Below, piece by piece: positions 1 to 64,000 of a stretch of DNA of 64,000 nucleotides. A program made the translations under genes and the position numbers. The notes below the pieces were generated by a model. The model was not told the origin of the DNA. It did no database searches and was given only the letters and a program-made list of their open reading frames with translations. The stretch is from positions 2,728,001 through 2,792,000 of the forward strand of contig NZ_CP018863.1 in NCBI RefSeq assembly GCF_002849715.1. The letters are read 5' to 3'. The stretch is from Arthrobacter crystallopoietes. Its GTDB lineage: Bacteria; Actinomycetota; Actinomycetes; Actinomycetales; Micrococcaceae. How positions within the stretch are numbered: position 1 is the first letter of the stretch; each line of letters starts with the position of its first letter.

Positions 1-1111
<1,111 letters not shown>

Positions 1112-2749
1112 TTACTTGGCTAAAACCCGGCCGTTATCGACTTCCCAGCGGGTGTCCAGCTGGACGTTTTCCAACAGCCGGCGGTCGTGGGAAACCAGCA
1201 GCAGGGCGCCGTCGTAGCTTTCGAGTGCTTCCTCCAGCTGTTCGATGGCGGGCAGGTCCAGGTGGTTGGTGGGTTCGTCGAGCACCAGCAGGTTGACCCC
1301 GCGCGCCTGCAGCAAAGCGAGAGCGGCACGCGTGCGTTCGCCGGGGGAGAGGGCACCTACCGGACTGCTGACCTGATCGGCCTTCAAGCCAAACTTCGCC
1401 AGCAGGGTGCGGACTTCGGCCTGGTTAAGCTGAGGCACCAGCGACTCGAAGGCTTCGCCCAGCGGTCTCGTATCCGCCAGTTGGCCGCGGGCCTGGTCGA
1501 TCTCGCCAACCGCGACGCTGGACCCCAGGCTGGCGGCGCCGTCGTCGGGGGCAAGATGGCCGAGCAGCAGCTTCAACAGCGTGGACTTGCCTGCGCCGTT
1601 GGGGCCGGTGATGCCGATCCGTTCACCCGCGTTGACCTGCAGGGAAACGGGACCGAGGGTAAAGCTATCGCGGCGCACGGTGGCCTGGTTCAGGGTGGCC
1701 ACCACGGAGCTGGACCGCGGGGCGGCGCCGATGCTGAACTGCAGCTGCCACTCCTTGCGCGGCTCTTCGACCTCGTCCAGCCGGGCGATGCGCGATTCCA
1801 TCTGCCGGACCTTCTGCGCCTGCTTTTCCGAGGATTCCATGCTGGCGCGACGGCGGATCTTGTCATTGTCCGGGCTCTTCTTCATCGCGTTGCGCACGCC
1901 CTGCGAACTCCACTCGCGCTGCGTCCGCGCCCGCGAGACCAGGTCCGCCTTCTTGTCGGCGAACTCCTCGTAGGCCTCACGGGCATGGCGCTTGGCCACG
2001 GCACGCTCCTCCAGGAAAGCGTCGTAGCCGCCGTCGTACACCGCCACTTTGTTCTGCGCGAGATCGAGTTCCACCACCTTGGTGATGCAGCGGGCGAGGA
2101 ATTCGCGGTCGTGCGAGACGAGAACGACGCCGCCGCGCAGCCCGCGGACAAAGTTCTCCAGCCGTGCCAGTCCGGCCAGGTCCAGATCGTTGGTGGGCTC
2201 GTCGAGGAGTACGACGTCGAAGCGGCTCAGCAGGAGGGCGGCGAGGGCAACGCGCGCGGCCTGCCCGCCGGAAAGGCCCGTCATGTGGGCGTCGGGCCCG
2301 GCTTCCAGCTCAAGCTCGGCCAGCACGGCCGGAATCCGGTCCTCAAGGTCTGCGGCGCCGGAGGCCATCCAGCGGTCCAGCGCGACGGTGTAGGCGTCCT
2401 CGGCCTGCTTGGTCCCGGTTCCAAGGGCCTCCGCAGCGGCTTCCATTTCAGCGGTTGCGGCGGCGGAGCCGGTGCGGCGGCTGATGTAGCCGGCGATGGT
2501 TTCGCCGGGAATACGCTCGTGCTCCTGCGGCAGCCAGCCGATAAACGCGTCCGAGGGAGCGGCGCTGACCGTGCCGGCCATCGGCGCGTCCACCCCGGCC
2601 AGCAGGCGCAGCAGCGTCGATTTCCCTGCTCCATTGGCACCAACGACGCCGACAACGTCTCCCGGGGCGACGGTCAGGTTCAGATTGGCAAACAGGGTGC
2701 GGTGGCCGTGGCCGCCCGAAAGGTCTTTCGCCACGAGAGTTGCAGTCAT
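1112..2749 (-). CDS. ABC-F family ATPase
   Basis: This is a 545-residue protein with two complete ABC cassettes on one chain and no membrane segments, which defines the ABC-F family. The first cassette has Walker A GANGAGKS (37-44), signature LSGGQ (159-163) and Walker B LLLDEPTNDLD. The second has GPNGAGKS (382-389), signature LSPGE (467-471) and LLVLDEPTNHLD. Between them, residues about 240-340 form a charged, probably coiled-coil linker like the P-site tRNA interaction motif of ABC-F factors. Such proteins act on the ribosome as translation factors or antibiotic-protection proteins; which applies here cannot be read from sequence. It appears to be a single-gene unit on the minus strand, 380 bases upstream of tmm. 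Confidence 0.9.
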   Translation of the reverse strand: MTATLVAKDLSGGHGHRTLFANLNLTVAPGDVVGVVGANGAGKSTLLRLLAGVDAPMAGTVSAAPSDAFIGWLPQEHERIPGETIAGYISRRTGSAAATAEMEAAAEALGTGTKQAEDAYTVALDRWMASGAADLEDRIPAVLAELELEAGPDAHMTGLSGGQAARVALAALLLSRFDVVLLDEPTNDLDLAGLARLENFVRGLRGGVVLVSHDREFLARCITKVVELDLAQNKVAVYDGGYDAFLEERAVAKRHAREAYEEFADKKADLVSRARTQREWSSQGVRNAMKKSPDNDKIRRRASMESSEKQAQKVRQMESRIARLDEVEEPRKEWQLQFSIGAAPRSSSVVATLNQATVRRDSFTLGPVSLQVNAGERIGITGPNGAGKSTLLKLLLGHLAPDDGAASLGSSVAVGEIDQARGQLADTRPLGEAFESLVPQLNQAEVRTLLAKFGLKADQVSSPVGALSPGERTRAALALLQARGVNLLVLDEPTNHLDLPAIEQLEEALESYDGALLLVSHDRRLLENVQLDTRWEVDNGRVLAK

Positions 2750-2809
2750 TAGTCCATCTTAGAGAGGGAACTGCAGACCTACGGCCCCCGGTCCTGCCCT
2801 CAAGCGGGA

Positions 2810-2839
2810 GGCGGCAGGCCACGTGGGTGACCTGCCGCC
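2810..2839. terminator. Hairpin downstream of penicillin acylase gene
   Basis: Perfect 9-bp arms GGCGGCAGG and CCTGCCGCC are separated by 12 bases, 18 bases beyond the acylase stop codon. There is no T-run on the minus strand, so this is a hairpin-only terminator candidate. Confidence 0.5.
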
Positions 2840-2857
2840 GTCGTTCTTCCTGCTGTA

Positions 2858-5320
2858 CTACTTCAGGACCGTGGTGCTTTCCAGATTCGCTTCGAGCTGC
2901 TGCGGGTACAGGTTCTCGGTCTTGCATTCGAAATCGGCATACATCTGCAGCTGGTCCGCGTAGTGCTCGGACTTGGTGCCGTCGGGAGCGATGAAGCCGC
3001 TCTGCCCCGGCGGCGCGACCGTGCACATGCTGGCCTCCGACCCGAAGAGCGAGACGATGTCGTTCTGCGTGCCGCGGTTCATGTAATCGGGACCGGTCAG
3101 GTTTTCTTCCGCGTTCGCCTGCGGGACCCCTATGAAGTTCTTGTAGGAGAACTCATGCTGCGGTGCCGGCACGCTCCACGCGGAGCGATCCGCGCCCTGC
3201 TCGGCGGCCAGCTGGGCCAGCGCCTGGCGGTAGGTGTCCAGCAGCACCTGCTGCTTGTCGGCGCCGTTGAAGAAGTCGACGCTTTGCTCGACGCCGGCGT
3301 CCTCGCCCAGCAGGGCGTTGTAGACGAGTTTGCTGCCGTTGGCGGGCCGCGCCAGGCCGCTGCCCTGGGCGTAGTTCTCGAACACCGACGCCGGAAGATC
3401 GTCCTTGAGCACGGTTTCGAACAGGATGGGCAACCAGGTATTCATGATTGCTGCCTGCGGCCCATCCAGGTCGCCGTCGTCGTCCCCGTCGCGCCGCTGG
3501 CCGTCCCACTCGGTGAGCAGCCGGACATCCTGCACCAGCGAATCCTTGGCCGGAAGCGTCTTCACGGCCTCCTCAAGGAACGGGCGGAAGTAACGGATGT
3601 TCAGGTCCGCGAAGGACGTTTCCTCGTTGATGTCCCAGATCTCGTCGGTGGTGAACTTCTGCTTCTCCTCCAGCCGTTCGATGATCTCGTTCACCCGGTC
3701 CACAGGGGACCAGTTGCCGGAGCCCGCGTTGAACCCGGCGGCCGACTGGTTGTTCCAGTTGACGATGTAGCCCTGCTTGGGGTTGTAGACCTTGGGGTTC
3801 TCGGAGAAGGGGCGGATGCCCTCCCACTCCATGGAGCCATCGCCGACGGCGGGCAGCCGCGGGTCGTGGCCTTCGGCGCGGACCGGGAGCTTTCCGGGGG
3901 AGACGTAGCCGATGTTGCCTTCCTTGTCGGCGTAGTACCAGTTGATGGTGATGCCGACCTTCTCGGCCTGCTCCAGGTACTCCTCCCAGTTCTGCGCCTT
4001 CATGATCTTGATCCAGGCCATGAACGACTGGATTTCCGTACCGGCCCAGCTGCGCTTCTTCGAGTAGGCGGTGTTGTTCGCTGCATCGAAGCTGGTCACG
4101 TAGCCGTGCACGGTGGAGTAGACCTGATGTTCGACTGGTTCCTGTCCGGCGACCTCGATCTTTTCGGTGCGCACGTCCATGGGGCGCCACTCGCCGTCGT
4201 ACCGGTACTCGTGCGGATTCTCCGGGTTCAGCTGTTCCTGATAGACGTCGTTGACGTCAAGCGGCCCGGCGGTGGAACCCCAGCTGATGTCCTTGTTGGT
4301 GCCGAACAGAATGGTGGGGTGTGCAAACGGGGTGTTGCCGGTGACGTCGAACCCGGCTCCATGCAGGCCGATGCCGTAGACATACGAGGGATTGAACCAG
4401 GAGAACTGCGGGCCGTTCAGGAGGATGGAGCCCTTTTCCTTGGACTTCTTGTCGCCCACGATCCAAAGGTTGCTGGCTTCCGGCTTGACCGCGGGCCAGT
4501 CGCCGCCGCCGAACTGCTTCATGGAAGCCAGCCCATTGTCCTCCAGCTCCGGGGAGACCTCGGCAAGATCGGACAGCTGGGAGGGGCTGTCCACGGCCAG
4601 CTTGTTCGGGTGCTTCTTGTCCTCGCGGGGAACCGTGGTCGGTGCCGTCGGATCTTCGGTCCACTGCAACTGGTCGAACAGCAGCTGGCCCTGCTCCGCG
4701 CCGTACTCGGCGGTGAGCTGCTGGAGGACCTGCAGGTTGGACAGCTCGCCGGCGCTGTCCGAGAAGCGGTTGGCCATGGTGCCAACCCAGATCATGGCGA
4801 CGTCGTAGCCGCTCCAGGTGGTGGGCTCGAAGCCGTAGTCGGTGAACTGCTTCGGCAGCAGCTCCTCCTGGTTAGCCATGACCTCACCGACGCGCTCGTT
4901 GAAGCCGGCGGCGTAGCCCTCGAGGATGTCCCGGTCTTCCTGCGGCAGAGCCTCGATCTGCGCCTTGATAGCCTCGGGATCGAAGGAGGCACGGGAACGC
5001 TTGTCGATCTCCACGTAGTCCGGGCCGAGCACCTCGGCGGAGGTTCCGAGGACGGCCCGCTTGGCCATTTCCAGCTGGAACATCCGGTCTTCTGCGACCG
5101 CATAGCCGTAGCCGTAGAAAAGGTCGCGGGTGGTGTCCGCGTAAACATGGGGAACGCCGTAGCTGTCCCGTTTGATGGTTGCCTTGCCGGCTTCGGAAAC
5201 CTCTGCGGTGACCTGCGCTGCCGCTGGTTCCTGGGCCACGGCGCCTGGCGCGGCGACCCCGGCAACCAGGCCGGTTGAAAGGATTAATGAAAGTGCCGCT
5301 AATGCGGACTTCTTCTTCAT
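2858..5320 (-). CDS. pac: Penicillin G acylase family, secreted precursor
   Basis: Ntn-hydrolase of the penicillin acylase family, 820 residues from the chosen start; it cleaves amides of phenylacetyl-type acids. The ATG at 5320 is preferred over in-frame ATGs at 5332 and 5356 because GAGGAG lies 4 bases upstream and the protein then begins with a clean signal peptide (MKKK, hydrophobic stretch, cleavage near AVAQ). The alpha domain follows, then a spacer, then the autocatalytic nucleophile Ser283 in EASNLWIVG, which becomes the N-terminus of the beta chain. Conserved blocks match the E. coli enzyme: LNGPQFSWF, GLHGAGFDVTGNTPFAHP, ISWGSTAG, TINWYYAD, and the oxyanion Asn in YIVNWNNQ. The C-terminal APPGQSGFIAPDGT is also conserved. 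Substrate specificity is not proven. It lies on the same strand as the downstream-coordinate DUF5058 pair but is separated from it by 387 bases. Confidence 0.92.
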   Translation of the reverse strand: MKKKSALAALSLILSTGLVAGVAAPGAVAQEPAAAQVTAEVSEAGKATIKRDSYGVPHVYADTTRDLFYGYGYAVAEDRMFQLEMAKRAVLGTSAEVLGPDYVEIDKRSRASFDPEAIKAQIEALPQEDRDILEGYAAGFNERVGEVMANQEELLPKQFTDYGFEPTTWSGYDVAMIWVGTMANRFSDSAGELSNLQVLQQLTAEYGAEQGQLLFDQLQWTEDPTAPTTVPREDKKHPNKLAVDSPSQLSDLAEVSPELEDNGLASMKQFGGGDWPAVKPEASNLWIVGDKKSKEKGSILLNGPQFSWFNPSYVYGIGLHGAGFDVTGNTPFAHPTILFGTNKDISWGSTAGPLDVNDVYQEQLNPENPHEYRYDGEWRPMDVRTEKIEVAGQEPVEHQVYSTVHGYVTSFDAANNTAYSKKRSWAGTEIQSFMAWIKIMKAQNWEEYLEQAEKVGITINWYYADKEGNIGYVSPGKLPVRAEGHDPRLPAVGDGSMEWEGIRPFSENPKVYNPKQGYIVNWNNQSAAGFNAGSGNWSPVDRVNEIIERLEEKQKFTTDEIWDINEETSFADLNIRYFRPFLEEAVKTLPAKDSLVQDVRLLTEWDGQRRDGDDDGDLDGPQAAIMNTWLPILFETVLKDDLPASVFENYAQGSGLARPANGSKLVYNALLGEDAGVEQSVDFFNGADKQQVLLDTYRQALAQLAAEQGADRSAWSVPAPQHEFSYKNFIGVPQANAEENLTGPDYMNRGTQNDIVSLFGSEASMCTVAPPGQSGFIAPDGTKSEHYADQLQMYADFECKTENLYPQQLEANLESTTVLK

Positions 5321-5707
5321 CGGACTCCTCATCGAATCTAATGGAGCACGCCTCAAGGCGATGCGGGGAGGGGAGGGGAGGCGCCGGCACAGCGGCGCTT
5401 ATGGCGCGCAGGGCCGGCGGAGCCGCGGCAGGGCGGGGATGGCTTCCCGCCGCGGGCGTACCTAGTGTTGCGACCAAAAGATCCGATGGCAAGCTAGCTG
5501 GTCTTAATTCCTGACCGGCCGTTCATTTGGACGGGTGACCTTGAAAAGCGAAGCCAAGGTCTATTAATGTTCGCAGTCAGTTCGGCAGCGATGAACTCTT
5601 CGGTCCGGTGCTACTGCATGGAAAATTCCGGGTGGCGTGCAGCCAGCGGTAGATGCTCACGGTAGGTCTCGGTCTGGGGCGGGAATTGTCGCAGTTTCGG
5701 GCATGAT
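5321..5707. other. Intergenic region upstream of pac
   Basis: No gene is supported in this 387-base gap. It contains the acylase leader and an inverted repeat, GACCTTG-N11-CAAGGTC, at 5537-5561, about 217 bases upstream of the acylase start. The repeat could be an operator or a terminator hairpin for the membrane-protein pair transcribed toward it. Confidence 0.5.
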
Positions 5708-6487
5708 TCAGCGAATCTCCTCGGCCGTGCTGCCGTTGGCGGCATCCCTTGCGGCGTCTGAAGGTTCTTCCTCGGCCGGAGTGGTATGGATGGCGGAGCG
5801 GTCCCGGCCGAACCAGGAGAGCATGATCGTGGCAACAACGGTGATGGCCGTTGCGCCCATGGCGGCCTGGGGAACCAGTGGAACCAGAACGAACTGGACC
5901 GCCAGCGCGGCGCCGATGGCGAAAATCGTGGGACGCAGCTGGCGCATGGTGGCGATGCATTGGACCAGGACTGCGCCCATCACGGCGGGCAGAATGTACA
6001 GACGCGCGACCTCGATCAGGGCATCCGGAACGATGGAGATCAGCCAGGTCCCCAGGACGCCAACGAAGAGAAGCAAGGACGTGAGGTGGACGGTGGCCGC
6101 TCCGCAGATAGCCATGACGGCTGCCAGGTCGCCGCGCTTGGTGCCTGGCCGGGCATCGATGCTGGACTGGGCGACGATGGCGGCCGGCAGGAGCTTGTTG
6201 GAGATGTTGCCGATCATAAACGCCTGGTACATGGCTGCGGGGCCGAGGATCGGAAAGTAGGTCAGCGGCTCCATGATCCAGAAGATGCCGAAGGTTGCGG
6301 CCACGGCGATGAAGGCGAGCCAAATATGCCCGGCGGTAATGTCCAGCCCACCGAAGAAGACCAGATACAGCGGTCCGATCAGGGACAGGACCAGGCCTGC
6401 CATCATGGTGATGCGGCCCCAGCGGGACGTCGTGGCCTCGAAGCCGGCCATGCCGGAACCGGTGCGGGTTTGGATGTTAGTAGTCAT
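5708..6487 (-). CDS. Polytopic membrane protein, partner of DUF5058 protein
   Basis: A 259-residue integral membrane protein with about seven hydrophobic segments, for example MMAGLVLSLIGPLYLVFFG and the IFWIMEPLTYFPILGPAAM stretch. The ATG at 6487 is chosen over 6508 because GAAAGGA lies 8 bases upstream. The C-terminal 30 residues are acidic and probably cytoplasmic. It follows the DUF5058 gene by 27 bases, so the two are almost certainly co-transcribed and may form one transporter. This pairing is seen in bacteria next to peptidase and amidohydrolase genes (recalled, not searched). The conserved segment resembling GPAAMYQAFMIGNISNKLLP looks like a functional loop. No transport substrate is established. 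Confidence 0.75.
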   Translation of the reverse strand: MTTNIQTRTGSGMAGFEATTSRWGRITMMAGLVLSLIGPLYLVFFGGLDITAGHIWLAFIAVAATFGIFWIMEPLTYFPILGPAAMYQAFMIGNISNKLLPAAIVAQSSIDARPGTKRGDLAAVMAICGAATVHLTSLLLFVGVLGTWLISIVPDALIEVARLYILPAVMGAVLVQCIATMRQLRPTIFAIGAALAVQFVLVPLVPQAAMGATAITVVATIMLSWFGRDRSAIHTTPAEEEPSDAARDAANGSTAEEIR

Positions 6488-6514
6488 CGGAACAATCCTT
6501 TCGAGCAATGGGAG

Positions 6515-7261
6515 CTAGGCGGCGTGGGCCGCGAAAGCGACGACGAGTGCGGTAATGATGGCGAAGCCGAGGGCCCATTCCTTGAGCCACGCGGCCTGAA
6601 GCTTCCGGGCCAGGAACAGGCATCCGCTCATCACCGCCGCCGACACGACGAGGGTGATGAGGTGGACGCCGGACTTCGGCATCTCAGCTACAGCGAGCAT
6701 GCTGAAGGCGCCGAGCAGCGCAGCGCACGGGATGATCGCCATCGCGGCCGGGTTGACTTGGGAGAGCCGGTGACCGCCGCGCTTGAGCAACGGCGTCAGG
6801 ATCAAGGTGGCCAGCATCCACATCCCGCCGCTGATACTCATGGCCATGAAGGCGACGGCGAAGACCTGCTGGGTATAGTCAGGTCCACCCAGCGTGGCGC
6901 CCATGGTGGTTGCGGCGATGCCGGCGGAGGCGGTTTCCGTCGCTGCGGAACCGATAAGTCCGATGCGCACCAGCACCGCCGGCGTGCCGAAGAGGGCCAG
7001 CAACGCAATGGCGACCAGCACAACGGCCAAGGACGGACCGATCGACGCAACGGCTCCGGCACGGTAGGAGCGGGTGAGCTCCCCTGTGCTCATTCCGACG
7101 GCGGGCGCCGCCTTGCGGGCGGCTTTGATGTAAATGAAGGTCTGCACGAAAATGACGCCGAAGACGCCCAGCGCGCAAGCCCAGACCAGGGGCGAGTTTG
7201 CCACTGCGAGGATGTCGGTGGAGCCGGCCTCTGCCGGTACCTGTAGTGCCAGGGGATGCAT
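6515..7261 (-). CDS. DUF5058 family membrane protein
   Basis: A 248-residue membrane protein with about seven transmembrane segments. It carries the features I associate with DUF5058: an N-terminal ANSPLVWACALGVFGVIFVQ helix, a TGELTRSYRAGAVASIGPSL loop, RIGLIGSAATETASAGI, and a C-terminal WLKEWALGFAIITALVVAF. AAAGGAG lies 10 bases upstream of the ATG. It is the first gene of a two-gene operon with 5708-6487 and is divergent from the amidase at 7488. The glycine- and small-residue-rich GSAATETASAGIAATTMGAT segment could line a permeation path. I infer a transport role for amides, peptides or their products from the neighbours; this is not demonstrated. Confidence 0.8.
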   Translation of the reverse strand: MHPLALQVPAEAGSTDILAVANSPLVWACALGVFGVIFVQTFIYIKAARKAAPAVGMSTGELTRSYRAGAVASIGPSLAVVLVAIALLALFGTPAVLVRIGLIGSAATETASAGIAATTMGATLGGPDYTQQVFAVAFMAMSISGGMWMLATLILTPLLKRGGHRLSQVNPAAMAIIPCAALLGAFSMLAVAEMPKSGVHLITLVVSAAVMSGCLFLARKLQAAWLKEWALGFAIITALVVAFAAHAA

Positions 7262-7364
7262 GGTCCGTGATCTCCTTTAATGAATGTGATCTGGCTTACA
7301 AAGCTCGATGCGATAGCCATAACCTTTCGCCCCTGCCTCCTCGATGGCAATAGTTGGCAGAAGA

Positions 7365-7380
7365 GGCCATAGAACTGGCC
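7365..7380. promoter_or_regulatory. Inverted repeat between permease pair and amidase
   Basis: GGCCA-TAGAAC-TGGCC lies in the 226-base gap between the divergent DUF5058 operon and the amidase gene, 108 bases before the amidase ATG. A shared operator, perhaps for the nearby AsnC-type regulator, is possible but unproven. Confidence 0.35.
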
Positions 7381-7487
7381 ATTTCCTCCAGTGTGAACTG
7401 ATTCATGTCAAGCGCTTCCGCTGGTAGGTTCCCCGGGTCCAGACTGGGGGTAAGCCGTCACCCTGAGATAGAGAAGTAGGCAGAAGC

Positions 7488-8927
7488 ATGACCGAGATTT
7501 TGGACCTGTCCGCGACAGACCTGGTAGCGGGGATCCGCCGCCGCGAGTTTTCCGCCCGAGAGGCTGTCACCGCGCATCTGGCGCGGATCGACGAAGTGAA
7601 TCCCGTGATTAACGCTGTCGTCACCCTTGATCCCGAGGCTGCGTTCGCCGCCGCAGACGCAGCCGACCGATTGACCGTCAGCGGGGCGGAGCTGCCCCCG
7701 CTGCACGGATTGCCGATGACGCACAAGGACACGCATCAGACCAAGGGGATGCGTACCACACAGGGTTCGCTCGTACTCAAAGAAAACGTTCCCGACGAGG
7801 ACGACCTCATCGTGGCACGGCTCCGGAAGGCCGGAGTGGTGGCTACGGGTAAGACGAACGTTCCCGAGTTCGGCGCCGGTTCACACACCTTTAACGAGGT
7901 CTTCGGCACCACCACTAACCCCTACGCGCCCTCCCGCAGCGCTGGAGGTTCGTCCGGCGGTGTGGCTGCCGCCATAGCGGCGGGCATCCAGCCCTTGGGC
8001 GAAGGCTCGGACATGGGCGGTTCGTTACGGATTCCCGCGTCCTTCTGCAATGTTGTGGGGTTCCGGCCCTCGTACGGGGTCATTCCGATGCCCGCCCCCA
8101 ACAACGCCTGGGCCTGGCTCGGCCGGACCGGTCCCATGGCCAGGGAAATCTCGGACATCGCAATGTTCATGTCCGCAGTGGCCGGACCATCGCCGAAACT
8201 GCCGACTCCAGCGCCGCTGGATGGAAGTGCGTTTGCAGGTGATGTGGTTGGCGATCTGCGGGGAGTCCGCATCGGCTGGAGCCCGGACTTCGGTATCGGT
8301 ATTCCGGTGGAGCGGGCAGTGCTGGAGGTGCTTCAGCGCCAGCTACGCGTCTTCGAGGAAGCAGGCGCGATCGTGGAAGAGGCGGCACCGGACTTCTCCG
8401 AGGCGGACCGGGTCTTCCAGGCCACCCGGGCTACGGACTTTGCCGCGGGGCTGGGACCGCTGGTACGCCGGCACCGGGACCTGATCAAGCCGGAAGTGAT
8501 TTGGAACGTAGAGCTCGGCTGGTCGCTCAGCGCCGAGGAGCTGATTGAAACCACGGCGGCGCGAACGCGGTTGGAAGCCTCCGTGCAGGACTTCTTCGGA
8601 CGGTACGACCTGTTCCTGAGTCCTGCGGCCCAGGTGCTGCCCTTCGACGCGGCGTTGCGTTACCCCGGTGATGTGGCCGGCGAGAAGTCCCGGACCTATC
8701 TGGACTGGATGCGCTCGGCATGCGTCTTGTCGGCTACCAGCCTGCCCGTGCTGGCGGTTCCTGCCGGCTTTACCGCCGAGGGTCTCCCTGTCGGCTTCCA
8801 AATTGCCGCGAATCACTACCAGGACATGGCCTTGCTGCGCCAAGCCAAAGCGTTCGAGGAGCGGACACGCTGCGTGGACCGTCGGCCGGAGCTGAGCCGG
8901 GCGACGGCATCTCCCGCGGCTTCCTGA
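7488..8927 (+). CDS. Amidase signature family hydrolase
   Basis: A 479-residue cytoplasmic amidase. The Ser-cisSer-Lys triad is readable: Lys80 in MTHKDTHQTKG, cis-Ser155 in SAGGSSGG, and nucleophile Ser179 in GSDMGGSLRIPASFCN. The spacing of 24 residues between the two serines matches the family. No signal peptide is present. These enzymes hydrolyse carboxylic amides to acid plus ammonia; gatA-type and indoleacetamide hydrolases are relatives, but no gatB or gatC gene is nearby, so a catabolic role is more likely. It is transcribed divergently from the DUF5058 pair and convergently with the AsnC regulator, which may control it. Confidence 0.9.
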   Translation: MTEILDLSATDLVAGIRRREFSAREAVTAHLARIDEVNPVINAVVTLDPEAAFAAADAADRLTVSGAELPPLHGLPMTHKDTHQTKGMRTTQGSLVLKENVPDEDDLIVARLRKAGVVATGKTNVPEFGAGSHTFNEVFGTTTNPYAPSRSAGGSSGGVAAAIAAGIQPLGEGSDMGGSLRIPASFCNVVGFRPSYGVIPMPAPNNAWAWLGRTGPMAREISDIAMFMSAVAGPSPKLPTPAPLDGSAFAGDVVGDLRGVRIGWSPDFGIGIPVERAVLEVLQRQLRVFEEAGAIVEEAAPDFSEADRVFQATRATDFAAGLGPLVRRHRDLIKPEVIWNVELGWSLSAEELIETTAARTRLEASVQDFFGRYDLFLSPAAQVLPFDAALRYPGDVAGEKSRTYLDWMRSACVLSATSLPVLAVPAGFTAEGLPVGFQIAANHYQDMALLRQAKAFEERTRCVDRRPELSRATASPAAS

Positions 8928-8932
8928 CAGCG

Positions 8933-8967
8933 CCGGCAGCTGTGGCCGCCGTTGCCACAGCTGCCGG
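8933..8967. terminator. Bidirectional hairpin after amidase and AsnC regulator
   Basis: A perfect 14-bp stem (933-946 with 954-967) and 7-base loop sit 6 bases after the amidase stop. The plus-strand gene and the minus-strand regulator converge here. There is no T-run. Confidence 0.65.
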
Positions 8968-8998
8968 GACTGCGGCCGGCTCCGGCGACTTCGCCTAT

Positions 8999-9979
8999 TC
9001 AGGGGGCGGACAGGAGCCGGCCGCCGCGTTTACGGGCTTGCAAAAGCATGGTCGTCTCGATTCTGTCCGCCTCGGCGGCCCACGGCGAATCGGTAGTAAA
9101 ACGGTAGAGCTCTTCCTGATCGCTGACCGTCACATCCGCTACCAACTGGGGGTCCCCGGCGACTGCGGCCGCATACCGGACCGCGGGTTCCCTGCCCAGG
9201 GCGCGGCCGATCGCATCGACTTTGCCGGGCGAAGCCTTTATCCAGAGGAACGCCTCGAGGGGCAGTCCCAGTGAAGCAGGCTCCACGATGGCACGGATGC
9301 TGACGAAATTATTGCGCAGCAGCCACTCGCTTCGGCGCCGTGCGGTCGTTTCCGAGACTCCGGCGCGGCGTGCTAAGGCTTCCAAGCTGGAACGGCCGTC
9401 TTCGACTAACGCGTCCAGCAGACGCAGGTCCTGGGCCGACAGCGGGGAGGGCGCCGCCGACTGCAGCGGACCCAGGGGATAGTTCGCGGTGAAGTCGACG
9501 GTGAGCTCGGATCGTAGGGCCACGCTTTCGGCGTCGGTCAGCACGCCGGAGTTCCATCCTCGGATGGATCGGAAATAGCGCAACACGGGGTAGCTAGCAA
9601 CCCGCAGCAATCCCACGGTGGCCGGAACCTCAGTGGCCAGGATGCTACTGACCTCCTGCGGGTCCATCAACAGTTCGGCCACGCAGTCCGCCCCACCAGT
9701 CATGAGATAACTGAAAGTGGAATCACGGCGCTGCGCCAGAGACTCTGCCGCAGCCCGGCTGGTGCCGGGCATACACTCAAGCCGCAGCAGGGCCGACGAC
9801 TGCCGGGTCCGCAGCCCGACGACGGCGACCTCGCCGGCCGCCAGTAGGTCGGAGCCGCGGCGCGCGATCGTGCGTTCCGGTTCGCCCAGCACCGCGGCAA
9901 TCTTCCGCCAGGGCGCCCGGCCATCGATCATCAGGGCGGCGGCAATCCGCTGCTCAAGTTCATCCAGTAGGCGCGGCAT
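8999..9979 (-). CDS. Lrp/AsnC family regulator, duplicated
   Basis: A 326-residue transcription factor about twice the usual Lrp length. It has two consecutive winged-helix plus ligand-binding units. The first HTH covers residues about 1-60, where MPRLLDELEQRIAAALMIDG opens the fold. The second HTH is near 178-225 and includes SLEALARRAGVSETTARRRS. The second effector-type domain holds PLEAFLWIKASPGKVDAI and continues to about 315. It converges on the amidase gene and lies 84 bases downstream of the carboxyltransferase gene on the same strand. Control of the amidase/permease region in response to an amide or amino-acid ligand is an inference from position only. Confidence 0.85.
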   Translation of the reverse strand: MPRLLDELEQRIAAALMIDGRAPWRKIAAVLGEPERTIARRGSDLLAAGEVAVVGLRTRQSSALLRLECMPGTSRAAAESLAQRRDSTFSYLMTGGADCVAELLMDPQEVSSILATEVPATVGLLRVASYPVLRYFRSIRGWNSGVLTDAESVALRSELTVDFTANYPLGPLQSAAPSPLSAQDLRLLDALVEDGRSSLEALARRAGVSETTARRRSEWLLRNNFVSIRAIVEPASLGLPLEAFLWIKASPGKVDAIGRALGREPAVRYAAAVAGDPQLVADVTVSDQEELYRFTTDSPWAAEADRIETTMLLQARKRGGRLLSAP

Positions 9980-10063
9980 CAGACCGGGATCTCCTTGCTG
10001 TTATGTACGCTGCCCCGATCCTATGCGGAGAGTTCCCGGAAACCGACGAAGCCGGCACGGCTG

Positions 10064-11569
10064 CTAGCGACCCAGCTGCCGGAACTTCGCCCAACGTCGC
10101 GCCACGCGTTCGGCTGCGGGAGTGCTGGCGGCAGCAGACAGTTCATACTCGATCGCCTGGGCCATCCGCCGGCAGAAGTCCTTTGGTTCGACCGCAGCAT
10201 CGGGGCGTTCGTCCACGATATGGTCCACCAATCCATTGCCGTACAGGGAGGTGACATTAACTCCCTGTTGCATGGCGATCGACGGCGCGAACTCGGTGGT
10301 GCGGTGCAGGATGGCGCTGGCGCCTTCGGGCGGCAGGGGCGACAGCCAGGCATGCTGGGCGGCAATGATCCGGTCTGCAGGCAGCAAGGCGAGAGCGCCG
10401 CCACCGGCACCCTGGCCGAGCAGTACGGATACGCTGGGGGACTGCAGGCCGACCAGATCCTGCAGTGACCGCGCGATTTCTCCCGCCAGTCCGCCTTCCT
10501 CTGCTTCCTTGGACAGCGCGGCGCCTGCCGTGTCGATGACGGTCAGCAAGGGCAGGCCGAGTTCTTCCGCCAGTTTCATGCCCCGGCGGGCCTCCCGCAA
10601 TGATCCCGGTCCCATTGCCGGAGTGTCCGGATCCCTGGGTCGTTCGTGACCGAGGACGACGCAAGACTGTCTGCCAAAGCGCGCCAGCGCGAGCTGCAGC
10701 CCGGGATCGTTCTCGCCCTGCCCCGTCCCATTGAGGGGTAGCGCGTCTGCGGCGCCTGCAGCCAACAACCAGCGCAGGTCCGGCCGGCGGGTGTTCCGGG
10801 AGATCTGGATTGAGGCCCAGCCGTCCGCGTCCGCGGGCCTTGTCTGCACGGTTTCCGGTGCAGGTGCAGGCTCGGCGGGCCCGGGCAGCAGGATGTTCAA
10901 CGCCCGGTCCAGAATTTCCGGAAGCTCCTGCGGGGGAGCGACGGCATCGATGAGTCCCTTGTGGAAGAGGTTTTCGGAAACCTGGACACCTTCCGGGAAC
11001 GGTTCGCCGTTCAGCGCCTCGAATACCCGGGGACCGAGGAACCCAAGGAGCGCGCCCGGTTCGGCAACTGTGACATGGCCCAGCGAGCCCCATGAGGCCA
11101 TTACTCCGCCGGTAGTGGGGTGGCGGAGGTAAACCAGATAGGGCAGGCCTTCCTGCCGGTGGCGGTGGACAGCCGCGGTGATCTTGACCATTGCCAGGAA
11201 AGCGAGTGTTCCTTCCTGCATGCGTGTGCCGCCGGAGGCGGGGCCGGCAAGCAGCGGGAGGCGTTCAGCTGTGGCCCGTTCCACTGCGGCGGTAATCCGC
11301 TCCGCCGCAGCTTGTCCGATGGAGCCGGCCAGGAAGGCGAACTCCGAGACGATCACAGCCACCCGCCGTCCGCGGATGAAACCCTCTCCGGTCAGGACGG
11401 ATTCGTCCGTTCCGCTCTTTCGGGCGGCAGCATCCAGGTCACGGCGGTACTTCTCGTCCGCCGCAGGCTGCGCCGGCGGTGTATCCCAGGAATTGAAGGA
11501 GCCTGGATCGAGAACAGTGTCAATGAGCTCGACGGCGTTCAAATGGCGTGTCTTCTGCAAGGTCTCCAT
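10064..11569 (-). CDS. AccD/AccA-type carboxyltransferase fusion, probable malonyl-CoA decarboxylase
   Basis: A 501-residue protein with two crotonase-fold carboxyltransferase halves. The N-half is AccD-like (PASGGTRMQEG, TTGGVMASWGSLGHV) and the C-half AccA-like (GQGAGGGALALLPADRIIA, PPEGASAILHR). The AccD zinc ribbon (paired CxxC) is absent. The ATG at 11569 is preferred over 11626 because it starts one base after the CoA-transferase stop with AGAGG upstream. No biotin carboxylase or biotin carrier gene is visible nearby. Beside a MatC carrier and a type III CoA-transferase, the best reading is decarboxylation of malonyl-CoA, analogous to MdcD/MdcE of the biotin-independent malonate decarboxylase. 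A biotin-dependent acyl-CoA carboxylase subunit served by distant genes remains possible. Confidence 0.75.
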   Translation of the reverse strand: METLQKTRHLNAVELIDTVLDPGSFNSWDTPPAQPAADEKYRRDLDAAARKSGTDESVLTGEGFIRGRRVAVIVSEFAFLAGSIGQAAAERITAAVERATAERLPLLAGPASGGTRMQEGTLAFLAMVKITAAVHRHRQEGLPYLVYLRHPTTGGVMASWGSLGHVTVAEPGALLGFLGPRVFEALNGEPFPEGVQVSENLFHKGLIDAVAPPQELPEILDRALNILLPGPAEPAPAPETVQTRPADADGWASIQISRNTRRPDLRWLLAAGAADALPLNGTGQGENDPGLQLALARFGRQSCVVLGHERPRDPDTPAMGPGSLREARRGMKLAEELGLPLLTVIDTAGAALSKEAEEGGLAGEIARSLQDLVGLQSPSVSVLLGQGAGGGALALLPADRIIAAQHAWLSPLPPEGASAILHRTTEFAPSIAMQQGVNVTSLYGNGLVDHIVDERPDAAVEPKDFCRRMAQAIEYELSAAASTPAAERVARRWAKFRQLGR

Positions 11570-11570
11570 C

Positions 11571-12806
11571 TCAATCTGCCTCTTCTGCGCCGGCAAGCCA
11601 GGCCCGGATAGTTTTACCGTCTGCATCCAGCATCGGTGGGGCCTGATGCGTTCTGCGGGTGGTTTCCTCGGCGCTGGCCGGGTTGAAGAACCGCAGCGGT
11701 GGTCCCGGAAGTGTCACCTTGCCCAGGACCTGATGCTCGACGTCGACGAGCAGGCCTTGGGACTTGACCTGGCCCCAGGCATAGACCTCGTCCAGGCTGC
11801 GCACCTTGCCCGCCGGAATGCCGGCATCGTCCAGTTTCTCCAGCAACGTTTCCGCGCCATAAGTGGCGAAAGCCCGTTCCACCTCCTCGATGACGAGGGC
11901 TCTGTTGTTGACCCGGTCCGCGTTGGTGGCGAACTCCGGGCGCGATCCGTCGATACCGAAGGCCTTGCTGAAAGCGGCCCACAGTTTTTCACTGCCGACA
12001 CTGATCTGCACCTTGCCGCCGCGGCAGCTGAACAATCCGTAGGGCGCGATGGAGGGGTGGTGGTTGCCCTGTGCCTGCGGCACCTGTCCGGCCACCGTGG
12101 CCCGGGTGCCCTGGAAAGCGTGGACGCCAACCATCGCTGCGAGCAAGGAGGTGCGGACCACCTGTCCGCGCCCGGTGCGTTCGCGTTCCATCAATGCGGC
12201 CAGTGCACCGTATGCACCGTACATGCCGGAGAGCAAATCCGCGATCGGTACGCCCACGCGCTGCGGGTCGTCGGGTCCGGAGCCGGTCAGTGACATCAGG
12301 CCCGCTTCGCCTTGCAGGATCTGGTCGTAGCCGCTGCGATGCGATTCGGGCCCGTCGTGCCCGAATCCGGTAATCGAGAGAATCACTAGCCCGGGGTTGA
12401 GCTCATGCAACCGGGCGGCGTCGAAACCCAGCCGGTCGAGTACACCTGGGCGGAAGTTTTCGATCAGCACGTCCGCGCGGCGGATGAGCCCGGTGAGGAC
12501 CTGGTTGCCGTCGTCGCTCTTCAGGTCCAGTGCTATGGATTCCTTGTTCCGATTACAGGACAGAAAGTACGTGGCCTGTGGATTATCCTCCGGGCCGACG
12601 AAGGGCGGGCCCCAGCCGCGCGTGTCATCCCCGTGGCCCGGGTTCTCCACTTTGATGACGCGGGCGCCGAGGTCGGCCATCATCATGCCGGCATGCGGGC
12701 CGGCCAGCGCACGGCTGAGGTCGACTACGGTAAATCCGGTCAGCGGTCCTGCCGCTTCGGTTGTGGCCGGAGATGTTTCGGTGTGGCGGTCGGTTGCAAT
12801 GGTCAT
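11571..12806 (-). CDS. Type III CoA-transferase (CaiB/BaiF family)
   Basis: A 411-residue CoA-transferase. The N-terminus shows the family pattern LTGFTVVDLSRALAGPHAGM with the catalytic-type Asp in ARVIKVENPGHGDDTRGWGP nearby. Later blocks SGYDQILQGEAGLMSLTG and GNHHPSIAPYGLF are also typical. The ATG at 12806 is chosen because AAAGGAG is 5 bases upstream; the earlier ATG at 12833 lacks a ribosome site. Type III enzymes move CoA between carboxylic acids. Here it lies between the MatC carrier and the decarboxylase-like gene, so transfer of CoA onto malonate from a small acyl-CoA (for example acetyl-CoA, which would make the cycle catalytic) is inferred. Other dicarboxylates cannot be excluded. 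Confidence 0.85.
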   Translation of the reverse strand: MTIATDRHTETSPATTEAAGPLTGFTVVDLSRALAGPHAGMMMADLGARVIKVENPGHGDDTRGWGPPFVGPEDNPQATYFLSCNRNKESIALDLKSDDGNQVLTGLIRRADVLIENFRPGVLDRLGFDAARLHELNPGLVILSITGFGHDGPESHRSGYDQILQGEAGLMSLTGSGPDDPQRVGVPIADLLSGMYGAYGALAALMERERTGRGQVVRTSLLAAMVGVHAFQGTRATVAGQVPQAQGNHHPSIAPYGLFSCRGGKVQISVGSEKLWAAFSKAFGIDGSRPEFATNADRVNNRALVIEEVERAFATYGAETLLEKLDDAGIPAGKVRSLDEVYAWGQVKSQGLLVDVEHQVLGKVTLPGPPLRFFNPASAEETTRRTHQAPPMLDADGKTIRAWLAGAEEAD

Positions 12807-12849
12807 ATCCACTCCTTTGGTGTGGGTCAGCAATCGGGGGACCGGCGGG

Positions 12850-14208
12850 TCACAGCCAGCCGGGCAGTACCAGGGTCAACCAGGCCAGGACGGGCCCGGC
12901 CACCACGACGATGCCGCCGTAGCCCAGGATTTGCTTGTAGAAACGCTCTTTGTCGGTGCCTTCCGGTGCGTTCGCCAGCACCAGGGCTCCGTTGGTCGAG
13001 AACGGCGAGACATCCACAATCGTGGAGGCGACTGCCAGGGCGCAGACAACGCCGACGGCGCTGATCTCGCCGGAATCAAGGAACGGGATCGCCAGCGGGA
13101 TCAGTGCGGCCAGAATGGCAGTGGACGAGGCGAAAGCGGAGACGACGGCCCCGATGTAGCAGATCAGCAATGCGGCCAGCAGCGGGACACCCAGGTTGGC
13201 GACGCCATCCGAAACGTAGTCGATCGTGCCGGCCTCTTGCAGGACACCGACGAAGGTCAGCATGCCGCAGATCAGCAGTACGGTTGACCAGCTGATCTTG
13301 TTGACAGCGCCTTTCTGGGCCTTCGGCGACACGAGCGCGAGGACCACGGCGATGGTGATGGAGACGAATCCGACGTCGACTTTGAAGCCCAGGGCAACGA
13401 CGGCGAGTACGATCAGGCCGGTGAAGGTCAGCAGCTGCGGCAGGCGCTCGCCGGACGGCTTGGAGGAGCCGTCACCTGCTGGATCCCGTGGCCCGTAGGT
13501 GCCGCTGCCCGCTCCCTTGAACGTGACGTCGCCGGCCTTGCTGCCCACGCTCACAGACATGCGGGCCTCCGCGACCTGCTCGACGAAGTGCCCCACCCTA
13601 GTCATGGACAGGCTGCGGCCACCGAGCACCAGGAAGAGCACCAAAGCAATCACCAGGTTGAAGGCGAAGCTCGTCAGGAACAGGGCTGTGGGGCTAAAGG
13701 CAAAGCCGGCGTCCGTAATCAGGCCATTGACGATGACCCCGTAGACGGCAATGGGAGAGAAGCCTCCGGCCTGCGCGCCATGGACTACCAGCATGCCCAT
13801 CATGAGTGGGTTGATCTTGTATTTGGCGGCGAAACCGAGTGCGATCGGTGCCATGATCGCAACTGCTGCCGGGCCCAGTGCACCGACCGCGGTGATCGCG
13901 GCCGTGATGATGAACATGACCCACGGGATCAGTGCGATTCTGTTGTCCACCAGCTTCACGGCACGACTGATCAACAAGTCGATGGTGCCGTTGTTCTGTG
14001 CAATGGCGAACAAATAGGTGACGCCTACCAGTGTCAGGAAGAGGCCGCCGGGGAAGTTGGCCAGGATGGCGTCAGTGTCCATCCCCAAAAAAACTGCCCC
14101 GAGCAGAAAGGCGCCGACGAAGGCGAGTGCGCCCATGTTGATGGGCAGGACTGTGGCGATCAGGAACATCGCCGCCAGAACGATGATTGATAAGACAGGA
14201 GCGGACAT
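12850..14208 (-). CDS. matC: MatC-type dicarboxylate (malonate) carrier
   Basis: A 452-residue permease of the ion-transporter superfamily with 11-13 hydrophobic segments. Its N-terminal third resembles the MatC N-terminal domain known from rhizobial malonate transporters: VLPINMGALAFVGAFLLG, then FPGGLFLTLVGVTYLFAIAQ. A hydrophilic loop of about 55 residues splits the two halves, and the second half contains VDVSPFSTNGALVLANAP, a likely substrate-binding hairpin. The ATG at 14208 is used because GGAGG sits 7 bases upstream; 14247 is less likely. It heads a minus-strand operon with the CoA-transferase and carboxyltransferase genes (43-base and 1-base gaps) and is divergent from a GntR regulator. 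Malonate as substrate is inferred from family and context. Confidence 0.8.
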   Translation of the reverse strand: MSAPVLSIIVLAAMFLIATVLPINMGALAFVGAFLLGAVFLGMDTDAILANFPGGLFLTLVGVTYLFAIAQNNGTIDLLISRAVKLVDNRIALIPWVMFIITAAITAVGALGPAAVAIMAPIALGFAAKYKINPLMMGMLVVHGAQAGGFSPIAVYGVIVNGLITDAGFAFSPTALFLTSFAFNLVIALVLFLVLGGRSLSMTRVGHFVEQVAEARMSVSVGSKAGDVTFKGAGSGTYGPRDPAGDGSSKPSGERLPQLLTFTGLIVLAVVALGFKVDVGFVSITIAVVLALVSPKAQKGAVNKISWSTVLLICGMLTFVGVLQEAGTIDYVSDGVANLGVPLLAALLICYIGAVVSAFASSTAILAALIPLAIPFLDSGEISAVGVVCALAVASTIVDVSPFSTNGALVLANAPEGTDKERFYKQILGYGGIVVVAGPVLAWLTLVLPGWL

Positions 14209-14332
14209 CGGCGTTCCTCCAGAAGATTTTGTAGTGAAATAACTCACTGGCTCACTGGCCTAGCCTCCTAGACACTGAGTCTCTTGTCAATAGGTGTACT
14301 GTGGAGGCAATTCCGATGTGGGGAGGAACGCT

Positions 14333-15031
14333 ATGTCTGAAAAGCCTGTTTCACTGTTGGGCCGGGTAGCTCGGCCAAGGCTCTATGAGCAGTTGATGAA
14401 GCAAATCCTGAGTTACGTTGAGTCCGAGCAGTTGGGGCCGGGTGATCACCTTCCGGCCGAGCGTGACTTGGCGGAACAGCTTGGCGTTTCGCGTGCCACG
14501 CTGGCGCAGGCGCTCGTGGCTCTGGAGGTGCTCGGCGTAATCAGCGTCCAGCACGGCACGGGCGCGGTCCTGGTCTACCGGCCCAGCATTGCCACTGTGC
14601 TTCGGGACTTGCGTGAGCATCAGAACAGGTTGCCCGAGATCGTTGAAGCGCGCAGCACCCTGGAGGTGAAGCTGGCCGCTTTGGCAGCAACGAGACGGAC
14701 AGACGAGGATCTGGCCGGCATTGAGAAAGCCTTGAGCGTCATGGAAGACGAAGTCGGCAAGGGGGACCGGGGCGCCCACGGAGACGAACTTTTCCATCAG
14801 GCAGTAACGGAGGCCGCGCACTCGCCGGTGCTCGCGCAGCTCATGACGTTTATCGCCGAAATGGTTCTCGAAACGCGCCTTGAATCATTAGGACAGCCAG
14901 GCCGCCCGGAGCAGTCTCTAGCGTCCCACCGCAAGATTGCCGATGCCATCAAGGCCCAGGACCCGGACCTGGCCGCCGCAGCCATGCAGGCCCACATCGA
15001 ACTGGTCTCGGACGTGGCGCTGCTCAAGTAA
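14333..15031 (+). CDS. GntR family (FadR subfamily) regulator of the malonate cluster
   Basis: A 232-residue regulator. The N-terminal winged helix reads LYEQLMKQILSYVESEQLGP, then LPAERDLAEQLGVSRATLAQ and VISVQHGTGAVLV. The C-terminal all-helical FCD domain keeps the metal-binding histidine pattern (GDELFHQAV, SHRKIADAI, MQAHIELV). GGGGAGG lies 6 bases before ATG 14333, which is therefore preferred to the upstream ATG at 14294. It is divergent from matC with a 124-base shared region and is the likely repressor of that operon, by analogy with rhizobial MatR. The shared region contains direct repeats of CTCACTGG and a GAC-ACTGA-GTC inverted repeat that are operator candidates. Confidence 0.87.
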   Translation: MSEKPVSLLGRVARPRLYEQLMKQILSYVESEQLGPGDHLPAERDLAEQLGVSRATLAQALVALEVLGVISVQHGTGAVLVYRPSIATVLRDLREHQNRLPEIVEARSTLEVKLAALAATRRTDEDLAGIEKALSVMEDEVGKGDRGAHGDELFHQAVTEAAHSPVLAQLMTFIAEMVLETRLESLGQPGRPEQSLASHRKIADAIKAQDPDLAAAAMQAHIELVSDVALLK

Positions 15032-15048
15032 GAAAGCTGCGGAATTTT

Positions 15049-15957
15049 TTAGTGCAGGTCGAGCACAGGCGGTTCGAAGATCCACGGCTCGGTGGGCAGT
15101 TGACCGGGTGAGAACGCCTCGAGTACCTGCTCCAGCGGCCCGGCCGGGAGGCCGACCGAGCGCAGGACCATGTCCCGCACCGTGCCGGGACCAATCCCGG
15201 CCAGCGCGAGGGTGCGCAGGGAAATGGCGCCGTCGCGCTTGGCGATCCGGCGGTGATGGGTATTCAACACCAGCGGCACATGGACATATTCGACCGGCGC
15301 CAGGCCGAGCAGGGACGCCAGATAGGCCTGCCGGGGCGTGGAACTGAGCAGGTCATCGCCGCGGACCACCTGGTCGATGCCCTGCTCCGCATCGTCGACG
15401 ACGACGGCGAGGTTGTAGGCCGGCACGCCATCGTTGCGCAGCAGCACCAGGTCGTCGACGACGCCGGTGTACTCGCCGTGCAGCCGGTCGGTCACGGTGT
15501 ATTCGGTGACCCCGGCGCGCAGCCGGAGCGCAGCGGGACGCTCCTGCCGCCGTCGTTCGCGTTCTGCATCGCTGAGGTTGCGGCAGGTTCCGGGGTAGGC
15601 GCCGGCCGGGGCGTGCGGAGCGCTGGGGGCTTCGGCGATCTCCCTGCGGGTACAGAAGCATTCGTAGACCCGACCCGCGTCGGCCAGGGCGGTGATGGCC
15701 GCGCGGTAGAGGGGGAAGCGGTCCGTCTGGCTGAGCACGTTGCCATCCCATGTAAGCCCGACGGCGGCCAGATCCTCGAGTACTTTGTCTTCCGCTCCGG
15801 CGCGGGCTCGGTCCAGATCCTCGATCCGCAGCAGGAAATCGCGGCCGGTGCTGCGGGCGAAGAGCCAGGCAAGGATGGCGGTGCGCAGGTTTCCTACATG
15901 CAGTTCGCCCGAGGGGCTGGGGGCGAAGCGGCCGGCTCCGGCGTCGATAGGAGGCAC
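15049..15957 (-). CDS. gluQ: Glutamyl-Q tRNA(Asp) synthetase
   Basis: A 302-residue truncated glutamyl-tRNA synthetase without an anticodon-binding domain. It has the HIGH-like SPSGELHVGN (class I), the KMSKS-like IAKRDGA, and zinc-site cysteines in YECFCTRRE and YPGTCRNLS. GluQ activates glutamate and attaches it to queuosine at the wobble base of tRNA-Asp. Its start lies 9 bases after the stop of the flavin monooxygenase gene, so it may be read from the same riboswitch-controlled transcript. A functional link between thiamine-responsive genes and tRNA modification is not obvious, and simple co-location is possible. Confidence 0.93.
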   Translation of the reverse strand: MPPIDAGAGRFAPSPSGELHVGNLRTAILAWLFARSTGRDFLLRIEDLDRARAGAEDKVLEDLAAVGLTWDGNVLSQTDRFPLYRAAITALADAGRVYECFCTRREIAEAPSAPHAPAGAYPGTCRNLSDAERERRRQERPAALRLRAGVTEYTVTDRLHGEYTGVVDDLVLLRNDGVPAYNLAVVVDDAEQGIDQVVRGDDLLSSTPRQAYLASLLGLAPVEYVHVPLVLNTHHRRIAKRDGAISLRTLALAGIGPGTVRDMVLRSVGLPAGPLEQVLEAFSPGQLPTEPWIFEPPVLDLH

Positions 15958-15966
15958 GGGTCCAGT

Positions 15967-17283
15967 CTATAAAGCGAAGTCGCCGACGGCCGGGCGGTCC
16001 AGTCCCAGATGCTCGCGCAGCGTGCTGCCGGTGTAGGAGGTGCGGAACAGCCCCCTGCGCTGCAGCACCGGAATGACGCGGTCCACAAACTCGTTCAGGG
16101 AATCCGGCAGCAGCGGCGGCATCAGGTTGAATCCGTCCGCGCCGCCGGAGGTGAACCAAAGCTCGATCTGGTCCGCCACCTGTTCGGGCGTGCCGGTCAT
16201 GGTGCAGTGTCCGCCGCCGGCCGCCAGCCTTCCGAGCAACTGGCGCACCGTAGGCTTTTCGGCGTCGATAATGCGCAGGATGGTGGTGTAGCGGCCCTGC
16301 GGGCCGGTGAATTCCGACGCCGGCGGGAGGCTTGGCACGGGCGCGTCCAGCTCCCAGCCGCTGCAGTCCTGCTGGATGAAGGTGCCCAGCTGGGCCAGAG
16401 AGTGTTCCGTGGGCAGCAGCGCATCGGTTTCGGCCTGCTTGGCCTTGGCTTCCGCCGTCGTTGTCCCGAGGTAAGTCACCAGGCCAGGCATGACGGCAAC
16501 CTTGTCCGGGTTCCGCCCGGCTGCGGCGATGCGGCGCTTCACATCCGCGTAGTAGGCCTGCGCGCTGGCCAGATCGTAGGCGACGGCGTAGATGCCTTCG
16601 GCATAGCGGGCGGCGAGGTCGCGTCCCTGCTCCGAGGCACCGGCTTGGAACAGCACCGGCCGGCCCTGCGGGGAGCGCGGGACGGTTAGCGGGCCGTCCA
16701 CCAGAAAGTGCTGTCCTGAATGGTGGAGCGGCGCAACTTCGGCCGGATCCGCGTAGTAGCCCTGCCGGTCGAGGACGAGCGCGTCGTCGGTCCAGGAATC
16801 CCACAGCCGCTGGGCGACGTCGATGAATTCGGCGGCGCGGTCGTAGCGTTCCTGATGTCCGGGAATGGCCGCCATGCCGTGGTTGCGTGCCTCGGCGTCG
16901 AACATCGATGTGACGACGTTCCAACCGATGCGCCCGGCGCTGATGTGGTCCAGCGAGGCCAGCATGCGGGCGGCGTGGAAGGGCGTGTAGAAGGTGGCCG
17001 ACACGGTACTGACCAGGCCGATCCTGCTGGTGGCCCGGGCCATGGCTGACAGCGCGGTGAGGGGTTCCAGATGCCAGAGCGGCCCCGCGCCCAGGTTGCC
17101 GGTTGAGTGCCCGTCGGCGAAGAAAACAGCATCGAACAGGCCTCGCTCCGCGGTTTGGGCCAGCCGCTCGTAGAATGCGATGTCGCCGAGCTGTTCAATG
17201 GGCGATTGCGGCCGGCGCCAGGCGGCGCTGTGGTGGCCGCAGCCGAACAGGAACGCGTTGAAGTGCAGTTGCCGCGCCGCCAT
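15967..17283 (-). CDS. NtaA/SnaA-type flavin-dependent monooxygenase (luciferase-like)
   Basis: A 438-residue FMN-dependent oxygenase of the bacterial luciferase superfamily, with the typical length of the NtaA/SnaA/DszA/DmoA branch. Readable features are LWHLEPLTALSAMARATSRI, GRIGWNVVTS, the NHGMAAIPGHQERYDRAAEF block and GRPVLFQAGASEQGRDLAA. It needs reduced FMN from a separate reductase, which is not encoded next to it. The ATG overlaps the stop of the preceding SDR gene as TAATG, indicating translational coupling. The operon starts with a TPP riboswitch, so the substrate is probably related to thiamine or a pyrimidine/thiazole moiety. RutA, a pyrimidine oxygenase, is a relative by fold, which makes ring cleavage of a pyrimidine thinkable, but no substrate is known. 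Confidence 0.85.
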   Translation of the reverse strand: MAARQLHFNAFLFGCGHHSAAWRRPQSPIEQLGDIAFYERLAQTAERGLFDAVFFADGHSTGNLGAGPLWHLEPLTALSAMARATSRIGLVSTVSATFYTPFHAARMLASLDHISAGRIGWNVVTSMFDAEARNHGMAAIPGHQERYDRAAEFIDVAQRLWDSWTDDALVLDRQGYYADPAEVAPLHHSGQHFLVDGPLTVPRSPQGRPVLFQAGASEQGRDLAARYAEGIYAVAYDLASAQAYYADVKRRIAAAGRNPDKVAVMPGLVTYLGTTTAEAKAKQAETDALLPTEHSLAQLGTFIQQDCSGWELDAPVPSLPPASEFTGPQGRYTTILRIIDAEKPTVRQLLGRLAAGGGHCTMTGTPEQVADQIELWFTSGGADGFNLMPPLLPDSLNEFVDRVIPVLQRRGLFRTSYTGSTLREHLGLDRPAVGDFAL

Positions 17284-18047
17284 TAGTTCATCACCAGTCC
17301 GCCGTCGACCATCAGGTTCTGCCCGGTCACCGAGCGGGCCCAGGGCGACGCGAAGAACAGTACCGCGTCGGCCAGTTCTTCCGGCGTCGTTACTTTGCGC
17401 AGCGGGGTGGAGGCGGCGATCAGGTCGAAGACCTCATCTGGTGTGGCAGCGCTGGCGTCGGTGGTGCGGAGCAGCCCGCCGGAGACCATGTTGACGGTGA
17501 CGTTGTGCTGGCCCAGGTCCGCCGCCAGCGTCCGGGTCAGCGAGAGCAGGGCCGCCTTGGCGGCCGTGTAGTCGTGGTACGGCACCACCGGATTCTGGAA
17601 GAGGTTGGTGCCGATGTTGATGATCCGGCCGAACCGGTGGCCGCGCATGCCGGGAAGTGCCTGCTGAGCGGTGTTCAGCGCGCCGCGCACGCTGCCGGAA
17701 AACTGGGTTTCGAACTCGGACCACGAGATATCGGCGGCGTTGGAGCGGGCATCCCCGTTGAAGGAGAAATCCGCCAGCGCGTTATTGACCACCGTGGTTA
17801 CTGCGCCGCCGAAATGGGCTTCGGCACGGCTGAACAGCTCCGCCACCTGCCCGGCATCGGTGACGTCCGCACGAAGAGCCAGGGCCTGTTCCGGCCCGAA
17901 CTTGGCGGCCAGCTCCTCGGCTGCCGAGCCGCTGTTGCGGTAATTGATGACTACCCGGGCGCCGGCTTCCGCGAAGGCTGCGACGATCCGAGCGCCGAGG
18001 CCACGGCCGCCGCCGGTTACCAGTACGGTCTGTTCTGCGAGCTGCAT
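17283..18047 (-). CDS. Short-chain dehydrogenase/reductase, FabG-like
   Basis: A 254-residue classical SDR. The cofactor motif is TGGGRGLG, the NNA motif is VVNNALADF, and the catalytic YxxxK appears as YHDYTAAKAA. The usual catalytic Ser, 13 residues before the Tyr, is Thr here (NIGTN). The start at 18047 has GGTGGAG 7 bases upstream; the in-frame ATG at 18098 would place coding sequence next to the riboswitch. It is the first gene after a TPP riboswitch and is translationally coupled to the flavin monooxygenase. A reductase acting on the same thiamine-related compound is the natural guess, but generic SDR sequence gives no substrate. Confidence 0.88.
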   Translation of the reverse strand: MQLAEQTVLVTGGGRGLGARIVAAFAEAGARVVINYRNSGSAAEELAAKFGPEQALALRADVTDAGQVAELFSRAEAHFGGAVTTVVNNALADFSFNGDARSNAADISWSEFETQFSGSVRGALNTAQQALPGMRGHRFGRIINIGTNLFQNPVVPYHDYTAAKAALLSLTRTLAADLGQHNVTVNMVSGGLLRTTDASAATPDEVFDLIAASTPLRKVTTPEELADAVLFFASPWARSVTGQNLMVDGGLVMN

Positions 18048-18107
18048 AGAGGTTCTCCACCTTGAATAAGGCGAAAAGATGGGTGCAGCGCACCGCACGG
18101 CAGCCGC

Positions 18108-18191
18108 TGCATGACATCCCTTCGCTAGTACGAACTAGATCAGGTTCAACGGGTTTACTCTCAGCCCCGAAAGGGGCACCCCGTGTCACTG
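18108..18191 (-). promoter_or_regulatory. TPP (THI-element) riboswitch
   Basis: Reading the minus strand, the conserved THI-box runs in order: GGGGTGCCC, a short CCTTTCGG-type P3 loop, GGCTGAGA, AACCCGTTGAACCTGATCT, AGTTCGTACTAGCGAAGGGA. The P1 helix closes with TGACA pairing to TGTCA at the other end (18112-18116). A TAGACT -10-like element at 18198-18203 would start transcription at the first base of the aptamer. Downstream, GCAGCG and CGCTGC can pair 40-65 bases before the SDR ATG, a possible expression platform. The aptamer call is firm; the switching mechanism is inferred. Confidence 0.95.
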
Positions 18192-18264
18192 CGTGCGAGT
18201 CTACCTGCGCGAGCGGGTTACTGCAGCAACGCCACCTCCAATCGGTCTATGAAGCTCGACGTCG

Positions 18265-18609
18265 TTACGCCCGGTAGTCCATCACCACTTGAGAAGGCGG
18301 TCCCTGAGCCAGCATCTCCTTGGTGACCCCATGGAGCTCGAGAATTTTGTCCTTGAACCAGACGTCGAAGGGATCATCCGAGCCGGCCAGCATGCTGAAC
18401 CCTCCGGCGACGCTTTCGCCCTCATGGAACAAGGCGGCAAAGTCTCCTTCGGGCGACTGGACCAGGCCGATCACTTCGCGGCTGGCCCCGAGGCGCTGCC
18501 TGGACTTGGCGAAATCGTCCTTCCGCGGACCGTTGATCTCCTCCACGAAAGCTCTCCACGCTTCAAGCTTCCCGGGCAGGATGGGCACAAACCAAGTAAT
18601 ACATTCCAT
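18265..18609 (-). CDS. Hypothetical small soluble protein
   Basis: A 114-codon reading frame starting at ATG 18609, with AAGGAT about 6 bases upstream; longer in-frame starts up to 18702 lack a good site. The protein (MECITWFVPILPGKLEAW onward) has no signal peptide, membrane segment or motif I recognise. The alternation of short beta-like and helical stretches would suit a small ferredoxin-like or dimeric alpha-beta barrel protein, but this is a guess. It lies upstream of the TPP riboswitch on the same strand, so it is not under its control. Confidence 0.65.
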   Translation of the reverse strand: MECITWFVPILPGKLEAWRAFVEEINGPRKDDFAKSRQRLGASREVIGLVQSPEGDFAALFHEGESVAGGFSMLAGSDDPFDVWFKDKILELHGVTKEMLAQGPPSQVVMDYRA

Positions 18610-18828
18610 GACGGATCCTTCTTTTGCTGCTGCAGGGAACTCATGGTGCGAGCCGGTGTAGGGCTCATCGTAGGCCTGGCCCGGGAAGGCGGACACCCTC
18701 AAACTGAGGGGACGCAGCGGAGATCGGCGCGCCGTAGCCGGGCGGCCAGGAGCCGGTCATCCTGAAGCGGGCTGCCGAGGTCGTTCCCGGTCGCCGCGGT
18801 CCCTGTTCGGGAGGGCTAATCTGGAGCG

Positions 18829-19191
18829 GTGATCATCGTCCTTGGGGCATTGATGGTTTTCCTGGGCCTGCTCTGGTGGGTCCTTTCCCTCCTGCTGCCG
18901 GATGGGATCGCGCTGATTGGAACCGTGGTTATTGGCGGAGCCGTGGTTGCGGTGCTCGCGTTTGTGTACCTGAAGTCAGAGCGCTTCGGTCGGCCGGAGG
19001 AGCGGGACTACAGCCGCCGGTTCCGGACCGTCCTGCGGGAAGCCGGGCGTGCCGGCCGGTACGAGGAGATCTGGGCCGTCACCCGCAGGGAAACCGCCGA
19101 TCAGGACATGGCATTGTTTATTGCCGCCGACGAGCAAGGGCACCCTCGACGGATTCATCGCCGAATGGGACCAGGCGCTGCGGCACGGTAG
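18829..19191 (+). CDS. Hypothetical two-helix membrane protein, probable frameshift near its end
   Basis: GTG-started frame of 120 residues. It begins with two hydrophobic helices (about residues 1-23 and 25-48), followed by a basic cytoplasmic stretch ending in RRFRTVLREAGRAGRYEEIW. The last 20 residues look unnatural (arginine-rich, ending in GPGAAAR). From 19136 the next frame reads KGTLDGFIAEWDQALRHGR and continues to a TGA at 19226-19228, which is far more protein-like. One extra base around 19132-19138 would account for this. The intact protein would then be about 132 residues. No family is recognised. Confidence 0.55.
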   Translation: MIIVLGALMVFLGLLWWVLSLLLPDGIALIGTVVIGGAVVAVLAFVYLKSERFGRPEERDYSRRFRTVLREAGRAGRYEEIWAVTRRETADQDMALFIAADEQGHPRRIHRRMGPGAAAR

Positions 19192-19273
19192 GCAGGACGA
19201 GGTCTTCCGAGAGCGCCGGCGCAGCTGAATAAATCTCCGCCGGCTGCCCGGCGTGGTTGCCGTCCCGGCTGGC

Positions 19274-20671
19274 TCAATCCTCCAGGTAAGCCGGGGTGAA
19301 GAGCAGATTCAGACCTTCGGCAATGGTCGGATGGGTGATGACGGCGTCCCGTACCGCAGTGAAATCCAGGCCGGCCAGCATGGCCATCTGGACCACGGCG
19401 ATGGCTTCGCTGGCCTCGGTGCCCAGCAGCGCCACGCCCAGGATGCTGCCGGTCTTCCGGTCCAGCACGGCCTTCCACACGCCCTCGGTCTGGCCCAGTG
19501 TGCGGGCGCGCGGGATGGCGGCAACCGGCATCTTGGCGATGCGCACCTCGTGGCCGGCCTCGCGGGCCTGCTGCTCCGTCAGGCCGACCCGGCCCAGTTC
19601 CGGCGTGATGAAGACGGTGTAGGGAATGAGCCGTCCCTCAGTAGTGCGGGCCTCGCCGTCGCCATGCCGGGCGGCCAAATTCGCTTTGAGGATGCGGTAG
19701 TCGTCGTAGGAAGCATGCGTGAACTGCGGGGTTCCGGCAGCGTCGCCGGCAGCCCACACGCCGTCGGCTGCCCGCAACTGCTCGTCGACCCCGATGAAGC
19801 CGCGGTCGTCCAGAACCACGCCAGTAGCTTCCAAATTGGCGCCGTCGGTCATGGGTTTCCGGCCGAGCGCCACCAGGACGTCCTTTCCGCTGAGCGTTTC
19901 GCCGTTGTCAAGGGTGACGGTGACGGAGCCGTCCGCAGCGCGCTGGATCGCTTCGGCAGCGGCGCCGAGGCGGACGGTGATGCCGGCGTCGATAAAGGCC
20001 TTCTTGACCGCGGCCGACACGTCTTCGTCCTCGCGGCCCAGCAACTGGTTCCCGCGCTGGACGATCGTCACATCGACGCCGATGGTGTTGAGCAGGTCCG
20101 CAAATTCGCAGCCGATGTAGCCGCCGCCGAGGATGACAATGCTCTCCGGCAGCGACTCAAGCTCGAGCAAGGTATTGCTGGTCTGCACCCGGGCCTCCGC
20201 CAGCCCGGCGATAGGCGGCAGCGCCGGCTCGGTGCCGAGATTAACCACGACGTCGGTGCCGCGCAAAACGCGGGTGCCGCCGTCGTTAAGGTCCACATGC
20301 ACCGTTCTGGGCCCGGTGAATTTCGCTTCACCCAGGATGAAATCCATGCCGGAATCGGTGAAGCTGCTGAACTGTCCCTTGACCATGGTGCCGACGACGT
20401 CGTCCTTGCGGTGCCGCAGCAAGGCCAGATCCATCCGCGGGTCTTCGACGCCGGAAATACCGAATTCTTCCGCACGCCGGACGATCTCCAGTATCCGGCC
20501 GCTGTTGATCAGGGTCTTCGTGGGAATGCAGGCCACGTTGATGCAGGTGCCGCCGATCATGCCGCGCTCAACCATAGCTACTTTCTGCCCGGCTTTGGCC
20601 CGGTCCATCGCCAGGGATTTGCCCGCCTTGCCGCCGCCGATGACCAGCAGGTCGACTTCTTCAACGTCCAT
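19274..20671 (-). CDS. FAD-dependent pyridine nucleotide-disulfide oxidoreductase (class I)
   Basis: A 465-residue flavoprotein of the lipoamide dehydrogenase/mercuric reductase family. It has FAD motif GGGKAG, redox-active disulfide GTCINVACIPTK, NAD(P) motif GGGYIGCE, FAD-ribityl block AGDAAGTPQF, and the C-terminal dimer-interface His in ITHPTIAEGLN. It lacks an N-terminal HMA domain and the C-terminal vicinal cysteines of MerA, so mercury reduction is unlikely. A lipoyl-dehydrogenase-like or general thiol/quinone reductase role is more probable. It is monocistronic; a 7-bp perfect palindrome (20732-20747) lies about 60 bases upstream. Confidence 0.88.
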   Translation of the reverse strand: MDVEEVDLLVIGGGKAGKSLAMDRAKAGQKVAMVERGMIGGTCINVACIPTKTLINSGRILEIVRRAEEFGISGVEDPRMDLALLRHRKDDVVGTMVKGQFSSFTDSGMDFILGEAKFTGPRTVHVDLNDGGTRVLRGTDVVVNLGTEPALPPIAGLAEARVQTSNTLLELESLPESIVILGGGYIGCEFADLLNTIGVDVTIVQRGNQLLGREDEDVSAAVKKAFIDAGITVRLGAAAEAIQRAADGSVTVTLDNGETLSGKDVLVALGRKPMTDGANLEATGVVLDDRGFIGVDEQLRAADGVWAAGDAAGTPQFTHASYDDYRILKANLAARHGDGEARTTEGRLIPYTVFITPELGRVGLTEQQAREAGHEVRIAKMPVAAIPRARTLGQTEGVWKAVLDRKTGSILGVALLGTEASEAIAVVQMAMLAGLDFTAVRDAVITHPTIAEGLNLLFTPAYLED

Positions 20672-20731
20672 GATGGTCCTCCTGAAGTGTGCCGCCGGGC
20701 AGTGCCGCCCTCCGGTCGATCCTACGCGGGC

Positions 20732-20747
20732 CCCCTTCCAGAAGGGG
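20732..20747. promoter_or_regulatory. Perfect palindrome upstream of disulfide oxidoreductase
   Basis: CCCCTTC-CA-GAAGGGG is a perfect inverted repeat in the divergent gap between the oxidoreductase (start 20671) and the small acidic protein (start 20841). A metal- or redox-sensing operator is possible; no regulator gene is adjacent. Confidence 0.4.
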
Positions 20748-20840
20748 TATGGACAGTTTGCTTAGTACCTATCTACGCTGGAAATCTTCCGTCCGGCAAA
20801 CGCCTGACGACACCGCAGTGCAACGGTAGGAGTGTTCACG

Positions 20841-21032
20841 ATGACCAGTGAAGAGAGCGAAAAGAGCGATCAGTCCGAGGACTCCAAGCTGCATCCCCAC
20901 GAGCCCCAGCCAGCTGCCGAAACCGGTAGCGGCCAGGAGGAACCTTTGGAAAAGGCGGCTGGTCCTGATTCGGAAAATGTTGACGGTTCAGCCGAGGCTG
21001 ACAACGCCAAGGAGGGCGGTTACGGGTACTGA
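20841..21032 (+). CDS. Small acidic, disordered hypothetical protein
   Basis: A 63-residue protein starting at ATG 20841 with GTAGGAG about 8 bases upstream. Composition is dominated by Glu, Asp, Ser, Ala and Gly, with no hydrophobic core, so it should be intrinsically disordered; the C-terminus ends GGYGY. Function is unknown. The ribosome site and following hairpin support a real gene. Confidence 0.6.
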   Translation: MTSEESEKSDQSEDSKLHPHEPQPAAETGSGQEEPLEKAAGPDSENVDGSAEADNAKEGGYGY

Positions 21033-21066
21033 CGCTTTGCGTGAGCAGTAGGCGGACGCCCTCATA

Positions 21067-21089
21067 ACGCGGTGCCCGGGGTACCGCGT
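21067..21089 (+). terminator. Hairpin after small acidic protein gene
   Basis: ACGCGGT and ACCGCGT form a perfect 7-bp stem 34 bases after the stop codon. There is no T-run. Confidence 0.45.
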
Positions 21090-21119
21090 CGATGTGATTC
21101 ACGATACACTTCTTGATCC

Positions 21120-22178
21120 ATGAGCCAGCACCATTTCGATGCCGCGCGGCGGCATGCTGCGGAGCAGGACCGATCCGTAGGGCCGGTCCCCGTGCTGCCC
21201 GGATCCAGGCCGGCGAAGCTCCTGAAGTTCAACACCAACGGCATCCCGGCGACCAATCGGGTCCAACTTTGGGAGCACCATAACTCCAAGGCTCTGATTC
21301 CGCTGGACATCCGCACCATGGATGATGCCCCGCTGCAGGCCAGCGAGGTGAACCTGCATTTCCCCTCGCTGAAGTTTGCCCAGGTCAAGGGCAGTGCGCA
21401 GGTGGTAGAACGAAATGAACGCTTCATCCGCCAGAACCCCATGGGCGCCATTGCTGTCTTCTTCGCATTGGAGGGCGAAGCATTTTTCTACTATGGAGAC
21501 GGACAGGAATCGCTCAAACCCGGCCAAGCGGTCATCTACGACGCCGACCGGCCATTTCTGCGTGGCTTTTGCAAGGGTCTGCGTGAGCTGGTGCTCACCA
21601 TCCCGCGCGATGACTATCTGGAACTGTCCGGCGGGAAACCGCTGTTGAAGCCCCGGGTATTCAACTTCAATCAGGGCGAGGCAGCGAACCGCCACATGCT
21701 CGCCTTGGCCAAGTTGGTCAGCGGTACGATCGCCGGGCAGGCCCAGCCCAGCCCATCGGCGGACCTGGACCGAGCGGAGGACGCGGCCCTGGAACTGCTC
21801 GGCCTCGTGATTGGAGGGGATCGCAGTGGCACCGGTGCCGGTTACCTTGCCACCGCCCGCAGTTACATCGAGGACCGGCTGGGCGATCCGCAGCTTAGCG
21901 CCGCCGAAGTTGCCGCGGCTGTCGGCATCAGCGAACGCCATCTGACGCGGATCTTTGCCGAGGCCGGCGAACCGCCCAGCCTCTATGTCCTAGGCCGGCG
22001 GCTGGAGCAGGCGCGGGCCATGCTCTCGGATCTGACTCAAAGAACGACGCCGGTGGGCCAGATCTCCGCGCAGGCCGGATTTGCGTCGCAAAGCTATTTC
22101 ACCCGTGCATTCAAGGCCCGTTTCGGGGCCACTCCGCTTCAGCTGCGCAAGAAAGCCCTCCTCGACGTCGCTCCTTAG
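21120..22178 (+). CDS. AraC/XylS family activator of the hydroxyquinol cluster
   Basis: A 352-residue regulator. The N-terminal two-thirds is a cupin-like AraC-binding domain of the AraC_binding_2 type (AVFFALEGEAFFYYGDGQES, KPGQAVIYDADRPFL). The C-terminal 100 residues carry the double HTH: LSAAEVAAAVGISERHLTRI, then TPVGQISAQAGFASQSYFTR and FKARFGATPLQLR. It sits immediately upstream of, and in the same direction as, the dioxygenase-reductase-monooxygenase genes. NphR of Rhodococcus, which activates 4-nitrophenol degradation, is an AraC-type regulator in the same setting, so activation by a phenolic inducer is likely. Confidence 0.88.
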   Translation: MSQHHFDAARRHAAEQDRSVGPVPVLPGSRPAKLLKFNTNGIPATNRVQLWEHHNSKALIPLDIRTMDDAPLQASEVNLHFPSLKFAQVKGSAQVVERNERFIRQNPMGAIAVFFALEGEAFFYYGDGQESLKPGQAVIYDADRPFLRGFCKGLRELVLTIPRDDYLELSGGKPLLKPRVFNFNQGEAANRHMLALAKLVSGTIAGQAQPSPSADLDRAEDAALELLGLVIGGDRSGTGAGYLATARSYIEDRLGDPQLSAAEVAAAVGISERHLTRIFAEAGEPPSLYVLGRRLEQARAMLSDLTQRTTPVGQISAQAGFASQSYFTRAFKARFGATPLQLRKKALLDVAP

Positions 22179-23210
<1,032 letters not shown>

Positions 23211-23274
23211 CCGCCAGCTGTGCGGCCGGCGGACGACCCCACCCCGCCGGCCGTGCCCCCAACAGGAGGACATG

Positions 23275-23865
23275 ATGCCTGAAACAAGCCCCGTTGCCGC
23301 TGCCGCAACGGCTATCGATCCGCGCGAACTGCGGAACACGTTCGGCCAGTTCGCGACCGGCGTGACCGTGGTGACCTGCCGCTCCGCGGACGGCACCCCG
23401 CACGGTGCGACGGTGAACGCGTTTACTGCGGTGTCGCTGGATCCGCCGCTGGCCCAGGTCACGCTGACCCGCAGCTCCAAGGCTGCCCAGTATCTGGAGG
23501 GCGCGCCGTTTGCGATCAACATCCTCTCCCAGGACCAGCTGGACGTCGCATGGCACTTCGCCGGTAAGCCACTACCGGAAGAACCGGCCTGGACCGTGGA
23601 CGGGGACGTCCCGGTCCTGCTGGAGAACAAGGCAACCCTGGAATGCCGGCCCTGGCAGGTGTACGACGGCGGCGACCACGTGATCGTGATCGGCGAAGTC
23701 CACAAACTCGAGACCACCGGCCGGGAGCCTTTGCTCTTCTTTGGCGGCAAGTTCCGCGAGATCGGCCCACTGTCCGGCTCCGGCCACTGGCACCACTGCG
23801 GAGACTCGCTGGAGGCCGGCTGGTTCTCCGGCGCCGATTCCTTCAAACCCCTCATCCAGGCCTGA
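23275..23865 (+). CDS. Flavin reductase component of two-component monooxygenase
   Basis: A 196-residue protein of the HpaC-like flavin reductase family. Typical blocks are LRNTFGQFATGVTVVTCRSA, HGATVNAFTAVSLDPPLAQV and FAINILSQDQLDVAWHFAG. It supplies FADH2 from NAD(P)H to the oxygenase encoded next. The ATG at 23275 is preferred because AGGAGG ends 5 bases upstream; the adjacent ATG at 23272 is too close. It lies 64 bases after the dioxygenase and 28 bases before the oxygenase, in one operon. Confidence 0.9.
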   Translation: MPETSPVAAAATAIDPRELRNTFGQFATGVTVVTCRSADGTPHGATVNAFTAVSLDPPLAQVTLTRSSKAAQYLEGAPFAINILSQDQLDVAWHFAGKPLPEEPAWTVDGDVPVLLENKATLECRPWQVYDGGDHVIVIGEVHKLETTGREPLLFFGGKFREIGPLSGSGHWHHCGDSLEAGWFSGADSFKPLIQA

Positions 23866-23893
23866 CGGCCACTGAACTGATAAGGACAAGACG

Positions 23894-25498
23894 ATGACAG
23901 AAACTATCGACACCACGACTACGGCAGGCACCGACGCGCCCGACATGAGCGCCCGGACCATGCAGGCGGATCAGCTCAAACCCCAGACCGGCGATGAATA
24001 CATCGAGTCGCTTCGGGACGACCGCGAGGTCTGGATCTACGGCGAACGGGTCAAGGACGTCACCACCCACCCGGCGTTCCGCAACTCCGTGCGCATGGCC
24101 GCCCGCCTCTACGACGGCTTCCACAAACCGGAAACAGCAGATAAGCTCCTGGTCCCCACCGACACCGGCTCCGGCGGCCTGACGCACCCCTTCTTCAAGG
24201 CCGCGCGTTCCATTGACGACCTGAAGGCCTCGCGAACCGCGATCGAAACCTGGGCGCGGATGTCCTACGGCTGGATGGGCCGATCCCCGGATTACAAGGG
24301 CGCTTTCCTGGGCACCCTTGGCGGGATGCCCGATTTCTACGAGCCGTTCCAAGATAACGCCAAGCGCTGGTATGCCGAGTCCCAGGAGAAGGTCCTGTAT
24401 TGGAACCACGCCATCATCAACCCGCCGGTGGACCGGCACCTGCCGCCGGACCAGGTCGGCGACGTGTTCATGAAGGTCGAGAAAGAGACCGACGCCGGCC
24501 TCGTCGTCTCCGGGGCAAAGGTTGTCGCCACCGGCTCGGCCATCACCCAGTACAACTTCATCGCGCACTATGGCCTGCCGATCAAGAAGAAGGAATTCGC
24601 GCTGATCTGCACCGTGCCGATGGATGCGCCAGGGGTCAAGCTGATCTCTCGTGCCTCCTACTCGCACCAGGCTGCCGTGATGGGCACCCCGTTCGATTAC
24701 CCGCTCTCCTCCCGACTGGATGAGAACGATTCGGTGTTCGTCTTCGACAAGGTCCTCATCCCGTGGGAGAACGTGTTCGCGTACGGGGACATCGAGAAGA
24801 TCAACAACTTCTTCCCGCAGACCGGGTTCCTGAACCGCTTCACGTTCCAGGGCGTAATCCGTCTGGCCGTGAAACTGGACTTCATCGCCGGCCTGCTGCT
24901 CAAGGCCCTGGAAATCGCCGGCACCAAGGACTTCCGCGGTGTCCAGGCCCGCGCCGGCGAAGTCATCGGCTGGCGCAACATGTTCTACGCCCTCGCCGAC
25001 GCGATGGCGCTGAACCCGGATGCCGGCCCCGACGGGACCGTGCTGCCCAAGCTCGACTACGGCCTGGCGTACCGGATGTTCATGTCCACCGGCTACCCGC
25101 GGATCAAGGAAATCATCGAACAGGACGTCGCTTCCGGGCTGATCTACCTGAACTCCTCCGCGCTGGACTTCAAGACTCCGGAGATCCGACCTTACCTGGA
25201 CAAGTACGTCCGAGGCTCGGATGGCATCCAGGCGGTGGACCGGGTGAAGCTGATGAAGCTGCTCTGGGACGCGATCGGCACCGAATTCGGCGGCCGGCAC
25301 GAACTCTACGAACGCAACTACTCCGGCAACCACGAAAACGTGAAGGCTGAAATCCTCTTCGCCGCCCAGGCCCAGGGCCACACCGACATGATGACCGGCT
25401 TCGCCGAGCAGTGCATGTCCGAGTACGACCTGGACGGGTGGACCGCACCGGACCTGATCAACAACGACGACGTAAGCATCTTCCTCAAGCGGAACTAG
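23894..25498 (+). CDS. FADH2-dependent phenol monooxygenase, oxygenase component (HpaB/NpcA-like)
   Basis: A 534-residue oxygenase of the 4-hydroxyphenylacetate 3-hydroxylase family. It starts its conserved region at [20 protein letters not shown] and includes [21 protein letters not shown] sequence, [14 protein letters not shown], and an FAD-binding loop around [13 protein letters not shown]. Its closest functional relatives are the oxygenases of actinobacterial 4-nitrophenol and chlorophenol degradation (NpcA, NphA1, CphC types), which convert substituted phenols to hydroxyquinol. With the flavin reductase and hydroxyquinol dioxygenase upstream, a peripheral pathway for a nitro-, chloro- or hydroxy-phenol is complete up to maleylacetate. 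The true substrate is not readable. Confidence 0.88.
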
Positions 25499-25535
25499 CT
25501 GCATCCCCGCCCCACACCAGCGGCGCGATCAACGC

Positions 25536-25572
25536 GACGGCAGCCGGTCACGGATGGTGACCGGCCGCCGTC
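25536..25572 (+). terminator. Hairpin ending the hydroxyquinol operon
   Basis: A 16-bp stem with one mismatch (GACGGCAGCCGGTCAC against GTGACCGGCCGCCGTC) and a 5-base loop lies 38 bases after the monooxygenase stop. It also faces the end of the minus-strand DUF6221 gene. Confidence 0.6.
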
Positions 25573-25590
25573 GGGCGTTGGTTGGCGGAG

Positions 25591-25830
25591 CTAAAGCCGC
25601 CACTCGTCCCGGTACGCGGGGTGCCCGGCGTAGGGCACGGCCATGATGAGCAGCATCGGCCGGCGGTGGCTAGTGTCGAGGCGCTGTAGTTGATCGATCA
25701 TCCGGCGTTTCGCCTCGCACTCGGCCAAGGCCCGGTCCAGCACCGGGACAGACGCCGTGTTCCACCAAGAGTGCAGGTTGGACTCGTCCTCGGCGATCCT
25801 CGCCAGCAGGAATTCGACGATGTCCTCCAT
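25591..25830 (-). CDS. DUF6221 family small protein
   Basis: A 79-residue protein matching the actinobacterial DUF6221 pattern: it begins with an acidic helix (MEDIVEFLLARIAEDES), has ALAECEAKRRMIDQLQRL in the middle, and ends with the conserved AVPYAGHPAYRDEWRL. Function is unknown. It is monocistronic and shares a terminator region with the convergent hydroxyquinol operon. Confidence 0.8.
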   Translation of the reverse strand: MEDIVEFLLARIAEDESNLHSWWNTASVPVLDRALAECEAKRRMIDQLQRLDTSHRRPMLLIMAVPYAGHPAYRDEWRL

Positions 25831-25890
25831 GCACCCACCGTACGCCGCCGTGGCACGCGGCGTCCGGCGTAGATCTGTCCTGTCCTGGGA

Positions 25891-27639
25891 TCAGCTGCGG
25901 GGGATGTTGCGCAGGTTGCTGCGCGCCATGCTGACCGCTTCGCCTGCTCCCTTGTTCAGCACGATCTTGGACATCGCTGTGGCGAAGCCGAAGACCTGGG
26001 TCCCGGTGATCTTCGGCGGCAGGGACAGCGCCTTCGGATCGGTGATGAGTTCCACCAGCGACGGGCCGGGGTGGGCGAAGGCGTTGCGGTAGGCCTTCTC
26101 GATGCCGGCCGGATCGGAGACGCGGATGGCGTGGAAGCCCATCGCCTGGGCGATGGCCGCGTAGTTGGTGTCCGGAACGTCGACGCCGAAGTCCGGGAGC
26201 CCGTCCACCAGCATCTCCAGTTTCACCATGCCGAGGGTGGAATTGTTGAAGACGACGACGTTCAGCGGCAGCCGGTAAGCCGCCGCGGTGACCAGTTCGC
26301 CCAGAAGCATGGACAGGCCGCCGTCGCCGGAGACGGAGATGACCTGGCGTTCGGGGTAGGCCAGTTGCGCGCCGATGGCGTGGGGGAGGGCGTTGGCCAT
26401 GGAGCCGTGCAGGTAGGAGCCAATCAGCCTGCGGGTGCCGCGCGGGGTGATGTAGCGGGCGGTCCAGACGTTGCACATCCCGGTGTCCGCAGTGAAGATG
26501 GCGTCCTCGGCGGCGACCTGGTCCAGCAGCGAGGCAGCATACTCGGGGTGGATGGGTTTGATCTTGTCGGCCCGGCGCGTGTAGGCGCCGACGGCTTTGT
26601 TCATCAGCTTGTCGTGCTTCTTGAGCATCTGGTCCAGGAAGCGGCGGCTCTTCTTGCGTTTGAGCAGCGGCATCAGGGCCGCGAGCGTGGGCAGCACGTC
26701 GCCGTGGACCGCGATGTCCACATCCGTCCTGCGGCCCAGATGCTCCGGCGCCCGGTCCACCTGGGCGGTGCGGGTGTCCGGTAGGAACTGGTCGTACGGG
26801 AAGTCAGTGCCCAGCAGGATCAGCAGGTCCGCGTCCTCAATCCCCTCGGCCGCGGCGCCGTAGCCCAGCAGGCCGGTCATGCCGATGTCGTACGGATTGT
26901 CGTACTGGATGAAGTCCTTGCCGCGCAGTGAATGCCCGATCGGCGCGCCGATCAGCTCGGCCAGGGCCACCACCTGATCGTGGGCACCCTCCACGCCGGC
27001 ACCGGCGAAAATGGCGACCTTGCCGGCGTCGTTAATCGCGTCCGCGAGTTGCCTGACGCTTTCGGCGGCCGGCACCACGGTGGCGGGCAGGAACGGGGTG
27101 CACAGCGGCGTCGGGGCCACCGCCTCCAGGCTGGCGATGTCGCCGGGCAAGGTCACGACGGCGACGCCCCGCCTGCCGAGGGCATGCCGGATGGCGCTCT
27201 GCGTGACCCGCGGGGCCTGTTCCGCGGTGCTGACCATTTCGGAGTAGACGGAGCATTCGTTGAAGAGCCGGTCCGGGTGGGTTTCCTGGAAGTAGCCGGT
27301 GCCGATCTGCTTGCTGGGGATGTGCGAGGCGATCGCCAGCACCGGCGCGCCCGAGCGGTTGGCGTCGTAGAGCCCGTTAATGAGGTGGAGGTTGCCCGGT
27401 CCGCAGGAACCGGCGCAGACCGCGAGTTGCCCGGTCAGCTGGGCTTCGGCCGCCGCCGCGAAGGCTGCTGCTTCCTCATGGCGGACGTGGATCCAGTCGA
27501 TGCCGCCCTTGGCCGCCCCGCCGGTCTGCCGGACCGCGTCCACAATGGGGTTGAGGCTGTCGCCCACAATCCCGTAGATCCGCCGGACCCCCGCGGCGCG
27601 GAGCTGGTCGATGAGCTGGGCTGCGACTTCCTGGGCCAT
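25891..27639 (-). CDS. poxB: Thiamine-diphosphate-dependent pyruvate oxidase/dehydrogenase (PoxB type)
   Basis: A 582-residue ThDP enzyme. The N-terminal pyrimidine-binding domain has GIVGDSLNPIVDAV and the catalytic Glu in VRHEEAAAFAAAAEAQLTG. The middle FAD-type domain contains GHSLRGKDFIQYDNPYDIGM and LLILLGTDFPYDQFLP. The C-terminal ThDP-binding motif is GDGGLSMLLGE through FNNSTLGMVK. This organisation fits pyruvate:quinone oxidoreductase, which makes acetate and CO2. The ATG at 27639 is used (AGGAG 10 bases upstream) because the upstream extension is not conserved in character. A C-terminal membrane-binding helix like that of E. coli PoxB is not obvious. Confidence 0.87.
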   Translation of the reverse strand: MAQEVAAQLIDQLRAAGVRRIYGIVGDSLNPIVDAVRQTGGAAKGGIDWIHVRHEEAAAFAAAAEAQLTGQLAVCAGSCGPGNLHLINGLYDANRSGAPVLAIASHIPSKQIGTGYFQETHPDRLFNECSVYSEMVSTAEQAPRVTQSAIRHALGRRGVAVVTLPGDIASLEAVAPTPLCTPFLPATVVPAAESVRQLADAINDAGKVAIFAGAGVEGAHDQVVALAELIGAPIGHSLRGKDFIQYDNPYDIGMTGLLGYGAAAEGIEDADLLILLGTDFPYDQFLPDTRTAQVDRAPEHLGRRTDVDIAVHGDVLPTLAALMPLLKRKKSRRFLDQMLKKHDKLMNKAVGAYTRRADKIKPIHPEYAASLLDQVAAEDAIFTADTGMCNVWTARYITPRGTRRLIGSYLHGSMANALPHAIGAQLAYPERQVISVSGDGGLSMLLGELVTAAAYRLPLNVVVFNNSTLGMVKLEMLVDGLPDFGVDVPDTNYAAIAQAMGFHAIRVSDPAGIEKAYRNAFAHPGPSLVELITDPKALSLPPKITGTQVFGFATAMSKIVLNKGAGEAVSMARSNLRNIPRS

Positions 27640-27823
27640 GGCGGAACGCTCCTGAAGGTTGGAGGATGTTACCTGTTCCGGCCAATATAGCCGAGTTGCC
27701 GCTGCCGGGCGCGCCGGGTTGGAACGGCGTTGGCCTGCCGGACTCCACGCGTTCACCGTGGTGTAAACGGGTGCGTGTTTGATCGTGGTTGCAGGATCCA
27801 AACGAGGCAGACCGGGGGAGCGC

Positions 27824-28801
27824 GTGGAACAACCCGCTTGGCGTGAGCTGCCGGCCGCGCAAGGCAGCTTCACCTTGTTGCAGCTCACGGATACCCATCT
27901 GCGGCCGGATCCGGAGCTGCTGTTCGGGCGGATCGACACCTGGGCGCTGACTTTGGCGGCGCTCAAGGAGGCGGAGCGGTTCCGGCCGGATGCCGTCGTC
28001 GTGACCGGTGACCTAGCGGACTGCTGCAGCGAGATTTACGACGACGCCGCGCGCCTGCTGGACCATGCCGCGGCGAAACTGGGCTGCCCCGTGATCACGC
28101 TGCCCGGCAACCATGACGTGCCGGCGCGCGAGGCCGGGCTGTTCAACCGCGGCCGGGCTGCCAACGGACCGGGGCCGGGCGAGACGGTGCACTTTCTGGG
28201 CGGGCTGAGGATCATCACGCTGGATTCGGATGATCCGGGCCGCCCCGCCGGCATCCTCTCGGCGGAGCAGCTGGACTGGCTGCGGGATGAGCTGGCCACG
28301 CCGGCGCCGCAGGGAACGGTGCTGGCGCTGCACCACCCGCCGGTCGAATCGACGCTGCCGCTGCTGGCCGGCCGCGGGCTCGCCTCGCCCCAGCTGCTGC
28401 GCTCGGTGATCGCGGGGACAGATGTCCGCGGGATCCTCTGCGGGCACTACCACCACGCTCAATCCGGCTGGCTCGGCTCGGTCCCGGTCTGGGTGGGCCC
28501 TGCCGTGGCCTGCAACCCGCCGGCGCCCGGATCCGCGGATACCAGTGATTCGAGCTGGATTTCGGTGATACGGCTGGGCCCCGATTCTTTCAGGGCCGCC
28601 CCGGTGTTGGTAAGCGCTGGCATGCCGGCCGCGACGGCCAGCAACTCGTCAGCGCAGGCGTTCGGCCTGCCGCCCGGCGTCGTCGGGGTGCCCGAAGGCG
28701 CGCCGGAACTGTCCGAGCTGAAGCTGATCAACCCGGACCTGGACAAGATCGCCGCCGGCCAGGACGCCGCGGTGGAAAAGTTCAACTCACTGCTGGACTG
28801 A
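27824..28801 (+). CDS. Metallophosphoesterase, CpdA-like
   Basis: A calcineurin-like phosphoesterase of 325 residues from a GTG start at 27824 with GGGGGAG just upstream; an ATC-rich extension to 27779 is possible. The dinuclear metal site motifs are in order: QLTDTHL, VVTGDLAD, LPGNHD, LALHHPP, GILCGHYHH. Members include CpdA (3',5'-cAMP phosphodiesterase) and glycerophosphodiesterases, and cAMP hydrolysis is the usual annotation. The C-terminal 70 residues are an extra tail without recognised fold. It is transcribed divergently from poxB. Confidence 0.85.
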   Translation: MEQPAWRELPAAQGSFTLLQLTDTHLRPDPELLFGRIDTWALTLAALKEAERFRPDAVVVTGDLADCCSEIYDDAARLLDHAAAKLGCPVITLPGNHDVPAREAGLFNRGRAANGPGPGETVHFLGGLRIITLDSDDPGRPAGILSAEQLDWLRDELATPAPQGTVLALHHPPVESTLPLLAGRGLASPQLLRSVIAGTDVRGILCGHYHHAQSGWLGSVPVWVGPAVACNPPAPGSADTSDSSWISVIRLGPDSFRAAPVLVSAGMPAATASNSSAQAFGLPPGVVGVPEGAPELSELKLINPDLDKIAAGQDAAVEKFNSLLD

Positions 28802-28802
28802 G

Positions 28803-29093
28803 CTAGTGCTGGGGGCCGTGGTGCACGTGCCCCCGGAACCAGTCCGTCCCGGAGACCAGCAGCCCGCCCGCGAAGGCGATGACGCCCACCATCGCCAGCA
28901 GCAGGGAGTTCCCGGCGATGCCGGCCAGCAGCAACAGGGCCCCGGCCAGCGCCATCAATGCCCCGGTTCCGATTCGGTGCCCGAAGACGAGGACCCCCTT
29001 GCCTGAGAGGGATTTCGCGAGCCGTGGATCATCTTCTTCCAACTGGTGCCCAAGCTTGTCCAGCCGTTGTCGTTCCTCATCGGATAATGACAT
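28803..29093 (-). CDS. DUF3040 membrane protein
   Basis: A 96-residue protein with the DUF3040 N-terminus (MSLSDEERQRLDKLGHQLEEDDPRLA), two hydrophobic helices and a short His-rich tail ending HHGPQH. The family is restricted to Actinobacteria and of unknown function. A paralogue lies at 35059-35331. It converges with the phosphoesterase gene, whose stop is one base away. Confidence 0.85.
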   Translation of the reverse strand: MSLSDEERQRLDKLGHQLEEDDPRLAKSLSGKGVLVFGHRIGTGALMALAGALLLLAGIAGNSLLLAMVGVIAFAGGLLVSGTDWFRGHVHHGPQH

Positions 29094-29319
29094 TTCGCGC
29101 CTCCTCGAGACCGTGCCGACGTACTATAAATTTACCGCTGTTTGGCCGGAAACGGGCAGGACCTTGTGCCCCGAGGATGCGGATCGAGCGCAATCGTTAT
29201 CGCGCCGGAGCCGGCCAAGGATAACGACGGCGGGACGTTGCCGAACCGTGACAGGTAGGCCTGCTTCACAACGCGTGCGGCGGACGATGCTTGCGCTGAA
29301 TTGGCCGAGCTGTCCCGGC

Positions 29320-29535
29320 TTAGGGTTCGCGCGGCGGGATGACCGGTCCGGGTTCCGGGATCGGCAGCGGACCTGGGCCCGGCGGCGGCGGTTCCGGCGG
29401 GTTGTCCGGCTCGGGGCCGGGCAGTGGGATCGGGAACGGATCCGGCTCACCGGGCTCGTTCGGTTTGCCGGGCTCCCTCGGATGCGGCGAGGTGGGATCC
29501 GGATCCGGTTCCGGCGGCGGCTGTGGAATAGTCAT
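29320..29535 (-). CDS. Proline-rich small protein
   Basis: A 71-residue frame from ATG 29535, with AAGGGG 8 bases upstream. Almost half of it is proline, in PEPDP, GEPDP, PPPPGPGP and PIPEP-like repeats, with no hydrophobic segment. It would be extended and disordered. Low-complexity GC-rich DNA can make spurious frames, but the ribosome site and the acidic repeat pattern on this strand favour a real gene. Function unknown. Confidence 0.45.
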   Translation of the reverse strand: MTIPQPPPEPDPDPTSPHPREPGKPNEPGEPDPFPIPLPGPEPDNPPEPPPPGPGPLPIPEPGPVIPPREP

Positions 29536-29627
29536 GGCGATGCCCCTTCTGCGCGGCCTGCAGCCAGCGTACAACCGGGATCGTGCGGCCACAATGGCTC
29601 CGCCGCTGGCCTCTTATCCACCGCCCG

Positions 29628-30623
29628 TTACAGCGCGGCGAGAAGCTCACGCTCTTCCTGGACGGTCAGTCCAGCCTTGCGCAGGCGGTCCGCTCCGGCC
29701 GCCTGCTCCCAGGCCAGCACGTCCGCCAGCGTTTCCGGCAGGGGCCGCAGCTCCAGCCCCGCCGCCAGTGCGGCGCTGTTGTCCCGGGACGCGAAACCGG
29801 CGTACTCGGGCAGCGGCAGCCACAACGGCAGGGAGCGCTCGCCGGACCAGTAGTTGACGCCCGCATCGGCCAGCCGCTGCGGCGCGACGGAAACCACCGC
29901 ACCGATGTGGCCCGCGGCCTTGCGGGCAAGCTCCAGATGCGCCGGCAGCATCATCGGCTCGCCTACCGCGTTGAACGTGCCGCTGACGTTGTGCTCTGCC
30001 GCCCGGACGAGCCAGGCCGCCAGGTCCCGGACATCGATCACCTGCGTAGCCAGCTCCGGCGCGTCGGGCACCAGCACCCTGCCGTCGGGGGCCGCCGGGC
30101 GGGCGAAGCGCAGCGGCCAGTAGCCCGTGCGGTCGGAGACATCACCAGGGCCGGCGATCAGGCCCGCCCGCGCGATGAGCGCCCTGCCGGGACCGAAACC
30201 GTCCAGCACATGCTGCTCGCAGGCAACCTTGGCTTCCCCATAGGTCTCCATCGACTCCATGACGTCCGCCTCCAAAGCCGGCAGCAGTGCGGCAGATTCA
30301 TCGGCGCCGGGGACATCGTGGCCCGCGTAGACGCTGCAGGAGGAGACGAAGATGTACAGGTCCGTGCGGCTGGAGAGGGCAGCCACCGCCCGCCGCACCT
30401 GGCCGGGCTGGCGCGAGACGTCGACGACGGCGTCCCAGGACTGCCGCGCGACGGCACCGTAGGCGTCCGGCGAGTCCCGGTCGGCGCGGAGGAAGGCCGT
30501 CCCTTCCGGCACCGGCCCCGACTCGCCCCGCGCCAAAGCGGTGACATCGTGACCGCGCCGCAGCGCCGCCGTCGTAATTTGTCCGCCGAGCCATGCCGTA
30601 CCGCCGAGTACCAGGATCCTCAT
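29628..30623 (-). CDS. NAD-dependent epimerase/dehydratase family protein
   Basis: A 331-residue extended-type SDR. It begins MRILVLGGTAWLGGQ with the GGTxxLG cofactor motif and has VDVSRQPGQVRRAVAAL and the active-site region YIFVSSCSVYAG. The later YGEAKVACE holds the YxxxK pair. Actinobacterial relatives are annotated as reductases or sugar-nucleotide epimerases without known substrate. The ATG at 30623 is chosen because the motif starts immediately after it; the ribosome site is weak, and the longer start at 30818 is unlikely. No operon partner is evident. Confidence 0.8.
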   Translation of the reverse strand: MRILVLGGTAWLGGQITTAALRRGHDVTALARGESGPVPEGTAFLRADRDSPDAYGAVARQSWDAVVDVSRQPGQVRRAVAALSSRTDLYIFVSSCSVYAGHDVPGADESAALLPALEADVMESMETYGEAKVACEQHVLDGFGPGRALIARAGLIAGPGDVSDRTGYWPLRFARPAAPDGRVLVPDAPELATQVIDVRDLAAWLVRAAEHNVSGTFNAVGEPMMLPAHLELARKAAGHIGAVVSVAPQRLADAGVNYWSGERSLPLWLPLPEYAGFASRDNSAALAAGLELRPLPETLADVLAWEQAAGADRLRKAGLTVQEERELLAAL

Positions 30624-30677
30624 GGCTTTATGCAACCCCCGATTGCCGCCGTATGGCGCCGGATTCACTGACGGTGA

Positions 30678-30878
30678 ACTTGGCGTTGCCTGAGGCACAA
30701 CGATTGGCGCGAAGACCAGCGGCGGGCCGTTGCTCAGGCCTGCAGTTCCGCCGGGATGCTGGTCTGGGTTTCCGAAGCCGACGGACAGGTGGCGGATTTC
30801 GTTGCCGTGCAGCTCCACGACGACGCCAGCATGCAGCTGCCGATCGCGAGGTACTTCAAGAAACTTTGGCCGCCATGA
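30678..30878 (+). pseudogene. Truncated GNAT acetyltransferase-like remnant
   Basis: An open stretch of 66 codons ends in TGA at 30876-30878 and reads HNDWREDQRRAVAQACSSAG, then MLVWVSEADGQVADFVAVQL and ARYFKKLWPP. The V-E-A-D-G-Q-V-x-x-F-V-A-V segment resembles the central strand pair of GNAT enzymes, but the acetyl-CoA-binding motif is absent and no good start exists. It sits in the 380-base gap between the epimerase and the alcohol dehydrogenase. A decayed gene is the best explanation; a 40-residue peptide from ATG 30756 is an alternative. Confidence 0.4.
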
Positions 30879-31003
30879 CCGTGCGGGAGTGCCACGAGGG
30901 CTTGGCCGCCTGGCCCTAGCCGGACCAGTGCGGCGCGCCTAGGCTGGCCTCAGCACGATCCACGCCGGGCGGCTCCCCGGCCTGCTTACCTGAGGTGGAA
31001 ACG

Positions 31004-32122
31004 ATGACGACATCAGCCCGGGCCGCCGTCCTGCGCGGAACGCACGAGGACTTCGCGCTTGAAGAGATCAGTCTGGACGATCCGCGGCCGGACGAGGTGG
31101 TGGTGCGCGTGGTGGCCAGCGGGGTCTGCGGCACCGATCTGGGCGTGCAGGCGGGCCATATTCCGTTTCCGCTGCCCGGCGTGCTGGGGCATGAAGGGGC
31201 GGGGATCGTGGAGGCCACAGGCAGGGCCGTCACATCCGTCAAGCCGGGGGACAAGGTGCTGATGACGTTTCCCAGCTGCGGTGTGTGCCGCAACTGCCGC
31301 TCGGGGCATCCGGCGTACTGCGTGGAGTTCCTGTCCCGCAACCTGCTCGGCGGCGAACGGGCCGACGGCAGCGCGACCATCCGCCAGGGCGATGAGGTGC
31401 TGTACGGGCATTTCTTCGCCCAGTCATCGTTCTCCACCAGGGTGCTGGCCGATGAGCGCGGGCTGGGCAAGGTGGACCCGGAGGCCGACCTTTCCCTGCT
31501 GGCGCCGCTGGGCTGTGGCATCCAGACCGGGGCCGGCGCCGTGCTGAACGTGCTTCGGCCGGCACCGGGCAGCACGCTGGCGATCTTCGGCGCCGGGGCC
31601 GTGGGCCTGGCCGCCGTGATGGCCGCGGCGCTGACCGGATCGGTGCGGATCATCGTGATGGACCTGGTGGATTCCCGACTGCAGTTGGCGAAGGAGCTCG
31701 GGGCTGCCGACGTGGTCAACAGTAAGGAAACCGACGCCGGAGAGGCGCTCGCCGAGCTGACTGGCGGATCCGGGGTCACCCACGCGATTGACGCCACCGG
31801 GAACGCCGGCGTGCTTGGTGCGGCGCTCAAGGCGCTGGCCCCGCTGGGCGAGCTGGGACTGATCGGCGCGCCCGCCGCTGGAACAACCGTCGACGTCGAT
31901 ATTAACTACATGCTCAACGGTCGGCGGATCACCGGGATCACCGAAGGCGACTCAATGCCGCAGCTGTTCCTGCCGGCATTGGTGGAGCTGGTGCAGCAGG
32001 GCAGAATGCCGCTGGAAAAGCTGGTGACGCCATACGCCTTCGCGGACATCAACACCGCTGCGCAGGCGGCCAAGGAGGGCTCGGTCCTTAAACCCGTCCT
32101 GCACTTCCGCGACGAAAGCTGA
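31004..32122 (+). CDS. Zinc-dependent alcohol dehydrogenase (aryl-alcohol type)
   Basis: A 372-residue medium-chain dehydrogenase. It has the catalytic zinc ligands (SGVCGTDLG, GHEGAG, and a later Cys in LGCGIQTGAGAVLNV), the structural zinc cluster CGVCRNCRSGHPAYC, and the NAD motif GAGAVGLAAV. The family includes aryl-alcohol and benzyl-alcohol dehydrogenases such as XylB and AreB. GAGGTGG lies 5 bases before ATG 31004. It stands alone on the plus strand, so the substrate is not given by context. Confidence 0.88.
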   Translation: MTTSARAAVLRGTHEDFALEEISLDDPRPDEVVVRVVASGVCGTDLGVQAGHIPFPLPGVLGHEGAGIVEATGRAVTSVKPGDKVLMTFPSCGVCRNCRSGHPAYCVEFLSRNLLGGERADGSATIRQGDEVLYGHFFAQSSFSTRVLADERGLGKVDPEADLSLLAPLGCGIQTGAGAVLNVLRPAPGSTLAIFGAGAVGLAAVMAAALTGSVRIIVMDLVDSRLQLAKELGAADVVNSKETDAGEALAELTGGSGVTHAIDATGNAGVLGAALKALAPLGELGLIGAPAAGTTVDVDINYMLNGRRITGITEGDSMPQLFLPALVELVQQGRMPLEKLVTPYAFADINTAAQAAKEGSVLKPVLHFRDES

Positions 32123-32294
32123 AGCGGCGCGCCGTGTTCCGGATCCGGGCCGGACACAGGTAACATCATTGCGGATTGGGGAGAGCGGAGTCACAAACCG
32201 TTAAGTCATGAGGAATTAACCTTTAACTTATCCTTTCGGCATCACCGTCATGCCAAACTGCAAGTAAGCGATCGACGATGGGGAAAAAACCATA

Positions 32295-33152
32295 ATGAGC
32301 ACAAATCCTGCCGACCGTACTAACCTGCGGCTGAAAATTGTCCTGGACACACTGGCGGAGGCGGCTGCCTCCGGCGAGGCTGCCATGGGCGGCAGCGCAG
32401 TCCTGGCGCAGGCCATCACGCAGTTGCCCTTGAACGATGCCGAAAGCGAGCTGCTCGCCGGGGGAGTCCCGCGGGGGCACAAGTCCCTGACCACTGCCAC
32501 CAGCAAGCTGGTCAAGGCCGGCTGGCTGGTCAAGAAGCGCGGCGGCTGGGTGCTGACGGACGAGGGGCTGCGCGCCGCGGCCGCTTTCCCGGATGCTGAA
32601 TCCCTGACCGACGCACTGCAGAACGGCTCGCCGGTTCCGGCTGTGGCAGCGGCTGCAGCGAAGACTTCCGGATCGAAGTCCGCGGTGGCACAGGTGGAGG
32701 CAGTTAAGCAGGCGGGTGGCCGCAAGCCGCGTGCGAAGAAGGCTGTTGCCGCAGCAGCCGAACCCACAGCGCCGGCCGCAGCCGAACCGGCAGCTCCCAC
32801 CGAGCCCGCAGCTCCTTCCGAGCCCGCAGTGCAGGCCGCCGTGGCTACCGCCGGGCAGCCTGCAGCCGTGGCGATCGCCGGTGACTTCAGCACCAAGCTC
32901 GGCGCACCGGAAAACTGGCAGCCGCATTTCGACGAGATCCAAATGGAACTGGACCAGACGGATTCGCTCTGGAAGCTGACCGCTGAACTGCCCGCAGGCT
33001 TCTACACCTACAAGGTCGCGCTGGACCGGTCCTGGGAAGAGAACTACGGCGCGTTCGGCGTCCGCGACGGTGCCAACCACGAGTTCCACCACGACGGCGG
33101 CGCCCTGACCTTCCACTACGACCACAAGACCAGGGACGTCAGCCGCGTCTAG
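32295..33152 (+). CDS. Winged-helix protein fused to pullulanase X25-like domain
   Basis: A 285-residue cytoplasmic protein of three parts. Residues 1 to about 110 form a winged-helix-like region (LTTATSKLVKAGWLVKKRGG, then WVLTDEGLRAAAAF). Residues about 120-190 are a low-complexity Ala/Pro/Glu linker with a basic RKPRAKKA patch. The C-terminal 95 residues match the X25 module of pullulanases: VAIAGDFSTKLGAPENWQPH, LPAGFYTYKVALDRSWEENY and HDGGALTFHYDHKT. X25 modules are linked to alpha-glucans or act as structural units in secreted enzymes; here there is no signal peptide or catalytic domain. A glycogen-responsive DNA-binding protein is a speculative reading. Confidence 0.7.
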   Translation: MSTNPADRTNLRLKIVLDTLAEAAASGEAAMGGSAVLAQAITQLPLNDAESELLAGGVPRGHKSLTTATSKLVKAGWLVKKRGGWVLTDEGLRAAAAFPDAESLTDALQNGSPVPAVAAAAAKTSGSKSAVAQVEAVKQAGGRKPRAKKAVAAAAEPTAPAAAEPAAPTEPAAPSEPAVQAAVATAGQPAAVAIAGDFSTKLGAPENWQPHFDEIQMELDQTDSLWKLTAELPAGFYTYKVALDRSWEENYGAFGVRDGANHEFHHDGGALTFHYDHKTRDVSRV

Positions 33153-33207
33153 CGGCATCAGATCCAGCGGATCAGACCCGCGGATCCAACTCCACTGCCC
33201 TCCGCGT

Positions 33208-33250
33208 GAGACTGCGGTGCGTTTCAGTCCCTGAAGCGCACCGCGGTCTC
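33208..33250. terminator. Bidirectional hairpin overlapping the glsA 3' end
   Basis: Long interrupted stem: GAGAC, GCGGTGCG and TTCAG on the left pair with CTGAA, CGCACCGC and GTCTC on the right, with small bulges. It covers the last codons of glsA and lies 55 bases after the X25-protein stop, so it can serve both convergent genes. Confidence 0.6.
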
Positions 33251-35038
33251 TCGCAGGTACTGGTCCTCCCGGACATAGGCATCGCGCGTGAGCGCCTTCC
33301 ACAGCTCGGCGGCAAGCCGCGGGTCCTCGGCCTGGAGATCATACAGCGAGCCGGGGCTGAGCAGCATCAGCTCCACGGGACCTTCGGCTCGAATGCTCGT
33401 CTCCTGCCGGTTGCCGCTGCCCAATGCCAGTTCACCGAAGGTCATGCCGGCGGAGAGCGTTGTCAGCGTCATCCGCCGGCCGTCAGGACCCGGCACGCTG
33501 GTACTGACCCTGCCCGAGACGATGAAGTAGATACCCCCGAAGGGCTGATTACGACGGCGGATCAGGTCGCCGTCGTCGTAATTCTTAGGCTCCATCCACG
33601 CCTGCACCGCGTTGGCGTCCTCGTCGCTGAGCGGAGACAGCGCCGGGCTGTCCGTCGCGGCCACCTTGCCGGGCAGGCTTAGCTCATCGCCGTACTTGCT
33701 AATGAGCTGGTTTTCGGTCCACTCGACGGCGGCCGTCCGGGTGGCGAAGGAGGGCACCTTGCGGTCCGCCTCCTCGAAGGCCCGCGTCAAGGTTCCGTGG
33801 GTATCGATCAACGCCAGCTCGCGCCCCTCCCGGGCAAAGCCGGCGCGCACTTCCGAAAGCAGCCGCAGGGCGACGCCGGCCGCTTCGTCCACCCGGCGGA
33901 CGTCCAGAATGACCAGTTCAACGTCCTTATCCAAAGTGGTCAGTTCGCGGACCATGGACTCGGTCCCGGCGAAGAGCAGATCCCCGTTGAGCTCGGTGAC
34001 GCGCGCACGATGGCCGTGCTTCCGGAGGAATTCAGCCGCCTCATCGTTGCGGCGGACCGCGGAGGGAGCGGCGGAGATGTCATAACTGGAGTGGATGGCG
34101 GAACGGCCGGTGCGGGCAGCGCGGACGAAATGCAGTTCCATATCCTGCGAAATCCGTCTGGCGGCCGCGGTGCCACGGACGCTTGTCCCATGCCCGTCCA
34201 ACGGCGGCGAAAATACGGCCAGCCCGATCTGCCCGGGCAGCACCGCGAGGACGCCGCCGGAGACCCCGGATTTCGCGGGCATGCCCACGGTGCTGATCCA
34301 CGATCCCGTGTCGTCATACATGCCGCAGGTGGTCATGACCGAGAGGACGCGTTCGACGCTGTGGATGTCCAGCACCTGCTCGCCGCTGATCGGATTGCAC
34401 CCGTTGTTGGCCAACGCAGTCGCCATGAGGGCAAGATCGCGGCAGTTGACTTTGACCGCGCAGGCACGGAAATGATCCTCCAGCGCGAGTTCCGGGTCGC
34501 CTTCAATAATGTCGAACGAGCGCAGCAGGTGGGCCAGCGCGCGGTTGCGGTGACCGTGCTTCAATTCGTTGGCGAAGACGCGGTCATCGAAGTCCAGTTC
34601 CCGGCCGGCGAAGGCGGAGAAGGTCTTGTGGATGCGCTGGAACCGGGTCTGGCCCCCGCGGCCCTTCACAAGGGACGCGGAGGTGATCGCGCCGGCATTG
34701 ATCATGGCATTCGCGGGCCGGCCGCTGCCTTCGGCCAGCGAGATCTCATTGTAGGCCTCCCCGGAGGGCTCGACGTCGATCTTTTCATCCACCGTTTCCA
34801 GTCCGAGATCCGCCAGCGCCAGACCATAGGTGAAGGGTTTCGAAATGGACTGGATGGTGAACTCCTGGCGCGTGTCGCCGGCTTCGTAGATGTGGCCGTC
34901 CGCCGTGGCCAGGCAGATGCCGAAGCTGTCCGGATCCGCTCCGGAGAGGGAGCTAAGGATGCTGTCGGCCGTGCCGTCCTTGAGCCCGGACAGTTCGTCG
35001 TGGATGCGCTGCAAGTAGACCTGGATGGGGGATTCCAT
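33224..35038 (-). CDS. glsA: Glutaminase A with STAS and cyclic-nucleotide-binding domains
   Basis: A 604-residue three-domain protein. Residues 1 to about 310 are a complete serine-dependent glutaminase with the SxxK motif S64-I-S-K67 in FTIQSISKPFTYG, the NAMINAGAI block and MPAKSGVSGGVLAVLPG. Residues about 335-440 form a STAS domain (LNGDLLFAGTESMVRELTTL, LVILDVRRVDEAAGVALRLL). Residues about 470-600 are a cNMP-binding/CRP-like fold (FGGIYFIVSGRVSTSVPG, TFGELALG). It converts glutamine to glutamate and ammonia. STAS and cNMP modules presumably tune activity; this architecture is known in actinobacterial glutaminases. It is monocistronic, 20 bases downstream of a DUF3040 gene on the same strand. 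Confidence 0.92.
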   Translation of the reverse strand: MESPIQVYLQRIHDELSGLKDGTADSILSSLSGADPDSFGICLATADGHIYEAGDTRQEFTIQSISKPFTYGLALADLGLETVDEKIDVEPSGEAYNEISLAEGSGRPANAMINAGAITSASLVKGRGGQTRFQRIHKTFSAFAGRELDFDDRVFANELKHGHRNRALAHLLRSFDIIEGDPELALEDHFRACAVKVNCRDLALMATALANNGCNPISGEQVLDIHSVERVLSVMTTCGMYDDTGSWISTVGMPAKSGVSGGVLAVLPGQIGLAVFSPPLDGHGTSVRGTAAARRISQDMELHFVRAARTGRSAIHSSYDISAAPSAVRRNDEAAEFLRKHGHRARVTELNGDLLFAGTESMVRELTTLDKDVELVILDVRRVDEAAGVALRLLSEVRAGFAREGRELALIDTHGTLTRAFEEADRKVPSFATRTAAVEWTENQLISKYGDELSLPGKVAATDSPALSPLSDEDANAVQAWMEPKNYDDGDLIRRRNQPFGGIYFIVSGRVSTSVPGPDGRRMTLTTLSAGMTFGELALGSGNRQETSIRAEGPVELMLLSPGSLYDLQAEDPRLAAELWKALTRDAYVREDQYLRETAVRFRD

Positions 35039-35058
35039 GGGGCCACCCTACTAGCGGT

Positions 35059-35331
35059 TCAGTTTCGACGGACCCAGTCCGTGGCCATCCGGAACATCCC
35101 CGCGAGCAGGGTGACCAGCCCGATGACGGACAGCACCGAGATGTTCGTCGAAATGCTGAACAGCAGGAGCACGGCGCCAACGAGCATGAGCTTGGCGCCG
35201 AAGCTCAGTTTCCAGCCGGCTCCGGGCTGGCGGCCCTTGCCAGACAGCGAGGCCGCGAGCCTGGGGTCTTCCGATTCCAGCTGCTGTTCCAGTTCGGCCA
35301 GCCGCTTTTTCTCCTCATCGGACAGGGGCAT
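35059..35331 (-). CDS. DUF3040 membrane protein (second copy)
   Basis: A 90-residue paralogue of the protein at 28803-29093: the same acidic N-terminus (MPLSDEEKKRLAELEQQLES, then EDPRLAASLSGKG), two hydrophobic helices and a basic end (DWVRRN). It lies 20 bases upstream of glsA on the same strand and may be co-transcribed. A short palindrome, CAGTA-TACG-TACTG, at 35394-35407 is located where its promoter should be. Confidence 0.85.
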   Translation of the reverse strand: MPLSDEEKKRLAELEQQLESEDPRLAASLSGKGRQPGAGWKLSFGAKLMLVGAVLLLFSISTNISVLSVIGLVTLLAGMFRMATDWVRRN

Positions 35332-35438
35332 GGACGGCTCCTCAAACTGGATGATGTCAGCGCGACGACCTCCGCTCTTCGGCGGCGGACCATCAGTATA
35401 CGTACTGGTTGATGTTTAGCGGCAGGTGCGGCCGGAAT

Positions 35439-36395
35439 TCACGATTTGGCCATTTCTTGTTCATCCTGCCACCAGCGCACCGTCTCTTCCGCTGCCGCCG
35501 CGAGCGGGGCAGGAGCCAGGCCCAGCAGCGCCTGTGTGTAGGACGAGTCCATGACGAACGGCTCCTCGAACTGGTAGGACATCTCCGCCAGTTCGCGGGC
35601 ATCGGCCGACAGCAGACCTGCGGCGCGTACCATCCAGCCCGGAATTGAACCTACCTTCGGCGCTGCTACTCCGGCGGCGCGGGCAAAGGCCGCCGCCATG
35701 GTCCGCTGCGTCTCCGCCGGCCCGGTGGGCGCATGCAGCACCGAGTTCCAGGCCGCCGGGTTGTTCGCGGCAGCAATCATCGCCGCGGCGAGGTCAGGCA
35801 CGTACGTGAAGGAATGCGGTATGTCCGGGTTTCCCATCACCCGGATGGTCCTGCCCGCCAGGACTGCCGACACCATGCGCTCGCCGGCGTGGGCATTGAG
35901 CGCCCGCGGGCCGAAGTAATCCGAGGCCACCATGCTCACGGTCGGCGTCTCCGAGGCGGCCCGCGTCCGAAGCAACTGCGCGCGGATGCCGGGCTTGCCG
36001 GACGCTGCCTCCCGTGAACTGTGCTCCGTCATCACGTCCTGCGGCCGGTCATAGGCGTAAAGACTTTCAGGGAAAACAACGACGGCGCCGGCTCGCCCGG
36101 CTGCCTTAAGTACCGTTTGTTCCGTGGCCGGGAGCTCGCGGGCCCACGTCTTGGCGCTGTAGGCGCTGGCATGGACGCAATGGAAGACCGCGACGCCGTT
36201 TTCGAGGGCGGCTTCGAATCCGGCCGGCTGCGAGACGTCGACCTTCCGTCGTTCTATCAGCGGGTGCTCAGGCCCGCTGCCTGAGCGGGTCAGCAAACGG
36301 ACCCGCTGGCCCTGCCCGGCGAGTTGCTCGGCCACGGTCCAGCCGATCGGCCCGGCGCCGGTGACGATGTGCAGATCTGACATTGTTTGTCCCAT
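35439..36395 (-). CDS. NAD(P)-binding NmrA/epimerase-like reductase
   Basis: A 318-residue extended SDR: cofactor motif VTGAGPIGWTVAEQLAGQG, followed by RVRLLTRSGSG and a variable active-site region (VVVFPESLYAYDRP). Start could be ATG 36395 or 36383 (MSDLHIVTG); neither has a strong ribosome site, so a leaderless or short-leader transcript is possible. It is divergent from a TetR regulator with two perfect operator palindromes between them, so it is almost certainly the regulated target. The substrate is unknown, but such TetR/SDR pairs often respond to aromatic or reactive compounds. Confidence 0.82.
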   Translation of the reverse strand: MGQTMSDLHIVTGAGPIGWTVAEQLAGQGQRVRLLTRSGSGPEHPLIERRKVDVSQPAGFEAALENGVAVFHCVHASAYSAKTWARELPATEQTVLKAAGRAGAVVVFPESLYAYDRPQDVMTEHSSREAASGKPGIRAQLLRTRAASETPTVSMVASDYFGPRALNAHAGERMVSAVLAGRTIRVMGNPDIPHSFTYVPDLAAAMIAAANNPAAWNSVLHAPTGPAETQRTMAAAFARAAGVAAPKVGSIPGWMVRAAGLLSADARELAEMSYQFEEPFVMDSSYTQALLGLAPAPLAAAAEETVRWWQDEQEMAKS

Positions 36396-36416
36396 CTCTG
36401 GAGCCTTCGAGAATCC

Positions 36417-36480
36417 GAGAGCGGTGCTCTCTCAAGCCAGAATGCGCCGCCGTGCCAAGTCCTGTCAAGAGCGGTGCTCT
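36417..36480. promoter_or_regulatory. Two TetR-type operators
   Basis: The perfect palindrome GAGAGC-GGT-GCTCTC occurs at 36417-36431, and AGAGC-GGT-GCTCT at 36468-36480, centred 50 bases apart. A half-site (GCGCTCTCTC) follows at 36492-36501. They lie between the divergent reductase and TetR genes and should bind that TetR, giving autoregulation. Confidence 0.8.
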
Positions 36481-36522
36481 CTTAGGTTGACAGCGCTCTC
36501 TCGCGGCGGCAGGGTGGAGGGC

Positions 36523-37242
36523 ATGGCTGGTACCCCGCGGGAGCGTGCACGAGAACAAACCATGACTGAAATTATCCGGATCGCCCGGGAACACTTGGCC
36601 ACCGAGGGTGCCGCAGCGCTGTCCCTGCGGGCCGTGGCGCGCGATCTTGGCGTGGTCTCCAGTGCGGTCTACCGGTACGTCAAAAACCGCGATGAGCTGC
36701 TGACCCTGCTGGTCGTGGACGCCTACAACGAGCTGGGCGACGAGGTGGATAAGGCCGTCGTGTCCGCCGGTGCGGACTACCTTGCGCAGTACAAGGCTCT
36801 GGCCAGGGCGGTTCGCGGATGGGGAATCGGCGAACCGTCCCGCTACGCGCTGCTGTTCGGCAGCCCTGTTCCGGGCTACCGTGCCCCTGCCGAACGGACC
36901 ACCGGCCCCGGAACGCGGGTGGTCCGGGCGCTGGTGGACATCATCGAGTCGGCCCATCGTTCGGGGAAGATCGCGCCGGTGGAACGGGGGGAACTGGGGG
37001 AGTCGCGGGAGCAGAGCGCGCTGCAGCCGGTTCTCGCCGATGATCTGGCCCGGATCCGCTCTGAGCTGGATTTGTCTGCTCCGGAACCGGTGGTCATCCG
37101 AGGCGTGATGGTCTGGTCCGCGCTTTTCGGTGCCGTCAGCTTCGAGGTCTTCGGGCAGTACGGGGAAAACACTTTCACCGACCCGGCCGGACTGTTCGAG
37201 CAGCATCTGGACGCCCACGTGAGGTTACTCGGACTCGAGTAG
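36523..37242 (+). CDS. TetR/AcrR family repressor
   Basis: A 239-residue regulator. The N-terminal HTH is typical: MTEIIRIAREHLATEGAAAL, SLRAVARDLGVVSSAVYRYV and KNRDELLTLLVVDAYNELGD. The C-terminal ligand-binding domain contains GEPSRYALLFGSPVPGYRAP, which fits the WHG-type TetR C-terminal domain. GGTGGAGG lies close before ATG 36523. It is divergent from the reductase gene, and the two palindromes in between are its likely binding sites. Ligand unknown. Confidence 0.88.
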   Translation: MAGTPRERAREQTMTEIIRIAREHLATEGAAALSLRAVARDLGVVSSAVYRYVKNRDELLTLLVVDAYNELGDEVDKAVVSAGADYLAQYKALARAVRGWGIGEPSRYALLFGSPVPGYRAPAERTTGPGTRVVRALVDIIESAHRSGKIAPVERGELGESREQSALQPVLADDLARIRSELDLSAPEPVVIRGVMVWSALFGAVSFEVFGQYGENTFTDPAGLFEQHLDAHVRLLGLE

Positions 37243-37263
37243 CCGGGTGCCGCCGTCGTTGTT

Positions 37264-37992
37264 TTACGGGTTTTGGCCTGGTTTTACCGGTTGGCCTGCA
37301 TTCGCGGCGCCCGAGGCCAGCTGTCCCAGGACGCTGGCCTCGAAGTCCGCCAGCAGCGCCGCTGGATCCGTATGGATTTCGATGGCGCCGGCGTCCCGCA
37401 GTTCGGCCTCGCCGGTGCCGCCGCAGGTCAGGCCGATGGTGGGGATGCCCAGTTCGCTGGCGGCCATCACATCCCAGACGGCGTCGCCGACGAAGAGCGC
37501 GTCCGCCGCCTGCAGTCCGCCCGCTTTGAGTGCCGCGACCAAGATGTCCGGCGCTGGCTTGCTCTCCTCGGCATCCGAAGAACTGGTGGTGCCGTCCACC
37601 GCCTCGTCGGCCCCGATGGCAGCGGTGAGGACGTCCAGTTCGCGCCGTTTCGACGAGGACGCCAGCACCACAGTGAGGCCGGCTCCGGAGCAGCGCTCCA
37701 GCAGGTCCTTGGCGCCGTCGAACGCCCGCAGCGCCGGCCAGTAGGTGGAGAAAACAGCACCGTGGGCGTCCTCGGCCTGGCTGTCCTGGTCCTTGTCCCG
37801 GTCCTGACCCAGCAGGTGCGCGATCAGTTTATCCGCGCCCATTCCAACCGCGCGGTGGATGCTGGCCATGGGAACATTCCGGCCCAGCTGGCGGAAAGCG
37901 TGCCACCACGAGATGGTGTGGAGGTAGTTGGAATCAACCAGCGTGCCGTCCACGTCGAACAGGACGCCGAGCTTTCGGTTGTTCTGCGGCAT
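37264..37992 (-). CDS. HAD family hydrolase (phosphoglycolate phosphatase-like)
   Basis: A 242-residue HAD phosphatase. Motif I is LFDVDGTLVDSNYLH (Asp nucleophile and Asp+2), motif II VVLASSSKRRE, motif III Lys in ESKPAPDIL, motif IV FVGDAVWDV. A helical C1 cap follows motif I, as in Gph and beta-phosphoglucomutase. ATG 37992 has AGGAGAGG 3-4 bases upstream. It converges with the TetR gene 21 bases away. Substrate not predictable. Confidence 0.88.
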   Translation of the reverse strand: MPQNNRKLGVLFDVDGTLVDSNYLHTISWWHAFRQLGRNVPMASIHRAVGMGADKLIAHLLGQDRDKDQDSQAEDAHGAVFSTYWPALRAFDGAKDLLERCSGAGLTVVLASSSKRRELDVLTAAIGADEAVDGTTSSSDAEESKPAPDILVAALKAGGLQAADALFVGDAVWDVMAASELGIPTIGLTCGGTGEAELRDAGAIEIHTDPAALLADFEASVLGQLASGAANAGQPVKPGQNP

Positions 37993-38210
37993 GGTCCTCT
38001 CCTGGGTGTCGATGCGTGAATGTGACCGAGTCCTAGCGGCAAGTCTGCCACGCCACGGCGGGTAATAGTGGTAGAGGGTTTGATCGATCAACCTTCAACC
38101 ACCCAGTTTCGGCAGGTATCCTTGGTAGTCCATCCACAGCAGTAGGGGCCGCCGGTCGGCGCAGCGCCCCCGGGATCTGCCCCTCATACTTATCGGATCG
38201 AGGTACGGCT

Positions 38211-38936
38211 GTGTACCAGCTCAAGGACGGATCGCCGCGTTATGGCATCCGCACCGAACATCATGACCAGGCACTGCAGCAGGACGCGCTCCCGCGGGGC
38301 GGCAGCCCGGAAACGATTGCCCTTGAGGCGTCGCACCTAGGGCTGCACCACTTGGCTGCGGGTGCCGAGCACCGGCTGAACCAGTCCTGGGCAGACGAGG
38401 ATGATGCGCTGCTGGTGTCGCTTCGGAACGAGAATCCGCTGGAACTTGCCGTGGCCGAGAAGATCGTCAACGAGAAGCTGGGCAGCACCAAGCAGTGGCT
38501 GCACAAAGCCCGCACCATCTACAGCCGGCGCCTCGCCCCGATCGCCGCCCGCCGGCAGACAGCCGGCATGCTGGCGAAAGCTTTGTTCCTGCGGCTGTTC
38601 CTGATCGTGTTGCTCATCGGCCCGGCCGTCCTGGCAGTCAGCTTCAATGTTCCGCTGCTCGTCCTGGTGCTCATCGGCGTGGTCTCGATCCTGGCGGCAA
38701 TGTACCTCGGCGGCGTGGTGACGGAGTGGCTGCGGCTGCCGGTGCATCCTCCCGTCCGTGCAGGCTGGGTCAAGGAACTGCGGCAGGACGTGGTTGATGC
38801 CACCCTGCTGGCTGTGCTGCAGAACAAGCGGGCTGCCGTGGACCGTCAGACCGCTACGGCCGCAGCACGGGGCTGGAAACACCTCAGCTTCGTCGCGGGT
38901 CAGCTGGACCGGATGGACCAGGGCCCTACGCTCTGA
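38211..38936 (+). CDS. Hypothetical membrane protein with two central helices
   Basis: A 241-residue protein from a GTG start at 38211. Residues 1-120 are soluble and charged. Two hydrophobic helices follow (LRLFLIVLLIGPAVLAVSFN and LLVLVLIGVVSILAAMYLGG), and then a basic/amphipathic C-terminal domain with VKELRQDVVDATLLAVLQNK. No family is recognised. It is monocistronic; the coding character (no stops, GC3 bias) supports a real gene. Confidence 0.65.
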   Translation: MYQLKDGSPRYGIRTEHHDQALQQDALPRGGSPETIALEASHLGLHHLAAGAEHRLNQSWADEDDALLVSLRNENPLELAVAEKIVNEKLGSTKQWLHKARTIYSRRLAPIAARRQTAGMLAKALFLRLFLIVLLIGPAVLAVSFNVPLLVLVLIGVVSILAAMYLGGVVTEWLRLPVHPPVRAGWVKELRQDVVDATLLAVLQNKRAAVDRQTATAAARGWKHLSFVAGQLDRMDQGPTL

Positions 38937-39010
38937 GTAGTCCAGGGCCAACGGGAGATTTGTGACGGAGCCGGTCTCCCGCCGTCGTACTTTGGAATAA
39001 CATCGGACGT

Positions 39011-39412
39011 ATGCCCAGCGCTTTGGAGTCCATCGGTCTGATCACCGAAATTTTGACCTGGGTAGGGCTGGTGCCGGGGCTGCTGCTCCTGTTGGCCGGC
39101 TGGATTGTCCGGCACTCGGGCGTGAAGTGGCGCAGCGCGGACGGGGTGGTCTTCATGGATGGGGAGGGGACCGGTTTCCGCTGGTTCGACAAGCAGCATG
39201 GTTTTCTCCAGGCCAGGCTGCCCGTTGAACAAGAGCGCAGCGTGGTGCCGGGATCCGACGTGCTGATCTATTACGACGCACACCGGCCGATGACTTATCG
39301 GACCACGCCGCCGCCCGAGCGCGGCACGATACTGCTGTTGCTGGGCAAGATCCTCACCGCTGTCGGCGTTGCGGCCTTCGTTGCCGGGCTCATCGTCATG
39401 CTGATGCTCTGA
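39011..39412 (+). CDS. Small membrane protein, DUF3592-like
   Basis: A 133-residue protein with one N-terminal and one C-terminal hydrophobic helix flanking a soluble loop of about 65 residues (VVFMDGEGTGFRWFDKQHGF, then SDVLIYYDAHRP). This helix-domain-helix layout resembles the DUF3592 family, though I only recognise the pattern. Function is unknown. No operon partner is clear. Confidence 0.6.
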   Translation: MPSALESIGLITEILTWVGLVPGLLLLLAGWIVRHSGVKWRSADGVVFMDGEGTGFRWFDKQHGFLQARLPVEQERSVVPGSDVLIYYDAHRPMTYRTTPPPERGTILLLLGKILTAVGVAAFVAGLIVMLML

Positions 39413-39497
39413 GTGGTCCCAGGGACGCGGCAAAGCGGGAGTGCGCTGCCGAGCGGCGGCTCGTGCCCCCGCGTTCGGCAGCGCTAATGACGGATTG

Positions 39498-40112
39498 CTA
39501 GAGGGCCGCGAGAAGATTGTTCATCTTCTCAATTTCCGCTTTCTGGTCCGCCACAATGGTTTCCGCCAGGGCGACGGCATCCGGGTCTTGCCCGTTGGCG
39601 GCCTCCTCTTCGGCCATGGCAATGGCGCCCTCGTGGTGCTCGATCATCTGGGTCAGGAACAGCCGGGACGCCTCAGCGCCTTGGGCTGCTTCCAGCTCCG
39701 CCAGATCATCGGGGCTCAGCATCCCTTCCATGGCATGGTCGCCGGACATCTCCATGGGCTCGTCCCAAGTCTGTAGCCAGGCGGTCATTTTCTCGATTTC
39801 CGGTCCCTGGGCGGCCTTGATCTCTTCGGCCAACTGGGTGATCTGGGGATCGAGACCCTCCTTGGCGAGCATGATGTCGCTCATCTGCACGGCCTGCTCG
39901 TGGTGGGGGATCATCATCTGCGCGAACATCGCGTCGGCGCTGTTGTGGGTGCCGCCAGCGTCGGACGAGGCAGGGGCGGGGGAGTGGGACATGGTGCTGT
40001 GGTCCATACCCGTGAATTCTCCGGTGGTATTCGAGCCGGTGTCAGAGCCGCAGCCGGCCAGGAAGAGGGCAGCGGCGACGGCGGTTGTTGAAATTGCGGT
40101 AAAGCGTTTCAT
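39498..40112 (-). CDS. DUF305 family lipoprotein
   Basis: A 204-residue secreted lipoprotein: signal peptide with lipobox LAGC (Cys21), a Met/His/Ser-rich N-terminal stretch (TGMDHSTMSHSPAPASS), then two DUF305 repeats. Each has a paired-His motif, MMIPHHEQAVQMSDIML and QMIEHHEGAIAMAEEEA. DUF305 proteins commonly occur with copper-resistance genes and are thought to bind metal at the cell surface. Here it sits 80 bases downstream of the DUF6153 gene and on the same strand as copB, supporting a copper role. Confidence 0.88.
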   Translation of the reverse strand: MKRFTAISTTAVAAALFLAGCGSDTGSNTTGEFTGMDHSTMSHSPAPASSDAGGTHNSADAMFAQMMIPHHEQAVQMSDIMLAKEGLDPQITQLAEEIKAAQGPEIEKMTAWLQTWDEPMEMSGDHAMEGMLSPDDLAELEAAQGAEASRLFLTQMIEHHEGAIAMAEEEAANGQDPDAVALAETIVADQKAEIEKMNNLLAAL

Positions 40113-40193
40113 GATGGGGTTCCTTCGAAAGTGATCTCAAACTGCTGACTAGCAATTGCGCCGCCCGGCAGGGGTGCGGGCAGGCGCAGGATT

Positions 40194-40661
40194 CTAGGTG
40201 CGGCTGATCGAGAGCTGGACGAGTGAAGGAGGGCGAAGCGCAGGCGCGCCGGGGCCAACTGCTTTGGGTGGCGCCCGGAGGCCGTCCCAGTTTCTGGTCC
40301 GGAGCCATCCGGGGACGAACAGCAGGACGAATCCGGCCACAATCGTCATCAGCACGCAAACAACTGCCATCAGGTGGTGGTCTCCGGCGCAAGGGCCGCC
40401 GGCGCACCCATCGGCGGAAAGCATGCCCGTTGGTGTGTCAGCCGAGGGCATGGCCTTGTCGGCGGGCGCATGATGCGTGGCGGGGGCGGGAGCTGCCGGA
40501 GCCGATGTGGAGTGACCGGAGGTGGCCGGTACGGAAGCCTGGTGCGAGACATTCAGGATGTGCATCCCGATGATGCCGAAGATAATCGCGGTCAGGCCCA
40601 GGAACAATGCCAGGGTGGGTCGTAGGTGCAGAGCGAGACGGGGTGCCGCTCCGTAGCTCAT
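40194..40661 (-). CDS. DUF6153 family membrane protein
   Basis: A 155-residue protein from ATG 40661 (AGGGA upstream). An N-terminal helix (LALFLGLTAIIFGIIGMHIL) and a C-terminal helix (LMAVVCVLMTIVAGFVLLFV) flank an exposed loop rich in Pro, His and Ala that ends CAGGPCAGDHH. The layout and Cys/His loop match DUF6153 proteins found in actinobacterial copper clusters. The Cys-His pairs could bind Cu. It lies between DUF305 and copB. Confidence 0.75.
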   Translation of the reverse strand: MSYGAAPRLALHLRPTLALFLGLTAIIFGIIGMHILNVSHQASVPATSGHSTSAPAAPAPATHHAPADKAMPSADTPTGMLSADGCAGGPCAGDHHLMAVVCVLMTIVAGFVLLFVPGWLRTRNWDGLRAPPKAVGPGAPALRPPSLVQLSISRT

Positions 40662-40717
40662 CGTTCCCTGCCTTTCCCTCGGGCCGCTTCTGATGGCCGC
40701 CATCAACGGTATCGAAG

Positions 40718-40753
40718 GGTGCGGGCCCGGGGGAAACCGCCTAGGCCCGCACC
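40718..40753 (-). terminator. Hairpin after copB
   Basis: Perfect 10-bp arms GGTGCGGGCC and GGCCCGCACC with a 16-base loop lie 15 bases after the copB stop, on the way to the DUF6153 gene. No T-run follows, so readthrough is possible. Confidence 0.55.
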
Positions 40754-40767
40754 GACCGGCCGCCTGG

Positions 40768-42912
40768 TTAACGAACCGCGGCCGGGTCGAGCTTGATACG
40801 GCGCAACAGCTGGGCATTCAGGGCCACGACGATGGTGGACACCGACATCAATACCGCAGCTACTGCGGGGGAGATTGCGACGCCGGCAAAGGCCAGCACG
40901 CCGGCGGCCAGGGGAACGGCGATGATGTTGTAGCCCGTGGCCCAGATGAGGTTTTGGATCATCTTGCGGTAGCTGGCCCGGGACAGATCCACCATGGACA
41001 GCACTGCCCTGGGGTCGTTGCCGGCCAGGACCACGCCGGCCGATTCCATTGCCACGTCCGTACCCGCCCCGATGGCGATGCCGACCTCGGCCCTGGCGAG
41101 GGCAGGTGAGTCGTTCACGCCATCGCCGACCATGGCCACCTTCAGGCCGCGGGACTGCAGTTCGCCGACTTTCTTGTCCTTGTCCTGCGGCAGGACCTGG
41201 GCGAAGACTTCATCAATGTTCAGCTCAGCTGCCACCGCGTCGGCGACCTGCTGCGCGTCCCCGGTGATCATGGCCACCCTGATGCCCCGCTTTTGCAGGG
41301 CGGTGATCGCCTGGCGGGATTCCTCGCGGACCTCGTCCTCCAGGCTGACGGCCCCGATAACTTGTCCATCGCGGATCACATGGAGCACGGAAGCGCCGCG
41401 TTGAACCCAGGGGCGGGTCTGTTCCCGTATTTCCCCGGGAACGTCCAGGCCTTCGGCCGCGATCAGGTTCGGTCCGCCGACCATGACGGCGGAGGCACCG
41501 ACGTCGGCCTTGACTCCGCGGCCGGTCAGCGAGGCGAACCCGCTGGCGGCAGGTACGCGGAGACCGTGGTTCCGGGCTGCGGTGACGATTGCCCGGGCGG
41601 AGGGATGTTCACTGTCGGCTTCCACGGCTGCGGCCAGGGCCAGAACGTCGTCGTCGTTCATTCCTTCGATTGCTGCAATGCCGGTCAGGCCAGGCTGTCC
41701 CTTGGTCAGGGTTCCCGTTTTATCGAAGAGTACGACGTCGATAGTGCGCATCCGCTCCAGCGCCATGCGGTTCTTGATCAGCACTCCGGCGCGGGCGGCC
41801 TGCTCCGTGGAGATGGCGATTACCAGCGGGATGGCCAGGCCGAGGGCGTGCGGGCAGGCGATGACCAGGACGGTGACCGTACGGATCACGGCCTCGTCGG
41901 GGCTGCCCAGCAGTACCCAGGCGATGAAGGTGATGATGCCGGCGCCGAGGGCGAAGTAGAACAGGAACGCCGCAGCCTTGTCCGCCAGGGCCTGCGCTCT
42001 GGAGGAGGACGCCTGTGCTTCGGCGACCAGCCGCTGGATGCCGGCCAAGGCGGTGTCGGTGCCGACCGCGCCCACTCTGATGCGCACTGCACTGTCGGTT
42101 GCCACCGTTCCGGCCACCACGGTATCGCCGGGGCCACGCGGTACGGTCTTGGATTCACCCGTGATCATTGATTCGTCGAGCTCGGCCCGGCCTTCGATGA
42201 TTTCGCCGTCGGCGGGCAGGCGCGCGCCGGAGCGGACCAGGACGACGTCGTTGACGGAGAGCTCGCTGATGCTGACCGTTTCCGTGCCGTGTTCGGTGAT
42301 GCGTTCGGCTTCATCAGGCAGCAACTCGGCGAGTGCATCGAGGGCGCCGCGTGCCGAACCGAGGGCGCGCATTTCGATCCAATGGCCCAGCAGCATGATG
42401 ACTACGAGCAGGGCCAGCTCCCACCAGAAGTCCAGGTTGAAGTTGCCGATGCCCAGCGTGGTGATCCAGGACGCGACGAAAGCGACGGTGATGGCCATCG
42501 CGATGAGCAGCATCATGCCCGGTTGCCGGCTGCGCAGTTCGGTCCAGCCGCCCTTGAGGAACGGTGTACCGCCGTAGAAGTAGATCAGCGATCCCAGAAC
42601 CGGCGGGATCCAACTGGAGCCAGGGAATTCCGGAATATGGTAGCCGAGTAGGTGGGCAAACATCGGGCTGAAATAGACCACCGGAACGGACAGCGCCAGG
42701 CTGAGCCAGAACTTGTTCTTGAACATGGCCGTGCTGTGTCCGGCGTGCTGGCCATGCTGGTGGACGGCGTGTTCCTCGTCGACGGCGGAATGCGCATGGC
42801 CTTCAGGCATTGCCTGTCCATGGGTGGTGTGGTCCACGTGCTCAGCTTCGGAAACTGTGGCACGGGCGGAATGCTCGCCGGACATGTGCCGTCGGTGGTC
42901 TTCGTGGTTCAT
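40768..42912 (-). CDS. copB: Copper P1B-type ATPase, CopB class
   Basis: A 714-residue metal pump from ATG 42912 (GGAGGAG 9 bases upstream). The N-terminus is His-rich (many H-x-H and HGQHAGH motifs, residues about 2-60) in place of HMA domains. It has TGES (actuator), the membrane metal-site motif CPH in VIACPHALGLAIPLVIAIST, phosphorylation site DKTGTLT, HP locus (DSEHPSARAI) and hinge GDGVNDSPAL. CPH with a His-rich tail marks the P1B-3/CopB group, which exports Cu(II) or Cu(I). It is 28 bases downstream of the HMA chaperone gene and shares its CsoR-type promoter. Confidence 0.93.
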   Translation of the reverse strand: MNHEDHRRHMSGEHSARATVSEAEHVDHTTHGQAMPEGHAHSAVDEEHAVHQHGQHAGHSTAMFKNKFWLSLALSVPVVYFSPMFAHLLGYHIPEFPGSSWIPPVLGSLIYFYGGTPFLKGGWTELRSRQPGMMLLIAMAITVAFVASWITTLGIGNFNLDFWWELALLVVIMLLGHWIEMRALGSARGALDALAELLPDEAERITEHGTETVSISELSVNDVVLVRSGARLPADGEIIEGRAELDESMITGESKTVPRGPGDTVVAGTVATDSAVRIRVGAVGTDTALAGIQRLVAEAQASSSRAQALADKAAAFLFYFALGAGIITFIAWVLLGSPDEAVIRTVTVLVIACPHALGLAIPLVIAISTEQAARAGVLIKNRMALERMRTIDVVLFDKTGTLTKGQPGLTGIAAIEGMNDDDVLALAAAVEADSEHPSARAIVTAARNHGLRVPAASGFASLTGRGVKADVGASAVMVGGPNLIAAEGLDVPGEIREQTRPWVQRGASVLHVIRDGQVIGAVSLEDEVREESRQAITALQKRGIRVAMITGDAQQVADAVAAELNIDEVFAQVLPQDKDKKVGELQSRGLKVAMVGDGVNDSPALARAEVGIAIGAGTDVAMESAGVVLAGNDPRAVLSMVDLSRASYRKMIQNLIWATGYNIIAVPLAAGVLAFAGVAISPAVAAVLMSVSTIVVALNAQLLRRIKLDPAAVR

Positions 42913-42940
42913 GGTCTTACTCTCCTCCAAATCCGGCCGA

Positions 42941-43285
42941 TCAAACCGTGCCGGCGAATTTGTATCCTGCTTCAGAGACGGCAGCGCGCACAGCTTCAGG
43001 GCTGATGTTCGCGGTGCCGTAAACCGTGACGGTGGAAACGCCGTTCGGGACAAGGTCCACTGCCACGTCGGCGACGTCCTCGAGCCTGCCCAGCTTCTCG
43101 GACACGCCGGCAACACAATGTCCGCAGGTCATGCCGGTGACTTTGAACTGCGTCGACCGGTGTCCGGCGCCGGCTGTGTCTACTGCAACCGTTGGCTCTG
43201 CTGCGCTGTTTCCCTGCGGGGAACAGCAGGCGCAGCCTGATGAAGCCTGAATAAGCGGCAGATTATGGCTGGATATGCCACACAT
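42941..43285 (-). CDS. Heavy-metal-associated (HMA) copper chaperone, CopZ-like
   Basis: A 114-residue protein from ATG 43285 (GGAGGAG 6 bases upstream). The C-terminal 70 residues are an HMA domain with the metal motif GMTCGHC and the closing EAGYKF. The N-terminal 45 residues are an unusual extension carrying Cys at position 2 and a CACC cluster (SSGCACCSPQ), which may add a metal site. It leads the minus-strand copper operon with copB and presumably hands Cu(I) to it. Confidence 0.87.
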   Translation of the reverse strand: MCGISSHNLPLIQASSGCACCSPQGNSAAEPTVAVDTAGAGHRSTQFKVTGMTCGHCVAGVSEKLGRLEDVADVAVDLVPNGVSTVTVYGTANISPEAVRAAVSEAGYKFAGTV

Positions 43286-43423
43286 AACGATCTCCTCCAT
43301 AAGGTTTCGAGATAGGCCTCTGCCAGGACTTCCATCGGGAAGGCGCGCGCTTGAGCCGTTGTGTGGACCGTTGGGGGCGTAGGGACCGCGAGGATCCGAC
43401 GCTGTTTCCGGTGATCACCAAGA

Positions 43424-43442
43424 TATACCCCCTAGGGGTATA
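43424..43442. promoter_or_regulatory. CsoR-type copper operator
   Basis: TATACCCC-CTA-GGGGTATA is a perfect 8-bp inverted repeat, matching the pattern of copper-sensing CsoR operators (ATACCCC...GGGGTAT). It lies in the 333-base divergent gap, 139 bases before the HMA chaperone and 177 before csp. No csoR gene is in the window. The rest of the gap holds no gene that I can support. Confidence 0.85.
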
Positions 43443-43618
43443 AGTCAAAGGGTGTTTATTGCCGGGTGCTGGGCAAGCGGCAGTTGTCCCGACCGTCCCG
43501 AATCTGCCCCGTGTCGGTGTACAGCAAGGTTTCCCCGTCCAAATAGTAAGGCTACTGTTGTTTTGAGAGGCGGCGGACTGCCTGTCCGTTCCCTGGCCTA
43601 TCGAAAAGGAGTAGAACA

Positions 43619-44026
43619 ATGAGCCACATCAAGTCCATGCTTGAGACCTACCCGAAGGATTTGGGAGGAATCGACAGGCAGAAGCTGACGGACTGTATCG
43701 CGGCATGTTTCGAATGTGCGCAGACCTGTACGGCCTGCGGGGATGCCTGCCTCAGCGAGGATATGGCGGCTGAGCTGACGAAGTGCATCCGGACAAATCT
43801 CGACTGCGCGGACATCTGCGCCACGACCGGCAAGATTCTTTCCCGCCACACCGGTTATGACGCAAACGTTACCCGCGCTGTACTTGAGGCCTGTCGGGTC
43901 ACATGCAAGGCCTGTGCAGATGAGTGCGAAAGCCATGCGCAGATGCACGAGCACTGCCGCGTCTGCGCCGAGGCCTGCCGGCGATGCGAGCAAGCCTGTG
44001 CCGAACTGCTGGGAGCGCTCGGCTAG
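43619..44026 (+). CDS. Cytosolic copper storage protein (Csp3-like four-helix bundle)
   Basis: A 135-residue Cys-rich four-helix bundle (DUF326) protein. I count 18 cysteines, most spaced CxxC or CxxxC along helices, for example DCIAACFECAQTCTACGDAC and KACADECESHAQMHEHCRVC. With no signal peptide it fits the cytosolic Csp3 group, which stores many Cu(I) ions in the helix core. It is divergent from the copZ-copB operon across a CsoR-type operator, so it is probably copper-induced. Confidence 0.9.
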   Translation: MSHIKSMLETYPKDLGGIDRQKLTDCIAACFECAQTCTACGDACLSEDMAAELTKCIRTNLDCADICATTGKILSRHTGYDANVTRAVLEACRVTCKACADECESHAQMHEHCRVCAEACRRCEQACAELLGALG

Positions 44027-44207
44027 CAGCGGCAAAGGGCTGTGGTGGGATCCACCTCTTCATCGGTAACGACCTATATCCCCGCGACCTATACCCATTG
44101 GTGCTGCTGTTTCGCTGCGAGAGTCTGGAGCGATAGGGTGGATTCTGGTGAGCCGGGAAGTCTGGTCGGCATGAAATTTCGTCGACCCTTCCCTTAAGGA
44201 GCCCCAC

Positions 44208-45557
44208 ATGGCCCAAAATTCCCCCGATCGTCCCCGAAAGCCGCGCGTTCTCGGCAGAGGCAGTTACGCCGAAGCCCTGCGGATCGGTGAAATCCTCCGC
44301 AAAGAGACTGTTGGCGGCGCACTGCTCGTCGCAACGGCGCTGATCGCCCTGATATGGGCGAATTCCCCGGCGTCAGAGAGCTATTTCGCCTTACGGGACT
44401 TCAAGATCGGCTACGAGCCATGGCATCTTAATCTGAGTCTCGGTGCTTGGGCGGCCGATGGATTGCTCGCGGTCTTCTTCTTCCTGGTAGGCCTGGAGCT
44501 TAAGCGTGAGTTTGTTGCCGGGGATCTGCGCGACGCCCGGAAGGCCGCAGTGCCGGTAGCGGCGGCTGTGGGCGGCGTCGTCGTGCCGGCGGTAATCTAC
44601 GCAGTTGTGAACTGGGGCAGCCCGGATACTATCCGCGGATGGGCCATTCCGACAGCCACGGACATTGCCTTCGCCGTCGCGGTTCTGGCCGTCATTGGTT
44701 CCCATCTGCCTACTGCCTTACGGATCTTCCTGCTGACACTGGCGGTAGTTGACGATCTGATTGCCATCGCCATTATCGCGTTATTCTACACCAGCGATAT
44801 CCACGTCGCCCCGCTGCTGCTGACGCTAATTCCGCTCGCCATTTACACCGTTCTGGCGCAGAAATACCGGCGGTTCTTCGGCCTCAAACCAGCGGCCGCG
44901 TGGCTGATCCTGCTGCCGATCGGCATTGTGGCGTGGGCGTTGCTCCACGCCTCAGGTATCCACGCAACAGTGGCAGGCGTCCTGCTCGGTTTTGCCATCC
45001 CCGTGCTGCGCGGCAAGACCAGCGGTGGGACGACGGCGGGGCCGGGACTCTCGGAGATTTTCGAACACCGTTTCCGTCCCGTCTCTGCCGGCTTCGCAGT
45101 TCCGGTCTTCGCGTTCTTCTCGGCCGGGGTGGAGATCGGCGGCTTCGAGGGACTGACAGCCTCCCTCAGCGACACGGTGGCCATCGGCATCATCGCCGGC
45201 CTGGTCCTGGGGAAACCGATCGGCATCGTGGCGACCACGTGGCTGATGAGCAAGTTCACCCGGGCGGAGTTGGATCCGTCGCTTAGGTGGATCGACTTGG
45301 TGGGGATCAGCCTGCTGGCCGGCATCGGGTTTACAGTCTCGCTGCTGGTTGCCGAACTCAGCTTCGGGCTCGGCACAGTGGCGAACGACCATGGCAAGGT
45401 GGCCATCCTCATTGCCTCGCTGCTGGCGGCGCTGCTGGCGACGGTTGTCCTGCGCGCACGCAACCGGCACTACCGCAGGATCGAAGCAGAGGAAAAGATC
45501 GACGCCGACCACGACGGCATTCCTGATGTTTACCAGCGGGAACCTGATGCGTCGTAG
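44208..45557 (+). CDS. nhaA: Na+/H+ antiporter NhaA
   Basis: A 449-residue antiporter with about 12 transmembrane segments. The ion-binding Asp pair is in [13 protein letters not shown], and the unwound TM4 motif appears as [17 protein letters not shown]. The usual early block is [18 protein letters not shown]. The protein exchanges Na+ (or Li+) for protons across the membrane. A short tail after the last helix reads [20 protein letters not shown], whose DxDxDGxxD pattern looks like a thrombospondin type 3/EF-type calcium loop; this is unusual for NhaA. It follows csp by 181 bases. Confidence 0.93.
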
Positions 45558-45647
45558 GCCCTAACCGCTGGCCCCCTAAGCCCCGATTGCACGATCGTCT
45601 TCTGTTTCTACAGAGCGGCGGAAGATATCCACACGCCTTGCCCTCTA

Positions 45648-45676
45648 TTGTGTCCTCCATCACTCCACGATAGAAT
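45648..45676 (+). promoter_or_regulatory. Leaderless promoter of DUF222/HNH gene
   Basis: TTGTGT (45648-45653) and TAGAAT (45671-45676) are separated by exactly 17 bases. The ATG follows the -10 element by 7 bases, so transcription should start at or next to the start codon. Confidence 0.6.
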
Positions 45677-45683
45677 CGAAAGT

Positions 45684-47366
45684 ATGTTCGAGTCAATCGT
45701 TCCAGCAGAGATGGATCCGGTGAAGGCGGTTCCCGGTGATCCGGGTGCTGCCCTGGTCCGCTCAATGATCCTGGAGCTGGCGGACATGGACCCCGACGTC
45801 TCCGAAGGCGTACGGATCGACCGGATCGCCGCCCTGGAAGAACTCAAGGCCGCCTCGGCTGCGGGGCAGGCCCGGGAGACCGAGGCGTTTGTGGCTTCCC
45901 GGCGGGAGGCCCGGGCGGCGGCCGGGGTTCCGGTGGAGCGGCGGGGCCGGGGCCTGGCGAAGGAGATCGGGCTGGCCAGGAAGGATTCGCCGAACCGGGG
46001 CGGTAAGCATCTGGGGATGGCGACCACGCTGATCAGGGAGATGCCGTACGCCTATAGGGCGTTGGCGGAGGGCCGGCTGAATGAGTGGCGGGCGACGATC
46101 CTGGTCCGCGAGACCGCGTGCCTGAGCGTGGAAGACCGCGCCAAGGTTGACCGGGAGTTGTGTGCTGATCCGAAGACGCTGCAAGGGTGCGGGGATAAAC
46201 AGATCGGGGCGATGGCGAAGCAGGCCGCGTTGCGGCTGGATCCGTTGTCGGTGGTCCGGCGGGCCGCGAAAGCCGAAAACGAGCGCCATGTCTCCTGCCG
46301 TCCGGCGCCGGACACCATGGCCCAGGTGAGCTGCCTGGTGCCGGTGACACAGGGCGTGGCCGTGCTCGCGGCCCTGACCAGGGAAGCCGACCGGTTGAAG
46401 GCGCAGGGCGACGAACGCTCCCGGGGACAGCTGATGGCCGACATCTTCGTCGAACGCGTCACCGGCCAACCGGCCGAGAACCCGGCAAAAATCGAGGTCC
46501 AGCTGGTCATGACCGACCGCACCCTGTTCCAGGGCGATTCCGAACCGGCGCACCTGGCCGGGTACGGCATCGTCCCCGCCCAATGGGCCCGCGACCTGCT
46601 CCGCACCGAAGACACCGACACCGACAACGTGAACGGCAGCGCCGGCACGGACACCATCGACGCCGGCAACCCGGTAAATGGTGCTGCCAAGGACGACGGC
46701 GGTGCTGGCACAGCCTATCCCGGCACTGGGGACGGCGCTACGGCATCCGGTCCGCCAGGAACTGGCGAACCGGAACCGGTCATCGATACTGCTGCCGGTA
46801 ACGGAGATACCGGCGACAGCGACGCCGGCATTACAGGAGAAGCCGGCACGGCGACCGGGCCTCCCGGTCCGAAGCGAAGAGCCCCCGGCGATGCAGGTGA
46901 TGCGACGGAGGTGGAAGTGTGGGTCCGCCGGCTGTACACGGCGCCGGGCACCGGGCAGCTGCTCGGAATGGATTCGCGGGCAAGGTTGATGCCCGCCGGG
47001 ATGCAGCGGATGATCCAGGCCAGGGACCAGCTCTGCCGCACACCCTGGTGCGACGCGCCGATCCGCCACCACGACCACGTCGTGCCCTGGCGCAACGCCG
47101 GGGAGACCACCGAGATCAATGGGCAAGGTTTGTGTGAAGCGTGTAACCTCGCGAAAGAAGCCGACGGCTGGCACGCCCAAACAGTCCCCGGACCGCGGCA
47201 CACGGTGGAAACGACCACCCCGACCGGACACACCTATCTATCTACCGCACCGGCACTGCCCGGCACACCACCGGCAACCGAACAACCGGACGAGACGCCG
47301 GACCCGGTGTCAATCTTCGAACAGGCACTCGGCCGCATCGACTTCCTCTACTACCGTGCAGCCTGA
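45684..47366 (+). CDS. DUF222 domain protein with C-terminal HNH endonuclease (13E12 type)
   Basis: A 560-residue protein. The N-terminal DUF222 domain (residues about 10-310) includes RIDRIAALEELKAASAAGQA and YRALAEGRLNEWRATILVRE. A low-complexity Gly/Thr/Asp/Pro spacer of some 80 residues (about 315-400) follows. The C-terminal HNH nuclease motif is CRTPWCDAPIRHHDHVVPW, with the later NGQGLCEACNLAKEADGW holding the second Cys pair and Asn. These proteins are repeated in many Mycobacterium, Nocardia and Arthrobacter genomes; their role is unknown and their mobility is debated. The ATG at 45684 is chosen because a leaderless promoter precedes it. Confidence 0.9.
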   Translation: MFESIVPAEMDPVKAVPGDPGAALVRSMILELADMDPDVSEGVRIDRIAALEELKAASAAGQARETEAFVASRREARAAAGVPVERRGRGLAKEIGLARKDSPNRGGKHLGMATTLIREMPYAYRALAEGRLNEWRATILVRETACLSVEDRAKVDRELCADPKTLQGCGDKQIGAMAKQAALRLDPLSVVRRAAKAENERHVSCRPAPDTMAQVSCLVPVTQGVAVLAALTREADRLKAQGDERSRGQLMADIFVERVTGQPAENPAKIEVQLVMTDRTLFQGDSEPAHLAGYGIVPAQWARDLLRTEDTDTDNVNGSAGTDTIDAGNPVNGAAKDDGGAGTAYPGTGDGATASGPPGTGEPEPVIDTAAGNGDTGDSDAGITGEAGTATGPPGPKRRAPGDAGDATEVEVWVRRLYTAPGTGQLLGMDSRARLMPAGMQRMIQARDQLCRTPWCDAPIRHHDHVVPWRNAGETTEINGQGLCEACNLAKEADGWHAQTVPGPRHTVETTTPTGHTYLSTAPALPGTPPATEQPDETPDPVSIFEQALGRIDFLYYRAA

Positions 47367-47435
47367 TGGTTGCGGACGTCAGGAGCTAACCAGGTGAAGG
47401 TATTCGGCCTGACGCTTTCTACGTGCGGAACGGCA

Positions 47436-48689
47436 TCATTCGCCGGCGCCAGTCAACTCATTCGGAACATACGGTAGCTTTGCGCTCTCAATCACGTCGC
47501 CGGATTCCAGATCGACTGCGTGGATGGACGAGCTGCCCGGCTCTGTCACATACGCGGTATGGCCCTGGACGGCCAAAGTGGGTCGCGGCTGCTGCCATTC
47601 CACAGGCTCCTCCCATTCGTCGATCACAGGGATGCGGGCGGTGACGACTCCGCTATCGGGATCGATCACGTGGAGTGACCCATCCGTCCCTAGCACCAAA
47701 GCTTCGCCGTGCGGACCCCGGCCAAGCGATCTGAAGGAGTAGCTCGTGCCCAGTTCAACCAGATCAAGGGTGTTGTTACTCGTATCGATCAGGGCGATCC
47801 GCTCGGGCCGTTCCAGTTCAGCGTCCGGGTCCGTTTTATAATCCGCAAGTACAACGGCAGACTCCTCCGAGCCCTTCTGATTCCCCATCCGGCCATAGTT
47901 GTCCGGGCTGTCCACCTTGCTGATCTTGCCGTCCCGGTAGACCAAGGCCCCGTTTTCGCACCCAACGGTGACCGCTTCATCTGCCGCCGTTGCCTCACCG
48001 TGCACACCGGGGCACTGCTCGTTACGCGTGATCTCGCGGCGGTCCTGATCCAGCAGCGCAAGCCCCGAGCCGGAAGTGCTGTTGCCGATAGTCAGCAACA
48101 TGCTGCCGTTTTTCAGTTCGACGGCGACACCGTGGTGAGCTTCGGCAGCGGTGTAGATGTCGGTTTCAGGTTGTCCGTCGGCAAGCTGGGCAGAGTCGAA
48201 GGATTCGATGACTCCCGAGCCATCGCTGAACAGGACCGTCCGTCCGGCATGGCTGACCACATGGCCCGGTTCGTCTGCTTCGAACTGGATGTTCGTCAGT
48301 GAGGGTGTTGTGGCGTAATGGTGTGCATGGTCGCCGTGGGCTTCGCTCCAGCTGCCGCTGTCCAGGACTTTGAAGGCGCTGCCGGTCGAGATGATGACGT
48401 GCCGACCGTCACCGGCTGGGCTGAGCCGGTTGAAGCCGTCCAGCTTCACGGTTTCCAGCAGTTGAAGGCTTGCGCCGTCGAGAACCATGACGCCGCCGTC
48501 GTACGTCACGGTCAACCGCGGTGCGGCCTCGCCCAGTTCGACGACGTCGAACTTCGCGATGGGGTCGGCGGCAGGTGAGCCTGCGGGCTCAGGTCCTGCG
48601 GCGGCTGCTCCGCAGGAGGTCAGGAGAGTGAAGGCAAGAGGTGCCGTGAGCCAGATGAGCCTGCGCGAAGGCGCTGTGGGTGAGTGCAT
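47436..48689 (-). CDS. aztD: AztD-like zinc metallochaperone lipoprotein
   Basis: A 417-residue secreted protein with signal peptide and lipobox (LLTSC). The body is a beta-propeller-like repeat protein, with blades such as RLTVTYDGGVMVLDGASLQL and EALVLGTDGSLHVIDPDSGV. A His-rich metal loop HGDHAHHYATTPSLT is followed by FEADEPGHVVSHAGRTVLFS. These features match AztD, the periplasmic/extracellular zinc chaperone that loads the AztC solute-binding protein. A Zur-box-like palindrome lies 18 bases upstream of the start. No aztABC genes are in the window, so this may be an orphan or part of a dispersed system. Confidence 0.8.
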   Translation of the reverse strand: MHSPTAPSRRLIWLTAPLAFTLLTSCGAAAAGPEPAGSPAADPIAKFDVVELGEAAPRLTVTYDGGVMVLDGASLQLLETVKLDGFNRLSPAGDGRHVIISTGSAFKVLDSGSWSEAHGDHAHHYATTPSLTNIQFEADEPGHVVSHAGRTVLFSDGSGVIESFDSAQLADGQPETDIYTAAEAHHGVAVELKNGSMLLTIGNSTSGSGLALLDQDRREITRNEQCPGVHGEATAADEAVTVGCENGALVYRDGKISKVDSPDNYGRMGNQKGSEESAVVLADYKTDPDAELERPERIALIDTSNNTLDLVELGTSYSFRSLGRGPHGEALVLGTDGSLHVIDPDSGVVTARIPVIDEWEEPVEWQQPRPTLAVQGHTAYVTEPGSSSIHAVDLESGDVIESAKLPYVPNELTGAGE

Positions 48690-48707
48690 GAATTGACGCT
48701 AACATTA

Positions 48708-48727
48708 AATGAGAATCGTTTGCATTA
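48708..48727. promoter_or_regulatory. Zur box upstream of aztD
   Basis: AATGAGAATCGTTTGCATTA differs at only 3 of 20 positions from the mycobacterial-type Zur site pattern (AATGAAAATCATTTTCATTA). It is centred about 30 bases upstream of the aztD start, where Zn-bound Zur would block transcription. Confidence 0.75.
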
Positions 48728-48808
48728 GTGACGCCCGCACGCTTGTTTTGGGGCTCCAGATAGAAAGTGCTGCACGAGGTCTAACGTTTCAGCAGATTTC
48801 GCCGCATA

Positions 48809-51556
48809 ATGTCGTTGGGGCAGCGGCAGCGGCAGCGACGTCGTGGACCCCCTATCCGGAACGAATCTTGGGGGTACATCATTAAGGGTCTCAGCGTTTT
48901 TCGGCAACGTCTGGCGGGACAAGTTGCCGTAGCAGCACTTGCATCATTGGCGCTGTTGGCATCCGGCTTGCCGGCTCAAGCCGCAGACTTGCCGGAAGTG
49001 TCCGGCGCGTCCGCTGCGCAGCGGCCGGCCGGTGAAGTGAGGGCAGCGGACACCGCTGCACGGTCGACGGCGTCGTCGACGACGTCTCCGCCGTCAGTAT
49101 CGGAACCGGATGGATCCTCCTCCGGGGTGCCGTCGGACGCCTCAGCGGATCCCACGATTGAAACGTCGGAGGATGCAGGGACGACGGGTGGGACTGGAGC
49201 GCCTGCGGAGACGATGACAGGCGGGGCCGAAGCGCCCGCGGGATCGACCGCGCCGGCCGAAACCGCGGCGCCAACGGAAACCACGGCTCCGGTTGAGCCG
49301 TCCACGTCAGGGGAGACGTCCACCCCGGCTGAAACGCCGACTCCCGATGACCAGTTAACACCCGATCCTGGCGAAACGGAGCCGACGGAATCTACGGAGG
49401 GACCAACCGAAGCCGAACCGACAGCGGAGGAGTCAGCCGAGGCCGAAGCGACGGCGGAGGAGGCTGTCGCCGCGAAGGCCGGTGAACTGAAACTCGTTCC
49501 CTACAACGACCTCAACTGCGCTCTGATCGGCGAGGGCTGCGTGCAGACCTTCACATCCGTTGAGCGTCCCACCGAACGAATTGCCATTTACTGGAGCCCG
49601 CAAACAGGGGCGCACAGCGTGGATCTGCTGCACTACATTGGCAAGAAGTACCGGAGTGAAAAGTACGAAGCCGGCAAGTACGGTTACCCAACGTCGGACG
49701 CGCCGGATTCCAGTGCAACCGGAACGGTGTCCCAGACGTTCGAGCACGGGACGATCGACAATTCCTACGTCGCCAGCGGCCAGACGGCCATCGCGGCCAA
49801 GGCCGCGGCGATGGGCTACACACAGGCGGCGAATGACTTTAACTGCCTGCTGGCAAGTGATGGCTGCGTGCGCACGTACAAGTCGGGCGCCAAGCTCATT
49901 GCCATCTACTGGACCGCCGCTACCGGCGCACACACTGTGGACCTGACCCACGCCGTCGGCAAGGCCTACCGCAGCGCCCAGTGGGAAGAGGGCAAGTACG
50001 GCTACCCGACGTCTGACATGTCCGTCGTGCCGAACACCAAGGTGTCGGCGCAGTCCTTCGAGCACGGCAAGATCGTGGATACGTCAGCTCACTACGCTGC
50101 GGGCAGGAAGGCTTTGGCGGATCGGGCCTCGAAACTGAAGTTGACCGCGGTCAACGGCTACGCCTGCGAGCTCCGCGGCTACGGCTGCGTACGCACGTAC
50201 AAGCCAGCCGGCAGCAGCAAGCGGATCGCGATCTACTGGACCCAGGCCACCGGTGCGCGGACGGTGGAGCTGACCCACGCCGTCGGCAAAGCGTACAAGG
50301 CGTCCGGCTACGAAAAGGGTAAGTACGGCTACCCGACGTCGGATATGAGCGTGAATTCGAGGACCCTGGTGGCGACGCAGAGTTTCCAGAAGGGCAAGAT
50401 CGTCCACACGCCATCGCACGTGACGGCCGGCCAGAAGGCCCTGGATGCCCGGGCAAAGCAGCTGAAGTACACGGCGGTCAACGACTACAACTGCCGCCTT
50501 CCCGGCAACGGCTGCGTGCGCACCTACAAGCCCTCGCTCTCGAGCAAGCGACGCATGGCCATCTACTGGACCGCCAAGACCGGTGCCCGGACCGTGGAAC
50601 TGACCCACGCCGTCGGTAAGAAATTCAGGGCGGCCAAATACGAGCGCGGCATCCTCGGCTACCCCACGGGGGACATGAAGTGCGGGCTGAAGTCCAGAGG
50701 CTGCGTGCAGGTCTTCCAGAAGGGGCAGATCGCGTACTCACCGGCCAGCGGCGCGCGGACACTGACCGCCCAGATTAACTACAGCTGGAAGGCACGGAGC
50801 AGCCAGAACGGGACGCTGGGCTACCCGCTGCAGGACGCAGTGACGCGCAGCGGCAAGACTACGCAGGTCTTCCAGGGCGGCTCGCTGATCGCTGCGAAGG
50901 TCGGCGCGAGCTACCTGCCGAAGAATGAGTGCTGGGCCATCGGCGCGCACAAGACGCGCTACTACCACGGCTGGGCCGACCGCGTCTCGTTCACCATCTC
51001 GGAGAAATACGCCACGTACAAGGCAAGCTTCATCAACTGCGTGCGGATCGGCTCCGTCTACAAGCAGGAATGGAAAACCTCCAGGGCCACGGTGGGGCTC
51101 AAGGGCTTCAAGAAACCGGGCGTCGCGTCGGGCCACACGATGTACCGCTGGTCGCCGCAGGGCAGCTTCACCGTCACGGATGCGTTCGGCGAAGGCAATC
51201 CGGGCACCAGGCTCAACTACCAGAAGCTGAACCCCCGGTCGCAGTGGTCCGGCACGCCGGGCAGCGGGTACAACAAGTACTTCGAGTCCTCCTTCAACCG
51301 CTGGCCGGACGAGCAGATGTGGCAGATCATGCGCGCGCCCACGGGCGACTACCGTCAGGGTGCGGTGATCGACTACAACCGCGGGCCGGGGCAGAAGATC
51401 AAGCAGGGGGCAGGCTTCGCCATCTTCCTGCACGCGAACGCGGTTCCCACTTACGGCTGCATCGCGCTGGATCTGTCCAACGTGACCAGGTACCTGAAGA
51501 CGGCGGACAAGGGCGACCGAATTGTGATGGGCGTCCGGGCCGACATCTTCAAGTAG
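48809..51556 (+). CDS. LGFP-repeat protein with C-terminal L,D-transpeptidase-like domain
   Basis: A 915-residue exported protein. A long basic n-region precedes the signal helix (VAVAALASLALLASGLPAQA), then a 170-residue Thr/Pro/Glu/Ala-rich disordered segment. Four tandem modules of about 105 residues follow (positions near 49490, 49810, 50130 and 50450). Each ends in a KYGYPTSDM-type LGFP motif, and each starts with a conserved Cys pair (NDLNCALIGEGC, NDFNCLLASDGC and so on) that should form a disulfide. The C-terminus has HANAVPTYGCIALDLSNV, the His...TxGC arrangement of YkuD-type L,D-transpeptidases. LGFP modules bind arabinogalactan-peptidoglycan, so cell-wall anchoring or cross-linking is likely. 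The start at 48809 lacks a ribosome site. Confidence 0.82.
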   Translation: MSLGQRQRQRRRGPPIRNESWGYIIKGLSVFRQRLAGQVAVAALASLALLASGLPAQAADLPEVSGASAAQRPAGEVRAADTAARSTASSTTSPPSVSEPDGSSSGVPSDASADPTIETSEDAGTTGGTGAPAETMTGGAEAPAGSTAPAETAAPTETTAPVEPSTSGETSTPAETPTPDDQLTPDPGETEPTESTEGPTEAEPTAEESAEAEATAEEAVAAKAGELKLVPYNDLNCALIGEGCVQTFTSVERPTERIAIYWSPQTGAHSVDLLHYIGKKYRSEKYEAGKYGYPTSDAPDSSATGTVSQTFEHGTIDNSYVASGQTAIAAKAAAMGYTQAANDFNCLLASDGCVRTYKSGAKLIAIYWTAATGAHTVDLTHAVGKAYRSAQWEEGKYGYPTSDMSVVPNTKVSAQSFEHGKIVDTSAHYAAGRKALADRASKLKLTAVNGYACELRGYGCVRTYKPAGSSKRIAIYWTQATGARTVELTHAVGKAYKASGYEKGKYGYPTSDMSVNSRTLVATQSFQKGKIVHTPSHVTAGQKALDARAKQLKYTAVNDYNCRLPGNGCVRTYKPSLSSKRRMAIYWTAKTGARTVELTHAVGKKFRAAKYERGILGYPTGDMKCGLKSRGCVQVFQKGQIAYSPASGARTLTAQINYSWKARSSQNGTLGYPLQDAVTRSGKTTQVFQGGSLIAAKVGASYLPKNECWAIGAHKTRYYHGWADRVSFTISEKYATYKASFINCVRIGSVYKQEWKTSRATVGLKGFKKPGVASGHTMYRWSPQGSFTVTDAFGEGNPGTRLNYQKLNPRSQWSGTPGSGYNKYFESSFNRWPDEQMWQIMRAPTGDYRQGAVIDYNRGPGQKIKQGAGFAIFLHANAVPTYGCIALDLSNVTRYLKTADKGDRIVMGVRADIFK

Positions 51557-51583
51557 GTCCGCAAGTTCAAGTAGGTCCGCAAG
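51548..51583 (+). repeat. 18-bp tandem duplication at the LGFP gene stop
   Basis: TTCAAGTAGGTCCGCAAG occurs twice in a row (51548-51565, 51566-51583). The first copy contains the stop codon TAG at 51554-51556. It looks like a recent slippage duplication. Confidence 0.8.
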
Positions 51584-51675
51584 CAGTATCCCGACGATTC
51601 GGCGGCTAGCAGATGACGGGTGCTGACAAGGATCTTTGGGTCATTATGTGCGCATTCGTTATGGTTTTGTGAGCT

Positions 51676-51718
51676 AACGACGGCGGCGCCCCACCTAGCG
51701 TGGCGCGCCGCCGTCGTT
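51676..51718 (+). terminator. Strong hairpin between LGFP and CAP genes
   Basis: A perfect 14-bp stem, AACGACGGCGGCGC with GCGCCGCCGTCGTT, with a 15-base loop, lies 120 bases after the LGFP stop and 35 before the CAP-protein start. There is no T-run. Confidence 0.65.
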
Positions 51719-51752
51719 GTGACCCTCCCCAAGGAAAAACAGGATAAAGACA

Positions 51753-52565
51753 GTGTCGAAACTTAAAGCATTAATGTCCCTCGCTCTCGGGGCCTCCGTG
51801 GCGGCCGCGGCCGTTGTGGGACCCGCACCCGCCGCCCTGGCCGCCGTGCAGCCGAACCAAGGTGCCGGCGTCGTTGTTCCGCTGGCCGCGGGCGACAGGC
51901 TCAACACCGCGAACAAGCAGCAGATCATCGACGTGTTCAACGGGATCAACAAGTTCCGGGCAAGCAAGGGCCTCGAGCCGGTCAAGTTCAATGCCACCGT
52001 CTCCGAGCTGTCCGAGGACTGGTCGGACAAGATGGCCAGTACCGGCGACTTCAAGCACAACCCCGGCTACGCCCAGGATCCGCGCGTTGCCGAGCGCTGG
52101 TCCAACGCCGGCGAAATCATCGCCTACAGGACGGATACCCGGGGCCAGGGGCTGGTGGACCAGTGGATCGGCTCTCCCGGCCACAACCGGATCATGAGCG
52201 ACCCGGCGTATGACACGATCGGCGTCGGCATCTCGATCAAGAAGGACGCGAACGGGCGCGTGAAGATGTACGGCACGGTGAACTTCTTCAAGTTCCGTAC
52301 GCCTCCGGCCGGGCAGTACGACACGGCATCGGCGTTCTTCGGCTCCACGGTATCTGCGCCGGCACCCGCCCCGGCTCCTGCCGCTGTTCGTGCTCCTGCG
52401 GGACCGTCCATCCAGTCCGCCGGGGACATCGTTGCCGTGGACCAGGCGGGCGTGCTGTGGAACTACGGGATCGGTAAGAACAACGCGAATTCCTCCGCGT
52501 GGAAGATCGGTTCCGGCTTTGGCAACGCGAAGGAAGTGCACGTCGCGGACTGGAACGCGGATTAG
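51753..52565 (+). CDS. Secreted CAP/SCP domain protein, N-terminal part of a stop-interrupted gene
   Basis: From a GTG start (AGGA 8 bases upstream), 270 residues are read before TAG at 52563-52565. The order is signal peptide (ALGASVAAAAVVGPAPAALA), CAP domain of about 130 residues (FKHNPGYAQDPRVAERWSNA, GQGLVDQWIGSPGHNRIMSD, YDTIGVGI), an Ala/Pro linker, and the first strands of a VCBS/FG-GAP-like repeat ending VADWNAD. The stop falls at position six of the loop D-W-N-A-D-[stop]-T-M-D-I-V, and the same frame continues directly to 53144. The intact protein would be about 463 residues. A CAP domain alone could still fold and be secreted. Confidence 0.8.
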   Translation: MSKLKALMSLALGASVAAAAVVGPAPAALAAVQPNQGAGVVVPLAAGDRLNTANKQQIIDVFNGINKFRASKGLEPVKFNATVSELSEDWSDKMASTGDFKHNPGYAQDPRVAERWSNAGEIIAYRTDTRGQGLVDQWIGSPGHNRIMSDPAYDTIGVGISIKKDANGRVKMYGTVNFFKFRTPPAGQYDTASAFFGSTVSAPAPAPAPAAVRAPAGPSIQSAGDIVAVDQAGVLWNYGIGKNNANSSAWKIGSGFGNAKEVHVADWNAD

Positions 52566-52568
52566 ACG

Positions 52569-53144
52569 ATGGACATCGTGGTCGAGTGGGAGAGCGGCAA
52601 ACTCAGTGTCTACCCCGGCAAGCCCGGCGGCGGTTTCTCCAGCGCCACCACCATCGGCGCCAGCGGCTGGGCCGGCTACGAGGTCACGGTCGGGAAGTGG
52701 AAGAAAACGGACCGCTACCCCTCTGTGGTCGCCAAGAGCGGGTCGGGCATCCTGTTCCACTACCCGAACCTTTCCGGCGGGAAGCTCTCGGCGCGGACCC
52801 AGGTGGACACCGGCTGGAAGTCCCTGACCATCAACCAGCTCGACTGGGACAAGGACGGAAACACCGACATCGTGGCACGCACCTCTGCCGGCCAGCTGAA
52901 GCTCTACCGCACCAACGGCAGCGGAAAGTTTGTTTCGGAGAGCCGCAGGATCATCGGCAACGGTGGGTGGAACCCGATGACCGCGCTGACCTCGATCCGC
53001 GGCTACAACGGGCCGGGCACCCAGGGGCTGCTGGCCCGATCCAATGCCGGCGTTCTGTATTACTACCAGGCGAATGATTCCAGGTGGGCCGGACGGGTCA
53101 CCGTGGGAACCGGCTGGAATGGCATGGAGCTCGCCGGCCGCTAA
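52569..53144 (+). pseudogene. C-terminal VCBS/FG-GAP-like part of the CAP protein
   Basis: This frame is in phase with 51753-52565 and follows its TAG by one codon. It contains beta-propeller-like repeats with calcium-loop motifs, for example QLDWDKDGNTDIV and ADGxxDIV-type sequence at its very start (TMDIVVEWESGKL). It has no ribosome site of its own and no signal peptide, so on its own it would be a non-secreted fragment. Nonsense mutation, sequencing error, or TAG readthrough would each explain the layout. Pseudogene status is the conservative call. Confidence 0.7.
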
Positions 53145-53161
53145 GGCTTCGACTCCCGATC

Positions 53162-53211
53162 CACTGCAGGCAGCGGAGCGCCGGAACGGGCCTGCTCCGC
53201 TGCCTTCAGTG
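53162..53211 (+). terminator. Hairpin after CAP gene
   Basis: GGCAGCGGAGC pairs with GCTCCGCTGCC (11 bp), and outer CACTG with CAGTG, 17 bases after the stop. It separates the CAP gene from the stress protein. Confidence 0.65.
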
Positions 53212-53255
53212 CCTGCCCTCTACTCAGCCAGCGTGAGGACGCCTAGGGTTGAGTC

Positions 53256-54287
53256 ATGGAAGACGTTGTACTTGTGGGCTATGACGGATCGCCGGCGAGC
53301 AGCCGCGCCTTGGACTGGGCCATCGACGAGGCCCGGCTCCGCGGCTGGCCGCTGCGGCTGGTGACTGCGTTCTCGCCGGCCCAGAACATTGCCGATCCTA
53401 TGGTGGAGGGCAAATACGTCGAGCTTGAGACCCGCCGGGGCGAGTCCATGCTGCAGGAAGCCCTCGAGCGGGCCAAGAACCACGGCGTGACGGTGGAGTC
53501 CCGCGTGGTGGCGGGGAATCCCGGCGGCGTGCTCGTGGACCTCTCGAAGTCCGCCGCGCTTGCGGTGGTCGGCAAGCGGGGCCGCGGCGGGTTCGCCGGC
53601 CGGCTGATCGGCAGTGTCTCCTCGGGGCTGGCGGCGCACTCGAAGTGCCCTACCGTGGTGATTCCCGAAGCGGCCGATACAGCCCGGAACGCCGCCCGGA
53701 ACGCCGGCCGCGCGGAAGCGGAGCGCAGTGCAGTGCCTGCCCGCAGGACGGAAACGGCACCGGTTCCTTGGCTGGTTTCGGCCCCGGATGGCATGAGCGC
53801 CGAGGGCGTACACCCCGACGACGAGAGCCAGTCCTGGAGCTATGCAGGCCAGATTGTCATGGCCATGGATGCGCTCGGATCGAAGAATCCGGCCCTCTGG
53901 GCTGCAGCGGAAGCGGCGCAGTTCCATGCCAAGGCGCTGACCTTGGTTTCCACCCGCGCTCCGTACTACCGGGACTCGGTCTGGCTGGACCATGCCGAAG
54001 GCGCCAGCCGGTTCCGGCAGGAAGTCGCGCATGATCTGGACACGGTCCTGGCGGAAGTCCGCTCCCGGTATCCCGAGGTCAAGGCCAGCTGGCAGTTCTA
54101 CATTGCCAAGCCTGCCGAGATCCTGGTCGAGGCCACGCAGACTGCGGATCTGCTGGTGCTCGGAACCCGCGGACACGGCGGCTTTCCCGGGCTGCTGTTG
54201 GGTTCCGTCAGCCAGGCCGTCCTTCAACACGGAGCCTCGCCCATGATGGTTGTCCCCAGGTCGAGACAGCAGCAGGAACAGCATTAG
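53256..54287 (+). CDS. Tandem universal stress protein
   Basis: A 343-residue protein with two UspA domains (about 3-145 and 190-335), joined by an Ala/Arg-rich linker. Each has the ATP-binding pattern G-x2-G-x9-G-S: GKRGRGGFAGRLIGS in the first, GTRGHGGFPGLLLGS in the second. Actinobacterial tandem Usps are typically induced in dormancy or hypoxia through DosR-like control, but no such box was identified here. The start has no close ribosome site; the gene is followed by the pirin operon. Confidence 0.88.
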   Translation: MEDVVLVGYDGSPASSRALDWAIDEARLRGWPLRLVTAFSPAQNIADPMVEGKYVELETRRGESMLQEALERAKNHGVTVESRVVAGNPGGVLVDLSKSAALAVVGKRGRGGFAGRLIGSVSSGLAAHSKCPTVVIPEAADTARNAARNAGRAEAERSAVPARRTETAPVPWLVSAPDGMSAEGVHPDDESQSWSYAGQIVMAMDALGSKNPALWAAAEAAQFHAKALTLVSTRAPYYRDSVWLDHAEGASRFRQEVAHDLDTVLAEVRSRYPEVKASWQFYIAKPAEILVEATQTADLLVLGTRGHGGFPGLLLGSVSQAVLQHGASPMMVVPRSRQQQEQH

Positions 54288-54314
54288 GCATGCCCCGGAC
54301 GGCGTAGCGTAGGA

Positions 54315-54336
54315 TGTACATGTGTTTGCATGTACA
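54315..54336. promoter_or_regulatory. Inverted repeat in the pirin promoter
   Basis: TGTACATG-TGTTTG-CATGTACA is a perfect 8-bp inverted repeat 27 bases before the pirin ATG. Its position suggests repressor binding over the promoter; no adjacent regulator gene is present. Confidence 0.6.
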
Positions 54337-54362
54337 CGTGTGCAGGGAAAGGGCGTTGGGCA

Positions 54363-55367
54363 ATGAGTAACCTGGAGCCGCATCCGCAGGAAATGCTCTG
54401 CGGGAACAAGGCGGAAGTGGGCGTAGCCCAGTCGCGCGTGGAGTTGCTGGAGCCGCGCGAAGTGCCGCTCGGCGGCCCGCGGGCGATGAACGTCCGGCGC
54501 ACTTTGCCGCAGCGGCAGCGCTCCCTGATCGGCGCCTGGTGCTTCGTGGACCACTACGGTCCGGACGAGGTGGCCGAAACCGGTGGCATGCGCGTTCCAC
54601 CGCACCCGCATACCGGCCTGCAGACGGTGAGCTGGCTGTTCACCGGCGAGATCGAACACCGCGACAGCGCCGGTTTCCACGCGTTTGTCCGACCCGGGGA
54701 ACTGAACCTGATGACGGCGGGGCGGGGCATCTGCCACTCCGAGGTTTCCACCGCCGAAACAACAGTCCTGCACGGCGCCCAGCTTTGGGTGGCGCTGCCG
54801 GATCACGCCCGTTTCACCGATCCCGGGTTCGACCACTACGCGCCGGAGCCGGTCAGCACCGACGCCTATGAGCTGCGCGTCTTTATGGGTTCGCTCGCCG
54901 GCAGCGTATCTCCGGTGGCACTGCATTCGCCGCTGCTTGGAGCGGAACTTCTGTTGAAACCGGGACAGAGCGCCGTCTTCGACGTCGAGGAATCCTTCGA
55001 ATACGGCGTCTTGGTGGACAGCGGCACCGTCCGCTTCAACGGTGCCACAGCCACCGCCGACCAGCTGGCCTACCTGCCCACCGGGCACCGGGAAATCGAG
55101 CTGACCTCGGAGACGGACGAGCCCGTCCGGCTGCTGCTGATTGGCGGCGAGCCGATGGGCGAAGCGATCGTCATGTGGTGGAACTTTGTCGGACGAGACC
55201 ACGACGAGGTCGTAGAATTCCGCGCCAACTGGCAGGCCGAGATCGGGGCCGAAGCGCATCCGGCCGCAGCCGCGGCGACCAACCAGTTCGGCACCGTGGT
55301 GGGCAATACCCTGGCTCCGCTGCCCGCCCCGACGCTGCCCAATGCCCGCATCCGCCCGCGCCGCTAG
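54363..55367 (+). CDS. Pirin family protein
   Basis: A 334-residue bicupin. The N-terminal cupin holds the iron ligands in GMRVPPHPHTGLQTVSWLFT and IEHRDSAGF, with the Glu/His pair in GRGICHSEVS; this is the pirin signature. The C-terminal cupin is degenerate but includes the VLVDSGTVRFNG strand. Bacterial pirins can be quercetin dioxygenases or modulators of pyruvate dehydrogenase; no specific role is readable here. The ATG at 54363 is used rather than 54330. It leads a three-gene operon with a GNAT and a carboxymuconolactone decarboxylase-like protein. Confidence 0.9.
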   Translation: MSNLEPHPQEMLCGNKAEVGVAQSRVELLEPREVPLGGPRAMNVRRTLPQRQRSLIGAWCFVDHYGPDEVAETGGMRVPPHPHTGLQTVSWLFTGEIEHRDSAGFHAFVRPGELNLMTAGRGICHSEVSTAETTVLHGAQLWVALPDHARFTDPGFDHYAPEPVSTDAYELRVFMGSLAGSVSPVALHSPLLGAELLLKPGQSAVFDVEESFEYGVLVDSGTVRFNGATATADQLAYLPTGHREIELTSETDEPVRLLLIGGEPMGEAIVMWWNFVGRDHDEVVEFRANWQAEIGAEAHPAAAAATNQFGTVVGNTLAPLPAPTLPNARIRPRR

Positions 55368-55425
55368 CAGCAACGTCAGCGCCGCCCTCCGGGCGCGCCA
55401 CTTATCCATCGAGGAGAGGAACACC

Positions 55426-55788
55426 ATGTCCAACGAAACTGCCGCCGAGGCCCGGGAGATCACCGTGGCCCACGCGCCCGAGCGCCACCGCTATGAACTG
55501 CGCGACGGCGATGCCACCATCGGATTCACCATCTACCGACGGCTGCAGCCCGGACAGGACCAGGTCGTGTTCGTCCACACCGAAGTCGACGACGCTTATT
55601 CCGGCCAGGGGCTGGCCTCTAAACTGGCACGCTTCGCCCTCGACGACGTGAAATCCAGCGGCCGCCGGATCCTCCCGCTGTGCCCCTACATCGCTGCCTT
55701 CGTACGTAAACACCACGAGTACGACGACGTACTGGACGTCCCTGCGCAGGGAGAGGCCGAGACCGAGGAGGCCCGGTGGAGCAAGTGA
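55426..55788 (+). CDS. GNAT-type N-acetyltransferase (YjdJ-like)
   Basis: A 120-residue small acetyltransferase-fold protein. The acetyl-CoA loop is EVDDAYSGQGLASKLARFAL (Q/R-x-x-G-x-A equivalent SGQGLAS), and the C-terminal core is RILPLCPYIAAFVRKHHEYD. This matches the short GNAT_YjdJ group. GAGGAGAGGA is just upstream. It is 58 bases after pirin, and its end overlaps the next gene by 13 bases. Confidence 0.88.
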   Translation: MSNETAAEAREITVAHAPERHRYELRDGDATIGFTIYRRLQPGQDQVVFVHTEVDDAYSGQGLASKLARFALDDVKSSGRRILPLCPYIAAFVRKHHEYDDVLDVPAQGEAETEEARWSK

Positions 55789-56249
55789 CGCGGGAGCGGA
55801 TTTTCATCGACAAGCAGCATCCGGCCGCCTACCGGGCGCTGAACGGCCTGGGGCTCAAGGCCCGCGAGGCCGCGGATGCCGCCGGGATCGACCGCATCCT
55901 CACCGAGCTGATCAACATCCGGGTGTCCCAGATCAACGGCTGTGCGTACTGCCTGGACATGCATGTCGCGGATGCCTTGGCCATCGGGGAAACCATCCAG
56001 CGGATCGCCGTCCTGCCGGCCTGGCGGGATACCCAGCTGTTCACCGCCCAGGAACAGGGCGCCCTGGCCCTCGCCGAATCGCTGACCGAGCTGCCGGACC
56101 ATGACAGCCAGGACCGGGCCTACGCTTTTGCCCGCAAAAGCCTTACAGAGGACCAGCTCTCTGCAGTCAGCTGGATCACGCTGACGATGAATGCCTTCAA
56201 CCGGCTCTCCATCATCAGCGAGCATCCGGTGCGTCCTGCCAAATCCTGA
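55776..56249 (+). CDS. Carboxymuconolactone decarboxylase/AhpD-like protein
   Basis: A 157-residue all-helical protein. The AhpD-type redox motif is INGCAYCLDMHVADAL (CxxC plus His), as in alkylhydroperoxidase D-like proteins. It starts with GTG 55776 inside the end of the GNAT gene (GAGGAGG upstream), which suggests translational coupling. With the pirin, it may belong to a response to oxidative or electrophilic stress; the peroxidase or decarboxylase activity itself is not proven. Confidence 0.9.
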   Translation: MEQVTRERIFIDKQHPAAYRALNGLGLKAREAADAAGIDRILTELINIRVSQINGCAYCLDMHVADALAIGETIQRIAVLPAWRDTQLFTAQEQGALALAESLTELPDHDSQDRAYAFARKSLTEDQLSAVSWITLTMNAFNRLSIISEHPVRPAKS

Positions 56250-56252
56250 GTA

Positions 56253-56277
56253 ACGGCCGGTCCTCCGGTGCGGCCGT
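56253..56277. terminator. Hairpin between convergent operons
   Basis: ACGGCCG and CGGCCGT form a 7-bp stem, 4 bases after the AhpD-like gene stop and 37 bases from the FAD hydroxylase stop. Confidence 0.5.
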
Positions 56278-56313
56278 ACGCTGTAGCCGGAAGGGTGCTG
56301 CCCCGACTCGGGC

Positions 56314-57837
56314 TTACCGTGCCATCGCGGCGGTGAACGTTGAGACGGCGTTGACCGGCAGGGACTCGGCTGCGACAAAACCGTCCGGCCGGACCAGATA
56401 GAAGTACCCCGGCTGCAGCTTCGTGTTGCCGTTCAGCGGCAAGTCATGGACGTCCAGGCCCAGCGCGGAACGGACGTGGTGGACGGCGACGTCGTCGATC
56501 CCGCCGTAGGCGTGGACCTGCCAGGTGAGCGAGCGGAGTGTCTCGAAGTTTGAACCGGTGTAGGGCAGCCGGCGCCCGACTACCTTGCCGCGGCGGCCGT
56601 TGGCGGTTTCCTTGGCTTCATCGCTCATCCAGTAGTGGATCCGCACCTGGGAGACGTACTCGAACAGGCGCGGGGCTCCCTTAAGCCTGGGCAGGATGTT
56701 CGTCGCCACCGGTGCGAGCACGGGAAGGATCAGCCTGCGGAGCGTCCGGGGCACCGGACGGGCGGAGGTGATGATGCCGAACAGCCGGTCGGTGGTCGAG
56801 ATTAGCCGGCGCGCAACGGGACGCCGTTCGGCCTCGTAGCGGTCGAGGTAGCGTTCGGACGCCCGGCCCTGCAATACGTCCGCGAGCTTGAAGGCAAGGT
56901 TGTGCGCATCCTGCAACCCGGTGTTCATGCCCTGGGCGCCAACGGGGGAGTGCACGTGCGCAGCGTCGCCCGCCAGGAACACGGGCCCGTCGCGGAAGAC
57001 CGCCGCGGTGCGGTGGTGCACCTTATACGTGGAATACCAGCGCGACGGTCCGTAGCTGACGGAGTAGATCCGCTGCAGGCGCCGGCGCACCGTGTCCTCG
57101 GACAGCTCGTCACCGGCGATGTCGGAGTTCCGCACCGTGCCGATCAGCCGCACGTCGGAGTCACCGCCCATCGGAAAACCGAGCAGGAAGTCTTCGGTGC
57201 CCGGCCGGATATTGACCGCATCAAGGGCGAGCCCCCGGACCTCGGTCGCATCCGAGACGTAGAAGGTGTGCGCGTTGGTGACTCCTTCGAACGCGATGCC
57301 GCGCGCCGAACGCACCGTGGAGGAGCCGCCGTCGGCGCCCACGCAGTACTGCGCGCGGACCCGCACCCCGCCGTCGTCGGTCACCAACGTTGCCGTCACC
57401 GGCAGCGGATCGGACCGATCCACCTCCAAAGCTGTTAGCCGGTGCTGCCAGAGCACGTCTGCCCCGAGCGCCTTGAGGTTGTCCACCAGGAGCTGCTCAT
57501 TCCGGCTTTGCTCCAGGAAAGTGACGCCGGGATACGGGGTCACGCCGCGGCCCAGCCGCCCGATGGGAACGCGTCCCAGCTCGCGCGCTTCGTAGCCGAA
57601 GACCAGCTTCTGCGCGACGGTGCCCTCGGCGAGAACCTTGTCGATCACGCCAAGCTGGTCGTAGATCTCCATGCTTCTGGCCTGCAGGCCCAGGGCACGG
57701 GACTCCCGCGTGGGCTCCGATTTGCCGTCGGCCACCAGCATGGGCACGCCGAGCTTGGCCAGCCAGTTGGCCAGCATCAATCCGGTCGGTCCCGCTCCGA
57801 CCACCAGGACATCGGTCTGGATCTCCCGTTCCGCCAT
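56314..57837 (-). CDS. FAD-dependent aromatic hydroxylase (group A monooxygenase)
   Basis: A 507-residue flavoprotein monooxygenase. It has the FAD motif GAGPTGLMLANWLAKLG, the DG motif YCVGADGGSSTVR, the GD motif FLAGDAAHVHSPVGAQGMNT, and a thioredoxin-like C-terminal region. This is the p-hydroxybenzoate/pentachlorophenol hydroxylase group, which uses NAD(P)H and O2 on phenolic or polyketide substrates. ATG 57837 (MAEREIQTDV) is preferred to the GTG at 57849. It is divergent from the DksA-type gene and has no operon partner, so the substrate is unknown. Confidence 0.88.
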   Translation of the reverse strand: MAEREIQTDVLVVGAGPTGLMLANWLAKLGVPMLVADGKSEPTRESRALGLQARSMEIYDQLGVIDKVLAEGTVAQKLVFGYEARELGRVPIGRLGRGVTPYPGVTFLEQSRNEQLLVDNLKALGADVLWQHRLTALEVDRSDPLPVTATLVTDDGGVRVRAQYCVGADGGSSTVRSARGIAFEGVTNAHTFYVSDATEVRGLALDAVNIRPGTEDFLLGFPMGGDSDVRLIGTVRNSDIAGDELSEDTVRRRLQRIYSVSYGPSRWYSTYKVHHRTAAVFRDGPVFLAGDAAHVHSPVGAQGMNTGLQDAHNLAFKLADVLQGRASERYLDRYEAERRPVARRLISTTDRLFGIITSARPVPRTLRRLILPVLAPVATNILPRLKGAPRLFEYVSQVRIHYWMSDEAKETANGRRGKVVGRRLPYTGSNFETLRSLTWQVHAYGGIDDVAVHHVRSALGLDVHDLPLNGNTKLQPGYFYLVRPDGFVAAESLPVNAVSTFTAAMAR

Positions 57838-58047
57838 GTCAGTCCGCACCCCGTAATCGAGCGATTTTTGCCCGGTCAGCGGCGCCGCCGGGTCCTCACT
57901 TCAGCGTGCGTTACCGAGCCGGAAGCGGTCAAGGGGAGGGCCGGTGACGGTTGCGGAACGATCGCATAACAGAGGTGCCGCAAGACGGATATAACGACGC
58001 CGGAGGGGACTATGATGCTCTCATAACTCCGAGAGGATGGTGGCGTC

Positions 58048-58440
58048 ATGAGCGATGCGCTGGATGTAGGGTCCACGGCAGCCACGGCGGATAAAGGAAT
58101 GTACCGGCAGTTGCTGGAGGAAAAGATCGCCGAGGCCCGCCTGCAGATCGACCGGCTGACGGCGGACATTCACGAGGCGACACTGGCCGCGCACGATATT
58201 CCGGCCGACGACGAGCACGACCCGGAGGGTTCAACGCTCACGCTCGAACGCGCCCGTGAGGTTGCGCTGCTCGACGGCACCGAGAAGTCGCTCGCCGAAC
58301 TGCTGGAAGCCGAGGACCGCCTCGAGAAGGGCACCTACGGCACGTGCGAGAACTGCGGGCGAGAGATACCCCGCGAGCGGCTCGAAGTCCGGCCGGAAGC
58401 GCGGTTCTGCGTGCAGTGCGCCAGCGCCCGACGGCGGTAA
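58048..58440 (+). CDS. DksA/TraR-type zinc finger protein
   Basis: A 130-residue protein with an N-terminal coiled coil (LLEEKIAEARLQIDRLTADI) and a C-terminal C4 zinc finger, GTCENCGREIP and FCVQCASAR. It lacks the DksA coiled-coil-tip Asp residues in an obvious form, and is shorter than E. coli DksA; RNA polymerase binding is a family-based guess. ATG 58048 has GAGAGGATGG about 8 bases upstream. Confidence 0.88.
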   Translation: MSDALDVGSTAATADKGMYRQLLEEKIAEARLQIDRLTADIHEATLAAHDIPADDEHDPEGSTLTLERAREVALLDGTEKSLAELLEAEDRLEKGTYGTCENCGREIPRERLEVRPEARFCVQCASARRR

Positions 58441-58465
58441 AGACCGCCGCCAAGCCTGGGTTTGC

Positions 58466-58750
58466 TTAGACGTCGGTGCCGGGATTGTCCCTCAGTCCGC
58501 GCTGGGCACGGTCGGCCTCATCGGAGGCTTCCTCGGGCAGCGGATCTGCTGCCGGCGGCACCTGGCCCGGTGCGTAGTCCTGCAGCCCCGCCGCCACGCG
58601 CTCCTGTTCAGCGGCGGCCTGCAGATCGTCGTCGTCCACGGTTTCGGGCATTTTGCCGTGGCCGGTCCGTGTCGACTGGGGCAACGCGTCTTCCTGCGGG
58701 TCGATGACGTCGTCGAGGTTGGGGGTGTTTTCTTCGCGTGGGGTAGACAT
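58466..58750 (-). CDS. Acidic hypothetical protein
   Basis: A 94-residue acidic, Pro-rich protein from ATG 58750 (AAGGAG 5 bases upstream). It has DDD and EEN clusters and no hydrophobic core, so it is probably disordered. No family is recognised. It converges on the DksA-type gene with 25 bases between stops. Confidence 0.65.
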   Translation of the reverse strand: MSTPREENTPNLDDVIDPQEDALPQSTRTGHGKMPETVDDDDLQAAAEQERVAAGLQDYAPGQVPPAADPLPEEASDEADRAQRGLRDNPGTDV

Positions 58751-58972
58751 GGTCGCTCCTTCGCTTGGGGATCTTTCCACCCTATGAGCCCTACCGGCGG
58801 GCTGCAATGGGGCGGCGCAGATCCGGGCGGCTAGCCGGTGCTCAGGCGCGCTGTAGCTGGCCACAACAACGCGGCGGACTGCTGTGCACTCGCCCACTGA
58901 CGTTCCTCTTTTGTCCTTATAGCCTCAGGAAGGCAGCTATCCGCCATCCAGATAAATAAGGATCAAACGTCA

Positions 58973-60283
58973 ATGACGACAACTGTTTTATCACCGCAGG
59001 CCTCGAACGATTCCGCCCAGGTGCCGGCCGCCCCCGGCACAGACGCGGGCCCTTGGGGGAGCGCACAAAGCCAGCTGGCCTCGGCCGTGCGCACCCTCGG
59101 CTACAGCTCCGGACTGCACCAGATGCTGGCCCGGCCACGCCGCGAACTCTCTGTGAGCATCCCGCTGCGCAGGGACGACGGCAGCGTGGAAATCCTCACC
59201 GGTTACCGCGTGCAGCACAACTTCTCGCGCGGTCCGGCCAAGGGCGGTCTGCGCTACAGTCCGGAGGTTTCGCTTGACGAGGTCCGTGCGCTGGCGATGT
59301 GGATGACCTGGAAGTGCGCCCTTCTCGATGTGCCCTACGGCGGGGCCAAGGGCGGGATCACCATTGATCCGCGCAACTACTCGCAGCAGGAACTTGAGCG
59401 CGTGACGCGCCGGTACACCAGCGAAATCTTGCCGGTGATCGGCCCCGAAAAGGACATCCCGGCTCCGGACATCGGAACCGACGAACAGACCATGGCGTGG
59501 ATGATGGATACCTACTCCGTCAACGTCGGCTACACGGTGCCCGGCGTCGTGACCGGCAAGCCTGTCAGCGTGGGCGGCTCCCTCGGCCGGGCCAGCGCGA
59601 CGTCACGCGGCGTGGTCCACGTTGCCTTGGCCGCCCTCCGGCAGGCTGGCATCACCCCGGCAGGCAGCACCGCCGCCGTGCAAGGCTTCGGCAAGGTTGG
59701 TGCAGGTGCGGCGGAATTCCTCGCCGAAGCCGGCGTCGCCGTCGTCGCTGTTGGAGACCAGTACGGCGCGATTTATAACGCAGCCGGGCTGGAAATCAAG
59801 GCGCTGACCGAGCATGTCCGCGAAACGGGCAGTGTGGTCGGATTCGAGGGCTCTGACGCCATCGGCTCCGGAGAGTTGCTCGAACTGGAGGTCGACCTGC
59901 TGGTGCCGGCCGCCGTCGAAGGTGTCCTGCATGGCGGGAATGCCGGACGGGTACGGGCAAAGGTCGTCGTCGAAGGCGCCAACGGACCGACCACGGCTGC
60001 CGCTGATGCTGTTTTCCGCGAGAACGGCGTGCTGGTAGTGCCCGATATCCTCGCGAACGCCGGTGGCGTGATCGTGTCCTACTTCGAATGGGTGCAGGGC
60101 AACCAGGCCTACTGGTGGACCGCCGCCGAGGTCGAAGAGCGGCTGGAACAGCGCATGCTGGCCGCGTGGGAGAACGTGCTGGCCGTCGCTGCCCGACGTG
60201 GCCTGAGCCTGCGCGAGGCGGCAACCGTGACGGCCGTTGAGCGTGTGGCGGAAGCCCACCTCACCCGCGGCCTCTACCCCTAA
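58973..60283 (+). CDS. gdhA: Glu/Leu/Phe/Val dehydrogenase (glutamate dehydrogenase)
   Basis: A 436-residue hexameric-type glutamate dehydrogenase. The catalytic Lys is in VPYGGAKGGI, preceded by the substrate-binding HNFSRGPAKGGLRY. The dinucleotide fold has GFGKVGAGAAEF and NAGGVIVSYFEW. This size (about 430) and sequence type fit NAD- or NADP-dependent GDH of the GdhA/RocG group. It interconverts glutamate with 2-oxoglutarate and ammonia. Lying beside glutamine- and agmatine-degrading genes, it may serve nitrogen catabolism. A strong terminator follows. Confidence 0.92.
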   Translation: MTTTVLSPQASNDSAQVPAAPGTDAGPWGSAQSQLASAVRTLGYSSGLHQMLARPRRELSVSIPLRRDDGSVEILTGYRVQHNFSRGPAKGGLRYSPEVSLDEVRALAMWMTWKCALLDVPYGGAKGGITIDPRNYSQQELERVTRRYTSEILPVIGPEKDIPAPDIGTDEQTMAWMMDTYSVNVGYTVPGVVTGKPVSVGGSLGRASATSRGVVHVALAALRQAGITPAGSTAAVQGFGKVGAGAAEFLAEAGVAVVAVGDQYGAIYNAAGLEIKALTEHVRETGSVVGFEGSDAIGSGELLELEVDLLVPAAVEGVLHGGNAGRVRAKVVVEGANGPTTAAADAVFRENGVLVVPDILANAGGVIVSYFEWVQGNQAYWWTAAEVEERLEQRMLAAWENVLAVAARRGLSLREAATVTAVERVAEAHLTRGLYP

Positions 60284-60321
60284 CCCGGGGCTTAGGCCCC
60301 GTGCCTAGGCACAGGTACAAC

Positions 60322-60357
60322 AAAGGGTGCTGCCGCAGCTTGCGGCAGCACCCTTTT
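60322..60357. terminator. Rho-independent terminator, bidirectional
   Basis: AAAGGGTGCTGCCGCA and TGCGGCAGCACCCTTT form a perfect 16-bp stem with a 3-base loop, followed by T on the plus strand (TTTT at 60354-60357) and by A/T on the other side. It serves gdhA and the convergent permease. Confidence 0.92.
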
Positions 60358-60378
60358 ATCGAAGTGACGGTCCAGGAA

Positions 60379-61905
60379 CTACTCCGGCACCACCAGGGCC
60401 GGAGAATCCTGCTCAAGCGTCTGCCCCCGGAAGAACTCCGGGTTGCGCCGGTAGAAGAGCAGCATCGCCACCAGGCCCAGCGCGATGATGCCCACGCCGA
60501 TGATGAACACCAGCCCGATCCCGAAGACCTCCGAGCCGCTGCCGAAGGCCGGATCCCAGCTGTCCACCGCGGTCTGGAGGAAGACGACCACCAGCGCCAG
60601 GCCGCCGAGCAGCGGGAACAGGAACCGGAACAGGAAGCTGCGTGCATTTACAAAAGCCGTCCGGCGGAAATACCAGACACAGGCCAGCGCGGTCAGGCCG
60701 TAGTAGAAGCAGATCATCAGGCCCAGCGCCATGATCGTGTCGTTCAGGACGTTATCGCTGACAAAGCGCATCAGTGTGTAGAAGCCCGCCGACACGGCAC
60801 CGGCCACCACCGTGGCGTACACCGGCGACTGGAAACGCGGGTTGATCCGCGCGAAGCGCTCCGGCAGCGCTTTGTAGTAGCCCATCGCCAGCAGGCTGCG
60901 GGCGGGCGAGATCATGGTGGACTGCAGCGAGGACGCGCAGCTGGAGAGCACGGCCAGCGAGAGCAGGATGGCGAAGGGGCCCATGACCGGGCCGGCGATG
61001 GCGGTGAAGACGTTTTCGGAAATGTCCGGATTGTTCAGCCCCAGCCCGGTGTCCCCGATGCCGGCGAACATGATGGTCGCAACGGAGCCCAGCAGGTAGA
61101 TGACCAGAACGGCGACGGCGGTAACCGCGGCGGCGATGCCGGAGGTCCGCTTGCCGTTGGTGGTTTCCTCGTTCATGGTCAGGCAGACGTCCCAGCCCCA
61201 GAAGGCGAAGATGGAGAGCGACAGCCCGGCGGCGAAGGCGGAGAAGCTCTCGATGCCGAACGGGTTGAACCACTCCCAGTCGAACGCCAGCGGCTGCGTC
61301 TCCGGGACGGTGCCGATCTTGGCCAGCGCGCCGAGCACAAACCAAGCCAGCACGCCCAGCTGGAAGATCACCAGCACGTACTGCACGGTCTTGGTGGTCT
61401 TCACGCCGCGGCACGAAACCCACACCGCCAGCGCCACAAACACCAGACAGGTCAGCACGTTGACTACCTTGTTCGCCGCGAGCTCGGCAATGGCCTGCGA
61501 GCCGGTGAGCTGGGAGAGGAAGAGGTAGAAGAAGTCCACCGCCACGCCGGCCAGGTTGGAGAGCACAATGATGTTCGCGGCCAGCAGCCCCCAACCGCCC
61601 ATCCAGCCCACAAACGGTCCGAACGCCTTGGTCACCCAGGTGAACGTGGTGCCGCTGTCCGGCGAGTCCGCATTCAGCTCGCGGTAGCCCAGCGCCACCA
61701 GGAACATCGGCACGAAGCCAACTATGAAGATGGCCGGCAGGTAGGTGCCGATGGCCTGCACTGTGGGACCCAAGGTGGAGGTCAGCACATAGGCCGGGGC
61801 GATGGTGGAAATACCAATAACGACGACGGCGAGCAGGCCGAGCTGCCCGCTGGCGAGCCCCTTGCCGGTCCGGGCCGCCGGGGCGGTGCGTGTTGTCTGG
61901 CTCAT
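60379..61905 (-). CDS. APC-superfamily amino acid/polyamine permease
   Basis: A 508-residue transporter with about 12-13 transmembrane helices. The N-terminal helix 1 region is VVVIGISTIAPAYVLTSTLG, with the unwound G-I-S-x-x-A-P substrate-binding break typical of APC carriers. A loop includes FAFWGWDVCLTMNEETTNGK. Its start overlaps the aguA stop as ATGA, so translation is coupled. With aguA and aguB this is probably an agmatine or putrescine importer. Agmatine/putrescine antiport, as in AguD, is an alternative. Confidence 0.88.
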   Translation of the reverse strand: MSQTTRTAPAARTGKGLASGQLGLLAVVVIGISTIAPAYVLTSTLGPTVQAIGTYLPAIFIVGFVPMFLVALGYRELNADSPDSGTTFTWVTKAFGPFVGWMGGWGLLAANIIVLSNLAGVAVDFFYLFLSQLTGSQAIAELAANKVVNVLTCLVFVALAVWVSCRGVKTTKTVQYVLVIFQLGVLAWFVLGALAKIGTVPETQPLAFDWEWFNPFGIESFSAFAAGLSLSIFAFWGWDVCLTMNEETTNGKRTSGIAAAVTAVAVLVIYLLGSVATIMFAGIGDTGLGLNNPDISENVFTAIAGPVMGPFAILLSLAVLSSCASSLQSTMISPARSLLAMGYYKALPERFARINPRFQSPVYATVVAGAVSAGFYTLMRFVSDNVLNDTIMALGLMICFYYGLTALACVWYFRRTAFVNARSFLFRFLFPLLGGLALVVVFLQTAVDSWDPAFGSGSEVFGIGLVFIIGVGIIALGLVAMLLFYRRNPEFFRGQTLEQDSPALVVPE

Positions 61906-62939
61906 GTCATGGCCTTTCGGGAAGTGCGGGGCTGCTGCTGCGTGATGCAGTGGATGCCGCCGCCGCGGGCAAAGAGTTCGCGGGCATCCACGCCGACGAC
62001 GCGGCGGCCGGGGTAGGCGTCGGCGAGAATGGCCAGCGCTTTTTCATCCGTCGGGTCCGCGAAGGTGCAGGCGATGACGCCGCCGTTGACCACCAGATGG
62101 TTGATGTAGCTGTAGTCCACGAAGCCCTCGTCGTCCCGCAGCGTTTCCGGCGCGGGCACCTCGACGATGTTCCAGCTCCGGCCGGCGGCGTCGGTGGTGC
62201 CGTGGAGGAATGCGATGATCTCGCGGCTGACCTCATAGTCCGGATGCTCCGGGTTGTTCTGGGCATGGACCAGCAGCGTCCCGGGCGAGGGGATCGCGGC
62301 CACAATGTCCACATGCCCGCGCGTGCCGTAGCGCTGGGAATCGCGGGTCAGCCCGCGCGGCAGCCAGATGACCTTGGTGGCACCGATGGTACGGGCCAGC
62401 TCGGCCTCGATCTGTGCCTTGGTGGCCCCGGGATTCCGGCCCGGGTCCAGCTGGACGGTCTCGGTGACCAGGACAGTGCCTTCGCCGTCCACCTGGATCC
62501 CGCCGCCCTCGTTGACCAGCGCGGAGGCGATACGTTCGATGCCGGCCAGTTCGGCCACGCGGGCGGCGATCTTTTCGTCCTTGTCCCAGCTGGCCCAGTC
62601 CTGCTGGCCCCAGCCGTTGAACACCCAGTCGACCGCAGCGAGCGCGCCGTCGTCGTTCGTGACGAAGGTGGGGCCGATGTCCCGCATCCACGCATCGTTC
62701 AGCGGTGCGGTGACCGTTTCGACGGCGGAGGAGAGGTAGTCCCGCGCGGTGGCGGTGTCGGCCGGATCCACCACCATGGTGACCGGTTCGAATTCGGCGG
62801 CGGCGTTGGCCACGGCGGCCCAGGTGGAGCGGGCGGCATGGGCCTGCTCCTCGGTGTCGCCCAGCGTGTAGCCGCCGGGCGGGAAAGCCATCCAGATGCG
62901 GGACTGCTCGGCCGTTTCGGCGGGCATCTTCCAAGCCAT
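61902..62939 (-). CDS. aguA: Agmatine deiminase
   Basis: A 345-residue peptidyl-arginine deiminase-type enzyme. The N-terminal pattern is RIWMAFPPGGYTLGDTEEQA. Substrate-site residues appear in NDAWMRDIGPTFV and GGGIQVDGEGT, the His in TRGHVDIVA, and the catalytic Cys in GGGIHCITQQQP. The reaction is agmatine plus water to N-carbamoylputrescine plus ammonia. It lies 2 bases after aguB and overlaps the permease start by 4 bases (ATGA). Confidence 0.93.
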   Translation of the reverse strand: MAWKMPAETAEQSRIWMAFPPGGYTLGDTEEQAHAARSTWAAVANAAAEFEPVTMVVDPADTATARDYLSSAVETVTAPLNDAWMRDIGPTFVTNDDGALAAVDWVFNGWGQQDWASWDKDEKIAARVAELAGIERIASALVNEGGGIQVDGEGTVLVTETVQLDPGRNPGATKAQIEAELARTIGATKVIWLPRGLTRDSQRYGTRGHVDIVAAIPSPGTLLVHAQNNPEHPDYEVSREIIAFLHGTTDAAGRSWNIVEVPAPETLRDDEGFVDYSYINHLVVNGGVIACTFADPTDEKALAILADAYPGRRVVGVDARELFARGGGIHCITQQQPRTSRKAMT

Positions 62940-62941
62940 GG

Positions 62942-63967
62942 TCAGGCCACCGTTCCTGCGGTGGCTGCTGCCACGGATCCTGCTGCCGGCTGCGCCGAAG
63001 TGGGCGTGCCGAAGGGCTGGTCCGCGCGGACCGGATCGGTCAGCCGGGCATAGGTATCCGGGCGGCGGGTGGTCAGGAACGGGAAGAGCGTCAGCCAGTC
63101 CTTGCGCTGGTCCAGATCGAGGTCCGCCACCAGCACGGCCGACTCGTCCCGCGGAGCCTGCACCAGGATGCGGCCATAGGGATCGGAGATGAAGGAGGAG
63201 CCGTAGAAGGTGTTGGTGCCCTCGTTGCCCCAGCGGTTCGGGGCCACCATGAACAGGCCGTTGGCAATGCCGTTGCCCACGATGACCTGCTGCCAGAGCG
63301 GCTGGGTGTCGAAGTCCGGGTGATCAGGCTCCGAGCCGATGGCCGTGGGGTAGACCAAGAGTTCCGCGCCGCCGAGCGAGTACATCCGCGCGAGTTCGGG
63401 GAACCACTCGTCCCAGCAGGTCGGCATGCCCAGCCGCAGACCGTCCAGTTCAGCGGGCTCGTGCACCGTGTAGGCGTCCTCGCCGGCCGGGCCCTGACGG
63501 AAATACTTGTCTTCGTAGTAGCCGGCGGTGACCGGAATGTGGAGTTTGTGCGTGGTGGCCAGCAGTTCGCCCTGCGGCGACACCAGGATGGCGGTGTTCA
63601 GGCCGAGCTCGTCGGCAGGGTCATCGGCGCGCTGGTACAGCGAGGCGTGCACGCACACATTGTTGGCGCGGGCGGCCTCTGCAGCGAAAGTGAAGGTGGG
63701 GCCGGTCAGGAGGTCTTCGGCCAGTTCCGCGGCGCGGCCCTCGGGGAGCTTATCCGCCGGGTACTTGGACAGCGTGAGTTCAGGCAGGAAGACGACGGCG
63801 GCGCCGAGGGCTGCCGCGCGGGCGATCCCTTCGGCGAGTTCGGCCTTGGTCTGCTCCGGGTCGGCATGCCAGCGGTGCTGGACCAGGCCGACGCGCAGCG
63901 GAGCGCGATCGCTCCGCTCGGTACGGGCAAAGGAGACAGGCGGATCCAGTTGAGTCAGTTCAATCAT
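62942..63967 (-). CDS. aguB: N-carbamoylputrescine amidase (nitrilase family)
   Basis: A 341-residue carbon-nitrogen hydrolase from ATG 63967; an upstream GTG at 63979 has no ribosome-site spacing. The Glu-Lys-Cys triad is readable: Glu in VVFLPELTLSKYP, Lys in THKLHIPVTAGY, Cys in LRLGMPTCWDEWFPE. It should hydrolyse N-carbamoylputrescine to putrescine, CO2 and ammonia, completing the agmatine pathway with aguA. First gene of the visible operon; its promoter or any regulator lies beyond the right edge. Confidence 0.92.
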   Translation of the reverse strand: MIELTQLDPPVSFARTERSDRAPLRVGLVQHRWHADPEQTKAELAEGIARAAALGAAVVFLPELTLSKYPADKLPEGRAAELAEDLLTGPTFTFAAEAARANNVCVHASLYQRADDPADELGLNTAILVSPQGELLATTHKLHIPVTAGYYEDKYFRQGPAGEDAYTVHEPAELDGLRLGMPTCWDEWFPELARMYSLGGAELLVYPTAIGSEPDHPDFDTQPLWQQVIVGNGIANGLFMVAPNRWGNEGTNTFYGSSFISDPYGRILVQAPRDESAVLVADLDLDQRKDWLTLFPFLTTRRPDTYARLTDPVRADQPFGTPTSAQPAAGSVAAATAGTVA

Positions 63968-64000
63968 TGGGAGAAACACTTCCGTGGGATGCGGGTCACA

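Follow-up and report, generated by a model that had tools for sequence, protein, structure and literature searches.

What might a TPP riboswitch control when the genes behind it encode a short-chain dehydrogenase/reductase (SDR) and an NtaA/DmoA-family FMN-dependent monooxygenase (LLM)? To our knowledge, the few enzymes on which thiamine salvage is currently understood to depend include no FMN oxygenase, and we know of no FMN monooxygenase used in the steps of ThiM, ThiD, ThiE, TenA or ThiXYZ. Here we analyse such a locus within a 64-kb stretch of DNA (the window, meaning the whole stretch) and suggest, on the strength of sequence comparison, that the SDR-LLM pair is probably a step in the salvage of thiamine moieties.

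The aptamer lies on the minus strand at 18100..18193, where the full RF00059 model matches with 75.1 bits (E 5.7e-13; Rfam scan of the 64-kb window) against a gathering score of 54.3, and it is the sole Rfam match at gathering score in the window. A sequence-only reading of this DNA had placed a THI element at 18108-18191 (minus strand) ahead of the SDR and named covariance-model scoring as a check; that scoring accepts the riboswitch, with ends at 18193-18100. The SDR gene (17283..18047, minus strand; 254 aa) belongs to family NF006393/PRK08642 (438.7 bits, cut-off 292, family profile scan) and fails the FabG 3-oxoacyl-ACP reductase equivalog TIGR01830 (137 bits, cut-off 297.75); the NCBIfam name for its family is 3-oxoacyl-ACP reductase. 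Residues T147, Y160 and K164 are invariant in 17 aligned sequences including the window's, with Thr147 at what we take to be the usual place of Ser. We prefer the start ATG 18047 over the upstream GTG 18098 of the open reading frame listing because similarity to relatives begins at about 18047 and because a plausible Shine-Dalgarno site, AAGGTGGAGA, lies at 18063-18054 (minus strand).

The LLM gene (15967..17283, minus strand; 438 aa) scores 539.4 bits against the NtaA/DmoA profile TIGR03860 (cut-off 279.7, family profile scan). Its ATG (17283-17281) shares one base with the SDR stop TAA (17285-17283), giving the TAATG overlap already read from the sequence, and the 9-base gap between the LLM end and the gluQ (GluQRS) start at 15957 is likewise as first described. 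This gluQ gene (15049..15957, minus strand; family profile scan) adjoins the pair in 3/100 loci scanned, all close relatives; we therefore reject it as an operon member, judge it to be outside the module and regard it as probably a chance neighbour. Degradation of NTA was also rejected as the role of LLM, as nothing in the context seen supports it. None of the window genes scanned for family matches was recognised as an FMN reductase.

Folding in silico suggests how the leader may act on the SDR. A switching strand, ATCTTTTCGCCTT (18068..18080, minus strand), is predicted to pair either with the 3' strand of the aptamer or with the Shine-Dalgarno site. With TPP bound, this downstream strand could fold into a hairpin masking the ribosome site, and the predicted fold 3' of the aptamer indeed places a 10-bp hairpin over the Shine-Dalgarno site of the SDR. 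With TPP absent, the same strand could pair with the aptamer 3' strand GCGAAGGGAT (18116..18125, minus strand), the proposed anti-sequestor partner, which has a 10-bp complement (G-U allowed) at 18080-18071 and a calculated duplex energy of -11.2 kcal/mol; in the forced alternative state the Shine-Dalgarno site is still partly paired. Across related leaders, a YYTTCGC motif occurs in 36/64 against a shuffle mean of 1.5 (mononucleotide shuffles, relatedness ignored) and is absent from 28/64, and Shine-Dalgarno pairing is 0.80 versus 0.69 in shuffles (56/61 leaders scored). Such a switch would turn the two-gene module off when TPP is plentiful.

The arrangement recurs well beyond the window. The sequence-only reading had suggested looking for TPP riboswitches ahead of SDR-LLM pairs, with their neighbours, in other genomes; in the best 80 LLM-encoding loci among the matches listed, chosen by similarity and called for riboswitches with a TPP model built here rather than Rfam, a riboswitch stands right ahead of the pair in 63/80, in several phyla. 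One further locus has thiM-thiE between riboswitch and pair and two Dietzia loci have the riboswitch ahead of LLM with no SDR, so that LLM or its operon is TPP-preceded in 66/80, with the SDR also present in 64 of these 66, across Actinomycetota and Beta-/Gammaproteobacteria. (For two Kocuria loci the scripted label TPP-LLM was changed to TPP-SDR-LLM in this count; the SDR is present, with a 149-base gap.) No riboswitch match was found on the pair's own strand in 13 Achromobacter loci of the same 80, six of which have no SDR adjoining LLM, nor on one short Kocuria contig. Among relatives with at least 60% LLM identity the riboswitch is present in 24/25 full-length loci, and in 0/4 loci at 52% identity or less. 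In an even sample of the phylum (396 genomes, four candidates scored per genome), 12 genomes had a match at 1e-150, and of 14 loci fetched a TPP match occurred at the window's own only; the SDR-LLM clade is thus rare in that sample. Distances of SDR and LLM correlate (Mantel r 0.85, 0/2000 permutations as high; 72 of the loci listed), and mean pairwise identity of the pair over 72 similarity-selected loci of Actinomycetota and Proteobacteria is about 73%. A TPP-switched pair so conserved across both phyla suggests that a single conserved reaction, acting on a single conserved substrate, is missing from the known set.

Part of this arrangement has precedent in Corynebacterium. C. phocae has the order TPP-SDR-LLM, NF006393 also matches in the C. 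glutamicum control genome, and an ntaA gene presumably lies beside the C. glutamicum SDR gene cg0825. As in the window, a TPP riboswitch precedes cg0825; it is already published, and its leader was observed by RNA-seq (PMC3890552, PMC4046766). The available portions of these papers give cg0825 no function, and PMC3890552 there merely speculates on thiamine-dependent processes. By title and start of abstract we found no description of the SDR-LLM pair in the literature, though it may have been named earlier. A study of the thiamine regulon published in 2002 by Rodionov and others reportedly names TPP-regulated genes of this sort (oarX).

Gene neighbourhoods in relatives connect the pair with known salvage. 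In a few actinobacterial loci it sits in thiM-thiE(-thiD) salvage operons: TPP-thiM-thiE-SDR-LLM in L063, TPP-thiM-thiE-thiD-SDR-LLM in L141 (LLM split into two frames in the draft) and TPP-SDR-thiM-thiE-thiD in L058, with LLM behind a second riboswitch. By gene order these three combine TPP control and salvage genes in one operon; of these traits the window itself has TPP control only. Elsewhere, L044 reads TPP-SDR-LLM-TPP-thiD-MFS-thiM-thiE, L143 has TPP-SDR divergent from TPP-thiM-thiE-thiD and no LLM there, and L064 has a TPP-preceded NMT1/THI5-like binding protein nearby. The pair shares a regulon, and in some relatives an operon, with the known salvage system (ThiM, ThiD, ThiE, TenA, ThiXYZ). 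In 42/44 proteobacterial loci (among loci listed) the pair is accompanied by a sodium:solute symporter that has a separate TPP match; ThiV of SAR11, an SSS-family protein reported as the likely HMP transporter (PMC11452348), is likewise a sodium:solute symporter behind a TPP riboswitch, a likeness drawn by superfamily. A thiM gene next to the pair would suit the thiazole side just as well, which weighs against a pyrimidine reading.

The SDR may be exchangeable. In L056 its place is taken by a zinc alcohol dehydrogenase gene that overlaps LLM and directly follows a weak TPP match (33.5 bits, below gathering); this possible replacement was seen once only, and with a riboswitch under the threshold. 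Genes for MDR dehydrogenases occur near LLM in 7/103 loci with LLM; the Dietzia MDR gene was tested and rejected as a replacement, scoring as a quinone oxidoreductase and lying upstream of the riboswitch, so only L056 was kept.

The AlphaFold model of LLM (mean pLDDT 89.6) has a luciferase-like fold, with chains of BdsA, CmoJ/YtnJ and NtaA as the best fold matches (TMq 0.79-0.88). BdsA and NtaA (5xkc, 3sdo) share its fold and family at 39-40% identity over the fold match, and CmoJ/YtnJ of Bacillus subtilis (1yw1, 1tvl, 6ask), third by fold, comes closest to it in sequence among solved structures (337 bits). At eleven positions the 27 clade members compared never vary, whereas CmoJ/YtnJ, NtaA (3sdo), BdsA and four riboswitch-less relatives (seven comparison rows only) differ from them, with gaps counted. 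M127, Y232, D237, F325, P328, G330 and T334 are among these clade-specific residues. NtaA and CmoJ, the latter with a role in sulfur salvage, oxidatively cleave a bond of their own substrates and leave an aldehyde; we know of no TPP control of BdsA or NtaA. Riboflavin lyase RcaE (5w4y) has the LLM fold at 31% identity over the fold match. It is catabolic and oxidatively strips the ribose, or sugar chain, from riboflavin (PMC12746152); it may be viewed as a chemical precedent for LLM because the sugar chain of a vitamin is removed oxidatively.

The sequence-only reading had found no known thiamine genes, which holds for the window and the families tested, though not for the genome: thiC, thiD-tenA, thiG, thiE and ykoEDC lie elsewhere, the ThiC, ThiG, ThiE and TenA matches all falling outside the window, and ThiM has no match in the host genome. 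Carrier genomes were surveyed in two sets that may share species. The first comprised 50 LLM carriers hand-picked from the best 80 loci listed, five of them without SDR beside LLM (four Achromobacter, one Dietzia) and five (Achromobacter) without a riboswitch match on the LLM strand. The second comprised 27 SDR-positive relatives, reduced from 31 by leaving out G094, G112, G128 and G143, whose SDR sits in a different context and lacks a TPP match within the fetched stretch; LLM also matches in 25 of the 27, G042 having a shortened LLM frame only and G085 no LLM match at the cut-off used. Among the 50, ThiE is found in 50, ThiG in 49 and ThiC in 31, so these genomes nearly always have a source of thiazole but by no means always ThiC. 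ThiE is present in 27/27 relatives with the SDR versus 85/121 without it. ThiC and the pair can occur in the same genome, an observation that weighs against the reading proposed next.

Based on TPP control in many lineages, linkage to thiM/thiE/thiD or to a TPP-controlled symporter, and ThiE in every carrier genome tested (77/77), we propose a TPP-repressed salvage module in which LLM cleaves and the SDR reduces, a full reading to which we assign a probability of roughly 0.5. The same evidence favours the uncharacterised oxidative salvage step first suggested for this locus, whose metabolic role is still something we infer. From family chemistry, LLM with FMNH2 and O2 would break a C-N (or C-S) bond of an imported thiamine-related compound to leave an aldehyde, which the SDR with NADPH would reduce to an alcohol. 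The product would most likely be HMP, formed from 4-amino-2-methylpyrimidine-5-carboxaldehyde derived from thiamine, damaged thiamine or its aminomethylpyrimidine part, and ThiD and ThiE could then rebuild thiamine phosphate. This specific pyrimidine-aldehyde chemistry is a tentative suggestion, and a doubtful one.

The pair could instead serve the thiazole side, LLM and SDR turning a thiazole (a side-chain or ring oxidation product) into hydroxyethylthiazole for phosphorylation by ThiM. The thiM gene accompanies the SDR or the pair in L044, L058, L063 and L141 and lies next to L143, all four SDR-positive relatives without ThiG have ThiM, and the nearest solved LLM relatives include BdsA, CmoJ and DmoA, enzymes of C-S chemistry. 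However, ThiG in 49/50 and 23/27 carrier genomes implies that carriers usually make their own thiazole, ThiM shows no enrichment (12/27 relatives with SDR versus 51/121 without), and the symporter belongs to the same superfamily as a likely HMP transporter (likened to ThiV by superfamily only); we consider this unlikely. That the pair clears toxic or damaged analogues of thiamine, with no moiety recovered, is rather improbable: oxidative cleavage would destroy an analogue and importers may also take analogues up, but linkage to ThiD, ThiM and ThiE genes points to reuse of the product, and TPP control would shut the pair off at plentiful thiamine.

Derepression at low TPP would also suit a bypass, the pair being an alternative to a TPP-dependent enzyme, and the 3-oxoacyl-ACP reductase name of the SDR family would agree with this; the neighbours in relatives are, however, thiamine salvage genes and the symporter, and ThiE in all 77 carriers tested likewise argues against it, making a bypass improbable. 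Lowest of all we place an O2-dependent supply of HMP in which the pair would replace radical-SAM ThiC, by recycling the pyrimidine by way of a 5-carboxaldehyde or by making HMP from a common metabolite. In its favour, 39/77 carriers have no ThiC match, yet ThiG is present in 72/77 and ThiE in all, and among ThiE- and ThiG-positive relatives ThiC occurs in 7/23 with the SDR versus 29/49 without (p 0.042). Against this, ThiC and the pair occur together in 38/77 and a within-genus permutation is not significant (p 0.27, earlier set of 31 SDR-positive relatives), results on which a clean swap was rejected, and ThiC-less genomes may simply import HMP. If such a replacement were true, many bacteria of soil and sea that lack ThiC would be wrongly classed as HMP auxotrophs.

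For a salvage module of the kind proposed here, identification of the substrate would reveal in what degraded or modified form vitamin B1 can be recovered by these bacteria. Knowledge of the reaction would correct auxotrophy predictions for ThiC-less genomes, and proteins that currently bear the names NtaA-like monooxygenase and 3-oxoacyl-ACP reductase would gain a function.

The TPP riboswitch proposed in the sequence-only reading is genuine: in an Rfam scan of the window it is full length and scores 75.1 bits, well over the gathering score (54.3), and it is the only Rfam match at gathering score within the 64 kb. On its 3' side lie the SDR (17283..18047, minus strand; NF006393, 438.7 bits) and then the LLM (15967..17283, minus strand; TIGR03860, NtaA/DmoA family, 539.4 bits). 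Gene coordinates confirm the earlier description of their junction, a one-base overlap of SDR stop and LLM start, with gluQ starting 9 bases after the LLM. The 5.0-Mb assembly of this genome carries five TPP riboswitches, and the other four precede a thiD-tenA fusion, thiC, a thiO-like gene adjoining thiG, and ykoE-D-C, as assigned from family matches and ORFs inspected by eye. The thiamine regulon is thus an ordinary one, with the SDR-LLM pair as its fifth member. ThiC, ThiG, ThiE and TenA matches are present in the genome, and the family search gave no ThiM match. Elsewhere in the window (10064-15031), a GntR/FCD regulator gene is divergent from genes for a MatC-like dicarboxylate carrier, a class III CoA-transferase and a carboxyltransferase, a cluster that looks like uptake and activation of malonate or a similar dicarboxylate.

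LLM matches at 1e-120 occur in 35 of 148 related genomes, the window's own included. Among the 30 best loci of that search, a TPP riboswitch above gathering score accompanies 24 of the 25 full-length loci with at least 60% LLM identity and none of the four at or below 52%; the 30th locus is partial, with its riboswitch farther upstream, before thiM. At the LLM loci of named genomes, riboswitches were called by a covariance model for which 22 TPP riboswitches served as input (20 from related-genome LLM loci and two more of the window's own genome). When riboswitches were sought before SDR-LLM pairs and neighbours tabulated, as the sequence-only reading had suggested, the arrangement recurred: 63 of the best 80 loci (at least 68% LLM identity; more exist) have the order TPP-SDR-LLM, counting two Kocuria loci with a 149-base SDR-LLM gap that our script labelled otherwise. 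Two Dietzia loci are TPP-LLM, in one locus thiM-thiE intervene between riboswitch and pair, and this model found no match on the pair's strand in 13 Achromobacter loci and none on one short Kocuria contig. Riboswitch and SDR are 27-120 bases apart (61 loci measured), and SDR and LLM distance matrices are correlated (r 0.85; 0/2000 permutations; 72 loci). The module is nevertheless patchy, since in an even phylum sample of 396 genomes only the window's own had a match with a riboswitch; horizontal spread would fit this distribution.

The one full-length locus of at least 60% identity below gathering score, L030 (the same gene as L056), has a weak match. There a 343-aa zinc alcohol dehydrogenase (PF08240, PF00107; L056:7811-8842), its frame overlapping the LLM, stands in place of the SDR, and directly before it a TPP match of 33.5 bits lies where expected. 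If this match is real, an alcohol dehydrogenase can replace the SDR, a single case that would favour an aldehyde/alcohol step; other MDR genes near the LLM, in the loci examined, showed no comparable arrangement.

The leader suggests how the riboswitch acts. One strand (18077-18068, minus) forms a 10-bp hairpin with the Shine-Dalgarno (SD) site AAGGTGGAGA, and an overlapping strand (18080-18071, minus) is complementary throughout, G-U pairs allowed, to the aptamer segment GCGAAGGGAT (-11.2 kcal/mol). Strands of this kind have the core YYTTCGC, which 36 of 64 leaders contain (mean 1.5, maximum 6 in 500 shuffles). SD pairing is slightly higher than in shuffles (0.80 vs 0.69); of 61 leaders 56 were scored, and 43 of these lie above the mean of the shuffles, yet the computed fold leaves the SD partly paired even in the forced alternative state. 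Control of SDR translation is thus likely, though not proved.

Both enzymes carry conserved features. SDR residues Tyr160, Lys164 and Thr147, the last at the usual Ser place, are kept in 17/17 aligned rows. The second strand of the SDR, whose end reads NYRNS in the window, has no acidic residue there, which in SDRs suggests NADPH preference and hence that this enzyme may work as a reductase. It falls below the FabG cut-off (TIGR01830, 137 bits vs 297.75). NF006393 SDRs with no TPP match within the fetched stretch occur at four relatives' loci (L144, L145, L146, L147), so the family is not solely thiamine-linked; three of these are 267-aa proteins near apparent 3-oxoacyl-ACP synthase genes, as judged by eye. 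Eleven LLM positions are invariant in 27 clade members and different (gaps counted) in 7/7 comparison sequences, as expected were one substrate conserved. The predicted LLM structure (mean pLDDT 89.6) matches BdsA, CmoJ, NtaA, EmoA and RcaE. RcaE, reported to remove ribose from riboflavin oxidatively, shares this fold and offers a chemical precedent in vitamin cleavage (PMC12746152).

In 42 of 44 proteobacterial loci a sodium:solute symporter gene (PF00474 in the representative, L095) lies on the opposite strand, and all 42 have a TPP match on the symporter strand, overlapping its 5' end or at most 109 bases from it; in the Achromobacter loci among them this is the only TPP match. The symporter adjoins the pair in seven and the LLM alone in six of the 13 Achromobacter loci (L072, L074, L075, L078, L079, L082, L084, L085, L094, L096, L102, L107, L138). 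SAR11 ThiV, described as a TPP-controlled symporter and likely transporter of HMP, the thiamine pyrimidine moiety, belongs to the same superfamily and likewise has a TPP riboswitch (PMC11452348). Of 108 loci inspected (L040-L147), six, which are actinobacterial, have salvage genes nearby: TPP-thiM-thiE-SDR-LLM (L063); TPP-SDR-thiM-thiE-thiD, with a second riboswitch before the LLM (L058); TPP-SDR-LLM followed by TPP-thiD-MFS-thiM-thiE (L044); TPP-thiM-thiE-thiD-SDR-LLM, the LLM in two frames on a draft contig (L141); TPP-SDR divergent from TPP-thiM-thiE-thiD, with no LLM within the stretch (L143); and an NMT1/THI5-like binding protein gene preceded by a TPP match (L064). In most actinobacterial loci, the window's included, no salvage gene was observed beside the pair. 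The MFS gene (L044:9453-10823), within a TPP-controlled thiD-thiM-thiE operon, possibly encodes a precursor importer. One draft genome (G043) has two salvage-cluster copies on separate contigs (L141, L142), LLM or SDR being incomplete in each.

Which moiety is salvaged can be weighed from co-occurrence. The 27 related genomes with a TPP-type SDR, 25 of which also have an LLM match, contain ThiE in 27, ThiG in 23, ThiG or ThiM in 27 and ThiC in 7; the corresponding counts for the 121 without it are 85, 50, 83 and 36. Fifty named LLM carriers selected from the best 80 loci (45 with SDR beside LLM) have ThiE in 50, ThiG in 49 and ThiC in 31. The module is thus accompanied by ThiE and a source of thiazole, with or without ThiC. 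This pattern points to the pyrimidine side, but weakly, since ThiE within the family alone gives 27/27 vs 54/63 (p 0.053), the ThiC contrast among relatives with ThiE and ThiG gives p 0.042 uncorrected for kinship, and a within-genus permutation on ThiC, using an earlier, larger SDR-positive set, gives p 0.27. Salvage on the thiazole side is a less likely alternative.

A TPP riboswitch before the C. glutamicum SDR gene cg0825 has been reported by RNA-seq (PMC3890552, PMC4046766). The words monooxygenase, oxidoreductase and dehydrogenase are absent from the main text of a survey of TPP regulons (PMC3766115), and no paper on the SDR-LLM pair was found in the literature searched, a scope outside which the 2002 regulon paper falls. 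The data show a TPP-type riboswitch, conservation of the pair, salvage genes near it in some relatives, and co-occurrence with ThiE. On the pyrimidine-side reading, the LLM would cleave its substrate oxidatively to give an aldehyde, and the SDR would reduce this to an alcohol, most likely HMP, within a TPP-repressed module for salvage of a thiamine moiety.
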